This document shows positions 1 through 64,000 of a stretch of 64,000 nucleotides of DNA, in pieces. The notes under the pieces are model-generated. The model did no database searches, was not told the origin of the DNA, and saw nothing but the letters and a program-made list of their open reading frames with translations. The stretch covers positions 62,001 to 126,000 of the forward strand of contig JAENWT010000002.1 of the NCBI GenBank assembly GCA_016650125.1, in the 5' to 3' direction. The DNA is from Thermoleophilia bacterium (GTDB lineage: Bacteria > Actinomycetota > Thermoleophilia > Solirubrobacterales > 70-9). The translations under genes and the position numbers were made by a program. Positions within the stretch are counted from its first letter, which is position 1, and the number at the start of each line of letters is the position of its first letter.

Positions 1-42
1 TTTTTGCCCTTCGCCTTGAGCGTGAGCTTGGACGTAAAGGTG
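1..42. other. Window edge, unresolved
   Basis: These bases follow the stop codon of the acyl-CoA synthetase. Read on the minus strand they give a lysine/threonine-rich string like the tails of secreted proteins elsewhere in the window, so the edge of another gene is possible. Too short to call. Confidence 0.2.
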
Positions 43-1608
43 TCAGCGGAGGTGGGGGTGGAGGTGCTCCTCGGCCATCTTCTTCAGGCCGGTGCGGTCG
101 ATCTTGCCGGTCGGGTTGAGCAGCATCTCGTCGATGAAGACGATTTCCTCCGGAGCCTTGTAGCCGATGCGGTCCCGGCAGAAGACGATCAGGTCGGCAC
201 TCGTCGGCCGCTCCACGTCCGGCCGCAGCGTTACGTAGGCACGAACGGTCTCGCCGTGCACTTCATCGCGGACGCCGACGACGCCGGCCATATCGACCGC
301 CGGGTGCTCGTCCAGCGCCCCTTCGACTTCCTGCGGGCTGATGTTGGAACCGTCGTGGACGATCACCTGCTTCTTGCGGCCGAAGAACCAGAGGTAGCCG
401 TCCGCGTCGGAGCGGGCGAGGTCTCCCGAGTCGATCCAGCCGTCGAAGATGACCTCGTCGGTCGCTTCCGGCGCCTCCCAGTAGCCGCGCATCAGGGCGC
501 GCGTCTTGATGAACACCCGGTCCACCGATTCGGCCTCGAGCGGCGCGCCTTCGTCGTCGCGGATATCGATCGAGTAGCCGGCGATCGGCTGGCCGATCGA
601 ACCCTGCTTGATCGTGCCCGAGGGCGGGTTGAGCGTGGCCAGGCCGACTTCGGTCATGCCGTAGCCCTCGTCGATCGGGAAGCCGGCCTTGGCCGCGAAC
701 TCGGTGAGCAGCTCGGTCGAAACGCTGTCGGAGCCGGAGCGGCAGACCCGCAGTGAAGAGAAGTCCTCCGGCTGGAGATCATGGTCGCGGATCAGGGCGA
801 TCAGCGCGGCCGGGACCATTGCGATCACGGTCGGCTGGTGCTCGCGCAGCAGCGGCAGGATCTCGTGGCTATCGAAGGTGCGGGCGAGGATCACGCGGCC
901 GCCGACGGCCAGGGTGCTGAGGGCCCATAGGAAGGAGCCGATGTGTGACATCGAGGAACCCGGCAGGAAGGCGTCCGCCGAGGTCAGCTCAAAGGCGGCG
1001 CCGGCGCTGGCGATCATCCAGCGCAGCGAGTCGTTCGAGTGGGTGACGCCCTTGGCCGGGCCGGTGCTGCCCGAAGTGAAGAAGATGGCGGCGGCGCCCT
1101 CGGGATCGGCTGGGGAAGAAGGACGCTCCGGAACCGGGCCACTGATCAGGTCTTCGAACCGCACCCCGTCCTCGCCGGTTTCGCCGCCGTAGATGATCGT
1201 TCCGTGGGTCAGTTCAGGCACGAGCCGGCTGGAGGCCAGGTCCTCGTCGCGTTCGGCGTGGGCGAGCAGCACCGACGCGCCGCTCACTTCAAGCGCGTGG
1301 TCGATCTCGTGGAAGGTGTAGCGGTAGTTGAGCGGCGTGACCACGAGGCCCGCCTTGAAGCAGGCCAGATACTGGACGAGCAGCCCGATGCGGTTAGGCA
1401 TGAGCGATGCGACCCGGTCGCCCGGCTCCAGCCCGAGCTTGAGGTAACCGGCGGCGAGCGCGGCGGATTCTTCGTCAAGTTCACGCCAGGACATTTGGCG
1501 CTCGGCGGACACGATCGCGAGGTCGTCCGGAGCCGATGCGAGTCCGATCGAGAGCAGGTCCGGTAGCGGCGGCGCCGACTGGTCGAGGGGAGTACCGATG
1601 GTCGGCAT
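43..1608 (-). CDS. AMP-binding acyl-CoA synthetase
   Basis: A 521-residue member of the ANL adenylating superfamily, expected to activate a carboxylic acid to the acyl-AMP and then the CoA thioester in the cytoplasm. Visible motifs are the phosphate loop FFTSGSTGPAKGVTHS near residue 175, GYGMTE near 320, the hinge aspartate region DGWIDSGD near 393, GRKKQVI near 413, and the catalytic lysine motif NPTGKIDR close to the C-terminus. The length is normal for medium/long-chain acyl-CoA ligases. The chain length or aromatic specificity cannot be read from the sequence. It is followed on the same strand, upstream, by kup, with no obvious functional link. Confidence 0.93.
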   Translation of the reverse strand: MPTIGTPLDQSAPPLPDLLSIGLASAPDDLAIVSAERQMSWRELDEESAALAAGYLKLGLEPGDRVASLMPNRIGLLVQYLACFKAGLVVTPLNYRYTFHEIDHALEVSGASVLLAHAERDEDLASSRLVPELTHGTIIYGGETGEDGVRFEDLISGPVPERPSSPADPEGAAAIFFTSGSTGPAKGVTHSNDSLRWMIASAGAAFELTSADAFLPGSSMSHIGSFLWALSTLAVGGRVILARTFDSHEILPLLREHQPTVIAMVPAALIALIRDHDLQPEDFSSLRVCRSGSDSVSTELLTEFAAKAGFPIDEGYGMTEVGLATLNPPSGTIKQGSIGQPIAGYSIDIRDDEGAPLEAESVDRVFIKTRALMRGYWEAPEATDEVIFDGWIDSGDLARSDADGYLWFFGRKKQVIVHDGSNISPQEVEGALDEHPAVDMAGVVGVRDEVHGETVRAYVTLRPDVERPTSADLIVFCRDRIGYKAPEEIVFIDEMLLNPTGKIDRTGLKKMAEEHLHPHLR

Positions 1609-1685
1609 CGCCGAATCCTACGCGACACACTTGGAAACGTGACCGGCGCGAATTACACGATCGATGGCGGCTTGTTGAAGACGGT

Positions 1686-3653
1686 CTAGATCGCGATCCC
1701 GGAACTTTCTATGACGGTCCTCTCCGGCGGCAGGTGGAAGTGCACCGAAGCGCTTGTTGCGTTTCGGTACATGACCGTGAAGAGCCGCTTGCGCCACTCG
1801 GCCATTTCGACCTCGCCGCCGGTCGAGACCATCAGGTTCGACACGTAGTAGTAGGCATCGTCGACATCGATCGGACCGTCGGCTGGCACGGTGCCCGGCG
1901 CCCCGTTGGCCAGACGCAGCAGGGCAGGCACGTCAGGAACGTCCAGGAAGCCGAGCCTGATGGTCAGGTGGTTCAAGCCGTCGTCAGGATCGCCGAGGTC
2001 GTCATTGGTGACCCGTTCGGCATCGTCGATGAACGGGACCTTGGTCGTGACCAGCGAAACGACGACGATCCTTTCGTGGATGACGTGGTCCCTGCTCAGG
2101 TTGTCTTTGAGGGCTAGCGGAGTGGTCTCGGGGTGCACGTTGAGATAGACGGCGGTCCCGGGAACTCGCAGAACCGGCGGCTCCTTCCCGTGGACCTTCG
2201 CGACGAAATCCAGGAGCAGGCCCTCCTTCTTCGCCCGGATCTTCGCGACCGCTTCGTGGCCCTTGTGCCAGGTGACAAGGGCCGTGAAGATGATCAAGCC
2301 GATGCCGAGGGGGAACCAGCCACCATGCGCGATCTTGGTCAGGTTGGCCGCGAGGAAGGTCAGGTCGATCGTGAGGAAGACCGCACCTCCGGCGACCACC
2401 ATCCAAAGGGGCTTCTTCCAGAGAGAACGCGCGACAACCAGGAACAGCAGAGCATCGATCGTCAGCGTTCCCACCACAGCCACCCCGTAGGCGGAGGCCA
2501 GCGCCGCCGAGGAGTCGAAGCCGATCACCAGCGCGACCACGGCGACGAAGAGTCCCCAGTTCACGGCTGGCAGGTAGACCTGCCCGATCTCTTCGGACGA
2601 GGTCTGCTTTACGGTCATCCGGGGCAGGTAACCGAGCTGGATCGCCTGCCGGGTGACCGAGAAAGCGCCAGAGATAACGGCCTGGGAGGCGATGACCGTC
2701 GCCACGGTGGCGAGGATGACCATCGGGATGTGGGACCAGTCGGGGAAGAGCAGGAAGAACGGGTTGGAGATCGAGGAAGGCGTGTCCAGGATCAATGAAC
2801 CCTGTCCCAGGTAGTTGAGTGTGAGGGCCGGGAAGACGAGCAGGAACCAGGCGCGCCGGATCGGCGGGCGGCCAAAGTGCCCCATGTCCGCGTAGAGCGC
2901 TTCGGCACCGGTGATGGTCAGAACGATCGCTCCGAGGGAGATGAAGGCGATCGAGGGGTGGGCGGTGAAGAAATCGAGACCGTAGGCCGGGGAAAGGGCC
3001 TTGAGGATTGCCGGCTCAACGACGATCTGACCAATCCCGCCGGCCGCGATCACGATGAACCAGAGGACCATGACCGGACCGAACAGCCGACCGATCACGT
3101 GCGTGCCGAACTTCTGCCCAAAGAAGAGGAGGGTCAGCACGCCGATCGTCATCGGCAGGACAAAATCGGTGAGTCCGGGCGCGGCGACTTCGACTCCTTC
3201 AACCGCGGACATCACTGAAATCGCGGGGGTGATCATGCCGTCTCCGTAGAAGAGCGCTACTCCAAAGAATCCGGCGGCGATCAGGGCGACCTGCACCTTC
3301 GAGTCCTTGAGCCTCGCTCCCTGGATCAGCGCGATCAGCGCCACGATGCCGCCCTCTCCGTCGTTGTCGGCCCGCATGATGAAGGTCACGAACTTGACCG
3401 AGACGATCATCGTGATTGACCAGAAGACGAGTGAGATGACACCGAAGACATCACCTTCGGTCGGCTTCACGGCCTGATGATCGGCCGAGAAGACGGTCTG
3501 GATCGCGTAGAGAGGGCTGGTCCCGATGTCGCCGAAGACCACTCCGATCGCGCCCATGGTCAGCGCCGCCACGCCGGCGGTGGCCTTGGTCGATCGCTTC
3601 CGGGCTGGGTTCATTTGGTTCAAGACGTCGAGCCTACGTTCTCCGCGGGACAT
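1686..3653 (-). CDS. kup: Kup-family potassium uptake protein
   Basis: A 655-residue K+/H+ symporter of the KUP/HAK/KT family. The N-terminus carries the family signature around GDIGTSPLYA, followed by about twelve hydrophobic segments and a hydrophilic C-terminal cytoplasmic domain of roughly 180 residues, as in E. coli Kup. It imports potassium across the inner membrane. The start at 3653 has an AGGA about 7 nt upstream; an internal ATG at 3614 is an alternative that would remove 13 residues before the conserved region. It diverges from the hydrolase gene at 3680, leaving only 26 nt between the two starts. Confidence 0.95.
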   Translation of the reverse strand: MSRGERRLDVLNQMNPARKRSTKATAGVAALTMGAIGVVFGDIGTSPLYAIQTVFSADHQAVKPTEGDVFGVISLVFWSITMIVSVKFVTFIMRADNDGEGGIVALIALIQGARLKDSKVQVALIAAGFFGVALFYGDGMITPAISVMSAVEGVEVAAPGLTDFVLPMTIGVLTLLFFGQKFGTHVIGRLFGPVMVLWFIVIAAGGIGQIVVEPAILKALSPAYGLDFFTAHPSIAFISLGAIVLTITGAEALYADMGHFGRPPIRRAWFLLVFPALTLNYLGQGSLILDTPSSISNPFFLLFPDWSHIPMVILATVATVIASQAVISGAFSVTRQAIQLGYLPRMTVKQTSSEEIGQVYLPAVNWGLFVAVVALVIGFDSSAALASAYGVAVVGTLTIDALLFLVVARSLWKKPLWMVVAGGAVFLTIDLTFLAANLTKIAHGGWFPLGIGLIIFTALVTWHKGHEAVAKIRAKKEGLLLDFVAKVHGKEPPVLRVPGTAVYLNVHPETTPLALKDNLSRDHVIHERIVVVSLVTTKVPFIDDAERVTNDDLGDPDDGLNHLTIRLGFLDVPDVPALLRLANGAPGTVPADGPIDVDDAYYYVSNLMVSTGGEVEMAEWRKRLFTVMYRNATSASVHFHLPPERTVIESSGIAI

Positions 3654-3679
3654 CCGACGTCCTGAAATATGGTCCGGAT

Positions 3680-4885
3680 GTGTCTGAGCAATCGCAGGCG
3701 AGCTACCCGCCTTCCGGTTCGGCGCCGGTGGCGCTGCGCCGTCTGGTCGACCGATACAACCCGGAAGTGATCGACGTGCCGCACCGATCGGCCGTGATCG
3801 GAATCGAGGTGATCGGCGGTTTCGACTGGGACGCGGCGATCGACGGCGATGAGATCACGCTGCGCCCGGCCGGCGGTTCGCCCTGGGACGCACAGCTCAC
3901 GGCCGACGCCGATACCTGGCAGAAGATCGCCGAAGACGTTGAGGCCGGAATGGACGCCTTCCGGAGCGGGCGGCTGCGCGTTCGCCGCAACCTTCACCTC
4001 GGAATCGGCTTCCTCGCCGCGACCAGCGGCGTGTCTGGTCCGGGCCGCCTCGCCCAGACCGCGCTGGAAACCAGCGAGGGCCGGATCTCGGCGATCTCGG
4101 CAGGCGTTGGCGAGCCGGTGATCTGCCTGCACGGTCTCGGCGGGACGAAGTCGTCCTTCATGACCACGATCGCCGCCCTGTCCGGCGACCGGCGCGTGAT
4201 CGCCGTCGACTTTCCGGGGTTCGGTGATTCCTCCAAGCCGCTGGACGTTCCCTACGACGCTCCTTATTTCGCGCGGGTCGTGGCCGCGGTCATGGATGAG
4301 CTCGGGCTCGAGTCGGCGCACCTGATCGGCAACAGCATGGGCGGGCGCGTGGCGATCGAGACCGGTCTGCTCTTCCCAGAGCGGGTGCGGAGCCTGGTCC
4401 TGCTCACGCCTGCCCTGCCCTGGCTGCGTGACCGCCGCTGGCGCTGGCTCCTGACCGGCTCGCTGCCCAGGCTGGGCCTGATCCAGCCGACGCCCCGGGC
4501 GATCACCGAGCCGCTGGTCCGGCTGGTCGTCCCCGGTGGGAACAACGGCTGGGCCGCCGCCGGGGTCGACGAGTTTCTGCGGTCGTTCCTCAAGCCGCGC
4601 GGCCGGGTCGCGTTCTATCAGTCACTGCGCAACATCTACCTCGACGAACCGCACGGCGAGGAAGGGCTCTGGACGCGTCTGGAGGGTCTGACGCCACCGG
4701 CCCTTTTCGTCTGGGGCCGCGAGGACCAGCTGGTGCCGATCGGTTTTCGAAAGCACGTCGAACGGGTGCTCGATTCAGCCCGGCACGTCGAACTCGATTG
4801 CGGGCACGTGCCGCAGATCGAGCTGCCGGACGAGACCCACGCGGCGGCTCGGGACTTCCTCGATTCAGTCCAAATCGCCGTATAG
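3680..4885 (+). CDS. Alpha/beta hydrolase with N-terminal SCP2-like domain
   Basis: The C-terminal 280 residues form an alpha/beta hydrolase: oxyanion region HGLGG, nucleophile elbow GNSMGG, an acidic residue in WGREDQLVP, and the catalytic histidine in CGHVPQ. The first ~110 residues are not part of that fold. They resemble an SCP2 sterol-carrier domain, with alternating beta segments and the typical ending FRSGRLRV. Inference: the N-terminal domain may deliver a lipid-like substrate to the hydrolase. The start is GTG with no clear ribosome-binding site. The next gene, a flavoprotein, follows after 9 nt, so the two are probably co-transcribed. Confidence 0.85.
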   Translation: MSEQSQASYPPSGSAPVALRRLVDRYNPEVIDVPHRSAVIGIEVIGGFDWDAAIDGDEITLRPAGGSPWDAQLTADADTWQKIAEDVEAGMDAFRSGRLRVRRNLHLGIGFLAATSGVSGPGRLAQTALETSEGRISAISAGVGEPVICLHGLGGTKSSFMTTIAALSGDRRVIAVDFPGFGDSSKPLDVPYDAPYFARVVAAVMDELGLESAHLIGNSMGGRVAIETGLLFPERVRSLVLLTPALPWLRDRRWRWLLTGSLPRLGLIQPTPRAITEPLVRLVVPGGNNGWAAAGVDEFLRSFLKPRGRVAFYQSLRNIYLDEPHGEEGLWTRLEGLTPPALFVWGREDQLVPIGFRKHVERVLDSARHVELDCGHVPQIELPDETHAAARDFLDSVQIAV

Positions 4886-4894
4886 GCTGCGGGC

Positions 4895-6028
4895 ATGAAT
4901 AAGCGCGTAGTCATTCTGGGAGCGGGATTTGGCGGCCTCGAACTGAGCACGATGCTGTCGGAGGTGTTGGGTGACGGCATCGAAGTGACGCTGATCGATC
5001 AGAACGATTCTTTCGTCTTCGGCTTCTCGAAGCTGGACGTCATGTTCGGCCAGGCCACCGCCGATCAGGTGCGACTGCCGTACCGCGACGTCGTCAAGCC
5101 CGGGGTCAGGGTTCTTCAGGAGACGGTCACCGCGATTGATCCGGAAAACCGTCGGGTGACCACCGACGCGGGTGTCCACGAAGCCGACGTGCTGGTCATC
5201 GCCCTCGGGGCCGACTACGACATGGACGCGACCCCCGGCCTGGCCGAGGCCGGCAACGAGTTTTATTCGGTGGCCGGGGCCGAGCGGCTGGCCGAGGTCA
5301 TCCCCGGATTCTCGGAGGGCCACGCGATCATCGGGGTCTGCGGCGCGCCTTTCAAGTGCCCGCCGGCACCGAGCGAGTGCGCGCTGCTTCTACACGACGA
5401 GCTCGTGGCCCGCGGTGTCCGTGATGCCTGCCAGATCTCTTTCGTCATCCCCCTGCCGACGCCGGTGCCACCTTCGCCCGGGACTTCCGCCGCGCTGGCC
5501 GGCGAGTTCGCCGAACGGGACATCAACCTGATCACCGGCCGGCGGGTCAGCTCGCTCGATCCGGCGCGCAGCGTGGCGGTCCTCGACGATGGCGCCGAGC
5601 TGCCATTCGACCTTTTTCTCGGCGTCCCGAAACACCAGGCCCCGGAAGTGGTCCTTACGAGCGGCCTGGCAATGGACGGGTACATCCCGGTGGATTCCGC
5701 CACTTTGAAGACCCGGGTCGATGGTGTTTACGCGGTCGGCGACGTCACGACCGCGGGGGTGCCGAAGGCCGGCGTGTTCGCAGAAGGCGCGGCGCGCATC
5801 GTTGCCCGGAACCTGATCGCCGAGCTCGGCGGAGGCGAGGCGCCCGGTCCGTATGCCGGGCAGGGCTCCTGTTACATCGAGTTCGGCGGGGGGAAGGTCG
5901 GCCGCGTCGACATCGACTTCCTTTCCGGACCGGAAAAGACCGGAATCTTCAACGAGCCGTCGGCCGCCCTGGCCGAGGAGAAGCTGGAGTTCGGGTCCAG
6001 CCGCCGGGCCCGCTGGTTCGGAGCCTGA
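4895..6028 (+). CDS. FAD-dependent oxidoreductase, SQR/NDH-2-like
   Basis: A 377-residue flavoprotein of the pyridine nucleotide-disulfide superfamily. The FAD dinucleotide motif GAGFGG is at residues 8-13 and the second FAD site GVYAVGDVTT lies near 285. The segment GAPFKCPPAPSEC near residue 150 carries cysteines placed as in sulfide:quinone oxidoreductases and flavocytochrome c sulfide dehydrogenases, so a quinone-linked thiol or sulfide oxidase is the best guess. A second cysteine (GSCYIEF) lies near residue 330. No hydrophobic anchor is seen. Probably one transcript with the preceding hydrolase. An NADH dehydrogenase of type II is the main alternative. Confidence 0.85.
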   Translation: MNKRVVILGAGFGGLELSTMLSEVLGDGIEVTLIDQNDSFVFGFSKLDVMFGQATADQVRLPYRDVVKPGVRVLQETVTAIDPENRRVTTDAGVHEADVLVIALGADYDMDATPGLAEAGNEFYSVAGAERLAEVIPGFSEGHAIIGVCGAPFKCPPAPSECALLLHDELVARGVRDACQISFVIPLPTPVPPSPGTSAALAGEFAERDINLITGRRVSSLDPARSVAVLDDGAELPFDLFLGVPKHQAPEVVLTSGLAMDGYIPVDSATLKTRVDGVYAVGDVTTAGVPKAGVFAEGAARIVARNLIAELGGGEAPGPYAGQGSCYIEFGGGKVGRVDIDFLSGPEKTGIFNEPSAALAEEKLEFGSSRRARWFGA

Positions 6029-6037
6029 CCCTCACGG

Positions 6038-6640
6038 TCAGCCGAGGCCGAGCACCCGGCGCATCGCACGGCGGCCGCGTTCGGCCGCATCCGCCTCACT
6101 GCGCAGCTGCAGCGCCTGGTTGACGCCCTGCGCGATCGCGTCGAGTTCAAAGGCCACCTGGGCCGGATCGGTTTCTTTCGGAAGATCACCCTGGTCGATC
6201 GCGATCGCCGCCTCCCGTGCAAGGACCTTCTCCCAAAGGCGTGAACTGTCTTCGACCGCGGTGCGGACCCGGCCCGGGCGCCCGTCGAATTCGGCGGCGG
6301 CCTGGGTCAGGAAGCATCCCCCGGGAAAGGTGTCGCCGGTCAGGTGGGCGAGCCAGGCGTCGCAGATCGCTTCGAGCCGCGGCAGGCCGGGGTCAACTTC
6401 TGCGGCCGGTTCCCAGACGTCGCGCCGGAAGAGGCCGACCGCCGACTGAAAGGTCGCTAGCTGGAGTTCCTCCTTGGTTCCGAACGGGCCGATGACACCG
6501 GCCTTGCTCATGTCGAGCCGCTCTGCGAGCCGCCCGATGGTGACTGCTTCGAGGCCTTCGCGAGAGGCCTGGGCCACCGACGCCCGGACGATTCCCTCGC
6601 GGGTGACAGCGGCGGCGGAGGCGGAAACGCGAGGGCTCAT
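6038..6640 (-). CDS. TetR/AcrR family transcriptional regulator
   Basis: A 200-residue one-component repressor. The N-terminal helix-turn-helix spans roughly residues 10-55 (TREGIVRASVAQASREG, then IGRLAERLDMSKAGV), followed by a helical ligand domain. The start MSPRVSAS at 6640 is chosen because it places the HTH at the usual distance from the N-terminus; a longer frame up to 6766 would run through the operator and into the divergent gene. The tandem palindromic sites at 6653-6688 are its likely target, so it should control both itself and the divergent hydrolase. Ligand unknown. Confidence 0.9.
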   Translation of the reverse strand: MSPRVSASAAAVTREGIVRASVAQASREGLEAVTIGRLAERLDMSKAGVIGPFGTKEELQLATFQSAVGLFRRDVWEPAAEVDPGLPRLEAICDAWLAHLTGDTFPGGCFLTQAAAEFDGRPGRVRTAVEDSSRLWEKVLAREAAIAIDQGDLPKETDPAQVAFELDAIAQGVNQALQLRSEADAAERGRRAMRRVLGLG

Positions 6641-6652
6641 GAGAGGGATAAT

Positions 6653-6688
6653 AGCGAACGATCGGTCATAAGCGAACGATCGTATGCT
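6653..6688. promoter_or_regulatory. Tandem TetR operator
   Basis: AGCGAACGATCG occurs at 6653-6664 and again at 6671-6682, an exact 18-bp period. The second copy is a near-perfect palindrome (AGC-GA-ACGATCGT-AT-GCT, 6671-6688). A -10-like TATGCT at 6683-6688 lies 12 nt upstream of the metallohydrolase ATG, so bound repressor would cover its promoter. The divergent TetR gene starts 12 nt to the left. Confidence 0.7.
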
Positions 6689-6700
6689 ATTAATCCCGGC

Positions 6701-7501
6701 ATGAACGACGAGCTTCAAATCACGAGACTGGGCTGGGCCGGAATCCAGCTGGAATGCGACGGTCACTCACTGGTGATCGATCTCTTCGAGACCCGCGACG
6801 CGATGGCGCCGTTCATCGATGAGGTCACCGGGCCGCTTCCTCCTCCGAGTGGCCCGATCGACCTCGCCCTGGTGACTCACCTCCACGCCGACCACACCGA
6901 CGCCCGGGCGATCGGCTCGGCGCTGAAGCCCGATGGCCTGGTCCTGCGTCCGGCACCCGCTCCGGGTGACGACCTCGACCGCGCCGCCACGGTGATGGCC
7001 GAGGCGGGGCTGGCCTCGCTCGAGGCCGAGGTGCGGGTGGTCGGGAACTGGCAGACGCAGAAGGCCGGTCCTTTTGCCGTGACTCCCGTTCCGGCCACCG
7101 ACGGGTTCGGCGATCCGCAGGTGTCCTGGGTCGTGGAAGCCGGCGGCCGGCGGATCTTCCACGGGGGCGACACCGTCTTCCACGGCGCCTGGTGGCCGAT
7201 CGCCTCGAAATTCAAACCGTTCGACGCGGTATTCCTGCCGGTCAACGGCGCGATCTGCAACTTCCCCCATCGCCAGCCGCCGAGCCCTTTCCCGGCGTCG
7301 CTCACGCCGGAAGGGGCGGCCGTGGCCGCGTCCATCCTGGGTACGTCGCTCGCCGTTCCGATCCACTTCGACGGCATCCACGTCGAAGGCCTCTACGAGC
7401 AGGGGGAGGATCCGGGCCCCTCCTTCGTCACCGCCGCGGCCGAACGCGAAATCGACGCGACGATCCTCGAGCCCGGGCAACCGATCCGGTGGGCCGCTTA
7501 G
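6701..7501 (+). CDS. MBL-fold metallohydrolase (UlaG-like)
   Basis: A 266-residue metallo-beta-lactamase-fold hydrolase. The metal motif THLHADHTD (HxHxDH) is at about residues 65-73, and further metal ligands are expected in HGGDTVFHGAWW near 150 and in IHFDGIH near 225. The N-terminus (ITRLGWAGIQLE) is typical of the UlaG/YycJ-like branch of single-domain enzymes that act on phosphodiesters, lactones or similar esters. Its very short leader and overlapping TetR sites suggest inducible expression. The substrate is not known; the regulator suggests a toxic or xenobiotic effector. Confidence 0.9.
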   Translation: MNDELQITRLGWAGIQLECDGHSLVIDLFETRDAMAPFIDEVTGPLPPPSGPIDLALVTHLHADHTDARAIGSALKPDGLVLRPAPAPGDDLDRAATVMAEAGLASLEAEVRVVGNWQTQKAGPFAVTPVPATDGFGDPQVSWVVEAGGRRIFHGGDTVFHGAWWPIASKFKPFDAVFLPVNGAICNFPHRQPPSPFPASLTPEGAAVAASILGTSLAVPIHFDGIHVEGLYEQGEDPGPSFVTAAAEREIDATILEPGQPIRWAA

Positions 7502-7512
7502 ATAACGAGGGG

Positions 7513-7692
7513 TCAGGTGCGGTCGAAGAAGAGGTTGATCAGGCGGCTGAGGCGGCCTGCTTCCTGGGCCATCACAGCATGTCCGGCCCCCGGAAAACGG
7601 GTGAGCCATGAATCCGGAAGCAGGTCGGCGATCAGCGCGGCGTTCCCGGCCGGGCCCGGGCTTTCGCCCGCTGATTCGTCGTTCTCACCCAC
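7513..7692 (-). pseudogene. Alpha/beta hydrolase C-terminal remnant
   Basis: Read on the minus strand, 59 codons from a GTG at 7692 end at a TGA. They give a sequence with SWLTRFPGAGHAVMAQEAG and LSRLINLFFDRT, typical of the last strand, catalytic histidine (GAGHA) and final helix of an alpha/beta hydrolase. The nucleophile domain is absent; upstream is the promoter region of the sugar transporter. It appears to be what is left of a gene after a deletion. Confidence 0.55.
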
Positions 7693-7829
7693 CCGACTCT
7701 TTATAACCGAATTGATCGAGGGTGGTCAATCGCTTAGGTTAGGAGAGGGGTTGGAGAGATCCCTCCGGACCAGGTGATTACAAGCTTGTGGAAGTGGGAA
7801 TTATCCGGAATGGGGAAACAGGAGACTGC

Positions 7830-8975
7830 ATGGAGGAGAACATGAATCAAATTGGATCGAAGTTCTCGCACACATGGATGAGACGGGCGCTTCTACCGGC
7901 GCTCGCGCTGTCCCTGACACTCGGGCTCGCCGCCTGCGGATCGTCGGACGACAGCAGTAGCAGCGACAGTGGTTCGAGCGGCGGCAAGAAGATCGCCCTG
8001 CTGTTGCCGGAGACCAAGACAGCACGATACGAGTCTCAGGACAAACCGCTCTTCGAGGAAAACGTCAAGGCCGAGTGCCCGGACTGCGAAGTGCTCTACA
8101 GCAACGCGGACCAGGACACGGCCAAGCAGCAGTCGCAGGTTGAAGCGGCGATCACGGAAGGCGCGGACGTAATCGTGCTCGACCCGGTCGACTCGGCTTC
8201 CGCGGCGGCGATGGTCACCCGGGCCAACCAGTCCGACATTCCGGTGATCAGTTACGACCGCCTGGTGCTGGACGCACCGGTCGATTACTACGTGTCGTTC
8301 GACAACACCAAAGTCGGTGAGTTGCAGGGCACGAAGATGGCCGAGAACCTGAAGAAGGAAAGCTCGCCCACCGGACCGATCGTGAAGATCAACGGTTCGC
8401 CGACCGACAACAACGCGACGCTGTTCAAGGAAGGATCGGACAGTGCCCTGGCTGATGCCGGTGTGAAGATCGCCAAGGATTACGACACCCCCGACTGGAG
8501 CCCGGACAAGGCCCAGCAGGAGATGGAGCAGGCCGCCACCGCACTCGGTGACGACGGCTTCACCGGTGTCTACGCCGCCAATGACGGAACCGCCGGCGGT
8601 GCGATTGCCGCGCTGAAGTCAGCGGGCATCGACCCGGGCACCATGTCGGTGACCGGTCAGGACGCCGAGCTCTCCGCGATCCAGCGGATTCTCGCCGGCG
8701 AACAGTTCATGACCGTCTACAAGGCGATCAAGCCCGAAGCCAAGGCAGCGGCACAGCTCGCGATCGCCGTGGCCAATGGCGAAGATCCGCCCTCGGGCCT
8801 CGTGAACGGTGAAGAGGACAACGGCAGCGGCAAGATCCCGTCGGTCCTGCTCGAGCCGGTCGCGGTGACCAAGGACAACGTCCAGGACACGATCGTCAAG
8901 GACGGCTTCTGGAGCGCCAGTGAGATCTGCACTGCCGCTTACAAGAAGGACTGCGAAGCAGCAGGCGTCAAGTAG
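7830..8975 (+). CDS. Sugar ABC transporter substrate-binding lipoprotein
   Basis: A 381-residue periplasmic-binding-type protein of the xylose/ribose (CUT2) class. A signal peptide ends in the lipobox LAAC, then a serine/aspartate-rich linker leads to the binding fold (KKIALLLPETKTARYESQ). Segments VISYDRLVLDAPVDYYVSFD and VTGQDAE are typical of XylF-like proteins. Start at 7830 is favoured by AGGAGA just upstream; an ATG at 7842 with GGAGGAG is almost as good, and a GTG at 7788 lacks a site. It is the first gene of a three-gene transporter operon. The sugar itself is not determined. Confidence 0.92.
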   Translation: MEENMNQIGSKFSHTWMRRALLPALALSLTLGLAACGSSDDSSSSDSGSSGGKKIALLLPETKTARYESQDKPLFEENVKAECPDCEVLYSNADQDTAKQQSQVEAAITEGADVIVLDPVDSASAAAMVTRANQSDIPVISYDRLVLDAPVDYYVSFDNTKVGELQGTKMAENLKKESSPTGPIVKINGSPTDNNATLFKEGSDSALADAGVKIAKDYDTPDWSPDKAQQEMEQAATALGDDGFTGVYAANDGTAGGAIAALKSAGIDPGTMSVTGQDAELSAIQRILAGEQFMTVYKAIKPEAKAAAQLAIAVANGEDPPSGLVNGEEDNGSGKIPSVLLEPVAVTKDNVQDTIVKDGFWSASEICTAAYKKDCEAAGVK

Positions 8976-9002
8976 GACAACCCCGGAGCGCGAGGAGAGA
9001 GC

Positions 9003-9824
9003 ATGAGCCCAGCAACGGCAACCCCCGAAGGCAGCGCCGCCGGCGCGCCGCCTTCGGGAAGCTCTCTCCTCTCGCTGAAGGGGTTCACCAAGTCGTTCGG
9101 CGCCGTCCAGGCGCTGAAGGATGTGGATTTCTCGGTCGAGGCCGGCGAGGTGGTCGGCCTCGTCGGAGATAACGGGGCCGGCAAGTCGACCTTGATCAAG
9201 GCGATCTCCGGAGCCCAGCCGGCCGATTCCGGTACGGCTGAATTCGAGGGGCGGGGAGTGACTTTCACCAGCCCGACCGCCGCGACCAGACTCGGCATCG
9301 CCACCGTCTACCAGGACCTGGCTCTGGCCGAGAACCTGGACGTGGTTGAAAACCTTTACCTCGGCCAGGAACTCGTGACGAGCTTCCCGCCGCCGCGGCT
9401 CGACGAGATAGCGATGGAACAAAAGGCCAACGAACTGCTCGATTCACTCGGCGTCACGACGCTCAGAAGCGTGCGCACCGAGGTCGGCATGCTCTCGGGT
9501 GGCCAGCGGCAGGCCGTGGCGATCGCGCGCTCACTGCTCGGCGATCCCAAGGTGGTCCTGCTCGATGAGCCGACCGCGGCGCTCGGCGTAGTCCAGACCG
9601 AGCAGATCCTCAAGCTGATCACCCGGCTCAAGGACCGCGGTCTCGGCGTGGTCGTGATCAGCCACAACCTCAGCAACCTGTTCCAGGTGGTCGACCGGAT
9701 TTCAGTACTGAGACTCGGGCGAGTGGCCAGAAATTTCGGAGTCGGAGAGACGGACCATCAGGCGGTGGTGGCAGCGATCACCGGCGCCGACATAGAGCGC
9801 AAGACCGAGGAGACCCCGCTATGA
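9003..9824 (+). CDS. Sugar ABC transporter ATP-binding protein (single NBD)
   Basis: A 273-residue ABC ATPase: Walker A GDNGAGKSTLIK near residue 58, signature LSGGQRQAVAIARS near 165, Walker B VVLLDEPTAALG near 185, and H-loop VVISHNL. A GAGGAGAG ribosome site precedes the ATG. CUT2 importers commonly use a double-length ATPase of about 500 residues (RbsA, XylG). Here only one nucleotide-binding domain is present, as in the FrcA-like branch, so two copies should dimerise under the permease. It overlaps the permease gene by 4 nt (ATGA), indicating translational coupling. Confidence 0.93.
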   Translation: MSPATATPEGSAAGAPPSGSSLLSLKGFTKSFGAVQALKDVDFSVEAGEVVGLVGDNGAGKSTLIKAISGAQPADSGTAEFEGRGVTFTSPTAATRLGIATVYQDLALAENLDVVENLYLGQELVTSFPPPRLDEIAMEQKANELLDSLGVTTLRSVRTEVGMLSGGQRQAVAIARSLLGDPKVVLLDEPTAALGVVQTEQILKLITRLKDRGLGVVVISHNLSNLFQVVDRISVLRLGRVARNFGVGETDHQAVVAAITGADIERKTEETPL

Positions 9825-11041
9825 GCCCGACCGATTCCAGCGGTGTCGGCTCGTCCGTCGCCGAGCGCGACGCGGTCGACGAATCCAGGAGAGGTTCATT
9901 CGTTCAGCGCGTCAGCTCCGGCCAGCTCGGCTCGCTCCGGGTCCTGATCGGCCTCGTTGTCATCTGGGCGATCTTCCAGATCGCCAACGACCGCTTCCTG
10001 ACCTCGATCAACCTCGAGAACCTGATGCTGCAGATCACCGCCGTGGCGACGATTTCGATCGGCGTGGTGATGGTGCTGCTGCTCGGCGAGATCGACCTCT
10101 CGGTCGGCGCGGTCAGCGGCCTGGCCGCCGGCGTGATGGCCGTGCTGAATGTGAAGCACGGAGTCTCGCCCGAACTCGCGATCCTGGCCGGGCTCGGAGT
10201 CGGTGCCGCGATCGGACTCTTCAACGGCATCATGGTCACCAAGTTCAACGTGCCGTCCTTCGTCGTCACCCTGGCCGGATTACTCGGCTGGCAAGGCGTC
10301 TTACTTTATGTGCTCGGCGACACGGGCACGATCAACCTGCCCGCCAGCACGATCACCGAATTGACCAGCACCTTCTTCTCGAACGAGATCGGCTGGATCC
10401 TCGGCCTGGTGACCGTCGGGGCCTTCGTCCTGGCCGCCATCCTGAAACGCCGGAAGCGGGCCAAGGCCGGTCTCGATCCCGGGCCGATCCTCGGCGTCGC
10501 CATACGCCTCGGCCTGACCGCAGTCGCCGTGCTGGCCGCGGTCTGGGTCATGAACGACGATCGCGGAGTCCCGCTCGCGGTCGTGATCATGCTCGTGCTG
10601 ATGGCGATCTTCACCTTCATCACCGAGCGCATGCGCTTCGGCCGTCACATCTTCGCCGTCGGCGGCAGCGTCGAAGCGTCGAGGCGAGCCGGCATCCGGG
10701 TCGACGGTGTCAAGATCGCCGTCTTCACTCTCGCCTCGACCCTGGCCGCGGCCGGCGGAATCCTCGCGGCGTCGCGGCTGCTCGCGGTCAACCAGAGCTC
10801 CGGTGCGGGCGACCTGCTTCTGCTCGCGATCGCCGGGCCGGTGATTGCAGGGACCAGTCTGTTCGGTGGCCGCGGGTTCATCTTCTCGGCCCTGCTCGGT
10901 GCTCTCGTGATCGGATCGATCTCGAACGGCATGGACCTGCTCGCGCTCGAGTCGTCGGTCAAGTACATGATCACCGGTGCCGTCCTGCTCGCCGCGGTCA
11001 CGCTCGACTCGGTGACCCAGAAGCGGCGCACTCCGACTTGA
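9821..11041 (+). CDS. Sugar ABC transporter permease (CUT2)
   Basis: A 406-residue membrane protein with about ten hydrophobic segments, matching the XylH/RbsC permease family. Family signatures include LLGEIDLSVGAVSGLAAG near residue 85 and GTSLFGGRGFIFSALLGA near 345. The hydrophilic N-terminal extension of about 35 residues and the loop rich in arginine/lysine near 205 are longer than in RbsC and fit the XylH type. It forms the channel for the sugar captured by the upstream lipoprotein. The operon ends here: a strong hairpin follows 31 nt after the stop. Confidence 0.93.
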   Translation: MSPTDSSGVGSSVAERDAVDESRRGSFVQRVSSGQLGSLRVLIGLVVIWAIFQIANDRFLTSINLENLMLQITAVATISIGVVMVLLLGEIDLSVGAVSGLAAGVMAVLNVKHGVSPELAILAGLGVGAAIGLFNGIMVTKFNVPSFVVTLAGLLGWQGVLLYVLGDTGTINLPASTITELTSTFFSNEIGWILGLVTVGAFVLAAILKRRKRAKAGLDPGPILGVAIRLGLTAVAVLAAVWVMNDDRGVPLAVVIMLVLMAIFTFITERMRFGRHIFAVGGSVEASRRAGIRVDGVKIAVFTLASTLAAAGGILAASRLLAVNQSSGAGDLLLLAIAGPVIAGTSLFGGRGFIFSALLGALVIGSISNGMDLLALESSVKYMITGAVLLAAVTLDSVTQKRRTPT

Positions 11042-11072
11042 TCGAATGAGCACCGACCGAGCTGAAAGACGA

Positions 11073-11100
11073 AGCGGCCCCCGGTCTCCCGGGGGCCGCT
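11073..11100 (+). terminator. Strong GC hairpin terminator
   Basis: Twelve-bp perfect stem AGCGGCCCCCGG / CCGGGGGCCGCT around a TCTC loop, followed by CGTTTC. It lies between the convergent transporter operon and the secreted-protein gene ending at 11132, so it can serve both strands. Confidence 0.8.
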
Positions 11101-11131
11101 CGTTTCAACGGCCAGGGGTAAGACCGAAGCC

Positions 11132-12010
11132 CTAGCGCTCGCAATTCGTGAGCAAGTCGGCGCCCGCTCCACCACGGCAGAGGTCAAAGCCGAATCCGCC
11201 GCGGAGGCGGTCGTTGCCACGGTTGCCCTTGAGCACGTCGTTGCCGGCGTTGCCTTTCAGCAGGTCGGCTCCGCTCCGACCGACGAGGCGGTCGGCCCCG
11301 GGGCCACCGAGCACACGGTCACCATCGGCTCCCGAGAGCACGTAGTCGTTACCGCGGCCGGCACAAACCAGGTCGCGGCCGGAGAACGTCGCGATCCGGT
11401 CGGCTCCGCCGAACGCAGCGACCACATCACGGCCGGAGGTCCCGACGAGCTGGTCACGGCCGGAGGTCCCGACGACCGTCGCGGTGACTCCCGCGCAGGT
11501 GACGGGCTTGGACGGGACAGCGACCGTGGTCTTGGCCGAAGCCTTGTCGTTCGCCTTGACCGGGTCCTTCTGGTCGCCCGCGATGGTCGCGGTGTTGGTG
11601 ACGGTGCCGGAGTCGCGCACGACGGCGACGACGGTCACGGTGACGCTGGTGTCTTCGGTGACCGAACCCGCCGCGATGTTCCCGATGGTGCAGGTCACTT
11701 TGTTGCCGGCCTGCTTACAGGTGCCGGACGTCGATTTCGCCGAGACGAGGTCGACCTGCTTCGGCAACTGGTCGGAAATGCTCACGCCGGTCGCGCCTGT
11801 GGTCCCCAGATTGCTGGCGACGATCGTGTAGGTGAGCCGGGATCCGACCTTGGCCGTACTTGCGTTGACCGCCTTGGTGACCTTGAGATCGAGCGACTCG
11901 GGCGGAGCTGCGATCGAACTGGTCGTGAAGCCGAGCGTGAAGCCGGTCACGGCGATCGGAAATATTGCGAGGAGCAGGATTCGCCGGCTCCTGGAAAGTA
12001 GTTTCTTCAT
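11132..12010 (-). CDS. Secreted DUF11 and RTX-like repeat protein
   Basis: A 292-residue exported protein. A signal peptide (MKKLLSRSRR then a hydrophobic core ending in SIAA) leads to a DUF11 beta-sandwich of about 115 residues (LTYTIVASNLG, TNTATIAGD), then glycine/aspartate nonapeptide repeats of the calcium-binding hemolysin type (GNDVLKGNRGNDRLRGG). Start at 12010 is set by GAGGGG upstream and the lysine-rich signal start. The final NCER has a cysteine that may pair with the one in DLCRGG. Probably a cell-surface or extracellular calcium-stabilised protein; no enzyme domain is seen. Confidence 0.82.
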   Translation of the reverse strand: MKKLLSRSRRILLLAIFPIAVTGFTLGFTTSSIAAPPESLDLKVTKAVNASTAKVGSRLTYTIVASNLGTTGATGVSISDQLPKQVDLVSAKSTSGTCKQAGNKVTCTIGNIAAGSVTEDTSVTVTVVAVVRDSGTVTNTATIAGDQKDPVKANDKASAKTTVAVPSKPVTCAGVTATVVGTSGRDQLVGTSGRDVVAAFGGADRIATFSGRDLVCAGRGNDYVLSGADGDRVLGGPGADRLVGRSGADLLKGNAGNDVLKGNRGNDRLRGGFGFDLCRGGAGADLLTNCER

Positions 12011-12160
12011 GATTGTCCCCTCTTGTGTTCTCCCGCATCCGGTGGACACGGTGAGTGAGTACATGTAAAACGGTCCGGGACGGAAAAAGTAAGGGCCTGC
12101 TTGATACGGACCTGCACGAAGTACGGCCGCTGAGCCGATCAGGCAAGTCCTGATTCGTAC

Positions 12161-13987
12161 TCAGCCGGCGGGCGAGTGGTCGAGTCCGACGATCTTCATC
12201 AGCTCCTCGTACGGCCCGGCGATGTAAGCGCGGTCTCCGGCTGCGAACTGTGTGTCGCGGCGCGGCGGGTACTCGAGCCCGCTGTCGTCATCGGTGGCGC
12301 TGCGGTTGATCGCGATCACCCGGGCGTTGGCGCCCAGCTCGATCATTTTCACGCCGACCAGTCCGCCACCCTCGCGGACCGTGAGCTTGGCGACCTGGAA
12401 TGGTTCGTTGCCGACATAGAAGGTGGCCAGCACTCCCATGCCGATCGCGCCGCCGACGAACCAGGGGGCGGCGATCGCCGCGGTCGACCAGACATGACGG
12501 AATTCGAAGTTGTCTTCGAGCCGGTAGCCGAGGGTGCCGTCGAAGACGCGAAGGATGACCGGGATCTGCTGCCATCTCGAGCCCAGGCCCTGTCGCACCG
12601 CAAGTCCGGACTCGATGTTGGTCATGTCGTCAGAGGTCATGACCGCGACCGCCGATGCCGTATCGAGGTTGGCGGCTTCGAGGGTCCGCTTCAGAGTTGC
12701 ATCGCCAAGAATCACCCGAACCCCCATCAGACGGACCTGGCTCGCATAGCGATTGTCTTCATCCCGCTCGATGACGACCACCTCGACGCCGCGGTCCCGC
12801 AGGCCCTCCAGCACCCGCATGCCGACCGAGCCGAGACCGATCAGGATCACGTGGCCTTCGGTCCCGCGCACCTTCGCCCGCCCGAGCGACGCTTCGATCC
12901 GTCGGCTGACCAGCGCGTTGGTGATGAAAGCGAAGAGCAGGCTGACGAACGCGGTGCCGGCCACGATCAGCCAGATCGCGAATATCTGGAGCGGGGGATC
13001 TGCAGTGGCGAAAGAAAAATCGCCAAATCCCACCGTGGCCGACGTCTCGACCGTGAAGTAGACGGACTCGATCCAGCTCATATGGCCGCCGGCCCCGTCG
13101 ACGTCATAGAACGCACGAAGGACCAGGGTCGAGAAGATCACGATCAGCAGGCCGGCCACGAGGGTGGCCCGGATCGGCCCGTCCATGTAGTCCCCGGCTT
13201 CGCGCAGGGCGAGGATCGCTCGGTGCCAGAGGCTGCGGCGCGGCGGCCCGTAGTCCCGGTCCCGGTCGTCGGGCTTGAGCCCGGCGCCGATCAGGTCGGC
13301 GGGAGTGCCGAGCACGGTGACGAGGTCGCCCTTGCTCACGGCCTGGTCTCGACTGGGGCAGGGGATCAGGGTCTCTTCGGGGCCGGTGAGCACGCCGATC
13401 GGGGCGAGGTCGCCGTAGATCTCCCGCAGAGTGCCGTCCCGCGGGGCGCGCACGTCGGAGGCGACGAACTTCTGGCCGCCGAGTTCGAGGTCATGGGCGG
13501 TGCGCCCCAGACAGACGTCGACGACCGAAGGCGCGAAGAGCCCGGCGACGTCGAGCACGCTGCCGGCCCCGGTGATGCCTTCGATCGCATTGCCGACCGC
13601 GGGATTGTCGAGGTGGACGACGATGCGCACGTCGGGCCTGAGCGTCCGGACCTGAAGGGCGGTGGCCAGGGTGATCAGGTCGGAACTCTCGGCGCAGACG
13701 ATCGCGGCCGCCCCGGCCAGGCCGGCCGAGTCGAATGGATCGTCGAGCGTCGTGCTGCGGGCGATGTAGGGGATCTGCCAGGACCGGATCACGGAGACCA
13801 GGCGCGGCTCCGGTTCTTCGTCGATCACCACGACCGAGATCCCGGCGAGGTGGAGCTGTTCGACCGTTCGCAACGCGACGTCGTGGAGGCCGCAGACGAT
13901 CACGTGCCCTTCCCAGTCGCTCACGTCCGGATCGGTGGCCGGGGGCGGGGTCGAGGATGAGCCGGGCCGGTCCATGGGGCAGACCAT
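12161..13987 (-). CDS. Potassium channel with two RCK modules
   Basis: A 608-residue ion channel. An N-terminal TrkA-N Rossmann domain (HVIVCGLHDVALRTVEQL, residues ~27-150) and a TrkA-C-like segment precede the pore. A membrane helix near 275, the selectivity filter SATVGFGDF near 322 and a second helix near 345 form a 2TM pore. A second TrkA-N (HVILIGLGSVGMRVLEGL, ~385) and TrkA-C (~530-600) follow. The glycine motif in the first Rossmann domain is weaker than in the second, so nucleotide binding may be retained only in the latter. It probably gates K+ flux in response to a cytoplasmic nucleotide. The start could also be the ATG at 13975. Confidence 0.85.
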   Translation of the reverse strand: MVCPMDRPGSSSTPPPATDPDVSDWEGHVIVCGLHDVALRTVEQLHLAGISVVVIDEEPEPRLVSVIRSWQIPYIARSTTLDDPFDSAGLAGAAAIVCAESSDLITLATALQVRTLRPDVRIVVHLDNPAVGNAIEGITGAGSVLDVAGLFAPSVVDVCLGRTAHDLELGGQKFVASDVRAPRDGTLREIYGDLAPIGVLTGPEETLIPCPSRDQAVSKGDLVTVLGTPADLIGAGLKPDDRDRDYGPPRRSLWHRAILALREAGDYMDGPIRATLVAGLLIVIFSTLVLRAFYDVDGAGGHMSWIESVYFTVETSATVGFGDFSFATADPPLQIFAIWLIVAGTAFVSLLFAFITNALVSRRIEASLGRAKVRGTEGHVILIGLGSVGMRVLEGLRDRGVEVVVIERDEDNRYASQVRLMGVRVILGDATLKRTLEAANLDTASAVAVMTSDDMTNIESGLAVRQGLGSRWQQIPVILRVFDGTLGYRLEDNFEFRHVWSTAAIAAPWFVGGAIGMGVLATFYVGNEPFQVAKLTVREGGGLVGVKMIELGANARVIAINRSATDDDSGLEYPPRRDTQFAAGDRAYIAGPYEELMKIVGLDHSPAG

Positions 13988-14146
13988 CTCACAATTCGGC
14001 AGAAACGCTTTTAGACGGCGGTCCAGTCCCGGTTTGACTGGCGAAATCCGTAGTTATGTCAATTACCAAACGGCGTTCAGCAGATCGGTTAGTATCGCGC
14101 CACATGTGACGGGGGGATCCGTCGGGGAATTTTTTGCACGAATAGG

Positions 14147-14647
14147 GTGTGTGGGGTGGAGTACGGGTTGCATTTTTCGAAACGCGTGAGTTCTTCAATT
14201 CGCATTTTGATTGCAGTCGTTCCGATTCTGGCCGGATTCGCCGCCATGCCCGCGATCTCTGGAGCGGCTTTTGCTCCCGCGGTCAACTACGGCACCGGCC
14301 TCGGCCCCTCATCGGTCGCGACGGGCAACCTGAATGGCGACGCTTTTCCGGACGTGGTCACCGCGAACCAGGTCGGCAACTCCGTCACCGTGCGGCTCGG
14401 CACCGGTGGAGGAGTGCTGGGCCCGGCGGCCAGCTTCGGGGCCGCGCTGGCACCGACATCGGTCGCGATCGCCGACCTGAACGGCGACACCTTCCAGGAC
14501 CTTGCGGTAACCGGTTTCGACGGCGACCACGTCTCCATCCTGCTCGGTACCGGTACCGGGGCCTTCGGGCCTCTGACCACATTCGCGACCGGTAACGGTC
14601 CGGATTCGGTGGCGATCGGCAAGCTGAACGGGGACGCGCGAAGTTAA
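14147..14647 (+). CDS. Truncated FG-GAP/VCBS repeat secreted protein
   Basis: A 166-residue protein with a signal peptide (ILIAVVPILAGFAAMPAISGA) and about two and a half FG-GAP-type repeats, each with a calcium-loop-like unit (TGNLNGDAFPDVV, IADLNGDTFQDLA, IGKLNGDA). It stops in the middle of the third calcium loop, just after GDARS. Such beta-propellers normally need seven blades, so this is probably a 3'-deleted gene or a fragment. The start is uncertain: GTG 14147 or GTG 14186, the latter directly before the signal peptide. The upstream 150 bp are A/T-richer and could hold a promoter. Confidence 0.6.
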   Translation: MCGVEYGLHFSKRVSSSIRILIAVVPILAGFAAMPAISGAAFAPAVNYGTGLGPSSVATGNLNGDAFPDVVTANQVGNSVTVRLGTGGGVLGPAASFGAALAPTSVAIADLNGDTFQDLAVTGFDGDHVSILLGTGTGAFGPLTTFATGNGPDSVAIGKLNGDARS

Positions 14648-14680
14648 ATACGTCATGATGCAGATATGGGGAGGGAAAGC

Positions 14681-15364
14681 ATGAAATACATAATCGGGTC
14701 AATCGCGATCGCCGCGCTGTTCTTCGGTGGCACCGCCACCGCTCAGGCTGCCGACGACATCGTCGCCGACGCCGCCTGCTGCACATTCATCGACGGGCCG
14801 TTCACCCAAGTGGCGGGCGAAATCCCGAAGTTCGTCAACCCGCAAGGCGCGGACGCTCCCCACAACGTGACTTCGACGGTGAACGGACCCGACGGCAACG
14901 TCCTGTTCGGGTCGGCCACGGTGCCAGCCGGTCAGAGCTCTCCCGTCGAAGGGGCCCAGTATCTGTCTGACGGCACTTATCCCTTCTTCTGCACCATTCA
15001 CGGCCTGTCGATGTCGGGTGACCTCGTCGTGGCCGGCGGTACCCCGCTGGAGCGTCCGAAGCCGGAGATCCGGCTTTCGTTCCCGGCCCAGAAGCTGAAG
15101 AGCGTGCGAAATTCCAGCAAGGTCAAGATCAAAATCAAGGGTGTGACCGACTCGTCCGGCATCAAACTGACGGTCAGCAAGGGCAAGAAGAAGCTCGGCT
15201 CAGCGTCCGGAATCTCGGTTTCCGCGGGTAAGACCAGGACGGTCGCGGTGAAGCTGACCAACAAGGGACAGAAGACCGTAAAGATTGGCAAGAAAATCCT
15301 CTTCCTGGTCAAGGGAACGGTCGCCGGCGGCAAGTCGGCGACGGCCAGGCGCACCCTGCGCTGA
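14681..15364 (+). CDS. Secreted cupredoxin-domain protein
   Basis: A 227-residue exported blue-copper-type protein. A signal peptide of about 23 residues is followed by a cupredoxin domain with the ligand set His61 (APHNVTS), Cys104 and His107 (FFCTIHG) and Met111. The C-terminal 80 residues are lysine-rich beta repeats (VKIKIKGVTDSSGIKL) like those on other secreted proteins here. The start at 14681 has GGGAGGGAAAGC directly upstream. It lies 88 nt before two larger proteins that also end in a cupredoxin domain and may exchange electrons with them. A Cys-Cys pair near residue 33 may form part of a disulfide. Confidence 0.85.
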   Translation: MKYIIGSIAIAALFFGGTATAQAADDIVADAACCTFIDGPFTQVAGEIPKFVNPQGADAPHNVTSTVNGPDGNVLFGSATVPAGQSSPVEGAQYLSDGTYPFFCTIHGLSMSGDLVVAGGTPLERPKPEIRLSFPAQKLKSVRNSSKVKIKIKGVTDSSGIKLTVSKGKKKLGSASGISVSAGKTRTVAVKLTNKGQKTVKIGKKILFLVKGTVAGGKSATARRTLR

Positions 15365-15452
15365 CCGATCCTTTCGTAGATCCGGGTGATGCGGTACCTT
15401 TTGTTAGTTGGCTTGGGGTAGAACCAGGCCCGTTTTAGCTCTGGGAGAGTGC

Positions 15453-17270
15453 ATGTTTCATTGGGTGGAGGACAATTTTCGGTCCGGTTTCGTAGTCCGG
15501 GCAAGCCGCACCGCAGCGCTGGCTGCGGTCCTGATCGCCTGCGTCACTCTCGGCCTCGTCGCAACCGCGAAGGCCGCGCCGAGCCCGACCACCTACCTGG
15601 CGGGTGGGGTCGAGGAGACCACTTACTCGGTCGGTCCCCTCAACGTCACCTCCGGCCAGAATCGCATCGCCTACAGGCCGGTCGCCGGCGCCGAGCGTCC
15701 CGCTGTCGACGGCTGGATCACCGGAATCAAGCCCAACCTGGTGGACGAGGACGGCAACATCCCCAGCTCGGCCAAAGTCATGTTCCACCACGGGGTCTGG
15801 CTCAACCTTGCCCATGACGATCCGACTTCCAGCACGCCCGAGCGATTCTTCGGCACCGGAGAAGAGAAGACGAACATGCTTCTCCCCGACGGCTACGGCT
15901 ACCGCTACAAGAAGTCGGAGGGCTGGATCCTAAATCACATGATCCACAACCTCACGCCCGAGCCGATGACGGTGTACATCACTTACACGATCAGGTTCAT
16001 ACCGGACACGGCACCCGAGGCCGCATCGATCAAGCCGGCCCGTCCGATCTGGATGGATGTGCAGAACGGCAGCAACTACCCGGTCTTCGACGTCCATCGC
16101 GGAGACGGTGGCAGCGACCAGGAGTTCACTTACCCGGAGGAGGCCGAGAACCCCTACCCGAAGGGCGTCCAGAAGAACGAATGGACGGTCGACAGCGACG
16201 GCGTGCTGCTCGGCACCACCGGTCACGTCCACACCGGTGGACTCTCGACCGACCTCTACCTCAAGCGCGAGGGCGCGACCTACGCGGGACCGAAGTGCAA
16301 GGCGCCGTCGAAGGGCCCGGTCCGGAAGCTGAAACGCTTCGCGAAGCAGCTGAAGGTCATCAGGAAGAAGCAGAAGCGGGCGATCAAGTCTGAAGCCGAA
16401 GCCGGCAAGCTCAAGCGGCTGAGCAAGCAGAAGAAGGCGAAGCGCAAGGCATGGAAGAAGATCAAGGCGAAGGTCAAGAGGGGCAAGACGAAGTACAACG
16501 CCTGCCGTGCGACCCAGCCTTCGGTCGAAGGCAATCGCGTCCACCTCTTTGAGTCGACGGCCCACTACTTCGAGCCGGCCGGACCTGTTTCCTGGGACGT
16601 GGCCATGCTCAGCACTCACGATGACTGGCGCGTCCAGGTCAGGAAGGGCGACACGCTGGACCTCCAGACCACTTATGAAACCAAGATGGCCTCCTGGTAC
16701 GAGTCGATGGGCATCGGTGTCATCTGGATGTCGGACGAAACCAACGGCCGCGACCCCTACAAGACCAAGGTCGACGAAAAGGGAATCATCAATCACGGGC
16801 ACTACGCCGAGAACAACGACCACGGCGGCACCACGCCGACGATCGGTCCGGATCCGGCGACGCTTCCGGACGGCCTCGCCTCCGGAGGTCCTTTCGACAT
16901 CGGCGGCTACAGCTATGAAGCCGGCAACTTCCGGCTCCCCGGCGAGGCCGGACGGCCCCCGGTCGTCAAGCAGGGCCAGTCGTTCACCTTCCAGCTGACC
17001 GCCGGGGACGCGAACCAGGAAATCTGGCATTCGCTGACCTCCTGCAAGTCGCCCTGTAACAAGTCGACCGGCATCGCCTACCCGATCGCCGATGGCGAGT
17101 TCCAGTTCGACTCCGGCCAGCTGGGCAACCTGAACGGCAACGCCGCCCCGCCGACCGTGGGCCGGACGACCTGGTCAACCCCGGCGAACCTGCCGGTCGG
17201 CACGCATACATTCTTCTGCCGCATCCATCCGTTGATGCGCGGTGCCTTCCGGGTAAAGCCGAAGTCCTGA
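15453..17270 (+). CDS. DBH/PHM-like dicopper monooxygenase fused to cupredoxin, copy 1
   Basis: A 605-residue secreted protein. After a signal peptide (~residues 20-42) three segments match the copper sites of dopamine beta-hydroxylase and peptidylglycine monooxygenase. These are KVMFHHGVW (His112, His113) plus MIHNLTP (His165) for CuH, GHVHTGG (His258, His260) for CuM, and a GDTL...TTYET...SWYESMG segment (Met419) matching the GDVL...CTYNT...EMC segment that carries the CuM methionine. A basic lysine-rich insert of about 85 residues, bracketed by two cysteines, sits between the HxH and Met parts. The last 95 residues are a cupredoxin with His526, Cys589, His592 and Met595. Start 15453 follows GGGAGA. 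Substrate unknown; the assignment is by motif and order, not a search. Confidence 0.7.
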   Translation: MFHWVEDNFRSGFVVRASRTAALAAVLIACVTLGLVATAKAAPSPTTYLAGGVEETTYSVGPLNVTSGQNRIAYRPVAGAERPAVDGWITGIKPNLVDEDGNIPSSAKVMFHHGVWLNLAHDDPTSSTPERFFGTGEEKTNMLLPDGYGYRYKKSEGWILNHMIHNLTPEPMTVYITYTIRFIPDTAPEAASIKPARPIWMDVQNGSNYPVFDVHRGDGGSDQEFTYPEEAENPYPKGVQKNEWTVDSDGVLLGTTGHVHTGGLSTDLYLKREGATYAGPKCKAPSKGPVRKLKRFAKQLKVIRKKQKRAIKSEAEAGKLKRLSKQKKAKRKAWKKIKAKVKRGKTKYNACRATQPSVEGNRVHLFESTAHYFEPAGPVSWDVAMLSTHDDWRVQVRKGDTLDLQTTYETKMASWYESMGIGVIWMSDETNGRDPYKTKVDEKGIINHGHYAENNDHGGTTPTIGPDPATLPDGLASGGPFDIGGYSYEAGNFRLPGEAGRPPVVKQGQSFTFQLTAGDANQEIWHSLTSCKSPCNKSTGIAYPIADGEFQFDSGQLGNLNGNAAPPTVGRTTWSTPANLPVGTHTFFCRIHPLMRGAFRVKPKS

Positions 17271-17286
17271 TTCAGGAAGGGTTCAA

Positions 17287-19218
17287 ATGAGGGGAATTTC
17301 ACTTCTCGGTTCACTGGCGATCGCTGCGTTACTGCTGTTCCTCGCTCCCGCAGCGCATGCCTTGCAGGCAGAGGTGGGTTCGAAGAAGACCCTCGCCGAC
17401 GGCGTCACCCAGCAGATCACCTACGAGATCCCCCTCAAGACTGTGACGTCGGGGCAGAACAAGATCCGGAACAAGCTGGTTTCCAACGACTCCGAAAAGC
17501 CAACGGTGGATGGCTGGATCACTAGCTTCAAGCCGAACCTCATCTACTCGAAAAACGGCCAGCTGAACGCCGGCCAGATCCCCAGCTCGAGCAAAGTCAT
17601 GTTCCACCATGGTGTTTTCATCAACATTTCAAGCGGCGGGCCGTTCTTCGCGACCGGTGAAGAGAAGACGCAGATGCTCCTGCCCGACGGTTACGGCTAC
17701 CGCTACAGGGCGAGCGACATCTGGTACCTCAACGAGATGATCCACAACCTGACGCCGGCCGTGATGGAACTCACTGCCACCTACACCATCGAATTCATCC
17801 CGGACACCGCTCCGGAGGCTGCCGCGATCAAGCCTGCCGAACCGATCTGGATGGATGTCGAAAACGGCCAGAACGGCGGTTACCCGGTCTTCGATGTGTT
17901 GCGTGATTCCGGCGGAGCCGATGGCGAATTCTCGTACCCGCAGGACGATCCGGATGCCTACCCGCCCGGGGTTCACCTGAACGAGTGGAAGGCCGGCCAG
18001 GACGGCGTGCTTCTCGGGACGACCGGCCACGTCCACACCGGTGGACTCTCGACCGAACTCTTCATGAAGCGTCCCGGCGCCGGCTACACCGGTTCCACCT
18101 GTGACCAGCCGGTCGATCGCGACGCCGAGTACGCCAGCCTCACCACGGTGATTGAGAAGACCACCGGGAACCAGGCGAAGATCAAGGCGCTGCTCAAGAC
18201 GAAGGCAATCAAAAAGCTGAAGAAGTCGATGAAGCCCGGCAAGATGAAGAAGCTCCGGAAGTCGATGGCCCCGCGCAAGTTCAAGAAGATGAAGCGCCGG
18301 AAGACGAAGCGCCTCAAACGTCTGAAGAAGGTCAATTCGGCCAAATTGGCGCAGCTTCGTCAAGTGAGCAAGCGCAGGCAGGACGCGATCTCTGACAAGA
18401 CCGAGGTCGAAGCCAAGGCTGACGCCGAGCAGAAGGCATACGACGATTGCACCGCAACGATCCCCACGGTCGAAGGCAACCGGGTCCGCCTGTTCGAATC
18501 CACCGCCCATTACTTCGAGCCGGCCGGTCCGGTGTCCTGGGACATGGCGATGGTCAGCACCAAGGACGACTGGCGGGTGCAGGTCAAGCAGGGCGACACG
18601 CTGGAGATCCAGACCACCTACGAGACGGAGATCGGCTCGTGGTACGAGTCGATGGGCATCAACGTCGTCTTCTGGGCACCGGGTGAAGAAAACGGCCGCG
18701 ATCCTTACAAGACGAAGGTCGACACGCCCGGAGTGCTCAACCACGGCCATTACCCGGAGAACGACGACCACGGCGGAGAATTGCCGGTCGTCGGCCAGGA
18801 TCCGACGACCCGGCCGGACGGCCTGATGTCGGGCGGACCCTTTGACATTGGCGGCTACAGCTACGAAGCCGGCAACTTCCGTCTGCCGGGCACTGCCGGC
18901 AATCCTCCGGTCGTCGAGCAGGGCGATTCGTTCACCTTCCAGCTGACCGCGGCTGACGCGAACCAGGAAATCTGGCACTCGCTGACCTCCTGCAAGGTGC
19001 CCTGTAACAAGTCGACCGGCATCGCCTACCCGCTGCCGGACGGTGAGTTCCAGTTCGACTCCGGCCAGCTAGGCAACCTGAACGGCAACGCCGCTCCGCC
19101 GACCGTGGGCCGGACCACGTGGTCAACCCCGGCGAACCTGCCGGTCGGCACGCACACCTTCTTCTGCCGCATCCATCCGTTGATGCGTGGCGCTTTTCGA
19201 GTCAAACCCAAAAGCTGA
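17287..19218 (+). CDS. DBH/PHM-like dicopper monooxygenase fused to cupredoxin, copy 2
   Basis: A 643-residue tandem paralogue of the previous gene, 16 nt downstream with AGGAAGGG before the ATG. The same order is present: signal peptide (LLLFLAPAAHA), His107/His108 (VMFHHGVF), His153 (MIHNLTP), His248/His250 (GHVHTGG), a longer lysine-rich insert (~residues 270-385) between cysteines, Met456 (WYESMG), and the cupredoxin His564, Cys627, His630, Met633. The N-terminal two thirds have diverged from copy 1, yet the last 58 residues are identical. That suggests gene conversion or selection on the blue-copper domain. Expected outside the cytoplasmic membrane. No membrane anchor besides the signal is seen. 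Confidence 0.7.
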   Translation: MRGISLLGSLAIAALLLFLAPAAHALQAEVGSKKTLADGVTQQITYEIPLKTVTSGQNKIRNKLVSNDSEKPTVDGWITSFKPNLIYSKNGQLNAGQIPSSSKVMFHHGVFINISSGGPFFATGEEKTQMLLPDGYGYRYRASDIWYLNEMIHNLTPAVMELTATYTIEFIPDTAPEAAAIKPAEPIWMDVENGQNGGYPVFDVLRDSGGADGEFSYPQDDPDAYPPGVHLNEWKAGQDGVLLGTTGHVHTGGLSTELFMKRPGAGYTGSTCDQPVDRDAEYASLTTVIEKTTGNQAKIKALLKTKAIKKLKKSMKPGKMKKLRKSMAPRKFKKMKRRKTKRLKRLKKVNSAKLAQLRQVSKRRQDAISDKTEVEAKADAEQKAYDDCTATIPTVEGNRVRLFESTAHYFEPAGPVSWDMAMVSTKDDWRVQVKQGDTLEIQTTYETEIGSWYESMGINVVFWAPGEENGRDPYKTKVDTPGVLNHGHYPENDDHGGELPVVGQDPTTRPDGLMSGGPFDIGGYSYEAGNFRLPGTAGNPPVVEQGDSFTFQLTAADANQEIWHSLTSCKVPCNKSTGIAYPLPDGEFQFDSGQLGNLNGNAAPPTVGRTTWSTPANLPVGTHTFFCRIHPLMRGAFRVKPKS

Positions 19219-19237
19219 GCCACCGTTGGCTCAGCTT
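19212..19237 (+). terminator. Hairpin at end of copper-protein genes
   Basis: A perfect 11-bp stem AAGCTGAGCCA / TGGCTCAGCTT with a 4-nt loop overlaps the stop codon at 19216-19218. There is no T-run, and the next gene's ribosome site (GAGGAG) starts 4 nt later, so it may attenuate or stabilise rather than end transcription. Confidence 0.5.
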
Positions 19238-19252
19238 CAACGAGGAGAACTC

Positions 19253-19573
19253 ATGAGTGAAGTCGTCGTACTGGCCATTTTCACCGCAAAAGAGGGCAAG
19301 GTCGAAGAAGTGATCGAGCGGTTCTCGCCGGTCATCGAACAGACCCATGGCGAGGCCGGCTGTCTCGCCTACGCGCTGCACCGGGACGTGAACGATCCGA
19401 ACACGCTGGCGCTGGTCGAACGGTGGAAGTCGCAGGAGGACCTGAACGCCCACTTCGGGATGCCGTATATGGCCGAGGTCGGGAACATCGCATCGGAACT
19501 GCTGGTCGAACCGCCGCGCATCGTCTTCAGCACCCCGGAGCCAGTCGGCGATCCGGCCAAGAGCACGCTCTAG
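19253..19573 (+). CDS. Antibiotic biosynthesis monooxygenase (ABM) domain protein
   Basis: A 106-residue dimeric ferredoxin-like (ABM/YgiN-type) protein: VVVLAIFTAKEGKVEEVIE at the start, GCLAYALHRDVNDP in the middle, and WKSQEDLNAHFGMPYM toward the end. Members act as cofactor-free quinol or polyketide monooxygenases or as small stress proteins. The start at 19253 is fixed by GAGGAG 5 nt upstream; a longer frame from 19187 would overlap the preceding gene. It lies 34 nt after the second copper protein, so it may belong to the same transcript through the hairpin. Cytoplasmic, as no signal is visible. Confidence 0.85.
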   Translation: MSEVVVLAIFTAKEGKVEEVIERFSPVIEQTHGEAGCLAYALHRDVNDPNTLALVERWKSQEDLNAHFGMPYMAEVGNIASELLVEPPRIVFSTPEPVGDPAKSTL

Positions 19574-19664
19574 GCGTCTGCCGGCCGGACCGGGGCTGAA
19601 CCGATCGGCCTCCGCGACCGTAGGTTCATCAGATGATTAGTTTCCTCTGCCACGGTGAGGTCTT

Positions 19665-21425
19665 ATGGCCCTGCTGATTCTTTTCGGATTCATCGCGGGC
19701 GCGGCCACCGCCGTGTCGCCCTGCGTACTGCCCGTGCTGCCGGTGGCCCTGTCGGCCGGAGCGACCGGTGGCCATCGCCGCCCGATCGGAATCGTCGCTG
19801 GGCTGACCGTCTCGTTCACCTTCGCCATCGTCGCGCTCGTCTACGTGATCGATGCGCTCGGGCTGCCCGACGACCTGCTGCGCAACCTGGCGATCGTCGT
19901 GCTGCTGCTTTTCGGCGTGACCCTCCTGGTGCCGGCGCTGTCGACCCGCTTCGAGGGTTACCTCAGCCGGCTGACCAGCCGGTTCCAGCCGAAGTCGGGT
20001 ACCGGCGACGGGTTCTGGTCCGGCGTTCTGGTCGGGGCCAGTCTGGGTCTCGTCTATGCGCCGTGCGCCGGGCCGATCCTTGCCGGGGTCATCACCGTCT
20101 CGGCCTCGCAACCCTTCACCGCCGGGCGCCTTGCGGTCGCGCTCAGTTACGGCCTCGGATCAGCCGTGGTCCTCTACCTGCTGATGATCGGTGGCCGTCG
20201 CCTGATCGGGCCGCTCAGCAAACGGGTGCCGAAGCTGCAGGCGGGGATGGGCGCGATCATGATCGTCGTCGCGATGTTGATGCTCGGGCAGTACGACCTG
20301 AAGTTCCAGAACCGGATCGCCGATGATCTGCCCGCTTTCCTGGTCAACCCGACGAAGAGCCTCGAGGACAGCGATTCCGCCCGGGATGCCCTGGTCGACA
20401 TCCGCGATGTCAACCACAGCAAGGCGGCGCAGCAACTGGCGAACGGTGTGGCCGCGGCCCGGGAAGAGTCGACGCCACCGAAGGCGGACCTGCCGGTGCT
20501 CGGCACCGCTCCGGAGTTCGCCGGCAACCAGCGGTGGTTCAACACCCCCGGGGACAATCCGCTCACCCTCGCTTCGCTGAAGGGACGGGTGGTCCTGGTC
20601 GACTTCTGGACCTACAGCTGTGTGAACTGTATCCGCACCCAGCCGTATCTCAAGGCATGGGACGAGCGGTACCGCGACAAGGGCCTGACCATCGTCGGCG
20701 TCCACACGCCCGAGTTCCCCTTCGAAAAGGACGCCGGCAACGTGCAGGACGCGATCGACCGCGCCGGCTTGAAGTATCCGGTCGCCCAGGACAATGACTT
20801 CGTCACCTGGGACGCCTACGCCAACCAGTACTGGCCCGCCGAGTACTTCATCGACGCCGAGGGCAAGGTCCGTTTCGCCCATTTCGGCGAAGGCGACTAC
20901 GACGAAAAAGAGGACGTGATCCGGGAGCTCCTGGCCGAAGCCGGCCGCGATCCCGGCGCCGGAATGTCGGGGGCGAAAGGGGAGACCGCCTCGTCCGGTC
21001 TGACCACGCCCGAGAGCTACCTCGGGTCGGCCCGGGCCCAGAACTTCCGGAACGGAATCATCCTCGACGGCGTCCACGACTTCGGCGCGCTGAAGGAGCC
21101 GGAACAGGACGGGCTCTCCTATGGCGGCAAGTGGCGCGTCTCACCCGACTACGCAACATCCGACGGCGGTCAGCTCGAGCTCAAGTTCGGCGCGAAGAAG
21201 GTCTATCTCGTGCTCGGCTCGCCCGGGACTCCGCGAACCGTCGGGGTCGAGCTCGACGGCAAGCCGATTGATCCGGGTGTCGCCGGCAAGGACGTGAAGG
21301 GCGGGGTGGTGACGGTCGACGGCGAACGCCTCTACGAGCTGATCGACCTGCCGGAGGCCGGCGATCACACGCTGACCCTCTCGCCCGAGTCGGGTATCGA
21401 GGGTTACGCCTTCACCTTCGGCTGA
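19665..21425 (+). CDS. dipZ: DipZ: CcdA-type membrane domain plus thioredoxin
   Basis: A 586-residue thiol-disulfide protein. Residues 1-220 are a CcdA/DsbD-like six-helix transporter with the paired cysteines in VSPCVLPVLPVA and YAPCAGPIL. A linker leads to a thioredoxin-like domain (~280-430) with the active site YSCVNCIRTQPYLKAW. The last ~130 residues are a beta-rich domain (YGGKWRVSPDYA) as in mycobacterial DipZ. It should carry electrons from cytoplasmic thioredoxin to extracytoplasmic thiols. Inference: its position just after the copper proteins suggests a role in their disulfides or in keeping the cupredoxin cysteine reduced for metallation. Confidence 0.92.
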   Translation: MALLILFGFIAGAATAVSPCVLPVLPVALSAGATGGHRRPIGIVAGLTVSFTFAIVALVYVIDALGLPDDLLRNLAIVVLLLFGVTLLVPALSTRFEGYLSRLTSRFQPKSGTGDGFWSGVLVGASLGLVYAPCAGPILAGVITVSASQPFTAGRLAVALSYGLGSAVVLYLLMIGGRRLIGPLSKRVPKLQAGMGAIMIVVAMLMLGQYDLKFQNRIADDLPAFLVNPTKSLEDSDSARDALVDIRDVNHSKAAQQLANGVAAAREESTPPKADLPVLGTAPEFAGNQRWFNTPGDNPLTLASLKGRVVLVDFWTYSCVNCIRTQPYLKAWDERYRDKGLTIVGVHTPEFPFEKDAGNVQDAIDRAGLKYPVAQDNDFVTWDAYANQYWPAEYFIDAEGKVRFAHFGEGDYDEKEDVIRELLAEAGRDPGAGMSGAKGETASSGLTTPESYLGSARAQNFRNGIILDGVHDFGALKEPEQDGLSYGGKWRVSPDYATSDGGQLELKFGAKKVYLVLGSPGTPRTVGVELDGKPIDPGVAGKDVKGGVVTVDGERLYELIDLPEAGDHTLTLSPESGIEGYAFTFG

Positions 21426-21437
21426 GACTCCATTCGG

Positions 21438-21495
21438 CATCCAAGTCGCTTCGCTCAGCAGGATGAAATGTCGGTTTCGCTGTGCGACTTGGATG
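21438..21495. repeat. Inverted repeat between convergent genes
   Basis: Perfect 12-nt arms CATCCAAGTCGC (21438-21449) and GCGACTTGGATG (21484-21495) with a 34-nt spacer. It lies between the convergent dipZ and the reductase-like gene ending at 21507. Possibly a bidirectional terminator or a single member of a palindromic repeat family. Confidence 0.6.
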
Positions 21496-21506
21496 TAGGC
21501 GACCTG

Positions 21507-22649
21507 TTAGCCCGGGGTGAGGCGGCCGGTCTCTTCGGGCAGTGGTTCCACCGACCATTCGACTTCGAACCCGTCGAGGTCCGCGAGGAAGCTCTCGGCT
21601 TCGAAGGCCTGGGCCGGGGCGAGCCCGCCGGTGCCACGCAGACCACCCGAGACGGCGAGGGTCGCGCCTTTGACCAGAAGGGCCGCGGTCAGGCCGTAGA
21701 CGTCCTTGCCGCTGATCGTGCCGCGGCGAACCCGGTCCCCCGCGATGGCTTCACAGTCGATGGTCCAGGCGGAATTCGCCCGGGCCTCGGCTTCGGCGCC
21801 TTCGGGCAGCCGGTTGACCACTTTGCTCGCCAGGGCCTTGAAAGGGGTGCGCATGGCGAGGCTGGCCGGGCGCATGATCAGAGGCGCGACCCGCGCCAGC
21901 GGACCGGGCACCATTGAGCTGGCACTCAGCATGGTCTCGACCCGTTTCGTCTCGACGTGGCGCGGCACGGTCACGTGCTCGCCGGCCGGGTATCGCGCCA
22001 TCGCCTGAACACCCAGCTGGCCGCCGAAGTCGAACTTGCCGCGGCTGATCGATTGCTCGGCCGGTCGCAGGCCACCGCCGCGCCACTCGAGGTCAGCGCC
22101 TTTCATCATGTCCAGGGCGGAGAGCATTGTGCCGCGGGTCGGCTGCATCTTCACGGCGTAGGCGAGCCGGACCGTGTCGAGGTCGCCCATCCCGAGGGCG
22201 GTGAGGGCGGCGATCATGTCGCCCGGCACGTAATCGAAGCCCATCGCAGGAACCACGGCGCTGCCGTTCTTCGCCGCGATCGGACCGTACTTGTCGAGTC
22301 CAAGCTGGATGAACGGTTGTTCACCGGTGGTGTCGAGATAGTGGGTGCCGGCAGCGGCTGCGGCGGCGAGGACGGGCTCGCCGTGAAGGTAGAACGGGCC
22401 GGCGCAGGCGATAACTGCGCCGCAGTCCCCGAACAGGTCCCGCAGGCCCTTGCTGTCCGTGTTCGGGATCGCGTGGAGCGGCACGTCGATTCCGAGGTCG
22501 GCCGCCACGGCTTCCAGTTTCGCCTGGTTGCGGCCGGCCAGGACGAAATCGAGGTCGGTCTTCGCCAGCTCGGCAGCGATCAGTTTGCCGGTGTAACCGG
22601 TGGTCCCATAGACGGCGATCGGCGCTCGTGATTCCTCGTTGAAGCTCAT
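21507..22649 (-). CDS. Saccharopine dehydrogenase-like NAD(P)-binding protein
   Basis: A 380-residue protein with an N-terminal Rossmann domain (IAVYGTTGYTGKLIAAEL) of the saccharopine dehydrogenase/trans-acting enoyl reductase family. Members in actinobacteria reduce lipid-linked enoyl groups or are uncharacterised reductases. The segment GAVIACAGPFYLHGEPVLAAA near residue 75 is characteristic. The start MSFNEESRAP at 22649 is chosen because it sits shortly before the nucleotide fold; the open frame continues 17 codons further with no homology-like sequence. The substrate is not predictable. It is convergent with dipZ, and upstream lies the tandem palindromic repeat array. Confidence 0.82.
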   Translation of the reverse strand: MSFNEESRAPIAVYGTTGYTGKLIAAELAKTDLDFVLAGRNQAKLEAVAADLGIDVPLHAIPNTDSKGLRDLFGDCGAVIACAGPFYLHGEPVLAAAAAAGTHYLDTTGEQPFIQLGLDKYGPIAAKNGSAVVPAMGFDYVPGDMIAALTALGMGDLDTVRLAYAVKMQPTRGTMLSALDMMKGADLEWRGGGLRPAEQSISRGKFDFGGQLGVQAMARYPAGEHVTVPRHVETKRVETMLSASSMVPGPLARVAPLIMRPASLAMRTPFKALASKVVNRLPEGAEAEARANSAWTIDCEAIAGDRVRRGTISGKDVYGLTAALLVKGATLAVSGGLRGTGGLAPAQAFEAESFLADLDGFEVEWSVEPLPEETGRLTPG

Positions 22650-22683
22650 GGCCACGAGTCTGACAGCTGACCCAAAAAAGCAC

Positions 22684-22849
22684 TTTGGCAACGGTTTCAC
22701 AGACCCGGTACGGGAAACCGTTGCCGAAACGCTATGACGAAGCTCTCTGGCCGCGGTTTCCCATCCATGTCACGGGAAACCGTTGCCAGAAGGTTGTGAC
22801 GAAGCTCTGGCCGCGGTTTCCCATCCATGTCACGGGAAACCGTTGCCAG
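22684..22849. repeat. Three tandem REP-like palindromes (family A)
   Basis: Three hairpin units stand in tandem with arms of the type CTGGCCGCGGTTTCCC and GGGAAACCGTTGCCAG (arms 22684-22698/22714-22729, 22747-22762/22774-22789, 22807-22822/22834-22849). The second and third are exact 60-bp direct repeats over at least 43 bp. The same family returns at 53775-53888. The array fills the space between a divergent reductase gene and the enoyl-CoA hydratase. Confidence 0.88.
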
Positions 22850-22872
22850 AGAGGTTCGTTACGGTGTTTCGC

Positions 22873-23766
22873 ATGGACTACGAAACCATCCTCTATTCGG
22901 TCAAGGATCAGGTCGCGACGATTTCACTCAACCGGCCGGAGCGGCTGAACACGATCGTGCCGCCGATGCCCGACGAGGTCCAGGCCGCGGTCGCGGCGGC
23001 GACTGGGGACAGCGAGGTCAAGGTGATCGTGGTGCGCGGCATCGGGCGGGCTTTCTGCGCGGGTTACGACTTCGGTGGCGGGTTCAGGCATTGGGGCGAG
23101 GCCATGGAGACCGACGGCAAATGGGATCCGGGCAAGGACTTTGCGATGGCGACCGATCCGCAGATGGCCCCGACCCAGAAATTCATGAGCGTCTGGCGCA
23201 GCTCGAAGCCGGTGATCGCACAGATCCACGGTTACTGCATCGGCGGCGGCAGTGATTTCGCGCTCTGCGCCGATCTGGTCGTGGCGAGCGAAGACGCCGT
23301 GATCGGCACCCCGTACAGCCGGATGTGGGGCTCGTACCTCTCCGGCATGTGGCTCTATCGCCTCGGCATGAGCAAGGCGAAGCTGCACGCGCTCACCGGC
23401 CGCCCGTTCACCGGCCGGCAGGCGGCGGACGTCGAGCTGATCAACGAGGCGGTGCCTTTCGCCGACCTGGAGGCGACCGTCGCGGCTCTGGCGGCCGACC
23501 TCTGCCGGATCCCGTCGTCGCAGCTCGCGGCGATGAAGTTGATCGTGAACCAGGCTTACGAGAACCAGGGGCTGGCCTCGACCCAGACCCTCGGACCGAT
23601 CCTCGACGGCCTGATGCGAAACACGCCGGAAGCTCTCGAGTTCATCGAAAAGGCCGAGAGCGAGGGTGTCGGCGCGGTGGTCGAGGCCCGCGACGGCGAG
23701 TTCGGCGATTACAGCCAGGCCCCACCGGACATGCGGCCGGACCCAGCCAACGTGATCAACCCCTGA
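22873..23766 (+). CDS. Enoyl-CoA hydratase/isomerase family protein
   Basis: A 297-residue crotonase-fold protein. The N-terminal VATISLNRPERLNTI, the oxyanion-hole segments GIGRAFCAGYDFGGG near residue 57 and GYCIGGGSDFALCADLVVA near 120, and the C-terminal trimerisation helices are present. The acidic catalytic pair of true hydratases is not obvious: the second loop reads IGTPYSRMWGSY, so an isomerase or other crotonase activity is possible. Length is slightly above the usual 260 because of an insert at about 75-95 (HWGEAMETDGKWDPG). Start MDYETILYS at 22873; no clear ribosome site, with the palindromic array directly upstream. Confidence 0.88.
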   Translation: MDYETILYSVKDQVATISLNRPERLNTIVPPMPDEVQAAVAAATGDSEVKVIVVRGIGRAFCAGYDFGGGFRHWGEAMETDGKWDPGKDFAMATDPQMAPTQKFMSVWRSSKPVIAQIHGYCIGGGSDFALCADLVVASEDAVIGTPYSRMWGSYLSGMWLYRLGMSKAKLHALTGRPFTGRQAADVELINEAVPFADLEATVAALAADLCRIPSSQLAAMKLIVNQAYENQGLASTQTLGPILDGLMRNTPEALEFIEKAESEGVGAVVEARDGEFGDYSQAPPDMRPDPANVINP

Positions 23767-23774
23767 ACGGAGTG

Positions 23775-23821
23775 GACTGGCAGTGAAATAGATCGCTGAG
23801 CGAGCTATTTCACTGCCAGTC
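23775..23821. repeat. Palindrome, family B copy 1
   Basis: Perfect 17-nt arms GACTGGCAGTGAAATAG and CTATTTCACTGCCAGTC around a 13-nt loop, 8 nt after the enoyl-CoA hydratase stop. A related element lies at 57501-57545. It may terminate transcription, although the tract after it (CTGTTTGGG) is only weakly T-rich. Confidence 0.85.
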
Positions 23822-23859
23822 CTGTTTGGGCTGCCACCGGGTCGGAGTAGGATTGGCCA

Positions 23860-24108
23860 ATGACCGAGCAGGAAGCGAAAGAGCGCTGTGCCAGGCTCAC
23901 GGCCGAGAGTCCCGAACGGGTCACCCACAGCTGGCTGCCCCGGCAAGGTGCCGAAGGCGAGTGGACGATCGTCAAGCTCGCGGTGCCGTCGCCGGCCACG
24001 GGGGACACGGTGACCACCAGCGCCAGCACCGAGCAGACGATCAAGGACGACCCCCGCTCCATATACGAGAAGAACGTGCCGCCGAACGGTGCGGCCTTCG
24101 GGGCCTGA
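23860..24108 (+). CDS. Small hypothetical protein
   Basis: An 82-residue soluble protein with no recognised domain. Its middle (EWTIVKLAVPSP) suggests beta strands, and it ends in a low-complexity tail (DDPRSIYEKNVPPNG). Codon use fits the genome, with G/C in third positions throughout, so it is probably a real gene. The start at 23860 lacks a strong ribosome site. The frame continues past the TGA at 24106 into the LtrA-like remnant, which is probably coincidence. Confidence 0.55.
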   Translation: MTEQEAKERCARLTAESPERVTHSWLPRQGAEGEWTIVKLAVPSPATGDTVTTSASTEQTIKDDPRSIYEKNVPPNGAAFGA

Positions 24109-24507
24109 AGCACCGCTGAGTATTCTTCCGGCGCCGCGGCAAGCCGCCTGAGCCGCGGATCGGCGAGAATCGTCGTGCTGGTCGTCTGGTGGGCCTGGCA
24201 GTTCACGACCTGGGCCACGGACGAGCTCGATCCCGACGCCATCCCGATCCGGCTGCTGCTGATCGCCGTGATCGCGGGGCCGGTGCTCTACCTGCTCTCG
24301 TTCGTGCCGATTCGCTGGCGCATGACTGGCGGCCTGCCGGTGAAACGCGTCGCCGGCGCGGCGGGCTGCATCGCCGTCGGCCTGATTGCCGCTGCCACCC
24401 ACATGTCCGCCCTTCTGGTCGGGGTACTGCTGGTGGCCATTCTGATCGCAGTGATCGTCTGGGAGACGATGTCGCCGAGCCGTCCCCCAGACAGCGCTGC
24501 TGCCTGA
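24109..24507 (+). pseudogene. LtrA-family membrane protein with internal deletion
   Basis: The open stretch has GTG 24175 as its first reasonable start and encodes 110 residues. The first part (VVWWAWQFTTWATDELDPD) matches the early region of low-temperature-requirement protein A (LtrA), where WWAW-TTW-DP is diagnostic. The second part (GPVLYLLSFVPIRWR, then ending AVIVWETM) matches the last helices of the same family. Full-length LtrA proteins have about 380 residues, so the N-terminal ~60 and some 200 middle residues are missing. The two ends are joined in frame. It could still be translated as a four-helix protein but should not be functional LtrA. Confidence 0.6.
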
Positions 24508-24531
24508 GGGCCGTTCGGGACGAGACCCGTA

Positions 24532-26358
24532 CTACTCGGACTGAGTGCCGACCGGTACCGCGGCCGACTGTCCGAGGGCATCTCCATTCTTGTCCACTGC
24601 CTCGACCGCGATGACCGCTCCGGCTGCGGGAGCGGCGATCTCGGTTTCGAGGTCAGCCCAGTTCTTGCTGGCGATCTTGTCCAGGCTGTTCTCGTTGGGC
24701 CCGGAGAGGACGTTCCACTCCGCGATCTGGGTGGCGCCGTTCCAACTGGCCCAGACAGTGGTGCCGCCGCCGGTTGCTTCACTGGCGATGGCCGGGCGAC
24801 CCTTCGGCACGCCGGTCCACCTGTCCTTCTGAGCACGGTAGGAACTGACCGCGGCCTCCGGGAACGTGATGTCGAGGATCACGTCACCGGCTTCGCTGAA
24901 CTCGGTCGCCCTCGCGACCGATCCCCAGCCGACCAGCGCGTTTCCGTTGCTCTGGACGTCGATGTCGCCCTGCGAGGACGAGACCACCGGAGTTCCGGGG
25001 TGCTCGTAACGCTGGACCAGGTCGGCTTTGAGCGAGCCGTTCTTGCCGCTCAGCTTGAGGATCAAACCGCTCGACTCCTCGTTGATCGTCGGCACGTTGC
25101 GGCCCGAGCCGTTGTCGAACAGCGAGATGTTGCCGTTCGGCAGGCGCCGGGCATCGTGCTGGTAGGCGAAGCTGGTGCCTTCACCCATCGCGAAGCTGCC
25201 TTCGCCGCCGTCACCGCGCAGCTGCCAGCGGATCTTGGCGGTAGCGCGGTCGATCCGGAAGATCGAGCTCGAGCGCCGGCCGGAGATCAGGTAGCTGTTG
25301 CCGTCGACCTTGATCGAGTTGGCGTGGAAATAGTCGTACGCGGTTCCGTCGGTCGGCGGCTCGCCGGCGCTGGAATTGAGCGGAACGTTGCCGAGGCTGT
25401 GCCATTCGAACATCACGGCGCCGGTCTTGATGTCGACTTCCTGGATGACGTTGTCCAGAACCTTGTCGGTCGTTCCTCCGACCTTGCTGGTGTCCCACCT
25501 GACGCCCTCGTAAGAGAGGGTCAGGGCGGTGTTCCGGTCGGTCAGGGCGAACTCGTGGATGTCGGGCGAGAAGCCGTTGCCCGGAGTCATCTTCTTGATC
25601 GTGTTGTACTTCTCGTTGAGGATCTCGTAAGCGCCGACCTGGGAGAAGCCTCTGGCGCTGGAAGCGCCTCGCCAGTAAGTCAGGACGGGCTTGTCGCGGT
25701 AGGTCTGGGTCTGGAAGTTCATCACCGATTGTCCGTTGCCACCAAAACCGGTCGGCTGGAACCAGGAGGTCCGGCCGTAGTTGTCGACGATCATCAGGCC
25801 GTCCTCCTTCGGTGAAAGGAAGAATTTGCCCGGAGCTGCCTGGGCGGGGTTGCCTTCGACCACCATGGGCGGCGGCTTGAGGTCCGGCCGGGAATGAAGT
25901 CCGTCGGTCGTGGGAGGGGTGCCGGGACCGGCCACTTCGTCGTCGTTGCCGTAGTACTGGCCGATCTTGAACTTGTAGTCGCCCTTCCTGGCGTTGTAGA
26001 TCCTGAGGTCGGTCTTCACGCGCACGTGCTCACCCTTGACGAACGGCCTCTTCGGGACGAAGCTGACGCCCCTGCCGTCCGAATGAACCAGGCGGCTGCC
26101 GAAATGGCGGCCGGACTTGGCTCCGACGACCTTGATCTTGCCGAGCTTGTCCGGGTTCAGGCCACGGAAAGAGATCGTGGTCTTGGGGCCGGCGACCGGA
26201 GTCCCGGGGATCGGGTAGACGGCGACGGGCCTGACGGTCTTCGGCTTGGACGGCTTGGTCTTGGCCGCGGGGGCCGGGGCCGCAAAGGCTCCGAACATGC
26301 CGATTGATGCAACGACGATCAAGGCACGGCTCAAGAGCCTTCTGCTTACGTGATTCAA
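24532..26358 (-). CDS. Secreted arylsulfotransferase (ASST) family protein
   Basis: A 608-residue exported protein. The start is taken as TTG 26358, preceded by AGGAGGAG at ideal spacing and followed by a signal peptide (LLSRALIVVASIGMFGAFAAP). After a beta-sandwich N-terminal domain (~residues 35-150) comes a beta-propeller of the arylsulfotransferase type, with conserved histidine segments DIHEFALTDRNTAL, DYFHANSIKVDGNSYLISG and YQHDARRLPNGNISLFDNG. ASST enzymes transfer sulfate between phenols without PAPS. Bacterial members of this branch are mostly uncharacterised, so the activity is inferred. A related gene lies at 45122. Upstream and divergent start sites are absent. Confidence 0.85.
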   Translation of the reverse strand: MNHVSRRLLSRALIVVASIGMFGAFAAPAPAAKTKPSKPKTVRPVAVYPIPGTPVAGPKTTISFRGLNPDKLGKIKVVGAKSGRHFGSRLVHSDGRGVSFVPKRPFVKGEHVRVKTDLRIYNARKGDYKFKIGQYYGNDDEVAGPGTPPTTDGLHSRPDLKPPPMVVEGNPAQAAPGKFFLSPKEDGLMIVDNYGRTSWFQPTGFGGNGQSVMNFQTQTYRDKPVLTYWRGASSARGFSQVGAYEILNEKYNTIKKMTPGNGFSPDIHEFALTDRNTALTLSYEGVRWDTSKVGGTTDKVLDNVIQEVDIKTGAVMFEWHSLGNVPLNSSAGEPPTDGTAYDYFHANSIKVDGNSYLISGRRSSSIFRIDRATAKIRWQLRGDGGEGSFAMGEGTSFAYQHDARRLPNGNISLFDNGSGRNVPTINEESSGLILKLSGKNGSLKADLVQRYEHPGTPVVSSSQGDIDVQSNGNALVGWGSVARATEFSEAGDVILDITFPEAAVSSYRAQKDRWTGVPKGRPAIASEATGGGTTVWASWNGATQIAEWNVLSGPNENSLDKIASKNWADLETEIAAPAAGAVIAVEAVDKNGDALGQSAAVPVGTQSE

Positions 26359-26479
26359 GAATCTCCTCCTGTGAACTAACGTGGGCTGGCGGGCGGACGC
26401 TTCAAAAATACCAACCCCTCGGCCCAGCCCAAGTAGCGGTCCTGTGAAAACCGATCGGATTCGGCTTGAGCGGTGGGGA

Positions 26480-28132
<1,653 letters not shown>

Positions 28133-28192
28133 TGATCGCCACCTTATCCATCGTGGTGCCGCGGCCTTCGGATAGGCTCGACGCAGAGGGAG

Positions 28193-29146
28193 ATGGAAGT
28201 AAACGCCAACTTCTACATTCAGTCGATCGTCGCCGTGGTGGTCATCACCGATCCGCTGACGCGCGGCATCTTTTTCCGGCAGCTCACGGCCGCGGAACCC
28301 GAGCGCCGGGTGGAGTACGTCCGCAAAATCACCATCGCCGTTGCGGTGGTGCTCTTTGGTTCGGCACTGATCGGCAAGGAGCTGCTCGAGGCGATGGGGA
28401 TCAACCTCGGCGCCTTCGGGGTGGCCGGTGGCCTGGTCGTCTCCCTGATGGGTTTCGAGATGCTCTTCGGTGGCGAGCCGAGCCGGGCTCAGGGCGGCAA
28501 GGAGTCCAGGGAGCAGCCGGAGAGCTTCGAAGGTGGGGTGATCGTGCCTTACGCCATCCCCTTCGTGGCCGGCCCGGGTGCGATCACGACCGTGATCACG
28601 ATCTCATCAACTACCTCAGACGGTTCGGCGACGATCGCGGCCCTGGTGGCAGTCGCGGTGGCCGTAATCGCCCTGCCGATCGGTCACTTACTGGTTGCAA
28701 AGTACGTGAACCTCTCGGAACAGGGCGACGTCGATGTTTCCGCGGGTCGCGTTCGAGTACGGGCAGACCAGATGGGCCGCGGCGACGAGCTTCTTGGCCA
28801 GGGCAGCGTCTTTGACCCCACTGAGCGTGACGTCGAGTGCGCCGCCGATTTCGAATCCGCGGTCGTCGTTCGTCTTGAGGTCGACCTTCGAATCGAAGGC
28901 GACATCGCCGAGATCGACCTTTTCACGCCTTGCGACGGCGCCGAGGGCGCCCTCGAAACAGGCCGCCCATCCGACCGCGAAAAGTTGTTCCGGGTTGGTC
29001 CCGACTTCATCGGTACCCGGCAGGCGCAAGTCGACTTCGAGGACGCCGTCGGAAGTCTTGCCGTGGCCTTCGGTCCGACCTCCGACCACGTGTGCTTCGG
29101 CGGTGTAGATCACTTCTCCAGCCATGGGTCTCCGATCAGTCGTTAG
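28193..29146 (+). CDS. MarC-family membrane protein, tail lost and read through
   Basis: The first ~175 residues are a MarC/YchE-type inner-membrane protein with five hydrophobic segments and the family motifs [14 protein letters not shown] and [18 protein letters not shown]. The sixth helix expected at the end is missing: at about 28720 the frame enters the antisense of the Ohr gene and runs on as hydrophilic, non-homologous sequence until 29146. A 317-residue product could be made, but only the N-terminal part is MarC. A deletion that removed the 3' ends of two convergent genes explains this best. MarC proteins have no established function despite the name. Confidence 0.7.
28688..29125 (-). 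CDS. OsmC/Ohr-family peroxide resistance protein
   Basis: A 145-residue OsmC-fold protein. The two redox cysteines are in [15 protein letters not shown] near residue 55 and [16 protein letters not shown] near 119, the Ohr arrangement used to reduce organic hydroperoxides with lipoylated or thiol donors. The N-terminal [18 protein letters not shown] is typical. After NIDVAL the family normally ends within a few residues; here about ten foreign residues ([10 protein letters not shown]) follow, read from the antisense of the MarC gene. The core is complete, so activity is likely kept. Expected in the cytoplasm. Confidence 0.88.
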   Translation of the reverse strand: MAGEVIYTAEAHVVGGRTEGHGKTSDGVLEVDLRLPGTDEVGTNPEQLFAVGWAACFEGALGAVARREKVDLGDVAFDSKVDLKTNDDRGFEIGGALDVTLSGVKDAALAKKLVAAAHLVCPYSNATRGNIDVALFREVHVLCNQ

Positions 29147-29190
29147 CTTCAGATCGGTTCGATGCTAACGGGCGACCGACCCGGTCAAGA

Positions 29191-30486
29191 TCAGCGCCGG
29201 CGCCGGGCCGGCTCGCAGGTTTTCAGCCGGTTCTTGCCGGGCCCGCCTTTGCAGATGTCCTTGCCTTTGCCACCAATCAGCCTGTCCTTGCCGGGGCCTC
29301 CGGTCAGTGTGTCTTTGCCACCGTCGCCGTGCAGGGTGTCGTTGCCGGGTCCGCCGACCAGGTTGTCGTTGCCGGGTCCGCCGACCAGGTTGTCGTTGCC
29401 GGGTCCGCCGACCAGGTTGTCGTTGCCGTTGCCGCCGCAGACGAGGTCGTTGCCGCTGAGACCCTTGATCACGTCGTTGCCACCGAGCCCGGTGATCACG
29501 TCCAGCTTCTTCGTGCCCTTCAGCGTGTCCTTGCCCGGGGTGCCGCTGATCGTGGCGGCCACCCCGGCGCACTTGATCCCGGCGGGGTTCGGGTCGGGGT
29601 CGGGTGGCTTCGGGTAGTCGACCGTGTACCTCGCGAGGCTGGTTCGATCTTCGGCGCCGCCTACGGACCGGCCCGCCATCACGTACCTGCCCTGACCATC
29701 AACCGCAATTCCCCAGCCGTCGGCCTCAGGCGCAAAGAAGTCATCGAACAGGAACCCGTTTTCTCCGAAACTCTGGTCGAATGCCCCATTTGTCCCAAAT
29801 CGCATCATCAGGGCATCACCGGCAAAGGTCTCCGCGTTCACCAGACTTCCAGAGGTAATGATCCTGCCGGCCGGATCCAGCGTGGCGCTACGGGTGTAGT
29901 CCGACTCGGGGGTGCCAGTAGTCACCCGACCGTCGCCGCTGAACGTCTGGTCGAGAGCGCCGTCCGGCGTCAGCCTGGCGATCGCGGTGTCGTACGGCGT
30001 GTTGAGGGCCTGGCGTACATATCCCGCCAGAACTATTCGCTTCTGCGCGTCGATCAGGACCTCGGCCGCGGATTCCTCCGGTGCCGTGGCGAAGTCCACG
30101 ATCACGCGGCCATTGCCGTGGAACGACGGGTCGAACGAGCCTTCCGGTCTCAGCCTGATCACCAGGAAGTTGGTCACGGCACCGTCAGCAAGGCCTCCGG
30201 CGATCAGGATCCGGCCCTCGGCATCGATTGCCACCGAACTCCCGATCGAGAACGTGCCGCCGACGTCCGGAATGCCGTGGCCCGTTCCGCTGAGGGTCAG
30301 GTCCGGCTCGCCGTCGGCCTTCAGCCTCGCGACCGCGAAACTGGATGGGCCCGCCTGGGTCGAGTAACCACTCATGACCGTGCGGCCCTGGGCGTCGAGG
30401 GCCAGGTCGTAGGCCGCGTCAGACGAGATACCCGCGAAATTGAGGGTCTGTACCGCCGTCGCCGGAAAAGGATGCGTCCGAAGCAC
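29191..30486 (-). CDS. Delta-60 repeat and RTX-like protein, 5'-truncated
   Basis: About 431 residues if begun at GTG 30486. The first two thirds are delta-60 repeats of some 50-60 residues each (units like AIDAEGRILIAGG and FLVIRLRPEGSFDPSFHGNGR), a presumed beta-propeller. The C-terminal 110 residues are glycine-aspartate nonapeptides of the calcium-binding type, including three identical GNDNLVGGP units. No signal peptide is seen and the sequence begins inside the first repeat, although such proteins are normally secreted. The 5' end therefore seems lost. Upstream on this strand the open frame continues to 30870 but runs antisense to other remnants. Confidence 0.65.
   Translation of the reverse strand: MLRTHPFPATAVQTLNFAGISSDAAYDLALDAQGRTVMSGYSTQAGPSSFAVARLKADGEPDLTLSGTGHGIPDVGGTFSIGSSVAIDAEGRILIAGGLADGAVTNFLVIRLRPEGSFDPSFHGNGRVIVDFATAPEESAAEVLIDAQKRIVLAGYVRQALNTPYDTAIARLTPDGALDQTFSGDGRVTTGTPESDYTRSATLDPAGRIITSGSLVNAETFAGDALMMRFGTNGAFDQSFGENGFLFDDFFAPEADGWGIAVDGQGRYVMAGRSVGGAEDRTSLARYTVDYPKPPDPDPNPAGIKCAGVAATISGTPGKDTLKGTKKLDVITGLGGNDVIKGLSGNDLVCGGNGNDNLVGGPGNDNLVGGPGNDNLVGGPGNDTLHGDGGKDTLTGGPGKDRLIGGKGKDICKGGPGKNRLKTCEPARRRR
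29341..29421. repeat. Three exact 27-bp coding repeats
   Basis: GTTGCCGGGTCCGCCGACCA plus GGTTGTC occurs three times without a mismatch (29341, 29368, 29395). It encodes the calcium-binding nonapeptide GNDNLVGGP on the minus strand. Exact identity implies recent expansion by slippage. Confidence 0.92.
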
Positions 30487-30570
30487 CAGTAGCGAGCAGC
30501 CTCGTGGCGAAGAAATCGAACCCGGTGACTCCCGAAAAGTCGAAGCCGGCGGTGGGGGACGGGCGCTCCG

Positions 30571-30732
30571 GTTCCCGGGACATTCCCGGCCCTTCAGGGA
30601 GTGGCCCGGCTCGGCCCGAACGACACGATCTCGCTGATCGCCTACCAGAAGTCCGGCTCCAGCCTGAACACCCAGGTCAATGCCGGCCAGCCGGGCGGGA
30701 CCTGGCTCGCAGCAACCTGGGTAGGCCCTTAG
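30571..30732 (+). pseudogene. C-terminal fragment of a C1q/TNF-like exported protein
   Basis: Fifty-three plus-strand codons ending at TAG 30732 read VPGTFPALQGVARLGPNDTI and then NAGQPGGTWLAATWVGP. A final strand of the form xLxAxWVGP after a GDT/NDT-L-x-A-Y motif is typical of C1q-like jelly-roll tails in actinobacterial exported proteins. The N-terminal part is absent and upstream codons in this frame look non-coding. The fragment overlaps the last 4 nt of the lysX gene on the other strand. Confidence 0.4.
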
Positions 30733-33700
30733 TCCTTGGACTGAGCCCTTAAGGGTGGTACGAGCTTTTTCCCGATTATCGGGATTTTGAGGAAGCCTTC
30801 CGTGGTTGCGTAGAGCAGGCCCACCTTGGGGGCTGACTCGACGTCTTCGACGACGATCGACCGCGGCCACCAGTCGGGATCGAACTTGGCGTTGAAGTCG
30901 CGCAGTGACTTGATCTGGAAGAACGGGTTGAGCACCTCGGCGACACGCTTGAGGGCCTTCTGTCCGAGGTTGAGGCTCGTCTCGTCGTCAAACAGGCGGC
31001 CCCACGCGGCGAAGTTCATCGACAACCTTCGAAAACCCTGCTGTCCGAGCGTGGTTGCAGAGTTGGCGATCAGGAACTCGGTGATGCCGTTCGGCGCGTC
31101 GGGATTGCGCTGCATCAGGTCGAGAGACCAGCCGGGGTCATCACCGAAGACGGGGACCAGCCGCAGGAATCCCTGCGGCTGCTCGTCTTCGTCAAAGGCG
31201 ATCGAAAGCAGGAAGTCGGCGTTCACCCCCTCGACTTCGGTCCCGAGATCCATGGTGAAGCCACGCTCGTCGGAGTCACCGCGCCAGCGCTCGCGGATCT
31301 CGTTGAGCTGTTCGCAGAGGTTCGGGGCGGCCTCCGACTCGCGCATCATCCGGAAGCTGAGAACCTTATCCACTCTTCTTACGGTCGAACGCAGGTTCTT
31401 CATGCCGCTGCCCTGGAGGCTGAACCGGTCGCAGGGAATGATCGCTTCGTCGCCCATGTAGACGCCCTTGAGCCCGCGCTTCTCATAGAAGCCGAGGTCG
31501 GCCTCGCGGACCGCGAGGAAAGCGACCTTCCAGTTGCGCTCCCTGCAGTAGGCCAGGAACTGGTCGAGCACCCGGTCCTTGGAGCCGGGCGCGCCGATCG
31601 GATCGCCGGCGACCAGCGCGTAGCCGCTGATGTAGGTGAAGGCGATCATCGCGTCGCCGCGCAGGTTGAAGAAGTAGCTCTTGTCGGTGCGCAGCGCGAA
31701 GTAGTCGAGGGTGCCCGAGCCGTACTTGTGGACCAGTTCCTCGGCTCGCTCGCGGTCGCCGGCGCTGGGCCCGGAGCGCAGGGCGACGGCGCGGAAGATC
31801 AGGATGGCGAGCAGTGCGAGGCCGGCGATGCCGAGGGCGAAGAGTGCGGCCGGAAAGAAGTCGGAGAAGAACTTGCCGGTGTAGTGGTACGGCCCGTCGA
31901 AGCCGGCCAGACCCCAGGCCGTGGTCTCGAACATGCCGCCTACGGTCAGGCTTTCACGCACGTGGTCCTGGTTGAAGAGCAGGGAGGCGAAGCCGAAGAT
32001 GAACACGGCTCCGAGGTAGATCGGAACAAAACGCAAGGCGTCGAGCAGCGTGCCGGGATCGGGCCTCGCGCCGAACGAGTCACGCGTCCAGATCAGTGCG
32101 ATCACCATGAAGCCGGAATAGAAGGCGACCAGTGGGTCCGGTCCCTTGAGCATGTGCACCACGGCGGCGATCGCGAAGAGCAGGACGGCGACGGTCCAGG
32201 CACGGCGCTTGCCTTTCATGATGCCGCCAGCGATCACGAGCAGGACCAGGCCGACCACGGCCGAGACCACATGGCCCGAGGCGCGATCCGTCACGTCGCT
32301 GACCAGGGAGCCGATGCCGAGGTTGCTGTGGACTCCGGGCAGCACGGCCAGCAGGTAGGCGATACCGGCGATTGCGGTCATCCAGCCGAGGAACTTCTGG
32401 ACTTTGGGATTGCCGGCGGAAGCGGCGGGAACGATCGGGGCAGGGGCGGGCAGAGGTGCGGCGGGAGCGGGGGAAGGCGCGGTGTCCGGGGCATCAGTCA
32501 ACGCGGCCGCAACGGGGGACGGTTCAGGTTCGGGATCGGGCGGCCCGGGAGTGGACCGGTTCGACATCTCACCTGCGGTCGGCAGGTCCTGGACGGCCGC
32601 GTGGCCGGGACCGGCCTGGCCGTCTTCGGGGCGCATCGCCGGGAAGAGGATGACGTCGCGGATCGCCGAGGCCTCGGCGATCAGCATGATCAGGCGGTCG
32701 AGGCCGATGCCGAGGCCACCGGTCGGCGGCAGCCCGTATTCGAGGGCACGGATGTAGTCCTCGTCGACGCTTTCCGCTTCTTCGTCGCCGGCGGCTCCGG
32801 CTTTGGCTTCGTCCTCGAACCGGGACCGCTGGTCGACCGGATCGTTCAGCTCGGAATAGGCGTTGGCCAGCTCGCGGCCGGCGACGACCACTTCGAAGCG
32901 CTCGGTCAGGGATGGGTCGTCGCGGTGGGTCTTGGCCAGCGGTGAGACCTCGCGGGGGTAGTCGCAGACGATGGTCGGCTGGATCAGGGTCGCTTCGCCG
33001 GTCTCGTCGTAGACCTCGGACATCAGCCGGCCGGAGCCCCAGCTGTCTTCGTAATGGATTTCGAGCCGGTCGCAGATCGCCCGGGCCTCTTCGAGCGGCA
33101 TCGTCGGGTGCATCGTCTCGCCGGTGCAAACCTTAATCAGGTCGGCCATGGTGATGCGTTTCCAGGGGGCCTTGAGGTTGACTTCCTGGCCGTCGACGTG
33201 GACCAGCGTGGTGCCGATCGCGTCGAGTGACGCCTTCGAGCAGATCTGCTCGACCAGGTCCATCATGTCGTGGTAGTCACCGAGCGCCTGGTACGCCTCG
33301 AGCAGGGTGAATTCCGGGTTGTGGCGGGTGTCGAGGCCTTCGTTGCGAAAGACGCGGCCGATCTCGAAGACCCGCTCGAAGCCACCGACCACGAGGCGCT
33401 TGAGCGGCAGCTCGAGGGCGATCCGCAGATACATCTCGATGTCGAGGGCGTTGTGGTGGGTGATGAAGGGCCGGGCCGCGGCACCGCCCGCCGCCGACGC
33501 GAGGACCGGCGTCTCGACCTCGGTGAAGCCGTTGTCGACCAGGGTCTGGCGGACCGAGGTGATCACCTTCGAGCGGATGTCGAAGACCGGCCGGACCTCG
33601 GGGTTGGCGATCAGGTCGAGGTAGCGCTGGCGCAGCCTGGTGTCGACATCAGTCAACCCTTTGTGCTTGTCCGGCAGCGCCCGGAGGGCCTTTGAAAGCA

Positions 33701-34133
33701 GTTCGAGGCTGGTCGCGGTGACCGTCAGGGTGCCGGTGTGCGTGGTGATCGCCTTGCCACCGACCCCGACCCAGTCGCCTCGGTCGAGCGATTCGGCGTC
33801 TTCGAAGGACTGCTGGTCCATCCGGTCCTTCTCGAAGGCGACCTGGAGCGTGCCGGTCTGGTCATGGAGGTCGGCGAAGACGACGCCACCGTGGTTCCTG
33901 ATGGTCATCAGGCGGCCGGCGATCTTTACGTCGGCGCCGGTGTCGGCGTCCGCTCCGAGGTCGGGGTACTGGGTGAGGACCTCGGCGACCGTGTGGTCGC
34001 GCTTGAAGTTGACCGGGTATGGAGTTACTCCGCGTTCACGGAGTGAATCGAGCTTCGCCAGGCGCAGTGTCCGTTCTTCGGCGACGAAGTCGCGCCCCTC
34101 CGGCTTGTCGGTCTCCCCGTCTTCGTCACCCAT
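30729..34133 (-). CDS. lysX: Bifunctional lysyl-tRNA synthetase / lysylphosphatidylglycerol synthase
   Basis: A 1134-residue fusion. Residues 1-500 are a class II lysyl-tRNA synthetase: OB-fold tRNA domain (IAGRLMTIRNHGGVVFADLHD), motif 2 FEIGRVFRNEGLDTRHNPEFT region, motif 3 GLGIGLDRLIML. A proline/alanine linker (~505-565) leads to about six membrane helices and then a DUF2156/MprF acyl-tRNA transferase domain (~800-1120; YFFNLRGDAMIAF, VAGDPIGAP, FYEKRGLKGVYMGDEAI). It charges tRNA-Lys and transfers lysine to phosphatidylglycerol, which lowers the surface charge and protects against cationic peptides. In mycobacterial LysX the transferase comes first, so the order here is reversed. It may also be the cell's housekeeping LysRS. 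Confidence 0.9.
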   Translation of the reverse strand: MGDEDGETDKPEGRDFVAEERTLRLAKLDSLRERGVTPYPVNFKRDHTVAEVLTQYPDLGADADTGADVKIAGRLMTIRNHGGVVFADLHDQTGTLQVAFEKDRMDQQSFEDAESLDRGDWVGVGGKAITTHTGTLTVTATSLELLSKALRALPDKHKGLTDVDTRLRQRYLDLIANPEVRPVFDIRSKVITSVRQTLVDNGFTEVETPVLASAAGGAAARPFITHHNALDIEMYLRIALELPLKRLVVGGFERVFEIGRVFRNEGLDTRHNPEFTLLEAYQALGDYHDMMDLVEQICSKASLDAIGTTLVHVDGQEVNLKAPWKRITMADLIKVCTGETMHPTMPLEEARAICDRLEIHYEDSWGSGRLMSEVYDETGEATLIQPTIVCDYPREVSPLAKTHRDDPSLTERFEVVVAGRELANAYSELNDPVDQRSRFEDEAKAGAAGDEEAESVDEDYIRALEYGLPPTGGLGIGLDRLIMLIAEASAIRDVILFPAMRPEDGQAGPGHAAVQDLPTAGEMSNRSTPGPPDPEPEPSPVAAALTDAPDTAPSPAPAAPLPAPAPIVPAASAGNPKVQKFLGWMTAIAGIAYLLAVLPGVHSNLGIGSLVSDVTDRASGHVVSAVVGLVLLVIAGGIMKGKRRAWTVAVLLFAIAAVVHMLKGPDPLVAFYSGFMVIALIWTRDSFGARPDPGTLLDALRFVPIYLGAVFIFGFASLLFNQDHVRESLTVGGMFETTAWGLAGFDGPYHYTGKFFSDFFPAALFALGIAGLALLAILIFRAVALRSGPSAGDRERAEELVHKYGSGTLDYFALRTDKSYFFNLRGDAMIAFTYISGYALVAGDPIGAPGSKDRVLDQFLAYCRERNWKVAFLAVREADLGFYEKRGLKGVYMGDEAIIPCDRFSLQGSGMKNLRSTVRRVDKVLSFRMMRESEAAPNLCEQLNEIRERWRGDSDERGFTMDLGTEVEGVNADFLLSIAFDEDEQPQGFLRLVPVFGDDPGWSLDLMQRNPDAPNGITEFLIANSATTLGQQGFRRLSMNFAAWGRLFDDETSLNLGQKALKRVAEVLNPFFQIKSLRDFNAKFDPDWWPRSIVVEDVESAPKVGLLYATTEGFLKIPIIGKKLVPPLRAQSKD

Positions 34134-34162
34134 GGTCGAGATGCGGTTACTCTACCGCCAGG

Positions 34163-35650
34163 ATGCCTGAACCCGCTCCTCGCAAGGAAACAAAACCTGA
34201 CCGGTTGAGCAACGTTCTGGCCCAGGCGGACAAGGACCGGGAACGCCTTGATTCCGAGGCCTTCGGGCCCGGTGCCCTGACCGCTCTCGGCATCGCCAGC
34301 GTCGTCGGTGCGGGCATCTTCGTGACCACCGGTACCGCTGCCGCCGAGTACGCCGGCCCGGCGGTGATCATCTCCTTCGTCCTCGCCGGCATCGCGGCCG
34401 GGCTGACCGCCCTCTGTTACGCCGAGATGGCGGCGATGATCCCGATCGCCGGCAGCACCTACTCGTATGTCTTCGCGGCCTTCGGCGTGTTCATGGCCTG
34501 GTTCATCGGCTGGGACCTGCTGCTCGAGTACCTGTTCGCGGCCTCGACCGTGGCGGTCGGATGGGCAGGGTATTTCGTCGGGCTGATGGCGAGTATCGGC
34601 GTCGACATCCCCCATGACCTGTCGAATCCGCCCTTCGGCGGCGGCGGCGGGATCATCAACCTGCCGGCGCTCTTCGTGGTCGGATTCACGACTCTGCTGC
34701 TGGCGCTCGGGACCAAGGAGACGGTGCGCGCGAACAACGTGATGGTCGCGCTCAAGGTCGGCGCCCTGCTCGTCTTCATTGCGGTCGGCGCGTTCAACGT
34801 CGACACTTCTCTCTGGTCCCCGTTCGTTCCCGAGAACACCGGTTCGTTCGGCCACTTCGGCGACAGCGGCGTCATTCGCGCCGCCGGCGTCGTCTTCTTC
34901 GCCTACGTCGGCTTCGATGCCGTCTCGACGGCGGCCGGCGAGTCACGCAACCCGCAGCGCACGGTTCCGATCGGGCTGCTGGGCACGGTGATCATCTCGA
35001 CCATCCTTTACGTCGCGGTCGGACTGGTGATCACCGGTCTCGTCCCTTATTCGACCCTGAATGTGGCCGACCCGCTTTCAACCGCGCTGCGGGACGCGCC
35101 CGCCCAGATCGACTGGCTCGAGGACCTGATGAACGTGGCCGCGGTGGTCGGTCTGTTCGCGACCGTACTGGTCACCTTCTACGGCCAGACCCGCATCCTG
35201 ATGAGGATGTCTTCGGACGGGCTGCTTCCGGAGCGCTTCGGCAGGGTCAGCCCGCGCTTCCGGACGCCGGTCTTCACCACGATCGTCTGCGGCGTGGCCG
35301 GAGCGATCATCGCGGCACTCTTGCCGATCGACATCCTCGGCGAGCTGGTCTCGATCGGCACGCTCTTCTCCTTCGTCCTGGTCGCGGTCGGCGTGCTGGT
35401 CCTGCGCCGCACGCACCCCGACACGCCGCGCCCCTTCCGGGTTCCGGCGGTCAAGGTCGTCGCCCCGCTGGCGATCGTCTGCGCGTTATCGCTGATGGTC
35501 ACGCTGCCGGTCGACACCTGGATCCGCCTCTTTGTGTGGCTGCTGATCGGGCTGGTCATCTTCTTCGCGTACGGGCGCAAGCGCAGCGATGCGATCATGG
35601 CCCGGCTGATGCGCGAGGAAGAGGAAAAGCAGGCGGCAGCCGAGGCCTGA
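34163..35650 (+). CDS. APC-family amino acid permease
   Basis: A 495-residue transporter of the cationic amino acid transporter-like branch of the APC superfamily. The first helix carries GIASVVGAGIFVTTG, the substrate-backbone binding motif; about twelve helices follow, with a hydrophilic, charged N-terminus (RKETKPDR) and C-terminus. It probably imports an amino acid by proton symport. It diverges from lysX with only 29 nt between starts, so shared control is likely and lysine or arginine is a reasonable substrate guess, which is inference. Start MPEPAPRKE at 34163; no ribosome site stands out. Confidence 0.88.
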   Translation: MPEPAPRKETKPDRLSNVLAQADKDRERLDSEAFGPGALTALGIASVVGAGIFVTTGTAAAEYAGPAVIISFVLAGIAAGLTALCYAEMAAMIPIAGSTYSYVFAAFGVFMAWFIGWDLLLEYLFAASTVAVGWAGYFVGLMASIGVDIPHDLSNPPFGGGGGIINLPALFVVGFTTLLLALGTKETVRANNVMVALKVGALLVFIAVGAFNVDTSLWSPFVPENTGSFGHFGDSGVIRAAGVVFFAYVGFDAVSTAAGESRNPQRTVPIGLLGTVIISTILYVAVGLVITGLVPYSTLNVADPLSTALRDAPAQIDWLEDLMNVAAVVGLFATVLVTFYGQTRILMRMSSDGLLPERFGRVSPRFRTPVFTTIVCGVAGAIIAALLPIDILGELVSIGTLFSFVLVAVGVLVLRRTHPDTPRPFRVPAVKVVAPLAIVCALSLMVTLPVDTWIRLFVWLLIGLVIFFAYGRKRSDAIMARLMREEEEKQAAAEA

Positions 35651-36529
35651 TCAGGCCGCTTCGGTTGCGGGCTTCGCTGCTGATTCGCCCAGCGCCTGGG
35701 AGCGGGCGAGGATGACCAGGCCGAAGATCATCACCGCCAGGCCGATCGCCGCAATCGCGCCCTCGAGCGGCGTGTCGTCGATCCGCTCCTTGAAGATCAC
35801 GATGCCGAGGACGACGCTGGCGATCGGGTCGAGCGACATCTGGGTCGAGATCGCGGGGGCCAGGGCACCGGTCTGGAGCGAGGCCTGGCTGAGGGTCATG
35901 CTGATCCAGCCGACCGCGATCAACGCGTAGAGGTGCCAGTCGGTCACGATCTGGGTGAAGCCATTGTCGAGGTCGTCGACGACGGTCAGGGTGAGGCCGG
36001 CACTGAAGCCGAAAAGGATGCCTGCCGACATGCCGAGCAGCGCCGCCTTGGGCGAAGGTGGCCGTCCGCGGGAGGCGGTGATCAGCGCGAGACAGATCGC
36101 GCCGGCGATCGCGCCGGAGATGATCCAGCCCGCGGTCGAGGCATCCTTGACCCCTCCCTGGGGATCGGCCAGGACGAGGAAGAGGATCAGGCCGCCGGTG
36201 ACGGCCCCGGCGCCGATCACGTCGTTCTTCGTGATCCGGCGGTTCGTGATCCAGCGCCCGAGGGGCAGGGCGAAGACGACGGAAATGGCGAGCAGCGGCT
36301 GGACCACGACCAGCTTGCCGAAGTGGAGGGCGGCCGCCTGGCAGAGGAAGCCGAGCCCGTCGACCACGATGCCGAGCAGCCAGACCGGGCGGCGGGCGAG
36401 CTGAAGCAGCAGTCCGGCCTTCATCGTGTCCTCGTCCGGAACCTCGGCCGCGACCTTCTGCTGGAGGACGGTGCCAAGCGAGAACATCAGCGCGGCGATG
36501 ATGGCGAGCAGGATCTCCATTGGCATCAA
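35651..36529 (-). CDS. DMT-superfamily transporter (EamA-like)
   Basis: A 292-residue protein with nine to ten hydrophobic helices and the internal two-fold repeat of the drug/metabolite transporter superfamily. The first half contains LLAIIAALMFSLGTVLQQK and LVVVQPLLAISVVFALPLG; the second contains LAPAISTQMSLDPIASVVLG followed by a charged KERIDDTP, the usual position of EamA end motifs. Substrate cannot be assigned. Its stop is directly adjacent to the stop of the convergent permease gene (35650/35651). The start could be ATG 36529 or ATG 36520. Confidence 0.8.
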   Translation of the reverse strand: MMPMEILLAIIAALMFSLGTVLQQKVAAEVPDEDTMKAGLLLQLARRPVWLLGIVVDGLGFLCQAAALHFGKLVVVQPLLAISVVFALPLGRWITNRRITKNDVIGAGAVTGGLILFLVLADPQGGVKDASTAGWIISGAIAGAICLALITASRGRPPSPKAALLGMSAGILFGFSAGLTLTVVDDLDNGFTQIVTDWHLYALIAVGWISMTLSQASLQTGALAPAISTQMSLDPIASVVLGIVIFKERIDDTPLEGAIAAIGLAVMIFGLVILARSQALGESAAKPATEAA

Positions 36530-36601
36530 CCCTAGGGCAGAAGATCAACTCCGGCCGGATCTGCCGAACTGGGTCGGTTATGTGTTGGCGACCTCAGGCG
36601 A

Positions 36602-36613
36602 TCAACGCAACAC
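36602..36613 (+). repeat. IS30 left inverted repeat
   Basis: TCAACGCAACAC, which also contains the transposase stop codon on the minus strand. It matches the right end exactly in inverse orientation. Confidence 0.85.
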
Positions 36614-37774
36614 CAACTCTCTCAGTTTCTCGGCCGGGGTGTGAAACCCGAGCGTCTCCCGGGGCCTGCGGTTGAGCTTGGCCGCGACCTTGTCGAGCTC
36701 GACCTGGCCGTGCACGGCCAGGTCGGTCCCCTTGGGGAAGTACTGCCTGAGCAGTCCGTTCGTGTTCTCGTTTGAACCGCGCTGCCAGGGTGAGTGCGGG
36801 TCACAGAAAAAGACCTCGGCCCCGGTCGAAACCGAGAAGCTCTTGTGCTTTGACATCTCCTTGCCCTGATCCCAGGTGAGAGTCTTTCGGAGCCGCTTCG
36901 GAAGGTTCGTGATCTGCTCGGCCATGACCTTTGCGAGATTCTCCGCCCCGCGATCACCCTCTAGGTCGAGCAGCACCACGAACCGGGTCTGGCGCTCAAC
37001 CAGGGTGCCGATCGAGGACTTGCCGTTCTTACCGAGGATGAGATCGCCCTCCCAGTGACCGGGCACCGCCCGGTCTTCAACCTCGGCCGGGCGCTCGGAG
37101 ATATTGACCATGTTGGGGATCTGGCCGCGGGTGGATCCGGCCGATCCGTGGGGCTTTCGCTAGCTTCGCCCGGTTCTCAGGCACTTGGTCAGATCCTTTC
37201 GAAACTGGCCTCTCGACTGGACATAAAGCGATTGATAGATCGTCTCGTGACTGATTCTCATCTCCGGATCGTTCGGGTATTTCACCTTCAGTCTGCCCGA
37301 GATCTGCTCCGGGGAAAGATCCTCGACGAGCCACCTTCTTACCACCCGGCGAAGCTTCGGGGTCAAGGTCAGCTTCGAGGGCTTTCGCCGGGCCATCTGC
37401 GAGCAGGCCCGGTCATCGGCCTTGGTTGCCCGATAGCCCTTACGGCCACCGTTTCGGGCAAGCTCACGACAGATCGTCGAGGGGTGCCGGCCGATCACCT
37501 CGGCGATCTCTCGAATGCTCTTGCCTTGGGCGACGGCGACCCGGATCTCTTCGCGCTCGAGCAGGGAGAGCTGCCGGGAAGATCTCGATCTTCTCCGGGA
37601 CCTTCTCGACGGTCTGCCTCCGGCGACGAGGATCACCCGGCTGACCGAGTTGATCGAGCAGGAGCATTCCCGGCCGATCTCTTCGCGGGTGAGGCCGGCT
37701 GCGCCCAGAACGAGGACCTTGAGGCGTCGCGCCTGATCGAGCCGCTTGCCCGAAGCGTGTTCGTTGACTTTCAC
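36602..37774 (-). pseudogene. IS30 transposase with in-frame amber codon
   Basis: Both halves lie in one frame. Residues 1-204 (37774-37163) contain the two helix-turn-helix regions (REEIGRECSCSINSVSRV; SIREIAEVIGRHPSTICRELARN) and the segment SPEQISGRLKVKYP. A TAG at 37160-37162 then interrupts the frame, which continues at once with RKPHGSAG and the DDE integrase domain: GHWEGDLILGK (first Asp), TLTWDQGKEM (second Asp) and GSNENTNGLLRQYFPKG (Glu). All catalytic residues remain, so a single point mutation has probably silenced the enzyme. The C-terminal part could restart at ATG 37111 but would lack DNA-binding domains. Confidence 0.88.
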
Positions 37775-37806
37775 TTGTTATCTCCATTTCGTTCAACTCA
37801 ACATGG

Positions 37807-38487
37807 TCAGTGTTGCGTTGACCGGTGGAGACCACCGTTGAGCTTCTGGTCGAAACCGACCCAGTTCGTTTTTTTTCGGAGGATCCCGGCGAGGAAGAAG
37901 CCGATCCCGTAGCCGAGCAGGTGCTGGACGTCGTACCAGCCGATTGACACGGCGACCAGGCCGGCCAGGCCGAGCAGGCCGAGCCAGAGTGCGGCGCGGT
38001 CGCCGGTGTCCATCCGGTCCCCGGGGCCGCGGCGGAACGGCAGGGCACTCGCGGTGAGTGCTCCGAGCGTCGCCGCCAGCACGATCGAGATGCCGTAGTC
38101 GCCCTGGGCGGCGGTGTGGTCCGCCGACTGCGAGCCGAGGGCGATCGCGATCTCGATCACCGCGTAAGACAGGATCGCCGCGCCGATGTGGCCGGTGAGG
38201 GCCACCAGCCACCAGATTCGCGGGCCGAGCCTGAAGATGACCACGATCACCGCCGCGGTCAGGAGGATCCACTGGATCGTCGAAAGAGTGTTGGCCACGT
38301 CGAGCGAACTGGTGGCGAGAAGCCAGACCCGGCCGTCACTTACCCGGTCGGCGCTGGCGTACAGGTGCGGCCCGACGCCGCTGATCCCGACGAAGACGAT
38401 GTAACCGGCGGCCAGCGCGATCAGGCCGAGGTCGAGAAAACCCGGCACCCGGCCGGGCTGGTCCTGCGGCCGGTCGCCCGGACTCAT
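37807..38487 (-). CDS. Membrane protein truncated by the IS, rhomboid-like
   Basis: A 226-residue protein with about six hydrophobic helices. The segment AAQGDYGISIVLAATLGALTA and the later DVQHLLGYGIGFFLAGIL recall the pseudo-catalytic helices of actinobacterial rhomboid-like proteins, but a serine-histidine dyad is not evident, so this is a weak assignment. The last residues (RSTQH) and the stop codon come from the right end of the IS30 element, so the original C-terminus is lost. A run of eight A residues (ctccgaaaaaaaacg on the coding strand) lies 16 codons before the end. It overlaps the upstream MFS gene by 4 nt, so the two form an operon. Confidence 0.6.
   Translation of the reverse strand: MSPGDRPQDQPGRVPGFLDLGLIALAAGYIVFVGISGVGPHLYASADRVSDGRVWLLATSSLDVANTLSTIQWILLTAAVIVVIFRLGPRIWWLVALTGHIGAAILSYAVIEIAIALGSQSADHTAAQGDYGISIVLAATLGALTASALPFRRGPGDRMDTGDRAALWLGLLGLAGLVAVSIGWYDVQHLLGYGIGFFLAGILRKKTNWVGFDQKLNGGLHRSTQH
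37810..37821 (-). repeat. IS30 right inverted repeat
   Basis: GTGTTGCGTTGA, the exact inverse of the left end. It supplies the last codons and lies next to the stop codon of the truncated membrane gene. Confidence 0.85.
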
Positions 38488-40088
38488 CCCGTGGGGGAGG
38501 GTGAAGCCTCGGCGGCCGGCGTGACTCCCTCGGGCTGGTCCTCGGACTCGTACTCACCCAGAAGCCGGACCTCGTCTTCGTGCTTCGGGAAGAAGAAGAA
38601 GACGACCAGGGTCCCGAGCACGATCGCGACGATCCCGATCAGGTAGGCCCAGTCCTGGCCGTTGAGGAAGGAGTCGCGGGCGGCGGCGATGATCTGATTC
38701 GCATACTGCGGGTACTGCTCCGCGGTCGTGGCCGCGCTCGAGAATGATTTCTCGAGCTCCGAGGAAACCTGGCTGCTCACCTTGTCCGAGTCGGGGGACG
38801 AGGCGATCTGGTTGGCGAACGCGCTGGAGTAGCCCGCGGTCAGCACCGAGCCGAGGATCGACTGCATGATCGCGCCACCGAGGTCGCGCTGGAGGTCGGC
38901 CGTGCCGGAGGCCATGCCGGCGCGGCGGACCGGGACCGAACCGGTCAGCGAATGCGACGCAGGTGTGCCGGCGAAACCGACGCCGGCACCGACCAGCGCA
39001 AAACCCAGTCCGACCCGCCAGTAGGCGGCGCCGTCGTCCCAGAGGAAGAACATCACGAGGAAGCCGAGCAGGCAGAACACGTAGCCGATCAGGAGCGTGA
39101 TGCGGGAGCCGTGGCTCTCGATCATCTTCGCCGACCGGGGTGCGATCAGGACCATCAGTAACGCCGCCGGCAGGATCGCGGCGCCGGCGCCGAGGGTCGA
39201 GTACCCGAGCACGTTCTGCAGGTACTGCTGGCCGACGAACATCGCCGCCATCAGCGTGCCGAAGACGATGATGCCCGCCACCGCCGCCACCCAGAAGATT
39301 CGCCGCCCGGCGACGCTGAGCTCGTAGAGGGGGTTCTTGGCACGCTTTTCGCGGATCAGGAAGGCGCCGACCCCGGCCAGGGCGATCAGGCCGAGCCCGA
39401 TGCACAGGGAAGTCTTGCCGGGAAGGCTGGTGAAGTTGATCGCGAGTACCACCGCCGCGACCATGACCACCGAGATGATTCCGCCGAGGTTGTCGACCGG
39501 GTCGGAGACCTCGTTCACGTGCGACGGAACGAACTTGATTGCCAGGACGAGCGCGACTACGGCGAGGGGCAGGGTGATCAGGAAGACCGAGCCCCAGTCG
39601 AAGTGGAGCAGCATCGCCCCCGCCGTGAGCGGCCCGAGGGCCGAGATCGCGCCGCCGATCGCCGACCACAACGCGATGGCGCGGGTTCGGCCCGATCCTC
39701 GCCAGAGCGCGGTGATCAGGGCGAGGGTGGTGGGAAAGGCCATGCCGGCCGCGAGGCCACCGACTACGCGCGCCACGAACAGGACGTCGACTGTCGGTGC
39801 CAAGGCCGCTCCGATGCTCGCCGGGATTGCGAGCGACGTGCCGAGGATCAGCATCATCTTGCGTCCGAACCGGTCGCCCAGGGCGCCCAGGTAGAGCACC
39901 GACGTCGCGAGTCCGAGCGAGTATCCGATCGCGACCAGGTTCAGCTGGGTCTGGCCGGCGTCGAAGGCCTTGCCGATGTCCGGCAGGGCGACGTTGGCGA
40001 CCGCGAGGTTGAGGTTGGCCACCGCCGCGACCAGGATCAGCGTGACCAGTACCGCCGTTGCCTTGTCCGGCTTGTCCGCGTTGCTCAC
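38484..40088 (-). CDS. DHA2-type MFS drug exporter
   Basis: A 534-residue major facilitator with fourteen hydrophobic helices. Motif A (LGALGDRFGRKMMLILG) follows helix 2, and the antiporter region (GGLAAGMAFPTTLALITALWR) lies in helices 4-5. Such proteins exchange protons for drugs, biocides or lipids. A long extracytoplasmic loop near residue 430-490 is rich in serine and alanine (SSPDSDKVSSQVSSELEKSF). The C-terminal tail is acidic and then proline-rich. The downstream truncated membrane gene overlaps by 4 nt. Confidence 0.9.
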   Translation of the reverse strand: MSNADKPDKATAVLVTLILVAAVANLNLAVANVALPDIGKAFDAGQTQLNLVAIGYSLGLATSVLYLGALGDRFGRKMMLILGTSLAIPASIGAALAPTVDVLFVARVVGGLAAGMAFPTTLALITALWRGSGRTRAIALWSAIGGAISALGPLTAGAMLLHFDWGSVFLITLPLAVVALVLAIKFVPSHVNEVSDPVDNLGGIISVVMVAAVVLAINFTSLPGKTSLCIGLGLIALAGVGAFLIREKRAKNPLYELSVAGRRIFWVAAVAGIIVFGTLMAAMFVGQQYLQNVLGYSTLGAGAAILPAALLMVLIAPRSAKMIESHGSRITLLIGYVFCLLGFLVMFFLWDDGAAYWRVGLGFALVGAGVGFAGTPASHSLTGSVPVRRAGMASGTADLQRDLGGAIMQSILGSVLTAGYSSAFANQIASSPDSDKVSSQVSSELEKSFSSAATTAEQYPQYANQIIAAARDSFLNGQDWAYLIGIVAIVLGTLVVFFFFPKHEDEVRLLGEYESEDQPEGVTPAAEASPSPTG

Positions 40089-40151
40089 TCTTCCCCGTTC
40101 CGCATCGGCAACATCATATGTTCAAAACCGGACCATGAAAGGCGACGCGGA

Positions 40152-41636
40152 TCAGTTCGAGGAGGCCGGGACCGTCCGGTTGCGGCCGGAGTCCTTGGCC
40201 CGGTAGAGCGCCGTATCGGTCCGCGCGAACAGTTGCTCGGCGGTCTCGGAACCGTTCCAGGTGGCGACACCGGCCGAACTGGTCTCGCCGCCGGGCGTGG
40301 CCACGCGCAGCCGGTCGACCACTTCCAGGGCCTGGTCGTGGTCGCAGTTCGGGAGGATCACCGTGAATTCCTCGCCGCCCCACCGGAAGAGCACGTCGTT
40401 CTTTCGCAGGGTGTTCTTCCAGGCGCCGCCGGCTTCATGCAGCAGCCGGTCGCCCGCCTGATGCCCGTTGGCGTCGTTGAAGCGCTTGAAATGGTCGAGG
40501 TCGAGGACCGCGATCGAGATCGGCTGCCGGACCTGGCGCGCGTCGACCAGGCCTGCCCGGAGCATCTCCTCCCAGGCCCGGCGGTTAAGCAATCCCGTCA
40601 GGGAGTCGCGAGTGGCAGTCTCGGCGAGCCGCTGGAACAGGTCGGTGTGATCGATCGTTACCGAGGCCTCGGCGGCGAGCAGCGAGATGACCGTTGCGTC
40701 GGTTTCGTCACTGCGCCCCACCCGCTCCTTCCAGCCGGCGCAAAGCGTGCCGATCGCTTTGTCGCCGCGCATGATCGGACAGGCGATGATCGAAGAAAGG
40801 CCCTGGTCCATCATGCCCGGCGGCAGGCTCTTTTCGGCCGATTCGACGTAGGGGATGAAGACCGGGACGTGCTCCGACATGCTCAGCGCCGCCGCCGAGC
40901 CTTCGCCCGGCTGCACGCTCAGGTCGTTGGACAACACCCCGTACGCGCCACTGGCCACGGTCCGGCCGTCAGCACCCACCTCGAAGAGGATGGCGACGTC
41001 GGCTTCACCCAGTTCGTGAGCTGCCCGGACGATCGACTTGCGCGCGTTCTCGGAGGTCAGCAGGTCCGAGAGCACCGAGGCCAGCCTTGAGTTGAGGCCG
41101 ACCCGGTCCGCGAGGGCGAGCGAGCGGTTCTGGATCGGGAAAAGCACCGAGACCAGGACGAGGGCCCAGACCAGCCCGCGAACGGCGAGCTCGTCCGGGT
41201 AGATCAGTGCCGGAATCCCGATCGCCAGCATGGTCGCGATCAGGGTGTAGATCAAGATCCGGCGGCTTTCGACGAAAGCGACGCGCAGGCAGTTGAAGAG
41301 CATCATCACTGAGTAGAGCGGCTCCTGGTTGACCGCGGTCATCACGCCGATCACGATCGCCAGCAGAATTGGCGTCACCGTCTGGATCCACTTCGGGTAT
41401 TCACGGATCTCGGCCACCGAACGGAAGACGATCAGGGTCAGCAGGACCGTACCGCCGCCGAAGCGGACTTCCTGTGTGGCCGGGACTAGGATGATCACCG
41501 CGAAGCCGGCCAGCATGAACGGCGACACTTCGATCAGCCGGACCAGGCCTCGCTTGAGTCCGCCGCGGCTGCCGAGGATGTGAACCCGCAGGGGCGCCTG
41601 GCTCTCAGGATTCTGCTGAGCTGACTCGCTTGTCAC
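40152..41636 (-). CDS. Membrane diguanylate cyclase with GAF domain
   Basis: A 494-residue signalling protein. Five to six N-terminal helices (~30-180) are followed by a GAF-like sensor (~190-330) and a C-terminal GGDEF domain. The active site reads RWGGEEF, and the product-inhibition site RKND (RxxD) lies exactly five residues before it, so the enzyme should both make and be feedback-inhibited by cyclic di-GMP. The nucleotide-binding segment LDLDHFKRFNDANGHQAGD is intact. No EAL domain is fused. Neighbouring genes do not reveal the signal. Confidence 0.93.
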   Translation of the reverse strand: MTSESAQQNPESQAPLRVHILGSRGGLKRGLVRLIEVSPFMLAGFAVIILVPATQEVRFGGGTVLLTLIVFRSVAEIREYPKWIQTVTPILLAIVIGVMTAVNQEPLYSVMMLFNCLRVAFVESRRILIYTLIATMLAIGIPALIYPDELAVRGLVWALVLVSVLFPIQNRSLALADRVGLNSRLASVLSDLLTSENARKSIVRAAHELGEADVAILFEVGADGRTVASGAYGVLSNDLSVQPGEGSAAALSMSEHVPVFIPYVESAEKSLPPGMMDQGLSSIIACPIMRGDKAIGTLCAGWKERVGRSDETDATVISLLAAEASVTIDHTDLFQRLAETATRDSLTGLLNRRAWEEMLRAGLVDARQVRQPISIAVLDLDHFKRFNDANGHQAGDRLLHEAGGAWKNTLRKNDVLFRWGGEEFTVILPNCDHDQALEVVDRLRVATPGGETSSAGVATWNGSETAEQLFARTDTALYRAKDSGRNRTVPASSN

Positions 41637-41739
41637 AGAAATGCTTCCGGTATTGGTGGACCCCGTGTTTACTAACTGCTTTGTAAGAGTATGCGGTCGA
41701 GCGGCCCGCCCGGATGAGTCTCAGGTAAATCGGTGTTTC

Positions 41740-42630
41740 TCAACCGATCCGTTTCAGCCAGTCGGCGATCACCGCGCCGACCTTTTCCCCCTTGTCCTCC
41801 TGGAGGAAGTGACCCGCATTCTCAATCACAGTCAGGGGGTCCGCGGTCGGGAAGAAGCGCTGCACGGCGCGTCCCACCGGATCGAGCGGCAGGGCGGGGT
41901 CGGAGTCACCCCAGAGGAGCAGGGAGGGCCGGTCGTCGGTCGTGAGGAATTCGGCCGTGGCCTGGCCCTCGGACGCGCCGGGAGCGTCGGGAGCCATCGG
42001 AACCATCCGCGGGAAGGCCCGGATGCCGGCCTTCGAGTTGACATCGGGGAACGGTGCCGTGTAGCCGGCAATGACCTCCGGTGCAAGTTCGGTGACGCAG
42101 GCCCCCTGGACCGGCATGTCGACCCGGACGTCGCGGTGGGCCGCGATGAAGTCGCGGAAGTGAAGCCAGTTGTCGGTCATCCGCTGGTATCCCGTGAAGA
42201 TTCCGGTGTTCATCGCGACCAGCCGCGAAAACCGCTCGGCCCGCTCGATCGTGGCGACCCGAAGGCCGATCGGCCCGCCCCAGTCGTGACAGACCAGGGT
42301 CGCCTCCTCGAGGCCGAGTTCGTCGACCAGCGAGGCAACGGCGTCGGTGTGGCGGTCGAAGCTGTACCACTCGTCATCTGCCGGTTTGTCGGAGCGGCCG
42401 AAGCCGGGCAGGTCGGGCACGATGCAGCGGTAGCCGGCCTCGAGCAGCGGCGGCATCACCTTCCGCCAGAGATAGCCCCAGGTCGGCTCGCCGTGCAACA
42501 GCAGGACCGGCGGGCCGTCACCGACGTCGATGTGGGCCAGGCGCGTGCCCTGCCATTCGCGATAGTTCGCTTCCCAGGGAAAATCGTCGATCTGGCCAAA
42601 GCGGTCGTCAGGCGTTCTGATGATCTCCAT
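41740..42630 (-). CDS. Haloalkane dehalogenase-like alpha/beta hydrolase
   Basis: A 296-residue alpha/beta hydrolase of the DhlA/DhmA-like group. HGEPTWGYLWRK near residue 49 forms the oxyanion hole, and CHDWGG near 114 is the nucleophile elbow with aspartate in place of serine, the feature of dehalogenases and epoxide hydrolases. The tryptophan after the nucleophile is the usual halide-binding residue. WGDSDPALP supplies the acid and NAGHFLQED the histidine. It should hydrolyse haloalkanes to alcohols, although dehalogenase activity is inferred. Start MEIIRTPDD at 42630; the frame further upstream looks non-coding. Confidence 0.85.
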   Translation of the reverse strand: MEIIRTPDDRFGQIDDFPWEANYREWQGTRLAHIDVGDGPPVLLLHGEPTWGYLWRKVMPPLLEAGYRCIVPDLPGFGRSDKPADDEWYSFDRHTDAVASLVDELGLEEATLVCHDWGGPIGLRVATIERAERFSRLVAMNTGIFTGYQRMTDNWLHFRDFIAAHRDVRVDMPVQGACVTELAPEVIAGYTAPFPDVNSKAGIRAFPRMVPMAPDAPGASEGQATAEFLTTDDRPSLLLWGDSDPALPLDPVGRAVQRFFPTADPLTVIENAGHFLQEDKGEKVGAVIADWLKRIG

Positions 42631-42748
42631 TGGGCCGGAGCGTATCCGCGGGCGGGCTGTTTGCGGTCCGGGACCATGAGGTAATCTCAGATCACCACTC
42701 CAATTGTGGTTCCGTCCGGATTGCAATCTCGTCCGAAAGAGGTCTCGT

Positions 42749-44362
42749 TTGTCGAATTCGAAGGGCAGCTACCTTGTTCTGACCGCGATGATCTTCGCGG
42801 TCTCGATGACCTTCATCGACCAGACGATCGTCTCGATCTCGATTCCCGAGATCCAGAAGGAACTCGGCCTCTCTTCGACCGGAATCCAGTGGATCGTCAG
42901 CGGTTATCTGCTCTCGATGGCGGCGCTCTTCGCCTTCGGTGGAAAGCTGGCCGACGTCGCCGGCCGCCGGAAGATCCTGGTCCTCGGCATTCTGGTCTTC
43001 GCCGTCTCTTCGGCGCTCTGCGGCGCCACACCCAAGGGCGACCTCGCCGAAGCCTGGATCATCTTCTTCCGCGTGATCCAGGGCGCGGGCGCGGCGATGA
43101 TGTTCCCCGCGGCCCTGGCGATCACGATCTCCTCCTTCCCGATCGAGACGCGTGGACGGGCGATGGCGCTCTTCTTCGGAATCACCGGAGCCCTGACTTC
43201 GATCGGCCCGATCGCCGGTGGTTACCTGACCGAATGGACCTGGCGCTCGATCTTCTGGATCAACATCCCGATCGCCCTGATCTCACTCTTTCTGATCTGG
43301 AAGTCGAAGCCGGCGGACATGAAGAAGCCGCAGCCGCTCGACTTCCGCGGCGCGGTGCTGATCGCGCTTGGCATGGGTCTGGCGATCCTCGGTTTCCAGC
43401 AGTCGGCCGTCTGGGGCTGGTCCGACCCGAAGACCTGGGGCAGCATCGCCATCGGACTGGCGATCCTGGTCGGGTTCTTCGCCTTCGAGGCCCGGCAGAA
43501 GTTCCCCCTGATGCGGGTCCAGATCTTCAAGGAGAGGGCATTCCTGGGGGACTGCCTCGTCCTCTTCTTCATGTCGCTCGCTTTCGTGCCGCTGTTCTTC
43601 TTCGCCAGCATGTATTCGCAGATCTCACTCGGCTGGAGCGCATCCGAAGCCGGCATCTACCTGCTCGTCTTCTTCGGTGGGTTCGCCGTCGCTTCCCAGT
43701 GGGGCGGCCGCATCCTCGACAGCAAGGGCGCCAAGCCCGCGGTCCTGATCGGCAGCGCCCTGGCAGCCGTCGGCTTTTACCTCTGGGCCCGGCAGATGAC
43801 CGACATATCAGGCGGACTGAACGGCCAGTGGATCTACATGGTCATGGCCGGCGCCGGTGTCGGCCTGATCCTCGGTCCGGTCAGCACGGACGCCGTCAAC
43901 CGGGCACCGAACACGAGTTACGGCGAGGCAACAGGAATCACCCAGACCGTGCGTAATTTCGCCGCCGCTTTCGGGCTGGCCGTACTCGGCACGATCCTGA
44001 CGGCGCAGAACAAGATCAACATAGAAGACAAGCTCGGGGCGCTCCATGTGCCCAAGGCCGATGCGGACCAGGTCGCGCAATCGATGACCCAGTCCGGCGG
44101 CGGCGATTCCGGCAGCATGATGGGTCACGTCGCCAGCAAGGCCGAGGCGGCCAAACTGCTTGACGCGGTTCAGAGTGCTTTCGCCCACTCGACCCAGACG
44201 ATCTTCTACATCCTGGCCGGAGCGATGGTCGCTTGCTACATCGTTGCCCACATCTTCATAGTCAAGGGCAAGATGGTCGAGGTCTTCGACGACGAGGCCG
44301 ACGTCCCGGTGGCCGATCCGGCTCCTATAGCTCCGGCGGAGGATCCTCCGGCCGCATCGTGA
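42749..44362 (+). CDS. DHA2-type MFS exporter (EmrB/QacA-like)
   Basis: A 537-residue major facilitator with fourteen helices, counted from TTG 42749, which follows AAAGAGG at good spacing; a GTG at 42704 in the same frame lacks one. Helix 1 reads AMIFAVSMTFIDQTIVSISIP region, motif A is GGKLADVAGRRKILVLG, and the antiporter motif GAGAAMMFPAALAI lies in helix 5. The C-terminal tail is acidic and proline-rich. It probably exports hydrophobic compounds. It diverges from the dehalogenase-like gene, with 118 nt between starts, and its 3' end overlaps the convergent membrane gene by 38 nt. Confidence 0.9.
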   Translation: MSNSKGSYLVLTAMIFAVSMTFIDQTIVSISIPEIQKELGLSSTGIQWIVSGYLLSMAALFAFGGKLADVAGRRKILVLGILVFAVSSALCGATPKGDLAEAWIIFFRVIQGAGAAMMFPAALAITISSFPIETRGRAMALFFGITGALTSIGPIAGGYLTEWTWRSIFWINIPIALISLFLIWKSKPADMKKPQPLDFRGAVLIALGMGLAILGFQQSAVWGWSDPKTWGSIAIGLAILVGFFAFEARQKFPLMRVQIFKERAFLGDCLVLFFMSLAFVPLFFFASMYSQISLGWSASEAGIYLLVFFGGFAVASQWGGRILDSKGAKPAVLIGSALAAVGFYLWARQMTDISGGLNGQWIYMVMAGAGVGLILGPVSTDAVNRAPNTSYGEATGITQTVRNFAAAFGLAVLGTILTAQNKINIEDKLGALHVPKADADQVAQSMTQSGGGDSGSMMGHVASKAEAAKLLDAVQSAFAHSTQTIFYILAGAMVACYIVAHIFIVKGKMVEVFDDEADVPVADPAPIAPAEDPPAAS

Positions 44363-45008
44363 GCTGGTTGTAGAGCGAGGCCGGCCCGAGCGCGGTGATC
44401 GGGTTGAGCAGACAGCTGATCAGGAACTGGAGGACGACGCTGTAGAGGATCCCGTCCCCGAGCGGGGCCGAGACCGTGAGGGTGATCAGCAGCACGATCG
44501 CCCCCGCGACGCCGAGCAGCATCATGAAGGCGAAGACCCTCCAGCCGTTGCCGCGGACCAGTTCAGGGCTCCGACCGAGACCTTCGAATACCGAGAGGTT
44601 CTCGGCCACGATCGCCGGGATCACCACGGACCAGATGGTCAACAGGATCAGTCCGGGCACGATCAGGAAAACCACCCCCGCCAGAATGGCGACGGCGACC
44701 AGCAGGCTCGCCCAGATCAGGCGGGCGAGTACGGGGCGAACAAGAGTCCAGAGCTGGCCTCCGGATTCAACCGGGCCCGACAGGCAGATCAGCGTGGCGA
44801 CCATGCCCGAATAGGCGGCGCCGAGCAGGACACTCAGCCCGAGCGAGAGCGCGAAACCGCTTGTGCCGGCCAATTCGAGCGCAACCGATGCGGCTTGGAG
44901 CACGGCGAAGAGCAGGGTGATCCGGATCAGGACCGGGCGGTTCCGCTCCGCTCCGTCCTTCATTTCCGTGAAAACAGCGCTGATCGATAGCTTGGGCGAC
45001 GGCGTCAC
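44325..45008 (-). CDS. Six-helix membrane protein, GPDPase-membrane-domain-like
   Basis: A 227-residue hydrophobic protein with about six helices. The N-terminal amphipathic entry (KLSISAVFTEMKDGAERN) and the centre (IVPGLILLTIWSVVIPAIVAENLSVFE), with a charged S-x-E-L-V-R-G-N-x-W-R segment after it, match the membrane domain found in glycerophosphoryl-diester phosphodiesterases and in many stand-alone bacterial proteins. Function is unknown. GTG 45008 is chosen because it keeps the conserved entry motif; ATG 44963 would remove it, and the frame is open to 45101. The 38-nt convergent overlap with the MFS gene is unusual but both reading frames look genuine. Confidence 0.65.
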   Translation of the reverse strand: MTPSPKLSISAVFTEMKDGAERNRPVLIRITLLFAVLQAASVALELAGTSGFALSLGLSVLLGAAYSGMVATLICLSGPVESGGQLWTLVRPVLARLIWASLLVAVAILAGVVFLIVPGLILLTIWSVVIPAIVAENLSVFEGLGRSPELVRGNGWRVFAFMMLLGVAGAIVLLITLTVSAPLGDGILYSVVLQFLISCLLNPITALGPASLYNQLTMRPEDPPPEL

Positions 45009-45121
45009 GGCCGTCCACCCTATAGCCTTCCCGCTCGACCTAATTCGGCCGGCGTCAACGGCCTTCCGGATCAGGCCTGTTACCGCCGGAGCTCCGGCCA
45101 CAGAGCGAAGGGAACGCAGCC

Positions 45122-46771
45122 ATGGGTGAAAGCCCGAGTCCGCAGGACGCCAAGAAGAAGTTCAAGGTCTCACCGATCGCAGTGGTCGCCGTTCTGGCCG
45201 CAGTCGTGCTCGGCGGCGCTCTCGGCGCGTTCGCCTACAGGCAGCATCTGCTGAACAAGAAGGACGACAACAAGATCGCAAAGGGTGCCACTGAAGGCTC
45301 GACCGGTGGCAAGGTCAGCAACAACGGCGCCCCCGGCAGCAAGTACGACGCTCAGTTCAATACCGAGTCGATGTATCCGGCCTTCAACCCGGATCGCCAC
45401 AGTTACGTGACCCGCTGCGTTCCCGGCAAGGTCAAGGTCCAGGTCAAGGCCAACGAAGGATCGATGGTCAAGGTCGGCGTCTATCCGCCGGAGACCGGTC
45501 GTTTCGCGGCCGAGGCGCGACCTCTTCCCGGCCAGGATTTCGACGTGGTGATCAACACCGGCGGCGACTCCCAGACCTACCAGGTGCGCTGCCTCGCGGA
45601 TGATTTCCCCGAGTGGAACTACACCCGCTTCAAGGATCCGCCCAAGGGCATGTTCTTCGTCTCGGAGCGCCCCGAACCGATCGCCACCAGGCGGAACTGG
45701 GCCATTGCCTTCGACCAGGACGGCATGCCCGTCTGGTGGTTCAGTCCACCGACCAACACGCTCGGCGGACAGATTCTGCCCGACCAGACTTTCCAGGTCC
45801 CGCGCGGTTTCGGTGACGGCTACGGCAAGGACCCGAGGACCGGCAGCGAGATCTACTCGCTCGACGGGAAGTTCAAGCGACTCGTGACCATGAAGGACGC
45901 CCCGACGGATGGTCATGAATACACCTACCTGCCGAACGGCAACGTGCTGATCAACAGCTACAAGCCGCGGAAGCACGTCGACCTGAGTTCGGTCGGCGGC
46001 CCGAAGGACGTCGGGGTGTTCGACGGTGAGCTCCAGGAGATCACTCCGTCGGGCAAGGTCGTCTGGCAGTGGAACTCGGGCGACCGCGTCCCGCTCTCCT
46101 ACACCCCGCAGCGCTGGTGGAAGAAGATCCTCCACAACCCGCATCCGGACATCGACGACTACCCCTTCATCGACATCTTCCACCTCAACTCGGCCGAACC
46201 CTGGGGCAAGTACATCGTGATCTCGACCCGCCACACCGACAAGGTCTACGGGATCGACAAGAAGACCGGGAAGATCGCCTGGACCTTTGGCGGCGAGCCG
46301 GATCCCAAGTCACTGAAGATCGTCGGCGACGATCCCCATGGCGACTATCCGGTCGGTGGCAACCACGACGCCAGGATCTCCGACGGCAACCTGCTGTCGG
46401 TTCACGACAACGCGACCCACCTGGGTCGCTCGCCCCGTGCGGTCCGTTACCGCCTCGACATCAAGGCCGGAACCGCGACTTACGACGGGCAGGACGTCGA
46501 TCCGCAGATCAAGGAGAGCCACTGCTGCGGCAGCGTGCGGCGCTTCGGCACCGGCTGGATCGTCTCCTGGGGCAACAACCCGCTGGTCGATGCCTTCAAT
46601 TCGAAGGACGAGCTCGCCTTCCGTATGCGCCTGCCGATCCCGGCTTTCCGCGCGGTGCCGGTGCCCGAGCAGGTCACCAAAGCCGACCTGAACCAGGCGA
46701 TGAACCGCATGGAGATCGAGCCGCCGATGGCGAAGGTCCCGGTTAACCCGATCCAGTACTTCGGCAAGTAG
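45122..46771 (+). CDS. Membrane-anchored arylsulfotransferase family protein
   Basis: A 549-residue protein with one N-terminal helix (VSPIAVVAVLAAVVLGGALGA region) and no cleavage-like site, so probably membrane-tethered with the catalytic part outside. The rest is an ASST-type beta-propeller: PTDGHEYTYLPNGNVLINSY, VVWQWNSGDRVPL, YPFIDIFHLNSAEPW, GGNHDARISDGNLLSVHDN. The histidines in the last three fit the family's active-site positions. A vicinal cysteine pair occurs in SHCCGSVRRF. It shares the family, but little close sequence, with the gene at 24532. Sulfate transfer to phenolics is the family activity, here inferred. Confidence 0.83.
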   Translation: MGESPSPQDAKKKFKVSPIAVVAVLAAVVLGGALGAFAYRQHLLNKKDDNKIAKGATEGSTGGKVSNNGAPGSKYDAQFNTESMYPAFNPDRHSYVTRCVPGKVKVQVKANEGSMVKVGVYPPETGRFAAEARPLPGQDFDVVINTGGDSQTYQVRCLADDFPEWNYTRFKDPPKGMFFVSERPEPIATRRNWAIAFDQDGMPVWWFSPPTNTLGGQILPDQTFQVPRGFGDGYGKDPRTGSEIYSLDGKFKRLVTMKDAPTDGHEYTYLPNGNVLINSYKPRKHVDLSSVGGPKDVGVFDGELQEITPSGKVVWQWNSGDRVPLSYTPQRWWKKILHNPHPDIDDYPFIDIFHLNSAEPWGKYIVISTRHTDKVYGIDKKTGKIAWTFGGEPDPKSLKIVGDDPHGDYPVGGNHDARISDGNLLSVHDNATHLGRSPRAVRYRLDIKAGTATYDGQDVDPQIKESHCCGSVRRFGTGWIVSWGNNPLVDAFNSKDELAFRMRLPIPAFRAVPVPEQVTKADLNQAMNRMEIEPPMAKVPVNPIQYFGK

Positions 46772-46872
46772 GGCAAGAGACTCGAACTGAGTCGGTGGTG
46801 TGGACCTGGCTCACACGACATTTCCTGGCGGATCATGTATCTTGATGAAACAACTAGACAAACTCAATAAGA

Positions 46873-46965
46873 TCCAGTCGCATTCCACTGGACGGTGGGC
46901 TAGACGGCCCAGTTGGACGCAAAGGGACTGAGGGGCGGAGTCGTGGCTAGCGACTCCGCCCCCTC
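46873..46965 (+). terminator. Structured intergenic RNA ending in strong hairpin
   Basis: Between the genes ending at 46771 and starting at 47000 there are three successive hairpins: TCCAGT/ACTGGA (46873-46892), TGGGC/GCCCA (46896-46911) and a 14-bp stem GAGGGGCGGAGTCG with its complement (46930-46965). The last may act as terminator, although no T-run follows. The rest of the 228-bp gap is comparatively A/T-rich and may hold the promoter of the downstream reductase. Confidence 0.5.
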
Positions 46966-46999
46966 CCGATATCGATGAACTACTTCCAGGAACGCACCC

Positions 47000-47530
47000 A
47001 TGACCGATAACCCCCTCCATCCCGGATTTCAGCCGAACGTCATCGCGATCGTGGGCAATCCACGAAGAGACAGCCGGACCCTTCGCCTCGCTTCCGGGGT
47101 CGCCGACGGCCTCGCCGGCCAGGTAGGCACCGCACCCGCCCTGACCATCGACCTGGTCGACCTCGACCTGGACCGGGCCGGTTACGACCAGGCGCTGACC
47201 GAGCTAGTCCTGGGTTCCCAGGTCGTGATCGCCGCCAGCCCGACGGTCATGGGCAGCTATGCCGGCCTGCTCAAGATCTTCCTCGACGGGCTGCCCGAGG
47301 CCGCGCTGCTCGACAAGACCGCGATCCCCCTGATGATCGCGCGCCAGGCCCGGCACGCAATGGCCGCGGACGTCCACTTGCGCCCGGCGCTGCTCGAACT
47401 CGGAGCGACCTGCCCGACACCTTCACTGGTCGCGCTGGAAGCCGAGTATGCGGCGCTCGGCAGCGAGGGGCTCGTGACCGCGTGGCTCGAGCGCAGCAGC
47501 AGCTGGCTGGCTGGAGTCCCGACCGCCTGA
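47000..47530 (+). CDS. ssuE: NADPH-dependent FMN reductase, SsuE-type
   Basis: A 176-residue flavodoxin-fold reductase. The N-terminal IVGNPRRDSRTLRLA matches the phosphate loop of SsuE (AGSPRFPSRSS), and the middle ASPTVMGSYAGLLKIFLDGLP aligns with the flavin- and dimer-forming region (ATPVYKAAYSGALKTLLDLL). It would supply reduced FMN to a two-component monooxygenase. The likely partner, SsuD, is at 48427 on the same strand, separated by a decayed gene on the other strand. AGGAA lies upstream of the ATG. Confidence 0.78.
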   Translation: MTDNPLHPGFQPNVIAIVGNPRRDSRTLRLASGVADGLAGQVGTAPALTIDLVDLDLDRAGYDQALTELVLGSQVVIAASPTVMGSYAGLLKIFLDGLPEAALLDKTAIPLMIARQARHAMAADVHLRPALLELGATCPTPSLVALEAEYAALGSEGLVTAWLERSSSWLAGVPTA

Positions 47531-47544
47531 CCGACGCGCCGGGA

Positions 47545-48242
47545 CTACTTGACGCGCAGGCTGGCCGAGATCTTCGGCTTGGTCCTGGCGCTGGTCTTCG
47601 TGCGGAAGCTGAGCTTGTACCTCTTGCCGCTCACGCCGCGGTTGATGCGCAGCTTGAAGGTGCGGACCTTGGCCTTGGTGGGAGCGACCGCGCCGAAGCT
47701 CTGACAGGCCTTCTTCGCGTGGACCGCCTTCTTCGGGGTCTTGATGCAGACCGCGACGCCATCGGCTTCAGCCGAACCCGAATTGATGACCTTGGCCCGG
47801 TACTTGATCGTCTTGCCGGCCTTCGCCTTGCGCGACCGGAGCGAGATCTTGAGCTTCAGCAGGGGCGAGGTTGCTTCCGGGACCGGAACCGGGTCGGGAT
47901 CGGGCTTCGGGATCTCGTCAGCCGAGCGGATCAGGGTGATGCCGCTGGGGCCGAGGTCGACGTTGTCCAGGTCGACGTCGGTGAGCAGCGTGCCGAGGGT
48001 TCCCTCGGCGAAACGCTCGGCTTCAGCGATCGAAGTTCCTTCGGTCGAGAAGTGGACGTCCATGGGTGCGAAGCCGCAGGTCCTTGAGAACGCTGACGTC
48101 AACCTTGCTTTCGTTGAAGTCGATCTTGAAGGGGACGGAGGAGGCGTCAGCCCGCTGGGGGCCGGCCACGAGCAGCAAAAGCACGAAAGCGACAGCAAAC
48201 CAATACGGCCGGCACCGTCCGAATCAAGCGTGTTTGCTCCAT
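47545..48242 (-). pseudogene. Frameshifted secreted CARDB-like protein
   Basis: ATG 48242 follows AAGGGAG, but its frame breaks soon after MEQTRLIRTVPAVL (about 48200). A second frame then gives the signal-peptide core FAVAFVLLLLVAG and the mature start VPFKIDFNESKVDVSVLKDL. At about 48065-48085 the frame changes again to MDVHFSTEGTSIAEAERF, which runs to the stop. The C-terminal 130 residues form a CARDB-like adhesion domain (LKISLRSRKAKAGKTIKYRA, KVINSGSAEADGV). Two compensating indels make this a pseudogene unless they are sequencing errors. The frame open to 48315 is not the natural start. Confidence 0.65.
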
Positions 48243-48426
48243 GACACTCCCTTTGTTTCGCCGCATTCCCTGAATCCTGGCGGCGCCCTCCACTGGACAA
48301 CTGCCCAGACAGCATAGCCGGAGGGCTGGCCGGTACAGGCTGTGGCGCCGATCACGCGCGAATTCTGACCCTTACGTTCGCCGTTCTGTTACTTTTCGGC
48401 TCAATGTCGAGTAGCTCACTCATAAA

Positions 48427-49548
48427 ATGACTCCAGCCGATAATCGGCCATGGCCGAAATGGCACTGGTTCCTCCCGACTTCCGGTGACGGCCGCAACGT
48501 CACCAACGTGGTCGACGTGGCCGGCCAGCAGACGGTCACCAGGAACGCCGACGTGCCGTATCTCGCCGAAGTCGCGAAGGCGGCCGAGCGGGCCGGGTTC
48601 GAGGCCGTGCTGACCCCGACCGGTTCGGGCTGCGAGGACGCGTGGGTCACCTGCGCCGCCGTCGCCCAGCACACCGAGCGCCTGAAGTTCATCGTCGCCT
48701 TCCGGCCCGACTCGATCCAGCCGGCCTGGGCCGCGCACCAGTCGGCCACCTTCCACCGCCTGACCAACGGCCGCCTGCTGCTGAACGTCGTCACCGGCGG
48801 TGACCCAGTCGAGCAGAAGTCGTTCGGCGACCACCTCGACAAAGAGACCCGTTACCGCCGCACCGGCGAGTTCCTCGAGATCCTCAAGCGCTCGTGGACC
48901 GGCGAGACCTATGACCACGAAGGCGAGTTCTTCAAGCTCGAGCAGGGTGGCCTCCGCCGCAAGCTCGAGGACCTCGACCCGCCGGAGGTCTACTTCGGCG
49001 GAGCGTCACCCGCGGGCCAGGCAGTCGCTGCGCACTACGCCGACGTCTATCTCACCTGGGGCGAGCCGCTCGAAGCCGTCGCCAAGAAAGTCGAAGGGAT
49101 GAAGGCCCGGGCGAAGGACGAAGAGCGTGAACTGGGGTACGGCCTGCGCATCCACGTGATCTCCCGCGACACCGAGGAAGAAGCCTGGCTGGAAGCGGAC
49201 CGGATCCTCGACGGACTCGACCCGGAAGCGGTCAAGACAGCCCAGGAAAAGTTCGCCCGCATGGAATCGGTCGGCCAGGCGAAGATGACCGAGCTCGCCC
49301 AGGGCACCGACCGCGACGACCTCGTGATCGCCCCGAATCTCTGGGCCGGAATCGGCCTGATCCGCGAAGGCGCCGGAACGGCCCTGGTCGGCAGTCACCA
49401 ACAGGTGGCGGATCGTCTCCTCGAATACCGGGCCGTCGGCATCGACGAGTTCATCCTTTCCGGCTACCCCCACCTCGAAGAAGCCCTGAGGTTCGGCGAG
49501 AACGTTCGGCCCCTCCTGGACCGGGCGACTTCAGCTGCTTCTGTCTGA
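48427..49548 (+). CDS. ssuD: FMNH2-dependent alkanesulfonate monooxygenase
   Basis: A 373-residue bacterial-luciferase-like TIM barrel. The start WHWFLPTSGDGR, the cysteine segment GSGCEDAWVTCAAV (cf. Cys54 in E. coli SsuD), LLNVVTGGDPVEQ, YFGGASPAGQAVAA, YLTWGEP and the C-terminal FILSGYPHLEEALRFGE all agree with SsuD along its length. It releases sulfite from alkanesulfonates using FMNH2 and oxygen. The reductase SsuE is encoded 0.9 kb upstream. No ssuABC transporter lies nearby, so substrate uptake is encoded elsewhere. Confidence 0.93.
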   Translation: MTPADNRPWPKWHWFLPTSGDGRNVTNVVDVAGQQTVTRNADVPYLAEVAKAAERAGFEAVLTPTGSGCEDAWVTCAAVAQHTERLKFIVAFRPDSIQPAWAAHQSATFHRLTNGRLLLNVVTGGDPVEQKSFGDHLDKETRYRRTGEFLEILKRSWTGETYDHEGEFFKLEQGGLRRKLEDLDPPEVYFGGASPAGQAVAAHYADVYLTWGEPLEAVAKKVEGMKARAKDEERELGYGLRIHVISRDTEEEAWLEADRILDGLDPEAVKTAQEKFARMESVGQAKMTELAQGTDRDDLVIAPNLWAGIGLIREGAGTALVGSHQQVADRLLEYRAVGIDEFILSGYPHLEEALRFGENVRPLLDRATSAASV

Positions 49549-49718
49549 CGGCCGGCGGCCGAGTTCGCCCGGCCGCGCCTGATCCATCTACAAACCCGAC
49601 GTTTATCTATTCGACTTTCGGGTATTTGCCCTGTGTCAAGTCGTCGTGAGGTGTTTCCCCGGGGATCCGTGGTGAGCGCCTACAAGGCTCAAAACTAGGG
49701 ATCATGGAGGACTTCATC

Positions 49719-52199
49719 GTGCGCAGCATTCGTGTGTATCTGGTCGCATTGGCCGTAGCAGTCACCGGGTTGGCTTTGGTCGGAGGAATGACCACAACAG
49801 CCAGTGCAAAGCCGAAGAAGGCGCCGAAGTACAAGAAAGCGCCGAAGATCACGTCAGTGGCGCCGTACACGGCCCGTGGCAACGTCGGCGACGCGACCAT
49901 CCAGGGAGCCAAGCCGGGCACGAAGCTGCTTCTTGTCAACAGCAAGAACATGATCGTCCAGAAGGGCAAAGCCGATTCATTCGGTTCAAAGATCTTTTAT
50001 GACGTGAAACCCGGAGCCACCTTCACCGTTCGCACCCCCACGGGTCTGACCAAGGCCAAGAAGGCCAAGAAGGCCAAGAAGGGCAAAAAAGGCAAGAAGC
50101 GCAAGAAGGGCAAGTGGGTCGGCCAGGGCACGAAGAAGTTCCAGATTCTGAAGCCCGGGGACAATCCGCCGCAGTCGTTCTACGAAGACGAAACCCTTAA
50201 CAAGGGACTCAACTACGTGACGATGCGCGACGGAACCGAGCTCGCCATGACGGTCAGGCTGCCCCAGGGCAAGACTCTGGCTGACGGTCCCTTCCCGACT
50301 TTCATCGAGTACTCCGGATACCAGACTGCCGCACCTCACGATCTCCTCACTTCGGTGATCGGCGGGCTCAGCGGTGGCGTCATACCCCACGACGATCTCG
50401 CCCCGGCGACTTCGACCGCGGTCGGCGCCGTGATCGGTCCGCTGCTCGACTTCGCAGTCGTCAGTGTCCAGATGCGCGGCTCCGGTTGCTCCGGTGGCGC
50501 CTTCGACCTGTTCGGCTGGCCGACCACTTATGACGGTTACGACGCGATCGAGACCGTCGCCGCCCAGGACTGGGCGCAGGGTCACAAGGTAGGAATGGGC
50601 GGGATCTCCTTCTCGGGGATCACCCAGCTCTTCACGGCCGGTACCCGGCCGCCGCACCTCTCGTCCGTTTCCCCGCTTTCGGTGACCGATGACGTCTACT
50701 ACGGGACTGGTTTCCCGGGCGGAATCTTCAATGACGGCTTCGCTTACAGCTGGATCACCGAGCGGGCCGGAGACGCCGAACCGGCACCCGAGGGCGGTCA
50801 GCCCTGGGCGCGGGAGATGAGCAAGAACGGCGATCCCGACGTCGCGGAACCCCTGCGCGAGGAGCAGAAGCAGCATTGTCTGGCGAACCAGACGACGCGG
50901 CTCCAGACCCGCGATTACAACGAGCTGATCGAGGCGAACCCGTACCGCACACCGAACCTGTTCGCCAAGCGCTCACCGGGCGCCTGGGTCAAGAACATCA
51001 ACGTGCCGGTCTTCTGGGTCGGTGCTTTCCAGGACGAGCAGACGGGCGGCCACTGGACCGAAGCCGTGAAGAACCTCTCGGAGAAGAACAGGGACGTCTG
51101 GGTAACGATGCAGAACGGCGTCCACGTCGACTCACTGGGCCCGAAGACGATCACTCGCTGGTCCGAGTTCATGAGCCTGTTCATCGGCAATGGCAGGGTC
51201 CCCCCGGTCTCGCCGGTCATGACTGCCTCCGGCCCGGTTCTCTACAAGTTCCTGGCCGATGCCTCGGCCCTGCCGATCGAGCCGACGCGCTTCGCGCTGA
51301 TGCTGAATACGCCACAGAACCTGGCCAAGGCAAAGGCGACGTTCCGCAAGGATCCGCGGATCCGCATCCTGATGGACAACGGCGCCGCGATCCCGGGACA
51401 GCCCGGATCGATCGGTGCGAAGTGGGAGGCCGATTTCACCGACTGGCCGATCCCGGGCCTGAAGCCCACCGAGTACTTCCTCGGGGCCGGTGGCGCCATG
51501 AGTTCGGCCAAGCCGGGTACGGCCTCTTCGGCGAGTTACCTCTCCGATCCGGCAGCCCGACCGGCCAGAACGCTCGGGGCGAATGCCCAGGGCGACTCCT
51601 GGAAGGCCCAGCCGCCGTACAACTGGAAGCCGGTCGTCAAGGAAAAGGGCCTCGGGTTCATCACGCCTGCCATGACGAAGGACACCTTCATCGCCGGTCC
51701 GTCCAGCCTCGACCTGTATCTCAAGTCGAACATGCCGAACACGGACCTCCAGGCCACCCTGACCGAGGTCCGTCCGGACGGCAAGGAGACCTACGTCCAG
51801 AACGGGTGGCTCAGGGCCTCTCACCGGAAGATCAATACGGCAGCTTCGACCCCCGACAACCCGGTCCAGACCTGGCTGAAGGGGGATGGCGCGCCGCTGA
51901 AGAAGGGCAAGTTCAACCTCACGCGGGTCCAGATCTTCCCGGTGGCGCACGTATTCCGCGCCGGCTCGAAGATCCGGATCAACATCCAGGCGCCCGGCGG
52001 CGACCGGACGATCTGGGACTTCCAGACGATCGAGAAGGGCAAGACCACCAACACGATCGGACTCGGCGGAGCCACTCCGTCGAAACTGGTCCTGCCGGTC
52101 ATCCCGGGTCAGACCGCGAAGGGCAACCCCCTCCCGGCGCCCACCGCACTACGCGGTCAGCCCAGCCGCACGTTCGTCCCCGCCAGCAACGGCGGTTGA
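49719..52199 (+). CDS. Secreted S15/CocE-family peptidase or esterase
   Basis: An 826-residue exported hydrolase. GTG 49719 is preferred over ATG 49704 because GGAGGA precedes it at good spacing; a signal peptide (LVALAVAVTGLALVGG) follows. A short N-terminal domain contains a lysine-rich tract (KAKKAKKAKKGKKGKKRKKG, ~residues 110-130). The catalytic domain has VVSVQMRGSGCSGGAFDLFG and the serine elbow VGMGGISFSG of Xaa-Pro dipeptidyl-peptidases and cocaine-esterase-like acyl hydrolases. A C-terminal jelly roll of about 200 residues follows (RPDGKETYVQNGWLRASHRK). Substrate is unknown; cleavage of peptides or esters outside the cell is expected. Confidence 0.87.
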   Translation: MRSIRVYLVALAVAVTGLALVGGMTTTASAKPKKAPKYKKAPKITSVAPYTARGNVGDATIQGAKPGTKLLLVNSKNMIVQKGKADSFGSKIFYDVKPGATFTVRTPTGLTKAKKAKKAKKGKKGKKRKKGKWVGQGTKKFQILKPGDNPPQSFYEDETLNKGLNYVTMRDGTELAMTVRLPQGKTLADGPFPTFIEYSGYQTAAPHDLLTSVIGGLSGGVIPHDDLAPATSTAVGAVIGPLLDFAVVSVQMRGSGCSGGAFDLFGWPTTYDGYDAIETVAAQDWAQGHKVGMGGISFSGITQLFTAGTRPPHLSSVSPLSVTDDVYYGTGFPGGIFNDGFAYSWITERAGDAEPAPEGGQPWAREMSKNGDPDVAEPLREEQKQHCLANQTTRLQTRDYNELIEANPYRTPNLFAKRSPGAWVKNINVPVFWVGAFQDEQTGGHWTEAVKNLSEKNRDVWVTMQNGVHVDSLGPKTITRWSEFMSLFIGNGRVPPVSPVMTASGPVLYKFLADASALPIEPTRFALMLNTPQNLAKAKATFRKDPRIRILMDNGAAIPGQPGSIGAKWEADFTDWPIPGLKPTEYFLGAGGAMSSAKPGTASSASYLSDPAARPARTLGANAQGDSWKAQPPYNWKPVVKEKGLGFITPAMTKDTFIAGPSSLDLYLKSNMPNTDLQATLTEVRPDGKETYVQNGWLRASHRKINTAASTPDNPVQTWLKGDGAPLKKGKFNLTRVQIFPVAHVFRAGSKIRINIQAPGGDRTIWDFQTIEKGKTTNTIGLGGATPSKLVLPVIPGQTAKGNPLPAPTALRGQPSRTFVPASNGG

Positions 52200-52215
52200 T
52201 TCAACCCTCTGACTG

Positions 52216-52245
52216 ATCGGCAGCCGGCAACCGCCGGCTGCCGAT
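52216..52245 (+). terminator. Hairpin terminator after S15 hydrolase gene
   Basis: A perfect 13-bp stem ATCGGCAGCCGGC / GCCGGCTGCCGAT with an AACC loop, 16 nt after the stop codon. It is followed by TCAGC, with no T-run, as is common in high-GC actinobacteria. Confidence 0.75.
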
Positions 52246-52283
52246 TCAGCATGGGTTCCTGCGGGCTGGGCTAGGATCCGCCC

Positions 52284-53441
52284 GTGGCGTCCGGACCGAG
52301 GGAACTGGCATCGAAGAGGCCTCGCCTGATCGACAATCCGATCAGGCGGTTCGACTTCGTCCAGAAGCTCGAATGGTTTCTGATCGCCTCGATCACGATG
52401 ATCCTGGTCATCCGGACCCAGCTCTGGCTGACCAACTACCCGCAGCTCGGCGGTGGAGGGTTGCACATCGCCCACCTGCTCTACGGCGGCATCTTCATGC
52501 TGATCTCGATCTGGGTCGGGCTGATCTACCTGAACCGCGGTGGCCGCACTGCCTCGGCGGTGATCGGCGGAATCGGCTTCGGCTTTTTCATCGATGAGCT
52601 CGGCAAGTTCATCACCTCGGACAACAATTATTTCTACAAGCCGGCTGCGGGCATCATCTACATCGTCTTCATCATCCTTTTCCTGATCACTCGGGAACTG
52701 TCACGCCGCCAGGTGCTCGATCAGAAGACGGCCCTGGCCAACGCCATGGCTTTCCTGCCGGCGACAGTCACCGGCGAGTTCCGCCGGGACGAGCTCGAAG
52801 TGGCCAATCAATTACTCGACCAGTCCGACCCGGACGACCCCCGGGTGGCGCGGATCCGCGGTTACTTCAAGGACGCCGCGCTGTCTCCGACCAAGGAGCC
52901 GTCCCGCATCGCCCAGTTCATCGAACGCACGCACAAACGCATCACCGCGATCTCGGAAAAGCCGAACTTCGGCAAATGGGTCATCCGGATCGTGGTCGTC
53001 TGGGGCGTGGTCTCGCTGCTCGGCATCGTCGACCTGCAGTACGACCTCGGGATCGAGACCCAGACGGCGAGCCAGGTCCCGGACAACAGCGTCGACTTCC
53101 TCAGCGTAGCCCGCACCCTGTCGATCCTGACCTCGGTGATGCTGATTGGCATCGGCGTTTACAAGATGTGGAAGGACGAGCACCAGGCCGCCTACTCCTA
53201 CTTCGGCCGGGCCTTTCTGGTCTCGATCTTCGTCACCCGCGTCTTCTCTTTCGTCGAAGCGCAGTTCGGCGCCGTCTTCGGGCTCGTGATCGACATGATC
53301 CTCTACGCCGCGATCGCCGAACTGGCGACCCAGGACAGTCAGAGGAAACACCATTTCGGCGGCCTCGGTGATGCCGAGCTCTCCGATCGTCAAGATGAGA
53401 TCGATGGCGAAGAAGAAAAACCGCCGGCAGCGGCAACCTAA
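52284..53441 (+). CDS. Multi-pass membrane protein, unknown function
   Basis: A 385-residue protein from GTG 52284. Seven or so hydrophobic segments are visible in two blocks: residues ~30-145 (including GGGGLHIAHLLYGGIFMLISI and GGIGFGFFIDELGKFITSDN) and ~235-360. A hydrophilic stretch of about 90 residues lies between them (DQSDPDDPRVARIRGYFKDA). The histidine and the acidic DELGKF motif within the membrane block look conserved-type, but I do not recognise the family. The tail is acidic. The next small gene begins inside its last 38 nt, so the two are likely translationally coupled. Confidence 0.75.
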   Translation: MASGPRELASKRPRLIDNPIRRFDFVQKLEWFLIASITMILVIRTQLWLTNYPQLGGGGLHIAHLLYGGIFMLISIWVGLIYLNRGGRTASAVIGGIGFGFFIDELGKFITSDNNYFYKPAAGIIYIVFIILFLITRELSRRQVLDQKTALANAMAFLPATVTGEFRRDELEVANQLLDQSDPDDPRVARIRGYFKDAALSPTKEPSRIAQFIERTHKRITAISEKPNFGKWVIRIVVVWGVVSLLGIVDLQYDLGIETQTASQVPDNSVDFLSVARTLSILTSVMLIGIGVYKMWKDEHQAAYSYFGRAFLVSIFVTRVFSFVEAQFGAVFGLVIDMILYAAIAELATQDSQRKHHFGGLGDAELSDRQDEIDGEEEKPPAAAT

Positions 53442-53760
53442 GGACAAAGGCGCGACTTCGATCTACGCCGACCCGGAGGGCAACGTGCTCACCCTCCGGC
53501 AGGAGCTCTCCTCCGGCACGGTCAAGAAGATCAAGTCAGAGATGGTCTCCGACGCCGCCAACGTCGACGACATCTGGCAGCGCCGCACCGAGCTGCTTTT
53601 CGAGCGCCTCGTGGTCTCCTGGGAGATCAGTGGCCTGCCACTCGACGACCAGGCGATGCTGCTCGGCCGCTACCGCATGGCCGACTCAGCCGAGAAGATC
53701 TGGGTGCGAGAGACGATCAACCAGCACGTAGCCACGTACATCCCGGATCTGGACACCTGA
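53404..53760 (+). CDS. Small hypothetical protein
   Basis: A 118-residue soluble protein starting at ATG 53404. It has a very basic N-terminus (MAKKKNRRQRQPKDKG), then a compact predicted alpha/beta domain (ELSSGTVKKIKSEMVSDA, RRTELLFERLVVSWEISGLP, DDQAMLLGRYRMADSAE, WVRETINQHVATYIPDL). No known domain is recognised. It overlaps the membrane protein gene by 38 nt in another frame, suggesting a two-gene operon. The end is followed directly by family A palindromes. Confidence 0.6.
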   Translation: MAKKKNRRQRQPKDKGATSIYADPEGNVLTLRQELSSGTVKKIKSEMVSDAANVDDIWQRRTELLFERLVVSWEISGLPLDDQAMLLGRYRMADSAEKIWVRETINQHVATYIPDLDT

Positions 53761-53774
53761 CGCCACCCACCCTT

Positions 53775-53888
53775 CTGGCCGCGGTTTCCCGGGATATGGA
53801 TAGGAAACCGCGGCCAGAGGGTCAGTCGAACTCGGAATGCGGCTCTCTGGCCGGGGTTTCCGTTGTCATGGATAGGAAACCGCGGCCA
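53775..53888. repeat. Two REP-like palindromes (family A)
   Basis: The first has perfect 15-nt arms CTGGCCGCGGTTTCC (53775-53789) and GGAAACCGCGGCCAG (53803-53817). The second has arms at 53847-53861 and 53875-53888 with one mismatch. Both share the inner sequence ATGGATAGG. The same arms occur at 22684-22849. Located between the convergent small-protein and ABC permease genes. Confidence 0.88.
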
Positions 53889-53896
53889 AAGTTTCT

Positions 53897-54691
53897 TCAG
53901 GGCTTGAGGCGGTGGCCGGTTGAGAACAGGTACTGGGACCAGCTGACCAGGACGATCGTGATCACGGCGACGATCGAGAGTGAGATCAGCGGGTTGACGT
54001 CACTTGAACCGAGGAAGCCGTAACGGGTGGCGTCGACCACGTAGAAGAGCGGGTTGAAGTGGGAGACCTGCTCCCAGGGGGTGCCGAGTCGGCTGACCGA
54101 ATAGAAGACACCGCCGAGGAAGATCAGCGGCAGGATCACGATGTTGTTGATGAAGGACTGGTTGTCCCAGGACTCGGCGTAGACGCCGACGATGATGCCG
54201 AGTGTGCCGAAGGCGGTGGTCAGCAGCAGCACGGCCAGCAAGGCTTCGGCGGGGTGGACGAACGGCGCGCCGGTGATCGGCAGGGCGAATGCCGTGAGCA
54301 CGACGCCGATCATCAGCGAGCGCATCGCGCCACCGATCAGGTATCCGAGGTGGACGTGCCAGGCCGGCATCGGGGCCGAGAGGATGTCGTCGAGGTACCG
54401 GTCGTTACGCGCCTGGAAGATCGTGCTCGAATTGTTCGAGTAGGCGGCCTGGGCCATCGCCATCGCGATCAGTCCGGGCACGATGTAGACCCGGTACTCG
54501 AAGCCGTTGATCTCGGAGATGCTGTTGCCGAGCGAAAGCCCGAACACCACCATGAAGAGCAGGGCAGCGATCACCGGGGCGAGGATCGTCTGCTTCCAGA
54601 GCTTGAGCACGCGGTGACATTCGCGGCGGGAAAGCCACGCGAGTCCGCGCCACGGATGTGGCTCGGCCTGAACCGGGGGCATCGGGGTCAA
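53897..54691 (-). CDS. ABC-2 type exporter permease
   Basis: A 264-residue integral membrane protein with six helices of the ABC-2 type (NodJ/DrrB-like). The central QARNDRYLDDILSAPMPAWH and LPLIFLGGVFYSVSRLGTPW are the family signatures, the latter near the end with the consensus FLSGxxFP-like turn. It should pair with the ATPase at 55578 to export a lipid, polysaccharide or drug. Its start overlaps the stop of the dehydrogenase gene by 4 nt. The gene order ATPase, dehydrogenase, permease is unusual. Confidence 0.9.
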   Translation of the reverse strand: MTPMPPVQAEPHPWRGLAWLSRRECHRVLKLWKQTILAPVIAALLFMVVFGLSLGNSISEINGFEYRVYIVPGLIAMAMAQAAYSNNSSTIFQARNDRYLDDILSAPMPAWHVHLGYLIGGAMRSLMIGVVLTAFALPITGAPFVHPAEALLAVLLLTTAFGTLGIIVGVYAESWDNQSFINNIVILPLIFLGGVFYSVSRLGTPWEQVSHFNPLFYVVDATRYGFLGSSDVNPLISLSIVAVITIVLVSWSQYLFSTGHRLKP

Positions 54692-55581
54692 CCCTTGCCG
54701 TCTGCTTCTTCGCGCAGGACTTCGATGATCGCCGAATGGTCCCGGCCGCCGCGATCGGTCTGGACCAGCCGGTCGAGCGACTGATGGGCGAGCCCGAAGG
54801 CCTCAATCGGAGTGCCCGACGACTCCGCGAGCGCTTCGACGATGCGGGCGTCCTTGGCATGGAGCTCGGCCTTGAAACCGGGGTCGAAGTTGCCTTCCAG
54901 CATGCGCAGGCCGTGGTTCTGGAGCACGCTGCTGTCGGCGGAACCGCCGGTCACCGCCTCCCGCATGACGGCGGGGTCGATCAATCCGGAGCGTTCAGCG
55001 AGGAGGAGGGCCTCCGCGACCGCCCGCACGTTGCTGCCGACCAGGAGCTGGTTACAGGCCTTGGCCACTTGACCGGCACCACAGGGCCCAACGTGGGTCA
55101 CACGCTCTCCCACGACTTCCAGCAGGGGCCTGGCGCACTCGAAGCCGTCATCGGTCCCGCCGGCCATGACCGAGAGCGTCCCTGCGATCGCCCCGGCTTC
55201 ACCTCCGGAGACGGGAGCGTCGACAAAGCCGATCCCCTGCTCCTTGAGGCGAGCGGCGATCTCGACCGTCGTGCCCGGGTCGATCGTGCTCATGTCGATC
55301 ACCAGCCCCTTGAATCCATCGGCCGACGCGACGCCGTTTTCGCCGAATAACACCAGCTCGACGTCGGGCGTGTCCGGCACGTTGAGGAAGACGACGTCGC
55401 AAGCCGCGGCGACTTCGGCCGGCGTCTCGCCGTACACGGCGCCGCGCTCGACCAGGGAGTCCGCCTTCGAGGCCGTCCGGTTGTTGACGACAAGCTCATA
55501 TCCGGCGTCGATCAGGTTCGAGGCCGCGGCGTGTCCCATGATGCCGAGTCCGATGTAACCGACCCTTTTCTTGCCGCTCAT
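54688..55581 (-). CDS. NAD(P)-dependent beta-hydroxyacid dehydrogenase
   Basis: A 297-residue enzyme of the 3-hydroxyisobutyrate/tartronate-semialdehyde (GarR/GlxR) family. The Rossmann motif GYIGLGIMGHAAASNL starts at residue 8, the substrate loop FVDAPVSGGEAGAIAGTLSV is near 120, and the catalytic lysine lies in GQVAKACNQLLVGSN near 170. Typical substrates are 2-hydroxy-3-oxopropionate, 3-hydroxyisobutyrate or related beta-hydroxyacids. It overlaps both neighbouring ABC transporter genes by 4 nt each, which ties its expression to the exporter. Cytoplasmic. Confidence 0.9.
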   Translation of the reverse strand: MSGKKRVGYIGLGIMGHAAASNLIDAGYELVVNNRTASKADSLVERGAVYGETPAEVAAACDVVFLNVPDTPDVELVLFGENGVASADGFKGLVIDMSTIDPGTTVEIAARLKEQGIGFVDAPVSGGEAGAIAGTLSVMAGGTDDGFECARPLLEVVGERVTHVGPCGAGQVAKACNQLLVGSNVRAVAEALLLAERSGLIDPAVMREAVTGGSADSSVLQNHGLRMLEGNFDPGFKAELHAKDARIVEALAESSGTPIEAFGLAHQSLDRLVQTDRGGRDHSAIIEVLREEADGKG

Positions 55582-56345
55582 GCTCGCGCCGCCTCTTCTG
55601 CCAGGGCGATCTTGCCGCCGGCCACCGTCTTCAGGTAGACCTCTTCGAGTGTCTCCACGCCGTGGGTGTCCTTGAGCCCCGCGGCAGTGTCGCGGGCGAC
55701 GATCCTGCCGCCGCTGATCAGGGCGATCTCGTCGCAGAGGGCTTCGGCCTCTTCCAGGTAATGGGTCGTCAGGAGGATCGTGGTGCCCTGCTCGTGGAGC
55801 ACGCGGATGTAGCTCCAGAGTTCATGGCGAAGTTCGAGGTCGACCCCGGCGGTCGGTTCGTCGAGAATCACCAGGTTCGGCCGGTGGAGCAGCGCCCGGG
55901 CCAGCAGCAGGCGGCGCCGCATGCCGCCCGAGAGCTTGGGCGCGACGACGTCACGCTTGGCGCTCAGGTCGAAAGCGTCGATCATCTGCTCGGCGCGGCC
56001 GCTGGCCTCGGCCCGGTCCATGCCGTAATAGCCACCGTGGTAGAGCAACGTCTCGTACACCGTCAGGAACTTGTCGAGGTTCGGCTCCTGCTCGGCGATG
56101 CCGATCATCCGGCGGGCCATCATGCCGCCTCCGGGGTTGCCGAAGACGCGGATCTCGCCGCTGGTTGGGCGGACCAGGTTGCAGACCGCGCCGATCAGGG
56201 TGGTCTTGCCGGCGCCGTTCGGACCGAGCAGCCCGAAGAAGCTGCCGTCCGGCACCTCGAGGTCGAGATCGTCGAGCGCGAGGGTGCCGTCCCCGTACCG
56301 TTTGGTCAGGCCTTTGATGTCGAGGGCGGCTGGAGTCGGGTTCAT
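55578..56345 (-). CDS. ABC-2 type exporter ATP-binding protein
   Basis: A 255-residue ATPase of the DrrA/NatA type. Walker [13 protein letters not shown] is near residue 40, signature KLSGGMRRRLLLARAL near 138, Walker B LVILDEPTAGVD near 158, and the switch histidine in LLTTHYLEEAEAL near 193. It is the first gene of a three-gene unit with the dehydrogenase and the ABC-2 permease, all joined by 4-nt overlaps. Its start is only 16 nt from the divergent CoA transferase start, so the promoters must overlap or lie inside the coding regions. Confidence 0.93.
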   Translation of the reverse strand: MNPTPAALDIKGLTKRYGDGTLALDDLDLEVPDGSFFGLLGPNGAGKTTLIGAVCNLVRPTSGEIRVFGNPGGGMMARRMIGIAEQEPNLDKFLTVYETLLYHGGYYGMDRAEASGRAEQMIDAFDLSAKRDVVAPKLSGGMRRRLLLARALLHRPNLVILDEPTAGVDLELRHELWSYIRVLHEQGTTILLTTHYLEEAEALCDEIALISGGRIVARDTAAGLKDTHGVETLEEVYLKTVAGGKIALAEEAARA

Positions 56346-56361
56346 CCGTCACCATGTTGAC

Positions 56362-57510
56362 ATGAGTGCTCTGGATGGTCTTCTGGTCGCTGACTTCAGC
56401 CGGGTCCTGGCCGGCCCGCTGACGGCGATGACCCTCGGGGACCTGGGCGCCGACGTGATCAAGGTCGAGTCGCCGGCCGGAGACGAAACCCGCTCCTGGC
56501 AGCCGCCGACCGACGACCAGGGCCGCGCCACCTACTTTCTCACCGTCAACCGGAACAAGCGATCCGTGGTCCTCGACCTGAAGGACCCGGTCGACCTGGG
56601 GCTGGCCCAGGAGCTGGCCCGCCGGGCCGATGTCCTGATCGAGAACTTCAAGCCGGGCACCATGGACCGTTTCAAGCTCGACTACGAGACGGTGTCGATG
56701 GGGAACCCCGGCATCGTCTACTGCTCGATCTCCGGCTTCGGCGAGGCCGGCGGTCGCGAGCTGCCTGGCTACGACCCGCTGGTCCAGGCCCTGAGCGGCC
56801 TGATGTCGGTGACCGGGCCGGCCGAGGGCGGTGGCCACAAGGTGGGCGTCGCCCTGGTCGACGTGATCGCGGGGCTGAACGCGGCCACCGGCATCCTGGC
56901 GGCCCTCAGGGCGCGGGACCGGGACCGGGTCGGCCAGCGGGTGTCGATCGACCTCCTGTCGACGGCCCTCGCCGCGCTCGCGAACCAGGGCTCGTCCTAC
57001 CTGAACACCGGGGTGTCGCCGTCCCGCCTAGGCAACGTCCATCCGAGCATCGAACCGTTCAGCACCTATGAATCCGCGACCGGGCCGATCATGATCTGCG
57101 CCGGCAACGACCAGCAGTTTCAGCAGCTCGCGACCACGATCGGAGCCCCGTCGCTGATCGAGGACCCGCGGTTCCGCACGAACTCCGACCGGGTCACCAA
57201 CCGGGACGAGCTACGGGTCGAGCTGGAATCCCGCCTGCAGCTGGACTCCTCCGATTACTGGGCCGGGGTGCTGGGCGATGCCGGGGTCCCGGCGGGGCCG
57301 GTCAACGACGTCGAAGGGGGCTACAAGCTCGCCGAATCGCTCGGACTCGACCCGGTCGACGAGATCGATGGCATAAGGACCGCCCGCTCCCCGATCAACC
57401 TCTCCGCGACCCCGGCCGAGACCCGGTCGGCGCCACCGGCGATCGACGGGCAGGGGGAAGAAATCCGAGCCTGGCTCAGTTCACGCCGCCCCGGGAACAA
57501 CCGGCAGTGA
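56362..57510 (+). CDS. CaiB/BaiF-family CoA transferase
   Basis: A 382-residue class III CoA transferase. LDGLLVADFSRVLAGPLTAM at the N-terminus, GADVIKVESPAGDETR near 30, and the stretch NRNKRSVVLDLKDP near 65 are family signatures. The catalytic aspartate is expected in PGYDPLVQALSGLMSVTG, and GVALVDVIAGLNAATGI follows. It moves CoA between carboxylic acids such as carnitine, bile-acid or racemisable 2-methylacyl compounds; the specific pair is not predictable. ATG 56362 is the only start that preserves the conserved beginning. The stop codon lies inside the left arm of a family B palindrome. Confidence 0.92.
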   Translation: MSALDGLLVADFSRVLAGPLTAMTLGDLGADVIKVESPAGDETRSWQPPTDDQGRATYFLTVNRNKRSVVLDLKDPVDLGLAQELARRADVLIENFKPGTMDRFKLDYETVSMGNPGIVYCSISGFGEAGGRELPGYDPLVQALSGLMSVTGPAEGGGHKVGVALVDVIAGLNAATGILAALRARDRDRVGQRVSIDLLSTALAALANQGSSYLNTGVSPSRLGNVHPSIEPFSTYESATGPIMICAGNDQQFQQLATTIGAPSLIEDPRFRTNSDRVTNRDELRVELESRLQLDSSDYWAGVLGDAGVPAGPVNDVEGGYKLAESLGLDPVDEIDGIRTARSPINLSATPAETRSAPPAIDGQGEEIRAWLSSRRPGNNRQ

Positions 57511-57545
57511 AATTGGTCCCTCAGGAGGCAATTTCACTGCCAGTC
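57501..57545. repeat. Palindrome, family B copy 2
   Basis: Arms ACCGGCAGTGAAATTG (57501-57516) and CAATTTCACTGCCAGT (57530-57545) pair with one mismatch around a 13-nt loop, the same loop length as at 23775-23821. The TGA stop of the CoA transferase (57508-57510) lies in the left arm. GTCGGTTTT follows about 3 nt after the right arm, so it may work as terminator. Confidence 0.82.
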
Positions 57546-57600
57546 CGTCGGTTTTCGGGTCTGACCTGACCTGAAACCGGCCAGATGCCACACTCCCTGT

Positions 57601-58590
57601 GTGGATCTGACCCAGCTCGAAACCACTATGGCCGAACTCGGCCAGCCCGCCTACCGGACCGGACAGGTCTGGGAGTGGCTGGCGCGCGGGGCCGATTCGT
57701 TCGACGAGATGAGCAACCTGCCGGCGGAACTCCGCACGCAGCTCGCCGACAAGCTGCCGGTCTCCACCCTCGAAGTCGAGGATTCGGCGCTCTCGGTCGA
57801 CGGCACCGAAAAGGCCCTCTTCCTGACCGCTGACCAGCGGCCGGTCGAGGCGGTGCTGATGCGCTACCGCGACGGTCGCCGCTCGCTCTGCCTCTCGAGC
57901 CAATCGGGCTGCCCGCTCACCTGCACCTTCTGCGCGACCGGAAAGATGAAGTTCGGCCGCAACCTGACCGAGTCGGAGATCCTCGACCAGGCGCTGCACT
58001 TCCGCCGGATCGAACCGGTCAACCACACCGTCTTCATGGGCATGGGCGAGCCGATGATGAATCTCGACAACGTGCTCGCTGCATGCGAGAAGCTGCCCGA
58101 GATCGGCATCGCCAACTCCCACACGACGATTTCGACCGTCGGCTGGCTGCCCGGCATCCAGCGAGTGACGCACGAAGGCCCCGCGGTCCGGCTCGCGCTC
58201 TCCCTCCACGCGCCGAACGACGCCCTGCGCTCGCAGATCATGCCGGTCAACGACAAATACTCGATGAATGAGGTGGTCGACGCAGCCCGCGAGTGGCGCC
58301 ACGTGCGCAAGCGCAAGGTCTTCATCGAGTACCTGATGCTCGACGGGGTGAACGACAGCACCGAGCTCGCCCACGAGCTGGCCGACCTGCTGCTGCCGAA
58401 GAACGACTTCAAGGTCAACCTGATCCCGTACAACCCGAGCGGCAACGAGTACCAGGGCTCGCCGCGGGAGACGATCGAAAGTTTCCGTCAGAACCTGATG
58501 AAGCGCGGCATCCACGCCACGGTACGACTCACCCGCGGACGCGATATCGACGCCGCGTGTGGTCAGCTCGCAGCTAAAGCTGCGGCGTAG
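57601..58590 (+). CDS. rlmN: 23S rRNA/tRNA adenine-C2 methyltransferase RlmN
   Basis: A 329-residue radical SAM methyltransferase, starting at GTG 57601. The 4Fe-4S cluster motif CPLTCTFC lies near residue 103, followed by ATGKMKFGRNLTESEI; MGMGEPMMN near 144 and RLALSLHAPND near 195 bind SAM. The methyl-carrying cysteine is in GRDIDAACGQL at the C-terminus. It methylates A2503 of 23S rRNA and A37 of some tRNAs, which affects translational fidelity and antibiotic binding. Slightly shorter than E. coli RlmN (384), as is common in actinobacteria. Confidence 0.95.
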   Translation: MDLTQLETTMAELGQPAYRTGQVWEWLARGADSFDEMSNLPAELRTQLADKLPVSTLEVEDSALSVDGTEKALFLTADQRPVEAVLMRYRDGRRSLCLSSQSGCPLTCTFCATGKMKFGRNLTESEILDQALHFRRIEPVNHTVFMGMGEPMMNLDNVLAACEKLPEIGIANSHTTISTVGWLPGIQRVTHEGPAVRLALSLHAPNDALRSQIMPVNDKYSMNEVVDAAREWRHVRKRKVFIEYLMLDGVNDSTELAHELADLLLPKNDFKVNLIPYNPSGNEYQGSPRETIESFRQNLMKRGIHATVRLTRGRDIDAACGQLAAKAAA

Positions 58591-58641
58591 GACGGGCGAT
58601 AGGATATGAACGAGATTCCAGCCAACCAGGAAGGTAGTTCG

Positions 58642-58851
58642 ATGACGCCAAAGACTTACCTGCGTTCAGCAATCACGCTCACGGTTGTCATGTTTGCCCT
58701 TCTCCTCCTGCTGATTCTTATCGGTGCCAACATTGGCCCCGTAGAGCCCAGCATCTGGCTAGCAATCCTCGTAATCGGGCTCGTAATTCTTACGGTCGGC
58801 GGTGTGCGCTCATGGCTTCGCACTCGCTCGGTTGAACGGACTGCCTCTTAG
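58642..58851 (+). CDS. Small two-helix membrane protein
   Basis: A 69-residue protein with two hydrophobic helices (ITLTVVMFALLLLLILIG; IWLAILVIGLVILTVGG) and a basic C-terminal end. ATG 58642 is preferred since GGAAGG precedes it; ATG 58606 in the same frame is possible. Codon use is visibly less G/C-biased than in rlmN. The stop overlaps, tail to tail, the stop of the AAA ATPase gene. No known family. Confidence 0.6.
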   Translation: MTPKTYLRSAITLTVVMFALLLLLILIGANIGPVEPSIWLAILVIGLVILTVGGVRSWLRTRSVERTAS

Positions 58852-59981
58852 TCGCCAGTCTGAGCTTTCCAGCGCCGGCCGCGCCTGATCCAACGCGCAA
58901 GGAACGGGTCGTCAATCCGAAAGCCGCGCTTTTCGTTTGGACGGATTTCAAGCAGTACCCCGGAACCGGCCAAACGCTTCGCTGCCGTTTCTCCGGCTGA
59001 ACCGTTTGGCAGCCCGTACTTCTGAGTTGCTTCCTTTCCCCTCAAAGATTGAAGCCCATCTGCTGTTGCTTCGAGAATACGTCGCTCCAGCGTTGACGAA
59101 CGATCCCAGATGGCCCGGAATTCATCCTCTACATATGCTCCGGCGTCTTCCAATGCGGAATCGAGCAGATCGTCATCGGCTGAAGATTTCATTGGAACTT
59201 GATCCCAGAGGAGATGGGCCATGAGCATGGTTCGCTGAGGATGGCCGTCGGTAATTTCGAGGAAGCGATCCAGCACAGAGTCCATGCTCTTGCTTGTCTC
59301 GTCGAATCTCTCGCCGACAAAATCGGAGACGGCTTCATCCGAGAAGCGCCCGAGTTCCAAAGGGGCAGCCTGGTTGTAGAAGGGTCGCCCTTTGTCGGTG
59401 AAGAGTTCTCGCATCATTCCTGGGTGAGAACCGCTGAAGACGTATGTCACGTTGTCACCTTGGTGCTGGATGACGCTTCGAATCTGGGCATCGAGGTTCG
59501 CCGCTAGTACTTCCTGAAATTCGTCGAATACGACGAGCTGGCGGTTGCCCGTCTTTTCGAAGATCTTCTCGGGAAGCTTCAGCGAGTCAGTCAGAAGCTG
59601 CAACGAACCACCCTCACCACCGACACCGAGATTTCCACCCCCGACCGGACTCACCAATCCCGCAGTCCCCCCTCGCCTCCGGATGCTGGAAACCAGACGC
59701 GTGATTCGACTGTCGGGTAAGTCTGCGTATGCATCGCTGATTCTGTGAGCCAACTGTTCCAGGCTCGTCACGCCATAGAGGTCGACCAGGACTGCTCCGA
59801 AGCCCACCTTGTCCAGATGGCCGCAGAGTCGATAGAGCAGCGATGTCTTGCCATAGTCGCGTGGGGAAACCAGGCGGGTGTTGGTGCCGTCGTCGAACCG
59901 CTTAACTAGTTCTGCTAGTTCCTCAACCCGCCCAATTTGAGGTCCATCACGAAGGGGCCGGTCGAAAACAAAAGGATTCAT
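58848..59981 (-). CDS. AAA ATPase with C-terminal winged-helix-like domain
   Basis: A 377-residue P-loop ATPase of the archaeal-ATPase-like/STAND-related type. The Walker A segment reads SPRDYGKTSLLYRL near residue 36, with serine at the first glycine position; Walker B is RQLVVFDEFQEVL near 145. SGSHPGMMRELF near 180 is a sensor-like segment. The C-terminus holds a helical/winged region and the family ending IDDPFLARWIRRG. The product is soluble and its role is unknown; stand-alone members occur in mobile regions. The gene is A/T-richer than its surroundings, with less biased codons, suggesting acquisition. Start MNPFVFDRPL at 59981; palindromes lie just upstream. Confidence 0.82.
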   Translation of the reverse strand: MNPFVFDRPLRDGPQIGRVEELAELVKRFDDGTNTRLVSPRDYGKTSLLYRLCGHLDKVGFGAVLVDLYGVTSLEQLAHRISDAYADLPDSRITRLVSSIRRRGGTAGLVSPVGGGNLGVGGEGGSLQLLTDSLKLPEKIFEKTGNRQLVVFDEFQEVLAANLDAQIRSVIQHQGDNVTYVFSGSHPGMMRELFTDKGRPFYNQAAPLELGRFSDEAVSDFVGERFDETSKSMDSVLDRFLEITDGHPQRTMLMAHLLWDQVPMKSSADDDLLDSALEDAGAYVEDEFRAIWDRSSTLERRILEATADGLQSLRGKEATQKYGLPNGSAGETAAKRLAGSGVLLEIRPNEKRGFRIDDPFLARWIRRGRRWKAQTGD

Positions 59982-59999
59982 TGGGGCATCATAGCATGA

Positions 60000-60040
60000 G
60001 CGACTATCATATAGTCGCAAAATTGACTACATAGTAGTCA
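60000..60040. promoter_or_regulatory. Paired palindromes upstream of the AAA ATPase
   Basis: GCGACTAT-CAT-ATAGTCGC (60000-60018) is a perfect inverted repeat, and TGACTA-CATAG-TAGTCA (60024-60040) a second. Both share a GACTA core. They sit 19 nt upstream of the ATPase start, in an A/T-rich stretch between it and the end of ppa, so they look like an operator or promoter-proximal sites. Confidence 0.55.
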
Positions 60041-60046
60041 CGAAAC

Positions 60047-60550
60047 CTAGGACTTCTCTCCGGCTTCGATGTCGCGGAGACGCTGGCGCGACTCTTCGAG
60101 CACTTCCAGCGCGGCTTCCAACGGGTACCAGCCGTCGACCTCGACGTGCTTGCCTTCGGGCTGCTTGTAGACCGAGAAGAAATGGGCAATTTCTTCGCGT
60201 AATTGATCCGACAGCATGTCGAGGGTCTTGATGTAGCTCCAGTTGGGATCTTGCGAAGGCACGCAGAGGACCTTGTCGTCGATCTGGCCCTCGTCGGTCA
60301 TGCGGAAGAGGCCGATCGGGATCGAGGGGATGATGCAGCCCGGGAAGGTCGGCTCGGAGACGCAGACCATCGCGTCGAGCGGATCGCCGTCGGCGCCCAT
60401 CGTGTGCGGCACGAAGCCGTAGTCGACCGGGTAGACCATCGACGAGAACAGGAAGCGATCGAGAACGATCGCGCCGATCTCGGGGTCGTATTCGTACTTG
60501 TTGCGGGATCCCTTCGGGACCTCGATGAGGATGTTCAGCTGTTCCATCAT
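60047..60550 (-). CDS. ppa: Inorganic pyrophosphatase
   Basis: A 167-residue class A (family I) soluble pyrophosphatase, which hydrolyses pyrophosphate to drive biosynthesis. IEVPKGSRNKYEYD at the N-terminus and the metal-binding signature DGDPLDAMV near residue 54 are complete, followed by DEGQIDDKVLCVPSQDPNW. Length is normal for actinobacteria and E. coli (about 160-175). The start overlaps the stop of zwf by 4 nt, so it is the second gene of that operon. ATG 60550 and ATG 60547 are both possible. Confidence 0.95.
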   Translation of the reverse strand: MMEQLNILIEVPKGSRNKYEYDPEIGAIVLDRFLFSSMVYPVDYGFVPHTMGADGDPLDAMVCVSEPTFPGCIIPSIPIGLFRMTDEGQIDDKVLCVPSQDPNWSYIKTLDMLSDQLREEIAHFFSVYKQPEGKHVEVDGWYPLEAALEVLEESRQRLRDIEAGEKS

Positions 60551-61962
60551 TCCTTACTGTCGGGCTTCCAAGGCTCTTCCCAATGGCAGACGCCTTTGAC
60601 CAGGCGGTCCGCCTCGGTCGGCCCCCAGGAACCCTTCTCGTAAGGAAGGACTGGACTGGGTTTGTCGAGCAGAGGCTGCACGATACGCCACGTTTCGTCG
60701 ATTGCGTCGATGTGGGTGAAAAGCTCGGGCCGGCCGTGGATCGCGTCGTCGAGCAGCCGCTCGTACGGTTCGGGCTCGTCTCCGGGCTCCTTCTCGAAAA
60801 GCACCTCGAGGTCGGAGTTCTCGAAGGAGTCGACCCCGGCGGATTTCGTGATGAACCGCATCCGGGCGCCGGGGCTCGGGTCGATGCGCACGACCATCTC
60901 GTTGTGGCCGGGCTTGTCCTTGCCGAAGGCGATGTGCGGCGGCCGCTTGAAGACGACCCGCACCTCGGTCTGCTTCACCGGCAGGTTCTTGCCGGAGCGG
61001 ATGTAGAAAGGCACGCCCGACCAGCGCCAGTTGTCGATCGAGAGCTCGATCGCGGCGTAGGTTTCGGTGTTCGAATCGTCGGCGACCTCGGGGATGTCGA
61101 GGTAGCCGTCGTACTGGCCGCGCACGCACTTGGCCGGGTCGGCCGAGTTCATCGACTGGAAGAGGTTGAGCTTCTCGGACCGGATCGAATCCGGTTGGTT
61201 GCCGTTGGGCGGCTCCATCGTCACCAGGGCGAGCACCTGGAGCATGTGGTTCTGGATCACGTCCCGGATCGTGCCGACCCGGTCGTAGAAGGCCCCGCGG
61301 TCTTCGACGCCGAAGCTCTCGGCCATCGTCATCTGGATGTGGGAGACGTAGTTTCGGTTCCAGACCGGCTCGAGGATCGAGTTGGCGAAGCGCAGGTAGG
61401 TGATGTCCATCACCGGCTCCTTGCCGAGGTAATGGTCGATCCGCAGGATCTGGTCCTCGTGAAGCACCTCGGTCAGCTCCGTCTGGAGGGCCCGGGCCGA
61501 GGCGAGGTCGTGCCCGAACGGCTTCTCGATCACGAAGCGGCCGTTCGTGGCGAGACCGGCCTGGTCGAGAGCCTTGATGATCGGCGAGAAGAGCGGCGGT
61601 GGCACCTCGAGGTAAAAGAGCGGGTCCTTCGTGCCTTTCAGCTCGTCCTTGAGGACGTCGTAAGTCGTGCTGTCATCGAAGTTGCCGGCGACGAAGCGCA
61701 TGCGTCCGGCCAGCCGCTTGAAGATCTCCTCGTCGACCGGGCCGAGCGAGGCCTCGATCGATTCCCGGGCGCGCTGGCGCATTGTCTCGTGTCCCCAGTC
61801 GGTGCGACGCCCGACGCCGATGATCGGGCAATCGAGCTTGTTCCGGCGCTCGAGGCGATACAGGGCCCGGAAGGTCATCTTGCGGGCGAGGTCGCCCGTG
61901 ATGCCGAAAATCACCAGGGCGTCGGTGGTGGCGGCGGGGGGCGAAGTTCTGGTTCTGGTCAT
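60547..61962 (-). CDS. zwf: Glucose-6-phosphate 1-dehydrogenase
   Basis: A 471-residue NAD(P)-dependent enzyme of the oxidative pentose phosphate pathway. The coenzyme motif FGITGDLARKM is near residue 18, the substrate and catalytic site RIDHYLGKEPV near 170, and FVIEKPFGHDLASA near 145. The C-terminal beta-sheet domain includes WSGVPFYIRSGKNLP. ATG 61962 (MTRTRTSPP) is chosen since the Rossmann motif follows at normal distance; the frame is open to 62382 but overlaps gnd. Divergent to gnd and pgl, so the three steps to ribulose 5-phosphate are together, with ppa coupled downstream. Confidence 0.95.
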   Translation of the reverse strand: MTRTRTSPPAATTDALVIFGITGDLARKMTFRALYRLERRNKLDCPIIGVGRRTDWGHETMRQRARESIEASLGPVDEEIFKRLAGRMRFVAGNFDDSTTYDVLKDELKGTKDPLFYLEVPPPLFSPIIKALDQAGLATNGRFVIEKPFGHDLASARALQTELTEVLHEDQILRIDHYLGKEPVMDITYLRFANSILEPVWNRNYVSHIQMTMAESFGVEDRGAFYDRVGTIRDVIQNHMLQVLALVTMEPPNGNQPDSIRSEKLNLFQSMNSADPAKCVRGQYDGYLDIPEVADDSNTETYAAIELSIDNWRWSGVPFYIRSGKNLPVKQTEVRVVFKRPPHIAFGKDKPGHNEMVVRIDPSPGARMRFITKSAGVDSFENSDLEVLFEKEPGDEPEPYERLLDDAIHGRPELFTHIDAIDETWRIVQPLLDKPSPVLPYEKGSWGPTEADRLVKGVCHWEEPWKPDSKE

Positions 61963-62037
61963 TCCGGCAGCGTACCTGCAACCGCGATTCATCCCACGGT
62001 CCACGTGGGGTCCCTCTCTGCGGACTAAGATGGCGCC

Positions 62038-63063
<1,026 letters not shown>

Positions 63064-63073
63064 GATTGAGGCG

Positions 63074-63739
63074 ATGGTCACAAAGTCCGTCGCCGACGCC
63101 GAAGCCGCCGCGAATGAAGCGGCCCGCATCATCGAGATCGCCGCGACCGCGGCGATCAACGAACGCGGCAGCTTCAACCTCGCGGTCAGTGGTGGCAAGA
63201 CGCCCTGGCGCACGCTGGAGATCCTCGCCGACAGCTCGCTGAACTGGTCGAAGACCTCGCTGTTCCAGGTTGACGAGCGGATCGCTCCGACCGGCAGCCC
63301 GGAGCGCAACCTGACCCACCTGGTGCTCAGTCTGCCGCTCATGTGCCAGGCGGCGATCCGGCCGATGCCGGTCGGCGCGGAGGACCTCGAGACCGCTGCC
63401 CAGATCTACGAGTATTCACTGCCCGAGCGTTTGGACCTGATCCACCTCGGACTGGGGCCGGACGGGCACACCGCCTCTCTGATCCCCGGTGACCCGGTGT
63501 TGGACGTGACCGACCGCGCCGTGGCTCTGACCGTCGGCGAGTACCAGGGCACTCGGCGCATGACCCTCACCTATCCGCCGCTGAACGCCGCCCGGAAGAT
63601 TCTCTTCCTGGTGACCGGCGACGGCAAGGAAGACGCCCTGAAGAAGCTGATCGCGAAGGACCCGGAGATTCCGGCGGGCCGCGTCGACAACAGCGACATG
63701 CTCACGGTCACGGACCTCAGCCAGGAATCGCTGGCTTGA
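63074..63739 (+). CDS. pgl: 6-phosphogluconolactonase
   Basis: A 221-residue NagB-fold lactonase, the step between Zwf and Gnd. FNLAVSGGKTPWRTLEIL near residue 35 is the phosphate-binding loop, FQVDERIAPTGSPERN near 65 carries the acidic residues, and LIHLGLGPDGHTASLIPG near 125 holds the catalytic histidine region. The start MVTKSVADA at 63074 follows ATTGAGG, 10 nt after gnd. The stop overlaps by 4 nt the TTG start of the next membrane protein gene. Confidence 0.94.
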   Translation: MVTKSVADAEAAANEAARIIEIAATAAINERGSFNLAVSGGKTPWRTLEILADSSLNWSKTSLFQVDERIAPTGSPERNLTHLVLSLPLMCQAAIRPMPVGAEDLETAAQIYEYSLPERLDLIHLGLGPDGHTASLIPGDPVLDVTDRAVALTVGEYQGTRRMTLTYPPLNAARKILFLVTGDGKEDALKKLIAKDPEIPAGRVDNSDMLTVTDLSQESLA

Positions 63740-64000
63740 CTTCGATCAGGGAGGCCGGGCGGGAGCAGCGGTATGGCCTGACGCTGATCCTCATCCTGAG
63801 TTCGCTGATCTTCATCATGGCCGCGCCGAACGGGACTTGGTCCGATCTGACCGCCCTGGCCCTGCTCGGTGGGTCCCTGCTGGCTTCACTCAGGGCTGCG
63901 CGCTCGAATCGCTACTTACGGATCGCCTGTGCGGTGCTGGTCGCCCTGGCCTTGATCTTCGCGTTGTTTCAGGCCCTTTTCACCGACGACAACAGCGAAC
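63736..64000 (+). CDS. Membrane protein, N-terminal part (runs off window)
   Basis: From TTG 63736, which overlaps the pgl stop, the frame stays open to the window end, giving 88 residues. A short charged N-terminus (REAGREQRYG) precedes hydrophobic helices LTLILILSSLIFIMAAP, LTALALLGGSLLASLRA and CAVLVALALIFALFQALF. The pattern resembles the N-terminal helices of actinobacterial ion-channel proteins, but the diagnostic pore would lie outside. Probably co-transcribed with pgl. Confidence 0.55.
   Translation, partial: MTSIREAGREQRYGLTLILILSSLIFIMAAPNGTWSDLTALALLGGSLLASLRAARSNRYLRIACAVLVALALIFALFQALFTDDNSE

What the first reader, a model, noticed from the sequence alone, without database searches (positions are those of the whole stretch)
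15453..19218. Tandem bacterial DBH/PHM-like dicopper monooxygenases fused to a blue-copper domain
Seen: both proteins carry, in order, a HH pair (MFHHG), a single His (MIHNLTP), HxH (GHVHTGG), a Met in a GDxL...TTYET...YESMG context, then a cupredoxin set (WHSL, CRIHPLM). Known: dopamine beta-hydroxylase and PHM (copper type II, ascorbate-dependent family) use HH+H for CuH and HxH+Met for CuM, with EVHYHNP, LHTHLTG and GDVL...CTYNT...EMC in matching places. Spacings in copy 1 are 52 (DBH 70), 93 (79) and 159 (73); the last excess of about 86 equals the lysine-rich insert. Inference: a secreted three-copper enzyme in which the blue-copper domain may replace ascorbate as electron relay. I do not know of a described example of this fusion.
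Basis: partly seen in the sequence, partly recalled or inferred. Interest (0 to 1): 0.87.

Follow-up and report, generated by a model that had tools for sequence, protein, structure and literature searches.

The report
PHM/DBH-like copper enzymes with blue-copper tails
Two neighbouring genes in a soil-type actinobacterium encode secreted proteins that look like the animal copper enzymes making noradrenaline and amidated peptides, each with its own electron-carrying blue-copper domain, and they tie those enzymes to a plant stress protein (NOD19) whose function has been unknown.

Summary
ORFs 15453-17270 and 17287-19218 encode secreted proteins carrying HH, single H, HxH and Met in dopamine beta-hydroxylase (DBH) order, plus an amicyanin-like type-1 copper set. 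The spacings 52/93/159 are right. Relatives without the Lys-rich insert have HxH-to-Met = 73, exactly as in human DBH. Across 23 divergent homologues, the only His or Met residues of the core that never vary are HH, HxH and the Met.

No curated family names these proteins. Profile-profile comparison links them to bacterial PHM/DBH-type monooxygenases (score 48.7, shuffled maximum 22.8, five of six ligands in register). They link far more strongly to Pfam SURNod19, the plant 'stress up-regulated Nod 19' family of unknown function. A paralogue in the same genome passes the SURNod19 cut-off, and that HMM itself demands HxH, a Tyr and the Met. Plant NOD19 is copper-responsive and a miR398 target.

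Most likely each is a secreted O2-activating dicopper hydroxylase fed by its own type-1 copper; activity, substrate and electron path are inferred. A separate secreted cupredoxin gene sits directly upstream in 14 of 14 congeners carrying it.

The parts
14666..15364 (+). Secreted small cupredoxin (P0003, 232 aa) with a Lys-rich C-terminal domain; conserved operon partner upstream of the fusion gene
   Evidence: Cupredoxin_1 E 8.6e-4, below its cut-off; H66, C109-x2-H112-x3-M116; directly upstream on the same strand in 14 of 14 genus members with a match, and in L005
15453..17270 (+). P0001, 605 aa: signal peptide, PHM/DBH-like (SURNod19-type) dicopper core, Lys-rich insert, C-terminal cupredoxin
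15786..15791 (+). His112-His113, putative CuH pair of P0001
   Evidence: invariant in 23 of 23 homologues; aligned to HH of the Cu2_monooxygenase profile in the extended alignment
15945..15947 (+). His165, putative third CuH ligand of P0001
   Evidence: 20 of 23 in A5 and all cupredoxin fusions except L037; profile alignment is 1 residue off the PHM-type His
16224..16232 (+). His258-x-His260, putative CuM pair of P0001
   Evidence: invariant; aligned to HxH of Cu2_monooxygenases; conserved in the SURNod19 HMM
16296..16505 (+). Lys-rich insert of P0001 between Cys282 and Cys351, lineage-specific; helical hairpin is the only part of the model with pLDDT about 70-82
16707..16709 (+). Met419, putative CuM Met of P0001
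   Evidence: invariant in 23 of 23; aligned to the Met of DEMC in the extended profile alignment
16878..17261 (+). Amicyanin-like cupredoxin domain of P0001 (ligands H526, C589, H592, M595)
   Evidence: family profile A5 hits PDB amicyanin E 1.8e-6; four ligands in every fused member except L037, whose Met does not align
17287..19218 (+). P0002, 643 aa: tandem paralogue with the same architecture and a longer Lys-rich insert
17605..17610 (+). His107-His108, putative CuH pair of P0002
17743..17745 (+). His153, putative third CuH ligand of P0002
18028..18036 (+). His248-x-His250, putative CuM pair of P0002
18652..18654 (+). Met456, putative CuM Met of P0002
18826..19215 (+). Cupredoxin domain of P0002 (H564, C627, H630, M633)
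   Evidence: 93% identical to that of P0001; raised third-position identity points to gene conversion

Best explanation
P0001 and P0002 are secreted three-copper oxidoreductases. An N-terminal PHM/DBH-type core (SURNod19 branch) holds an electron-transfer copper CuH (HH + H) and an O2/substrate copper CuM (HxH + Met). A C-terminal amicyanin-like type-1 copper domain takes electrons from an external donor, probably the secreted cupredoxin encoded just upstream, and passes them to the core, where O2 is activated and a C-H bond of an unknown small extracellular substrate is hydroxylated. Shown: ORFs, ligand order and conservation, profile homology to PHM/DBH-type enzymes and to SURNod19, cupredoxin identity, conserved gene pair. 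Inferred: copper content, fold, hydroxylase chemistry, electron path. Unknown: substrate.
For: HH, HxH, Met and a Tyr are the only invariant His/Met/Cys/Tyr columns of the core in 23 divergent homologues. Ligand spacings of insert-free members (HxH-to-Met 73) and of non-fused members (71-74/77/72) match human DBH 70/79/73. hhalign to the bacterial Cu2_monooxygenase profile scores 48.7, P 6e-6, against 150 column shuffles with mean 15.2 and maximum 22.8 and reversed 14; the extended alignment puts HH on HH, HxH on HxH, Met on Met. That profile finds PHM in the PDB at E 7.7e-7 and DBH at 1.3e-6. Non-fused SURNod19-type proteins score 44.3 against the same profile, shuffled maximum 26.5. Cupredoxin domain: PDB amicyanin E 1.8e-6, C-x2-H-x2-M loop. 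Secreted cupredoxin directly upstream in 14 of 14 congeners with a match, plus L005. NOD19 is copper-regulated and a miR398 target (PMC3882225; PMC9502370).
Against: No Pfam Cu2_monooxygen/Cu2_monoox_C match. PHM/DBH-type conserved cysteines are missing. The third CuH His is not strictly conserved in the wider family and sits one residue off in the profile alignment. AlphaFold2 models were unusable. Non-fused relatives lack the cupredoxin, so it is not essential to the core. No neighbouring gene names a substrate.
Confidence: 0.6

Rival explanations
1. A copper-binding but non-catalytic secreted protein (copper buffer, carrier or sensor) that kept the PHM-type sites and gained a cupredoxin domain; it handles copper outside the cell rather than oxidising a substrate.
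For: Several paralogues per genome, a separate secreted cupredoxin next door, no metabolic neighbour, and copper-responsive expression of the plant relative.
Against: Strict conservation of both full ligand sets and of a Tyr near CuM and of the non-ligand GEEK/LPxGxG motifs suggests a working active site.
Confidence: 0.2
2. A PHM/DBH-like hydroxylase whose cupredoxin does not relay electrons to CuH but docks a partner or serves another reaction; the core is reduced by another small reductant or uses H2O2, as copper polysaccharide monooxygenases can.
For: Non-fused SURNod19-type actinobacterial proteins lack the cupredoxin but keep the core.
Against: The fusion is kept in all but those few members and across actinobacterial classes, and the type-1 ligands are as conserved as the core ligands.
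Confidence: 0.15
3. The motif match is fortuitous: an unrelated secreted beta-sandwich protein with some conserved histidines.
For: No Pfam domain on the core; the direct comparison of the closest relatives alone with Cu2_monooxygenases is modest (hhalign P 6e-4).
Against: Scores well above 60-150 shuffles and reversed profiles, ligand-for-ligand register, DBH-identical spacing in insert-free members, and the bridge through SURNod19.
Confidence: 0.05

Closest known systems
Pfam PF07712 SURNod19 (plant/fungal stress up-regulated Nod 19; NOD19, MtN19)
   Same: Own-genome paralogue L037 passes the curated cut-off (39.5 bits against 25). Core alignment of the window family with non-fused SURNod19-type proteins: probability 100, P 3e-43. 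The Pfam model loses 4-5.5 bits when HxH, the Tyr or the Met of L035 is changed to Ala but under 2.2 for neighbouring controls.
   Different: The window proteins themselves fall below the Pfam model; they add an amicyanin-like cupredoxin and a Lys-rich insert; the position of the single His differs between branches.
Copper type II, ascorbate-dependent monooxygenases (DBH, PHM/PAM, tyramine beta-hydroxylase, MOXD1; Pfam PF01082/PF03712)
   Same: Ligand order HH-H-HxH-M, spacing, LPxGxG motif before the single His, GDxL...Y before the Met, profile homology.
   Different: No match to the Pfam models, no conserved disulphide cysteines, no DOMON or amidating-lyase domain, C-terminal type-1 copper domain instead.
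Amicyanin / plastocyanin-type cupredoxins
   Same: C-terminal domain with H...C-x2-H-x2-M; amicyanin is the best PDB match.
   Different: Fused to the core; has an extra conserved C-x3-C and a long insertion between the first His and the C-x2-H-x2-M loop.
Copper nitrite reductases and their cupredoxin-tethered forms
   Same: Combine type-1 and type-2 copper in one secreted protein; weak match of the type-1 loop only.
   Different: The type-2 part here is HH-H-HxH-M in a different fold family; no nitrite reductase core.

Membership tests
PHM/DBH copper type II monooxygenase (PF01082/PF03712) | Match to the curated Pfam models | tested here: not met
   No hit at E up to 1 for P0001/P0002 and up to 10 for 23 homologues
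PHM/DBH copper type II monooxygenase (PF01082/PF03712) | CuH (HH + H) and CuM (HxH + M) ligands in order with family spacing | tested here: met
   All six present in both copies; HH, HxH, M invariant; spacing 73 in insert-free members. The single His is 87% conserved in the wide family.
PHM/DBH copper type II monooxygenase (PF01082/PF03712) | Common ancestry detectable by profile comparison | tested here: met
   hhalign 48.7 against shuffled maximum 22.8; 44.3 against 26.5 for the non-fused branch
PHM/DBH copper type II monooxygenase (PF01082/PF03712) | Conserved disulphide cysteines of the two domains | tested here: not met
   Mature P0001 core has only Cys282 and Cys351, flanking the insert; A6 has many invariant Cys
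PHM/DBH copper type II monooxygenase (PF01082/PF03712) | Paired jelly-roll fold with two copper sites about 11-14 A apart | tested here: inconclusive
   AlphaFold2 with 3 sequences gave pLDDT 38
PHM/DBH copper type II monooxygenase (PF01082/PF03712) | O2- and ascorbate-dependent hydroxylation | not testable with these tools
   needs purified protein
SURNod19 (PF07712) | Pfam match above cut-off | tested here: not met
   P0001/P0002 no hit; 9 of 28 close relatives hit weakly, best E 2.8e-4; own-genome paralogue L037 passes
SURNod19 (PF07712) | Common ancestry detectable by profile comparison with members | tested here: met
   P 3.1e-43 with non-fused SURNod19-type proteins, score 299.8 against shuffled maximum 28
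SURNod19 (PF07712) | CuM ligand set in the family model itself | tested here: met
   Ala scan against the HMM: H1 -5.1, H2 -5.3, Met -4.4, Tyr -5.5 bits; neighbouring controls -2.1 to +2.7
SURNod19 (PF07712) | HH pair in plant members | not tested
   No plant sequences in the collections; the HMM match covers only its C-terminal half (248-374 of 377). An HH is recalled from memory for Arabidopsis NOD19: a lead, not a test.
Type-1 copper (cupredoxin) domain | His, Cys, His, Met ligands and cupredoxin profile match | tested here: met
   Ligands in all 32 rows except L004/L037, whose Met is shifted; amicyanin E 1.8e-6

The most novel reading that the evidence does not exclude
SURNod19, including plant NOD19, is an unrecognised branch of the PHM/DBH dicopper monooxygenase superfamily. 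Actinobacteria fused it to an amicyanin-like domain to make three-copper secreted hydroxylases that run without ascorbate, on electrons relayed by cupredoxins.
Probability: 0.5. Interest if true: 0.85.

Novelty: new variant of a known kind. Interest (0 to 1): 0.68.

Why it matters
PHM and DBH are textbook enzymes in which two distant coppers cooperate, known mainly from animals and driven by ascorbate. A bacterial form with a built-in type-1 copper would give a tractable system to watch electrons enter and cross such a site, a long-standing question for this enzyme class. The link to SURNod19 gives a first mechanistic hypothesis for NOD19, a plant stress protein family whose function papers leave open, and would explain why it is regulated by copper and by miR398, several of whose other targets are copper proteins or a copper chaperone.

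Tried and rejected
Single-sequence searches of Pfam, NCBIfam, PADLOC and PDB gave nothing meaningful for the core; weak hits such as EBV-NA1, FapA, S5 and Csm4 fall largely in the Lys-rich insert or are chance. Viral contigs, phages and plasmids hold no relative. A 1369-aa 'fusion' in L080 was an artefact of reading through upstream out-of-frame sequence. Neighbourhoods beyond the genus (uvrB/uvrA, TetR regulators) gave no substrate hint. Copper nitrite reductase was considered and rejected: only the type-1 loop matches.
Full report
Observation. The two ORFs are real and in the stated place: P0001 15453-17270 (605 aa) and P0002 17287-19218 (643 aa), same strand, 16 bases apart, each with a hydrophobic signal peptide that can be read directly. 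A GGGAG sits shortly before the ATG of P0001 and AGGAAGG before that of P0002. Ligand positions are listed under parts.

Distribution. By translated search 92 of 399 genomes of the class (38 of 128 genera) hold a relative. The window's genome holds a third, shorter, more divergent paralogue on another contig (L004/L037, 480 aa). The nearest named record is a Solirubrobacterales MAG (L005). Wider profile searches find fused and non-fused forms in other actinobacterial classes. Phages, plasmids and viral contigs have none.

Conservation. In 32 aligned members HH, the single H, HxH, the Met and the four type-1 ligands stand out; the exception is the divergent own-genome paralogue (L004/L037), whose single His and type-1 Met are shifted. 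In a much broader set of 23 (down to 26% identity) the invariant columns are P62, H112, H113, E138, G149, H258, H260, G262, S368, Y408 and M419. Of every His, Met, Cys and Tyr column of the core only HH, HxH, M419 and Y408 are 100%. H165 is 87%: a few members have Met there and a His two residues further on, the same face of a strand, so the third CuH ligand may slide; this is inference.

Spacing. Members without the Lys-rich insert (L025, L028, L032, L051) have HxH-to-Met = 73, identical to DBH; non-fused SURNod19-type members L036 and L038 have 74/77/72 and 71/77/72 against DBH 70/79/73. The insert is lineage-specific, closed by Cys282 and Cys351 in P0001 (Cys272 and Cys388 in P0002), and is the only part AlphaFold2 modelled with any confidence, as a helical hairpin.

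What family. No Pfam or NCBIfam model claims the core of P0001 or P0002. But SURNod19 (PF07712) appears at sub-threshold level in 9 of 28 close relatives, passes its cut-off in the own-genome paralogue (39.5 bits against 25) and in three non-fused proteins of the same phylum (33 to 43 bits). The profile of the window's close family aligns with those non-fused proteins at P 3e-43 (score 300, shuffled maximum 28). To ask whether the Pfam model itself carries the copper ligands, single residues of L035 were changed to Ala and rescored: the two His of HxH cost 5.1 and 5.3 bits, the Met 4.4, the Tyr 5.5, while neighbours changed the score by -2.1 to +2.7. So the family model, built on its curated members, demands the CuM set. 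The N-terminal half of the model (with a possible HH) is not covered by these matches.

Link to PHM/DBH. Six, then eleven bacterial proteins with Cu2_monoox_C domains were collected. Their profiles find PHM in the PDB at E 7.7e-7 and DBH at 1.3e-6, so they are genuine relatives. hhalign of the core of the 23-member alignment against this profile gives score 48.7, P 6e-6; 150 column-shuffled profiles give mean 15.2, sd 2.5, maximum 22.8, and reversed profiles about 14. With a looser realignment HH falls on HH, LPxGxG on PxGxG, HxH on HxH and Met on the Met of DEMC; the single His is one residue off. The non-fused branch alone scores 44.3 (shuffled maximum 26.5) and the close window family alone 34.8 (maximum 23.5). 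The homology therefore does not rest on the motif by eye.

Blue-copper domain. The C-terminal 130 residues match Cupredoxin_1 weakly in relatives, and as a family profile match amicyanin in the PDB at 1.8e-6, with the amicyanin-type loop C-x2-H-x2-M (CRIHPLM). An extra C-x3-C (C531, C535) follows the first His and is nearly invariant in the close family.

Context. Directly upstream (14666-15364) is a secreted small cupredoxin with its own H, C-x2-H-x3-M set. Its homologue lies immediately upstream, same strand, of a family member in all 14 genus members where it was found (own genome, G186, G238, G240, G254, G260, G274, G290, G355, G378, G383, G668, G669, G671) and in L005; in four other genera it is not adjacent. 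In one relative from another family of the order a different small cupredoxin gene lies directly downstream (L096). This supports a cupredoxin electron donor, but is not proof. Downstream of P0002 are an ABM-domain gene and a CcdA-TlpA-type fusion. No neighbour names a substrate.

Mechanism proposed. By analogy with PHM/DBH (CuM binds O2 and the substrate, CuH delivers an electron; PMC4846438) the core would hydroxylate a small extracellular molecule. The type-1 domain would receive single electrons from the secreted cupredoxin and pass them to the core, removing the need for ascorbate. Shown: sequences, conservation, homology, gene pair. Inferred: copper loading, fold, chemistry, electron route. 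Non-fused relatives show that the type-1 domain is an addition.

Literature. In the open-access library no paper joins SURNod19 with dopamine beta-hydroxylase. NOD19 is described as secretory/membrane-associated with elusive function (PMC10326430), 'currently unknown' (PMC9632046), and is a validated miR398 target in bean that falls in copper deficiency and, except in leaves, rises in copper excess (PMC3882225). Other miR398 targets are Cu/Zn superoxide dismutases, their copper chaperone, COX5b and a blue-copper protein (PMC9502370; PMC4005643). Subscription papers and InterPro superfamily annotations could not be checked, so some automatic assignment of these proteins to the PHM/PNGase F superfamily may exist.

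Limits. Structure prediction was restricted to three sequences and failed; site convergence is therefore untested. Absence of the PHM/DBH cysteines and of a Pfam match means the proteins should be called PHM/DBH-superfamily relatives of SURNod19 type, not classical members.

Noticed in passing
16974-17243 and 18922-19191: The cupredoxin parts of P0001 and P0002 (P0001 codons 508-597) are 91-93% identical in DNA with 80-87% third-position identity, against about 50-65% third-position identity over most of the rest: a recent gene-conversion tract limited to the blue-copper domain.
   Followed up: partly
L004/L037 (own genome, contig C24, about 32.6-34.1 kb): A third family member, 480 aa, without the Lys insert, passing both SURNod19 and Copper-bind cut-offs: the clearest bridge between the window family and SURNod19.
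   Followed up: yes
L035, L036, L038, L050: Non-fused actinobacterial SURNod19-type proteins with DBH-like ligand spacing and no cupredoxin.
   Followed up: yes
L043, L045, L075-L079: Bacterial Cu2_monoox_C proteins with a CxxCH cytochrome-c-like segment (CASCH and similar) before the core; several also have a YceI-like region (PDB YceI E 0.015 in the profile search): other natural couplings of a PHM-like core to a possible electron carrier.
   Followed up: no
19241-19573: Small ABM-domain (antibiotic biosynthesis monooxygenase) gene directly after P0002, whose longest ORF overlaps the end of P0002.
   Followed up: no
19665-21425: CcdA/DsbD-type membrane domain fused to a TlpA-like thioredoxin and a C-terminal Thioredoxin_10 domain; could serve thiol or copper maturation of secreted cuproproteins.
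   Followed up: no
16794-16829 (P0001 H448 onward, HGHYAENNDHGG): A second His-rich conserved motif between core and cupredoxin, H448 invariant among close relatives but not in the wide family; possible extra metal or interdomain site.
   Followed up: no
14147-14647: Short secreted FG-GAP repeat ORF (166 aa) just upstream of the cupredoxin gene, perhaps truncated.
   Followed up: no
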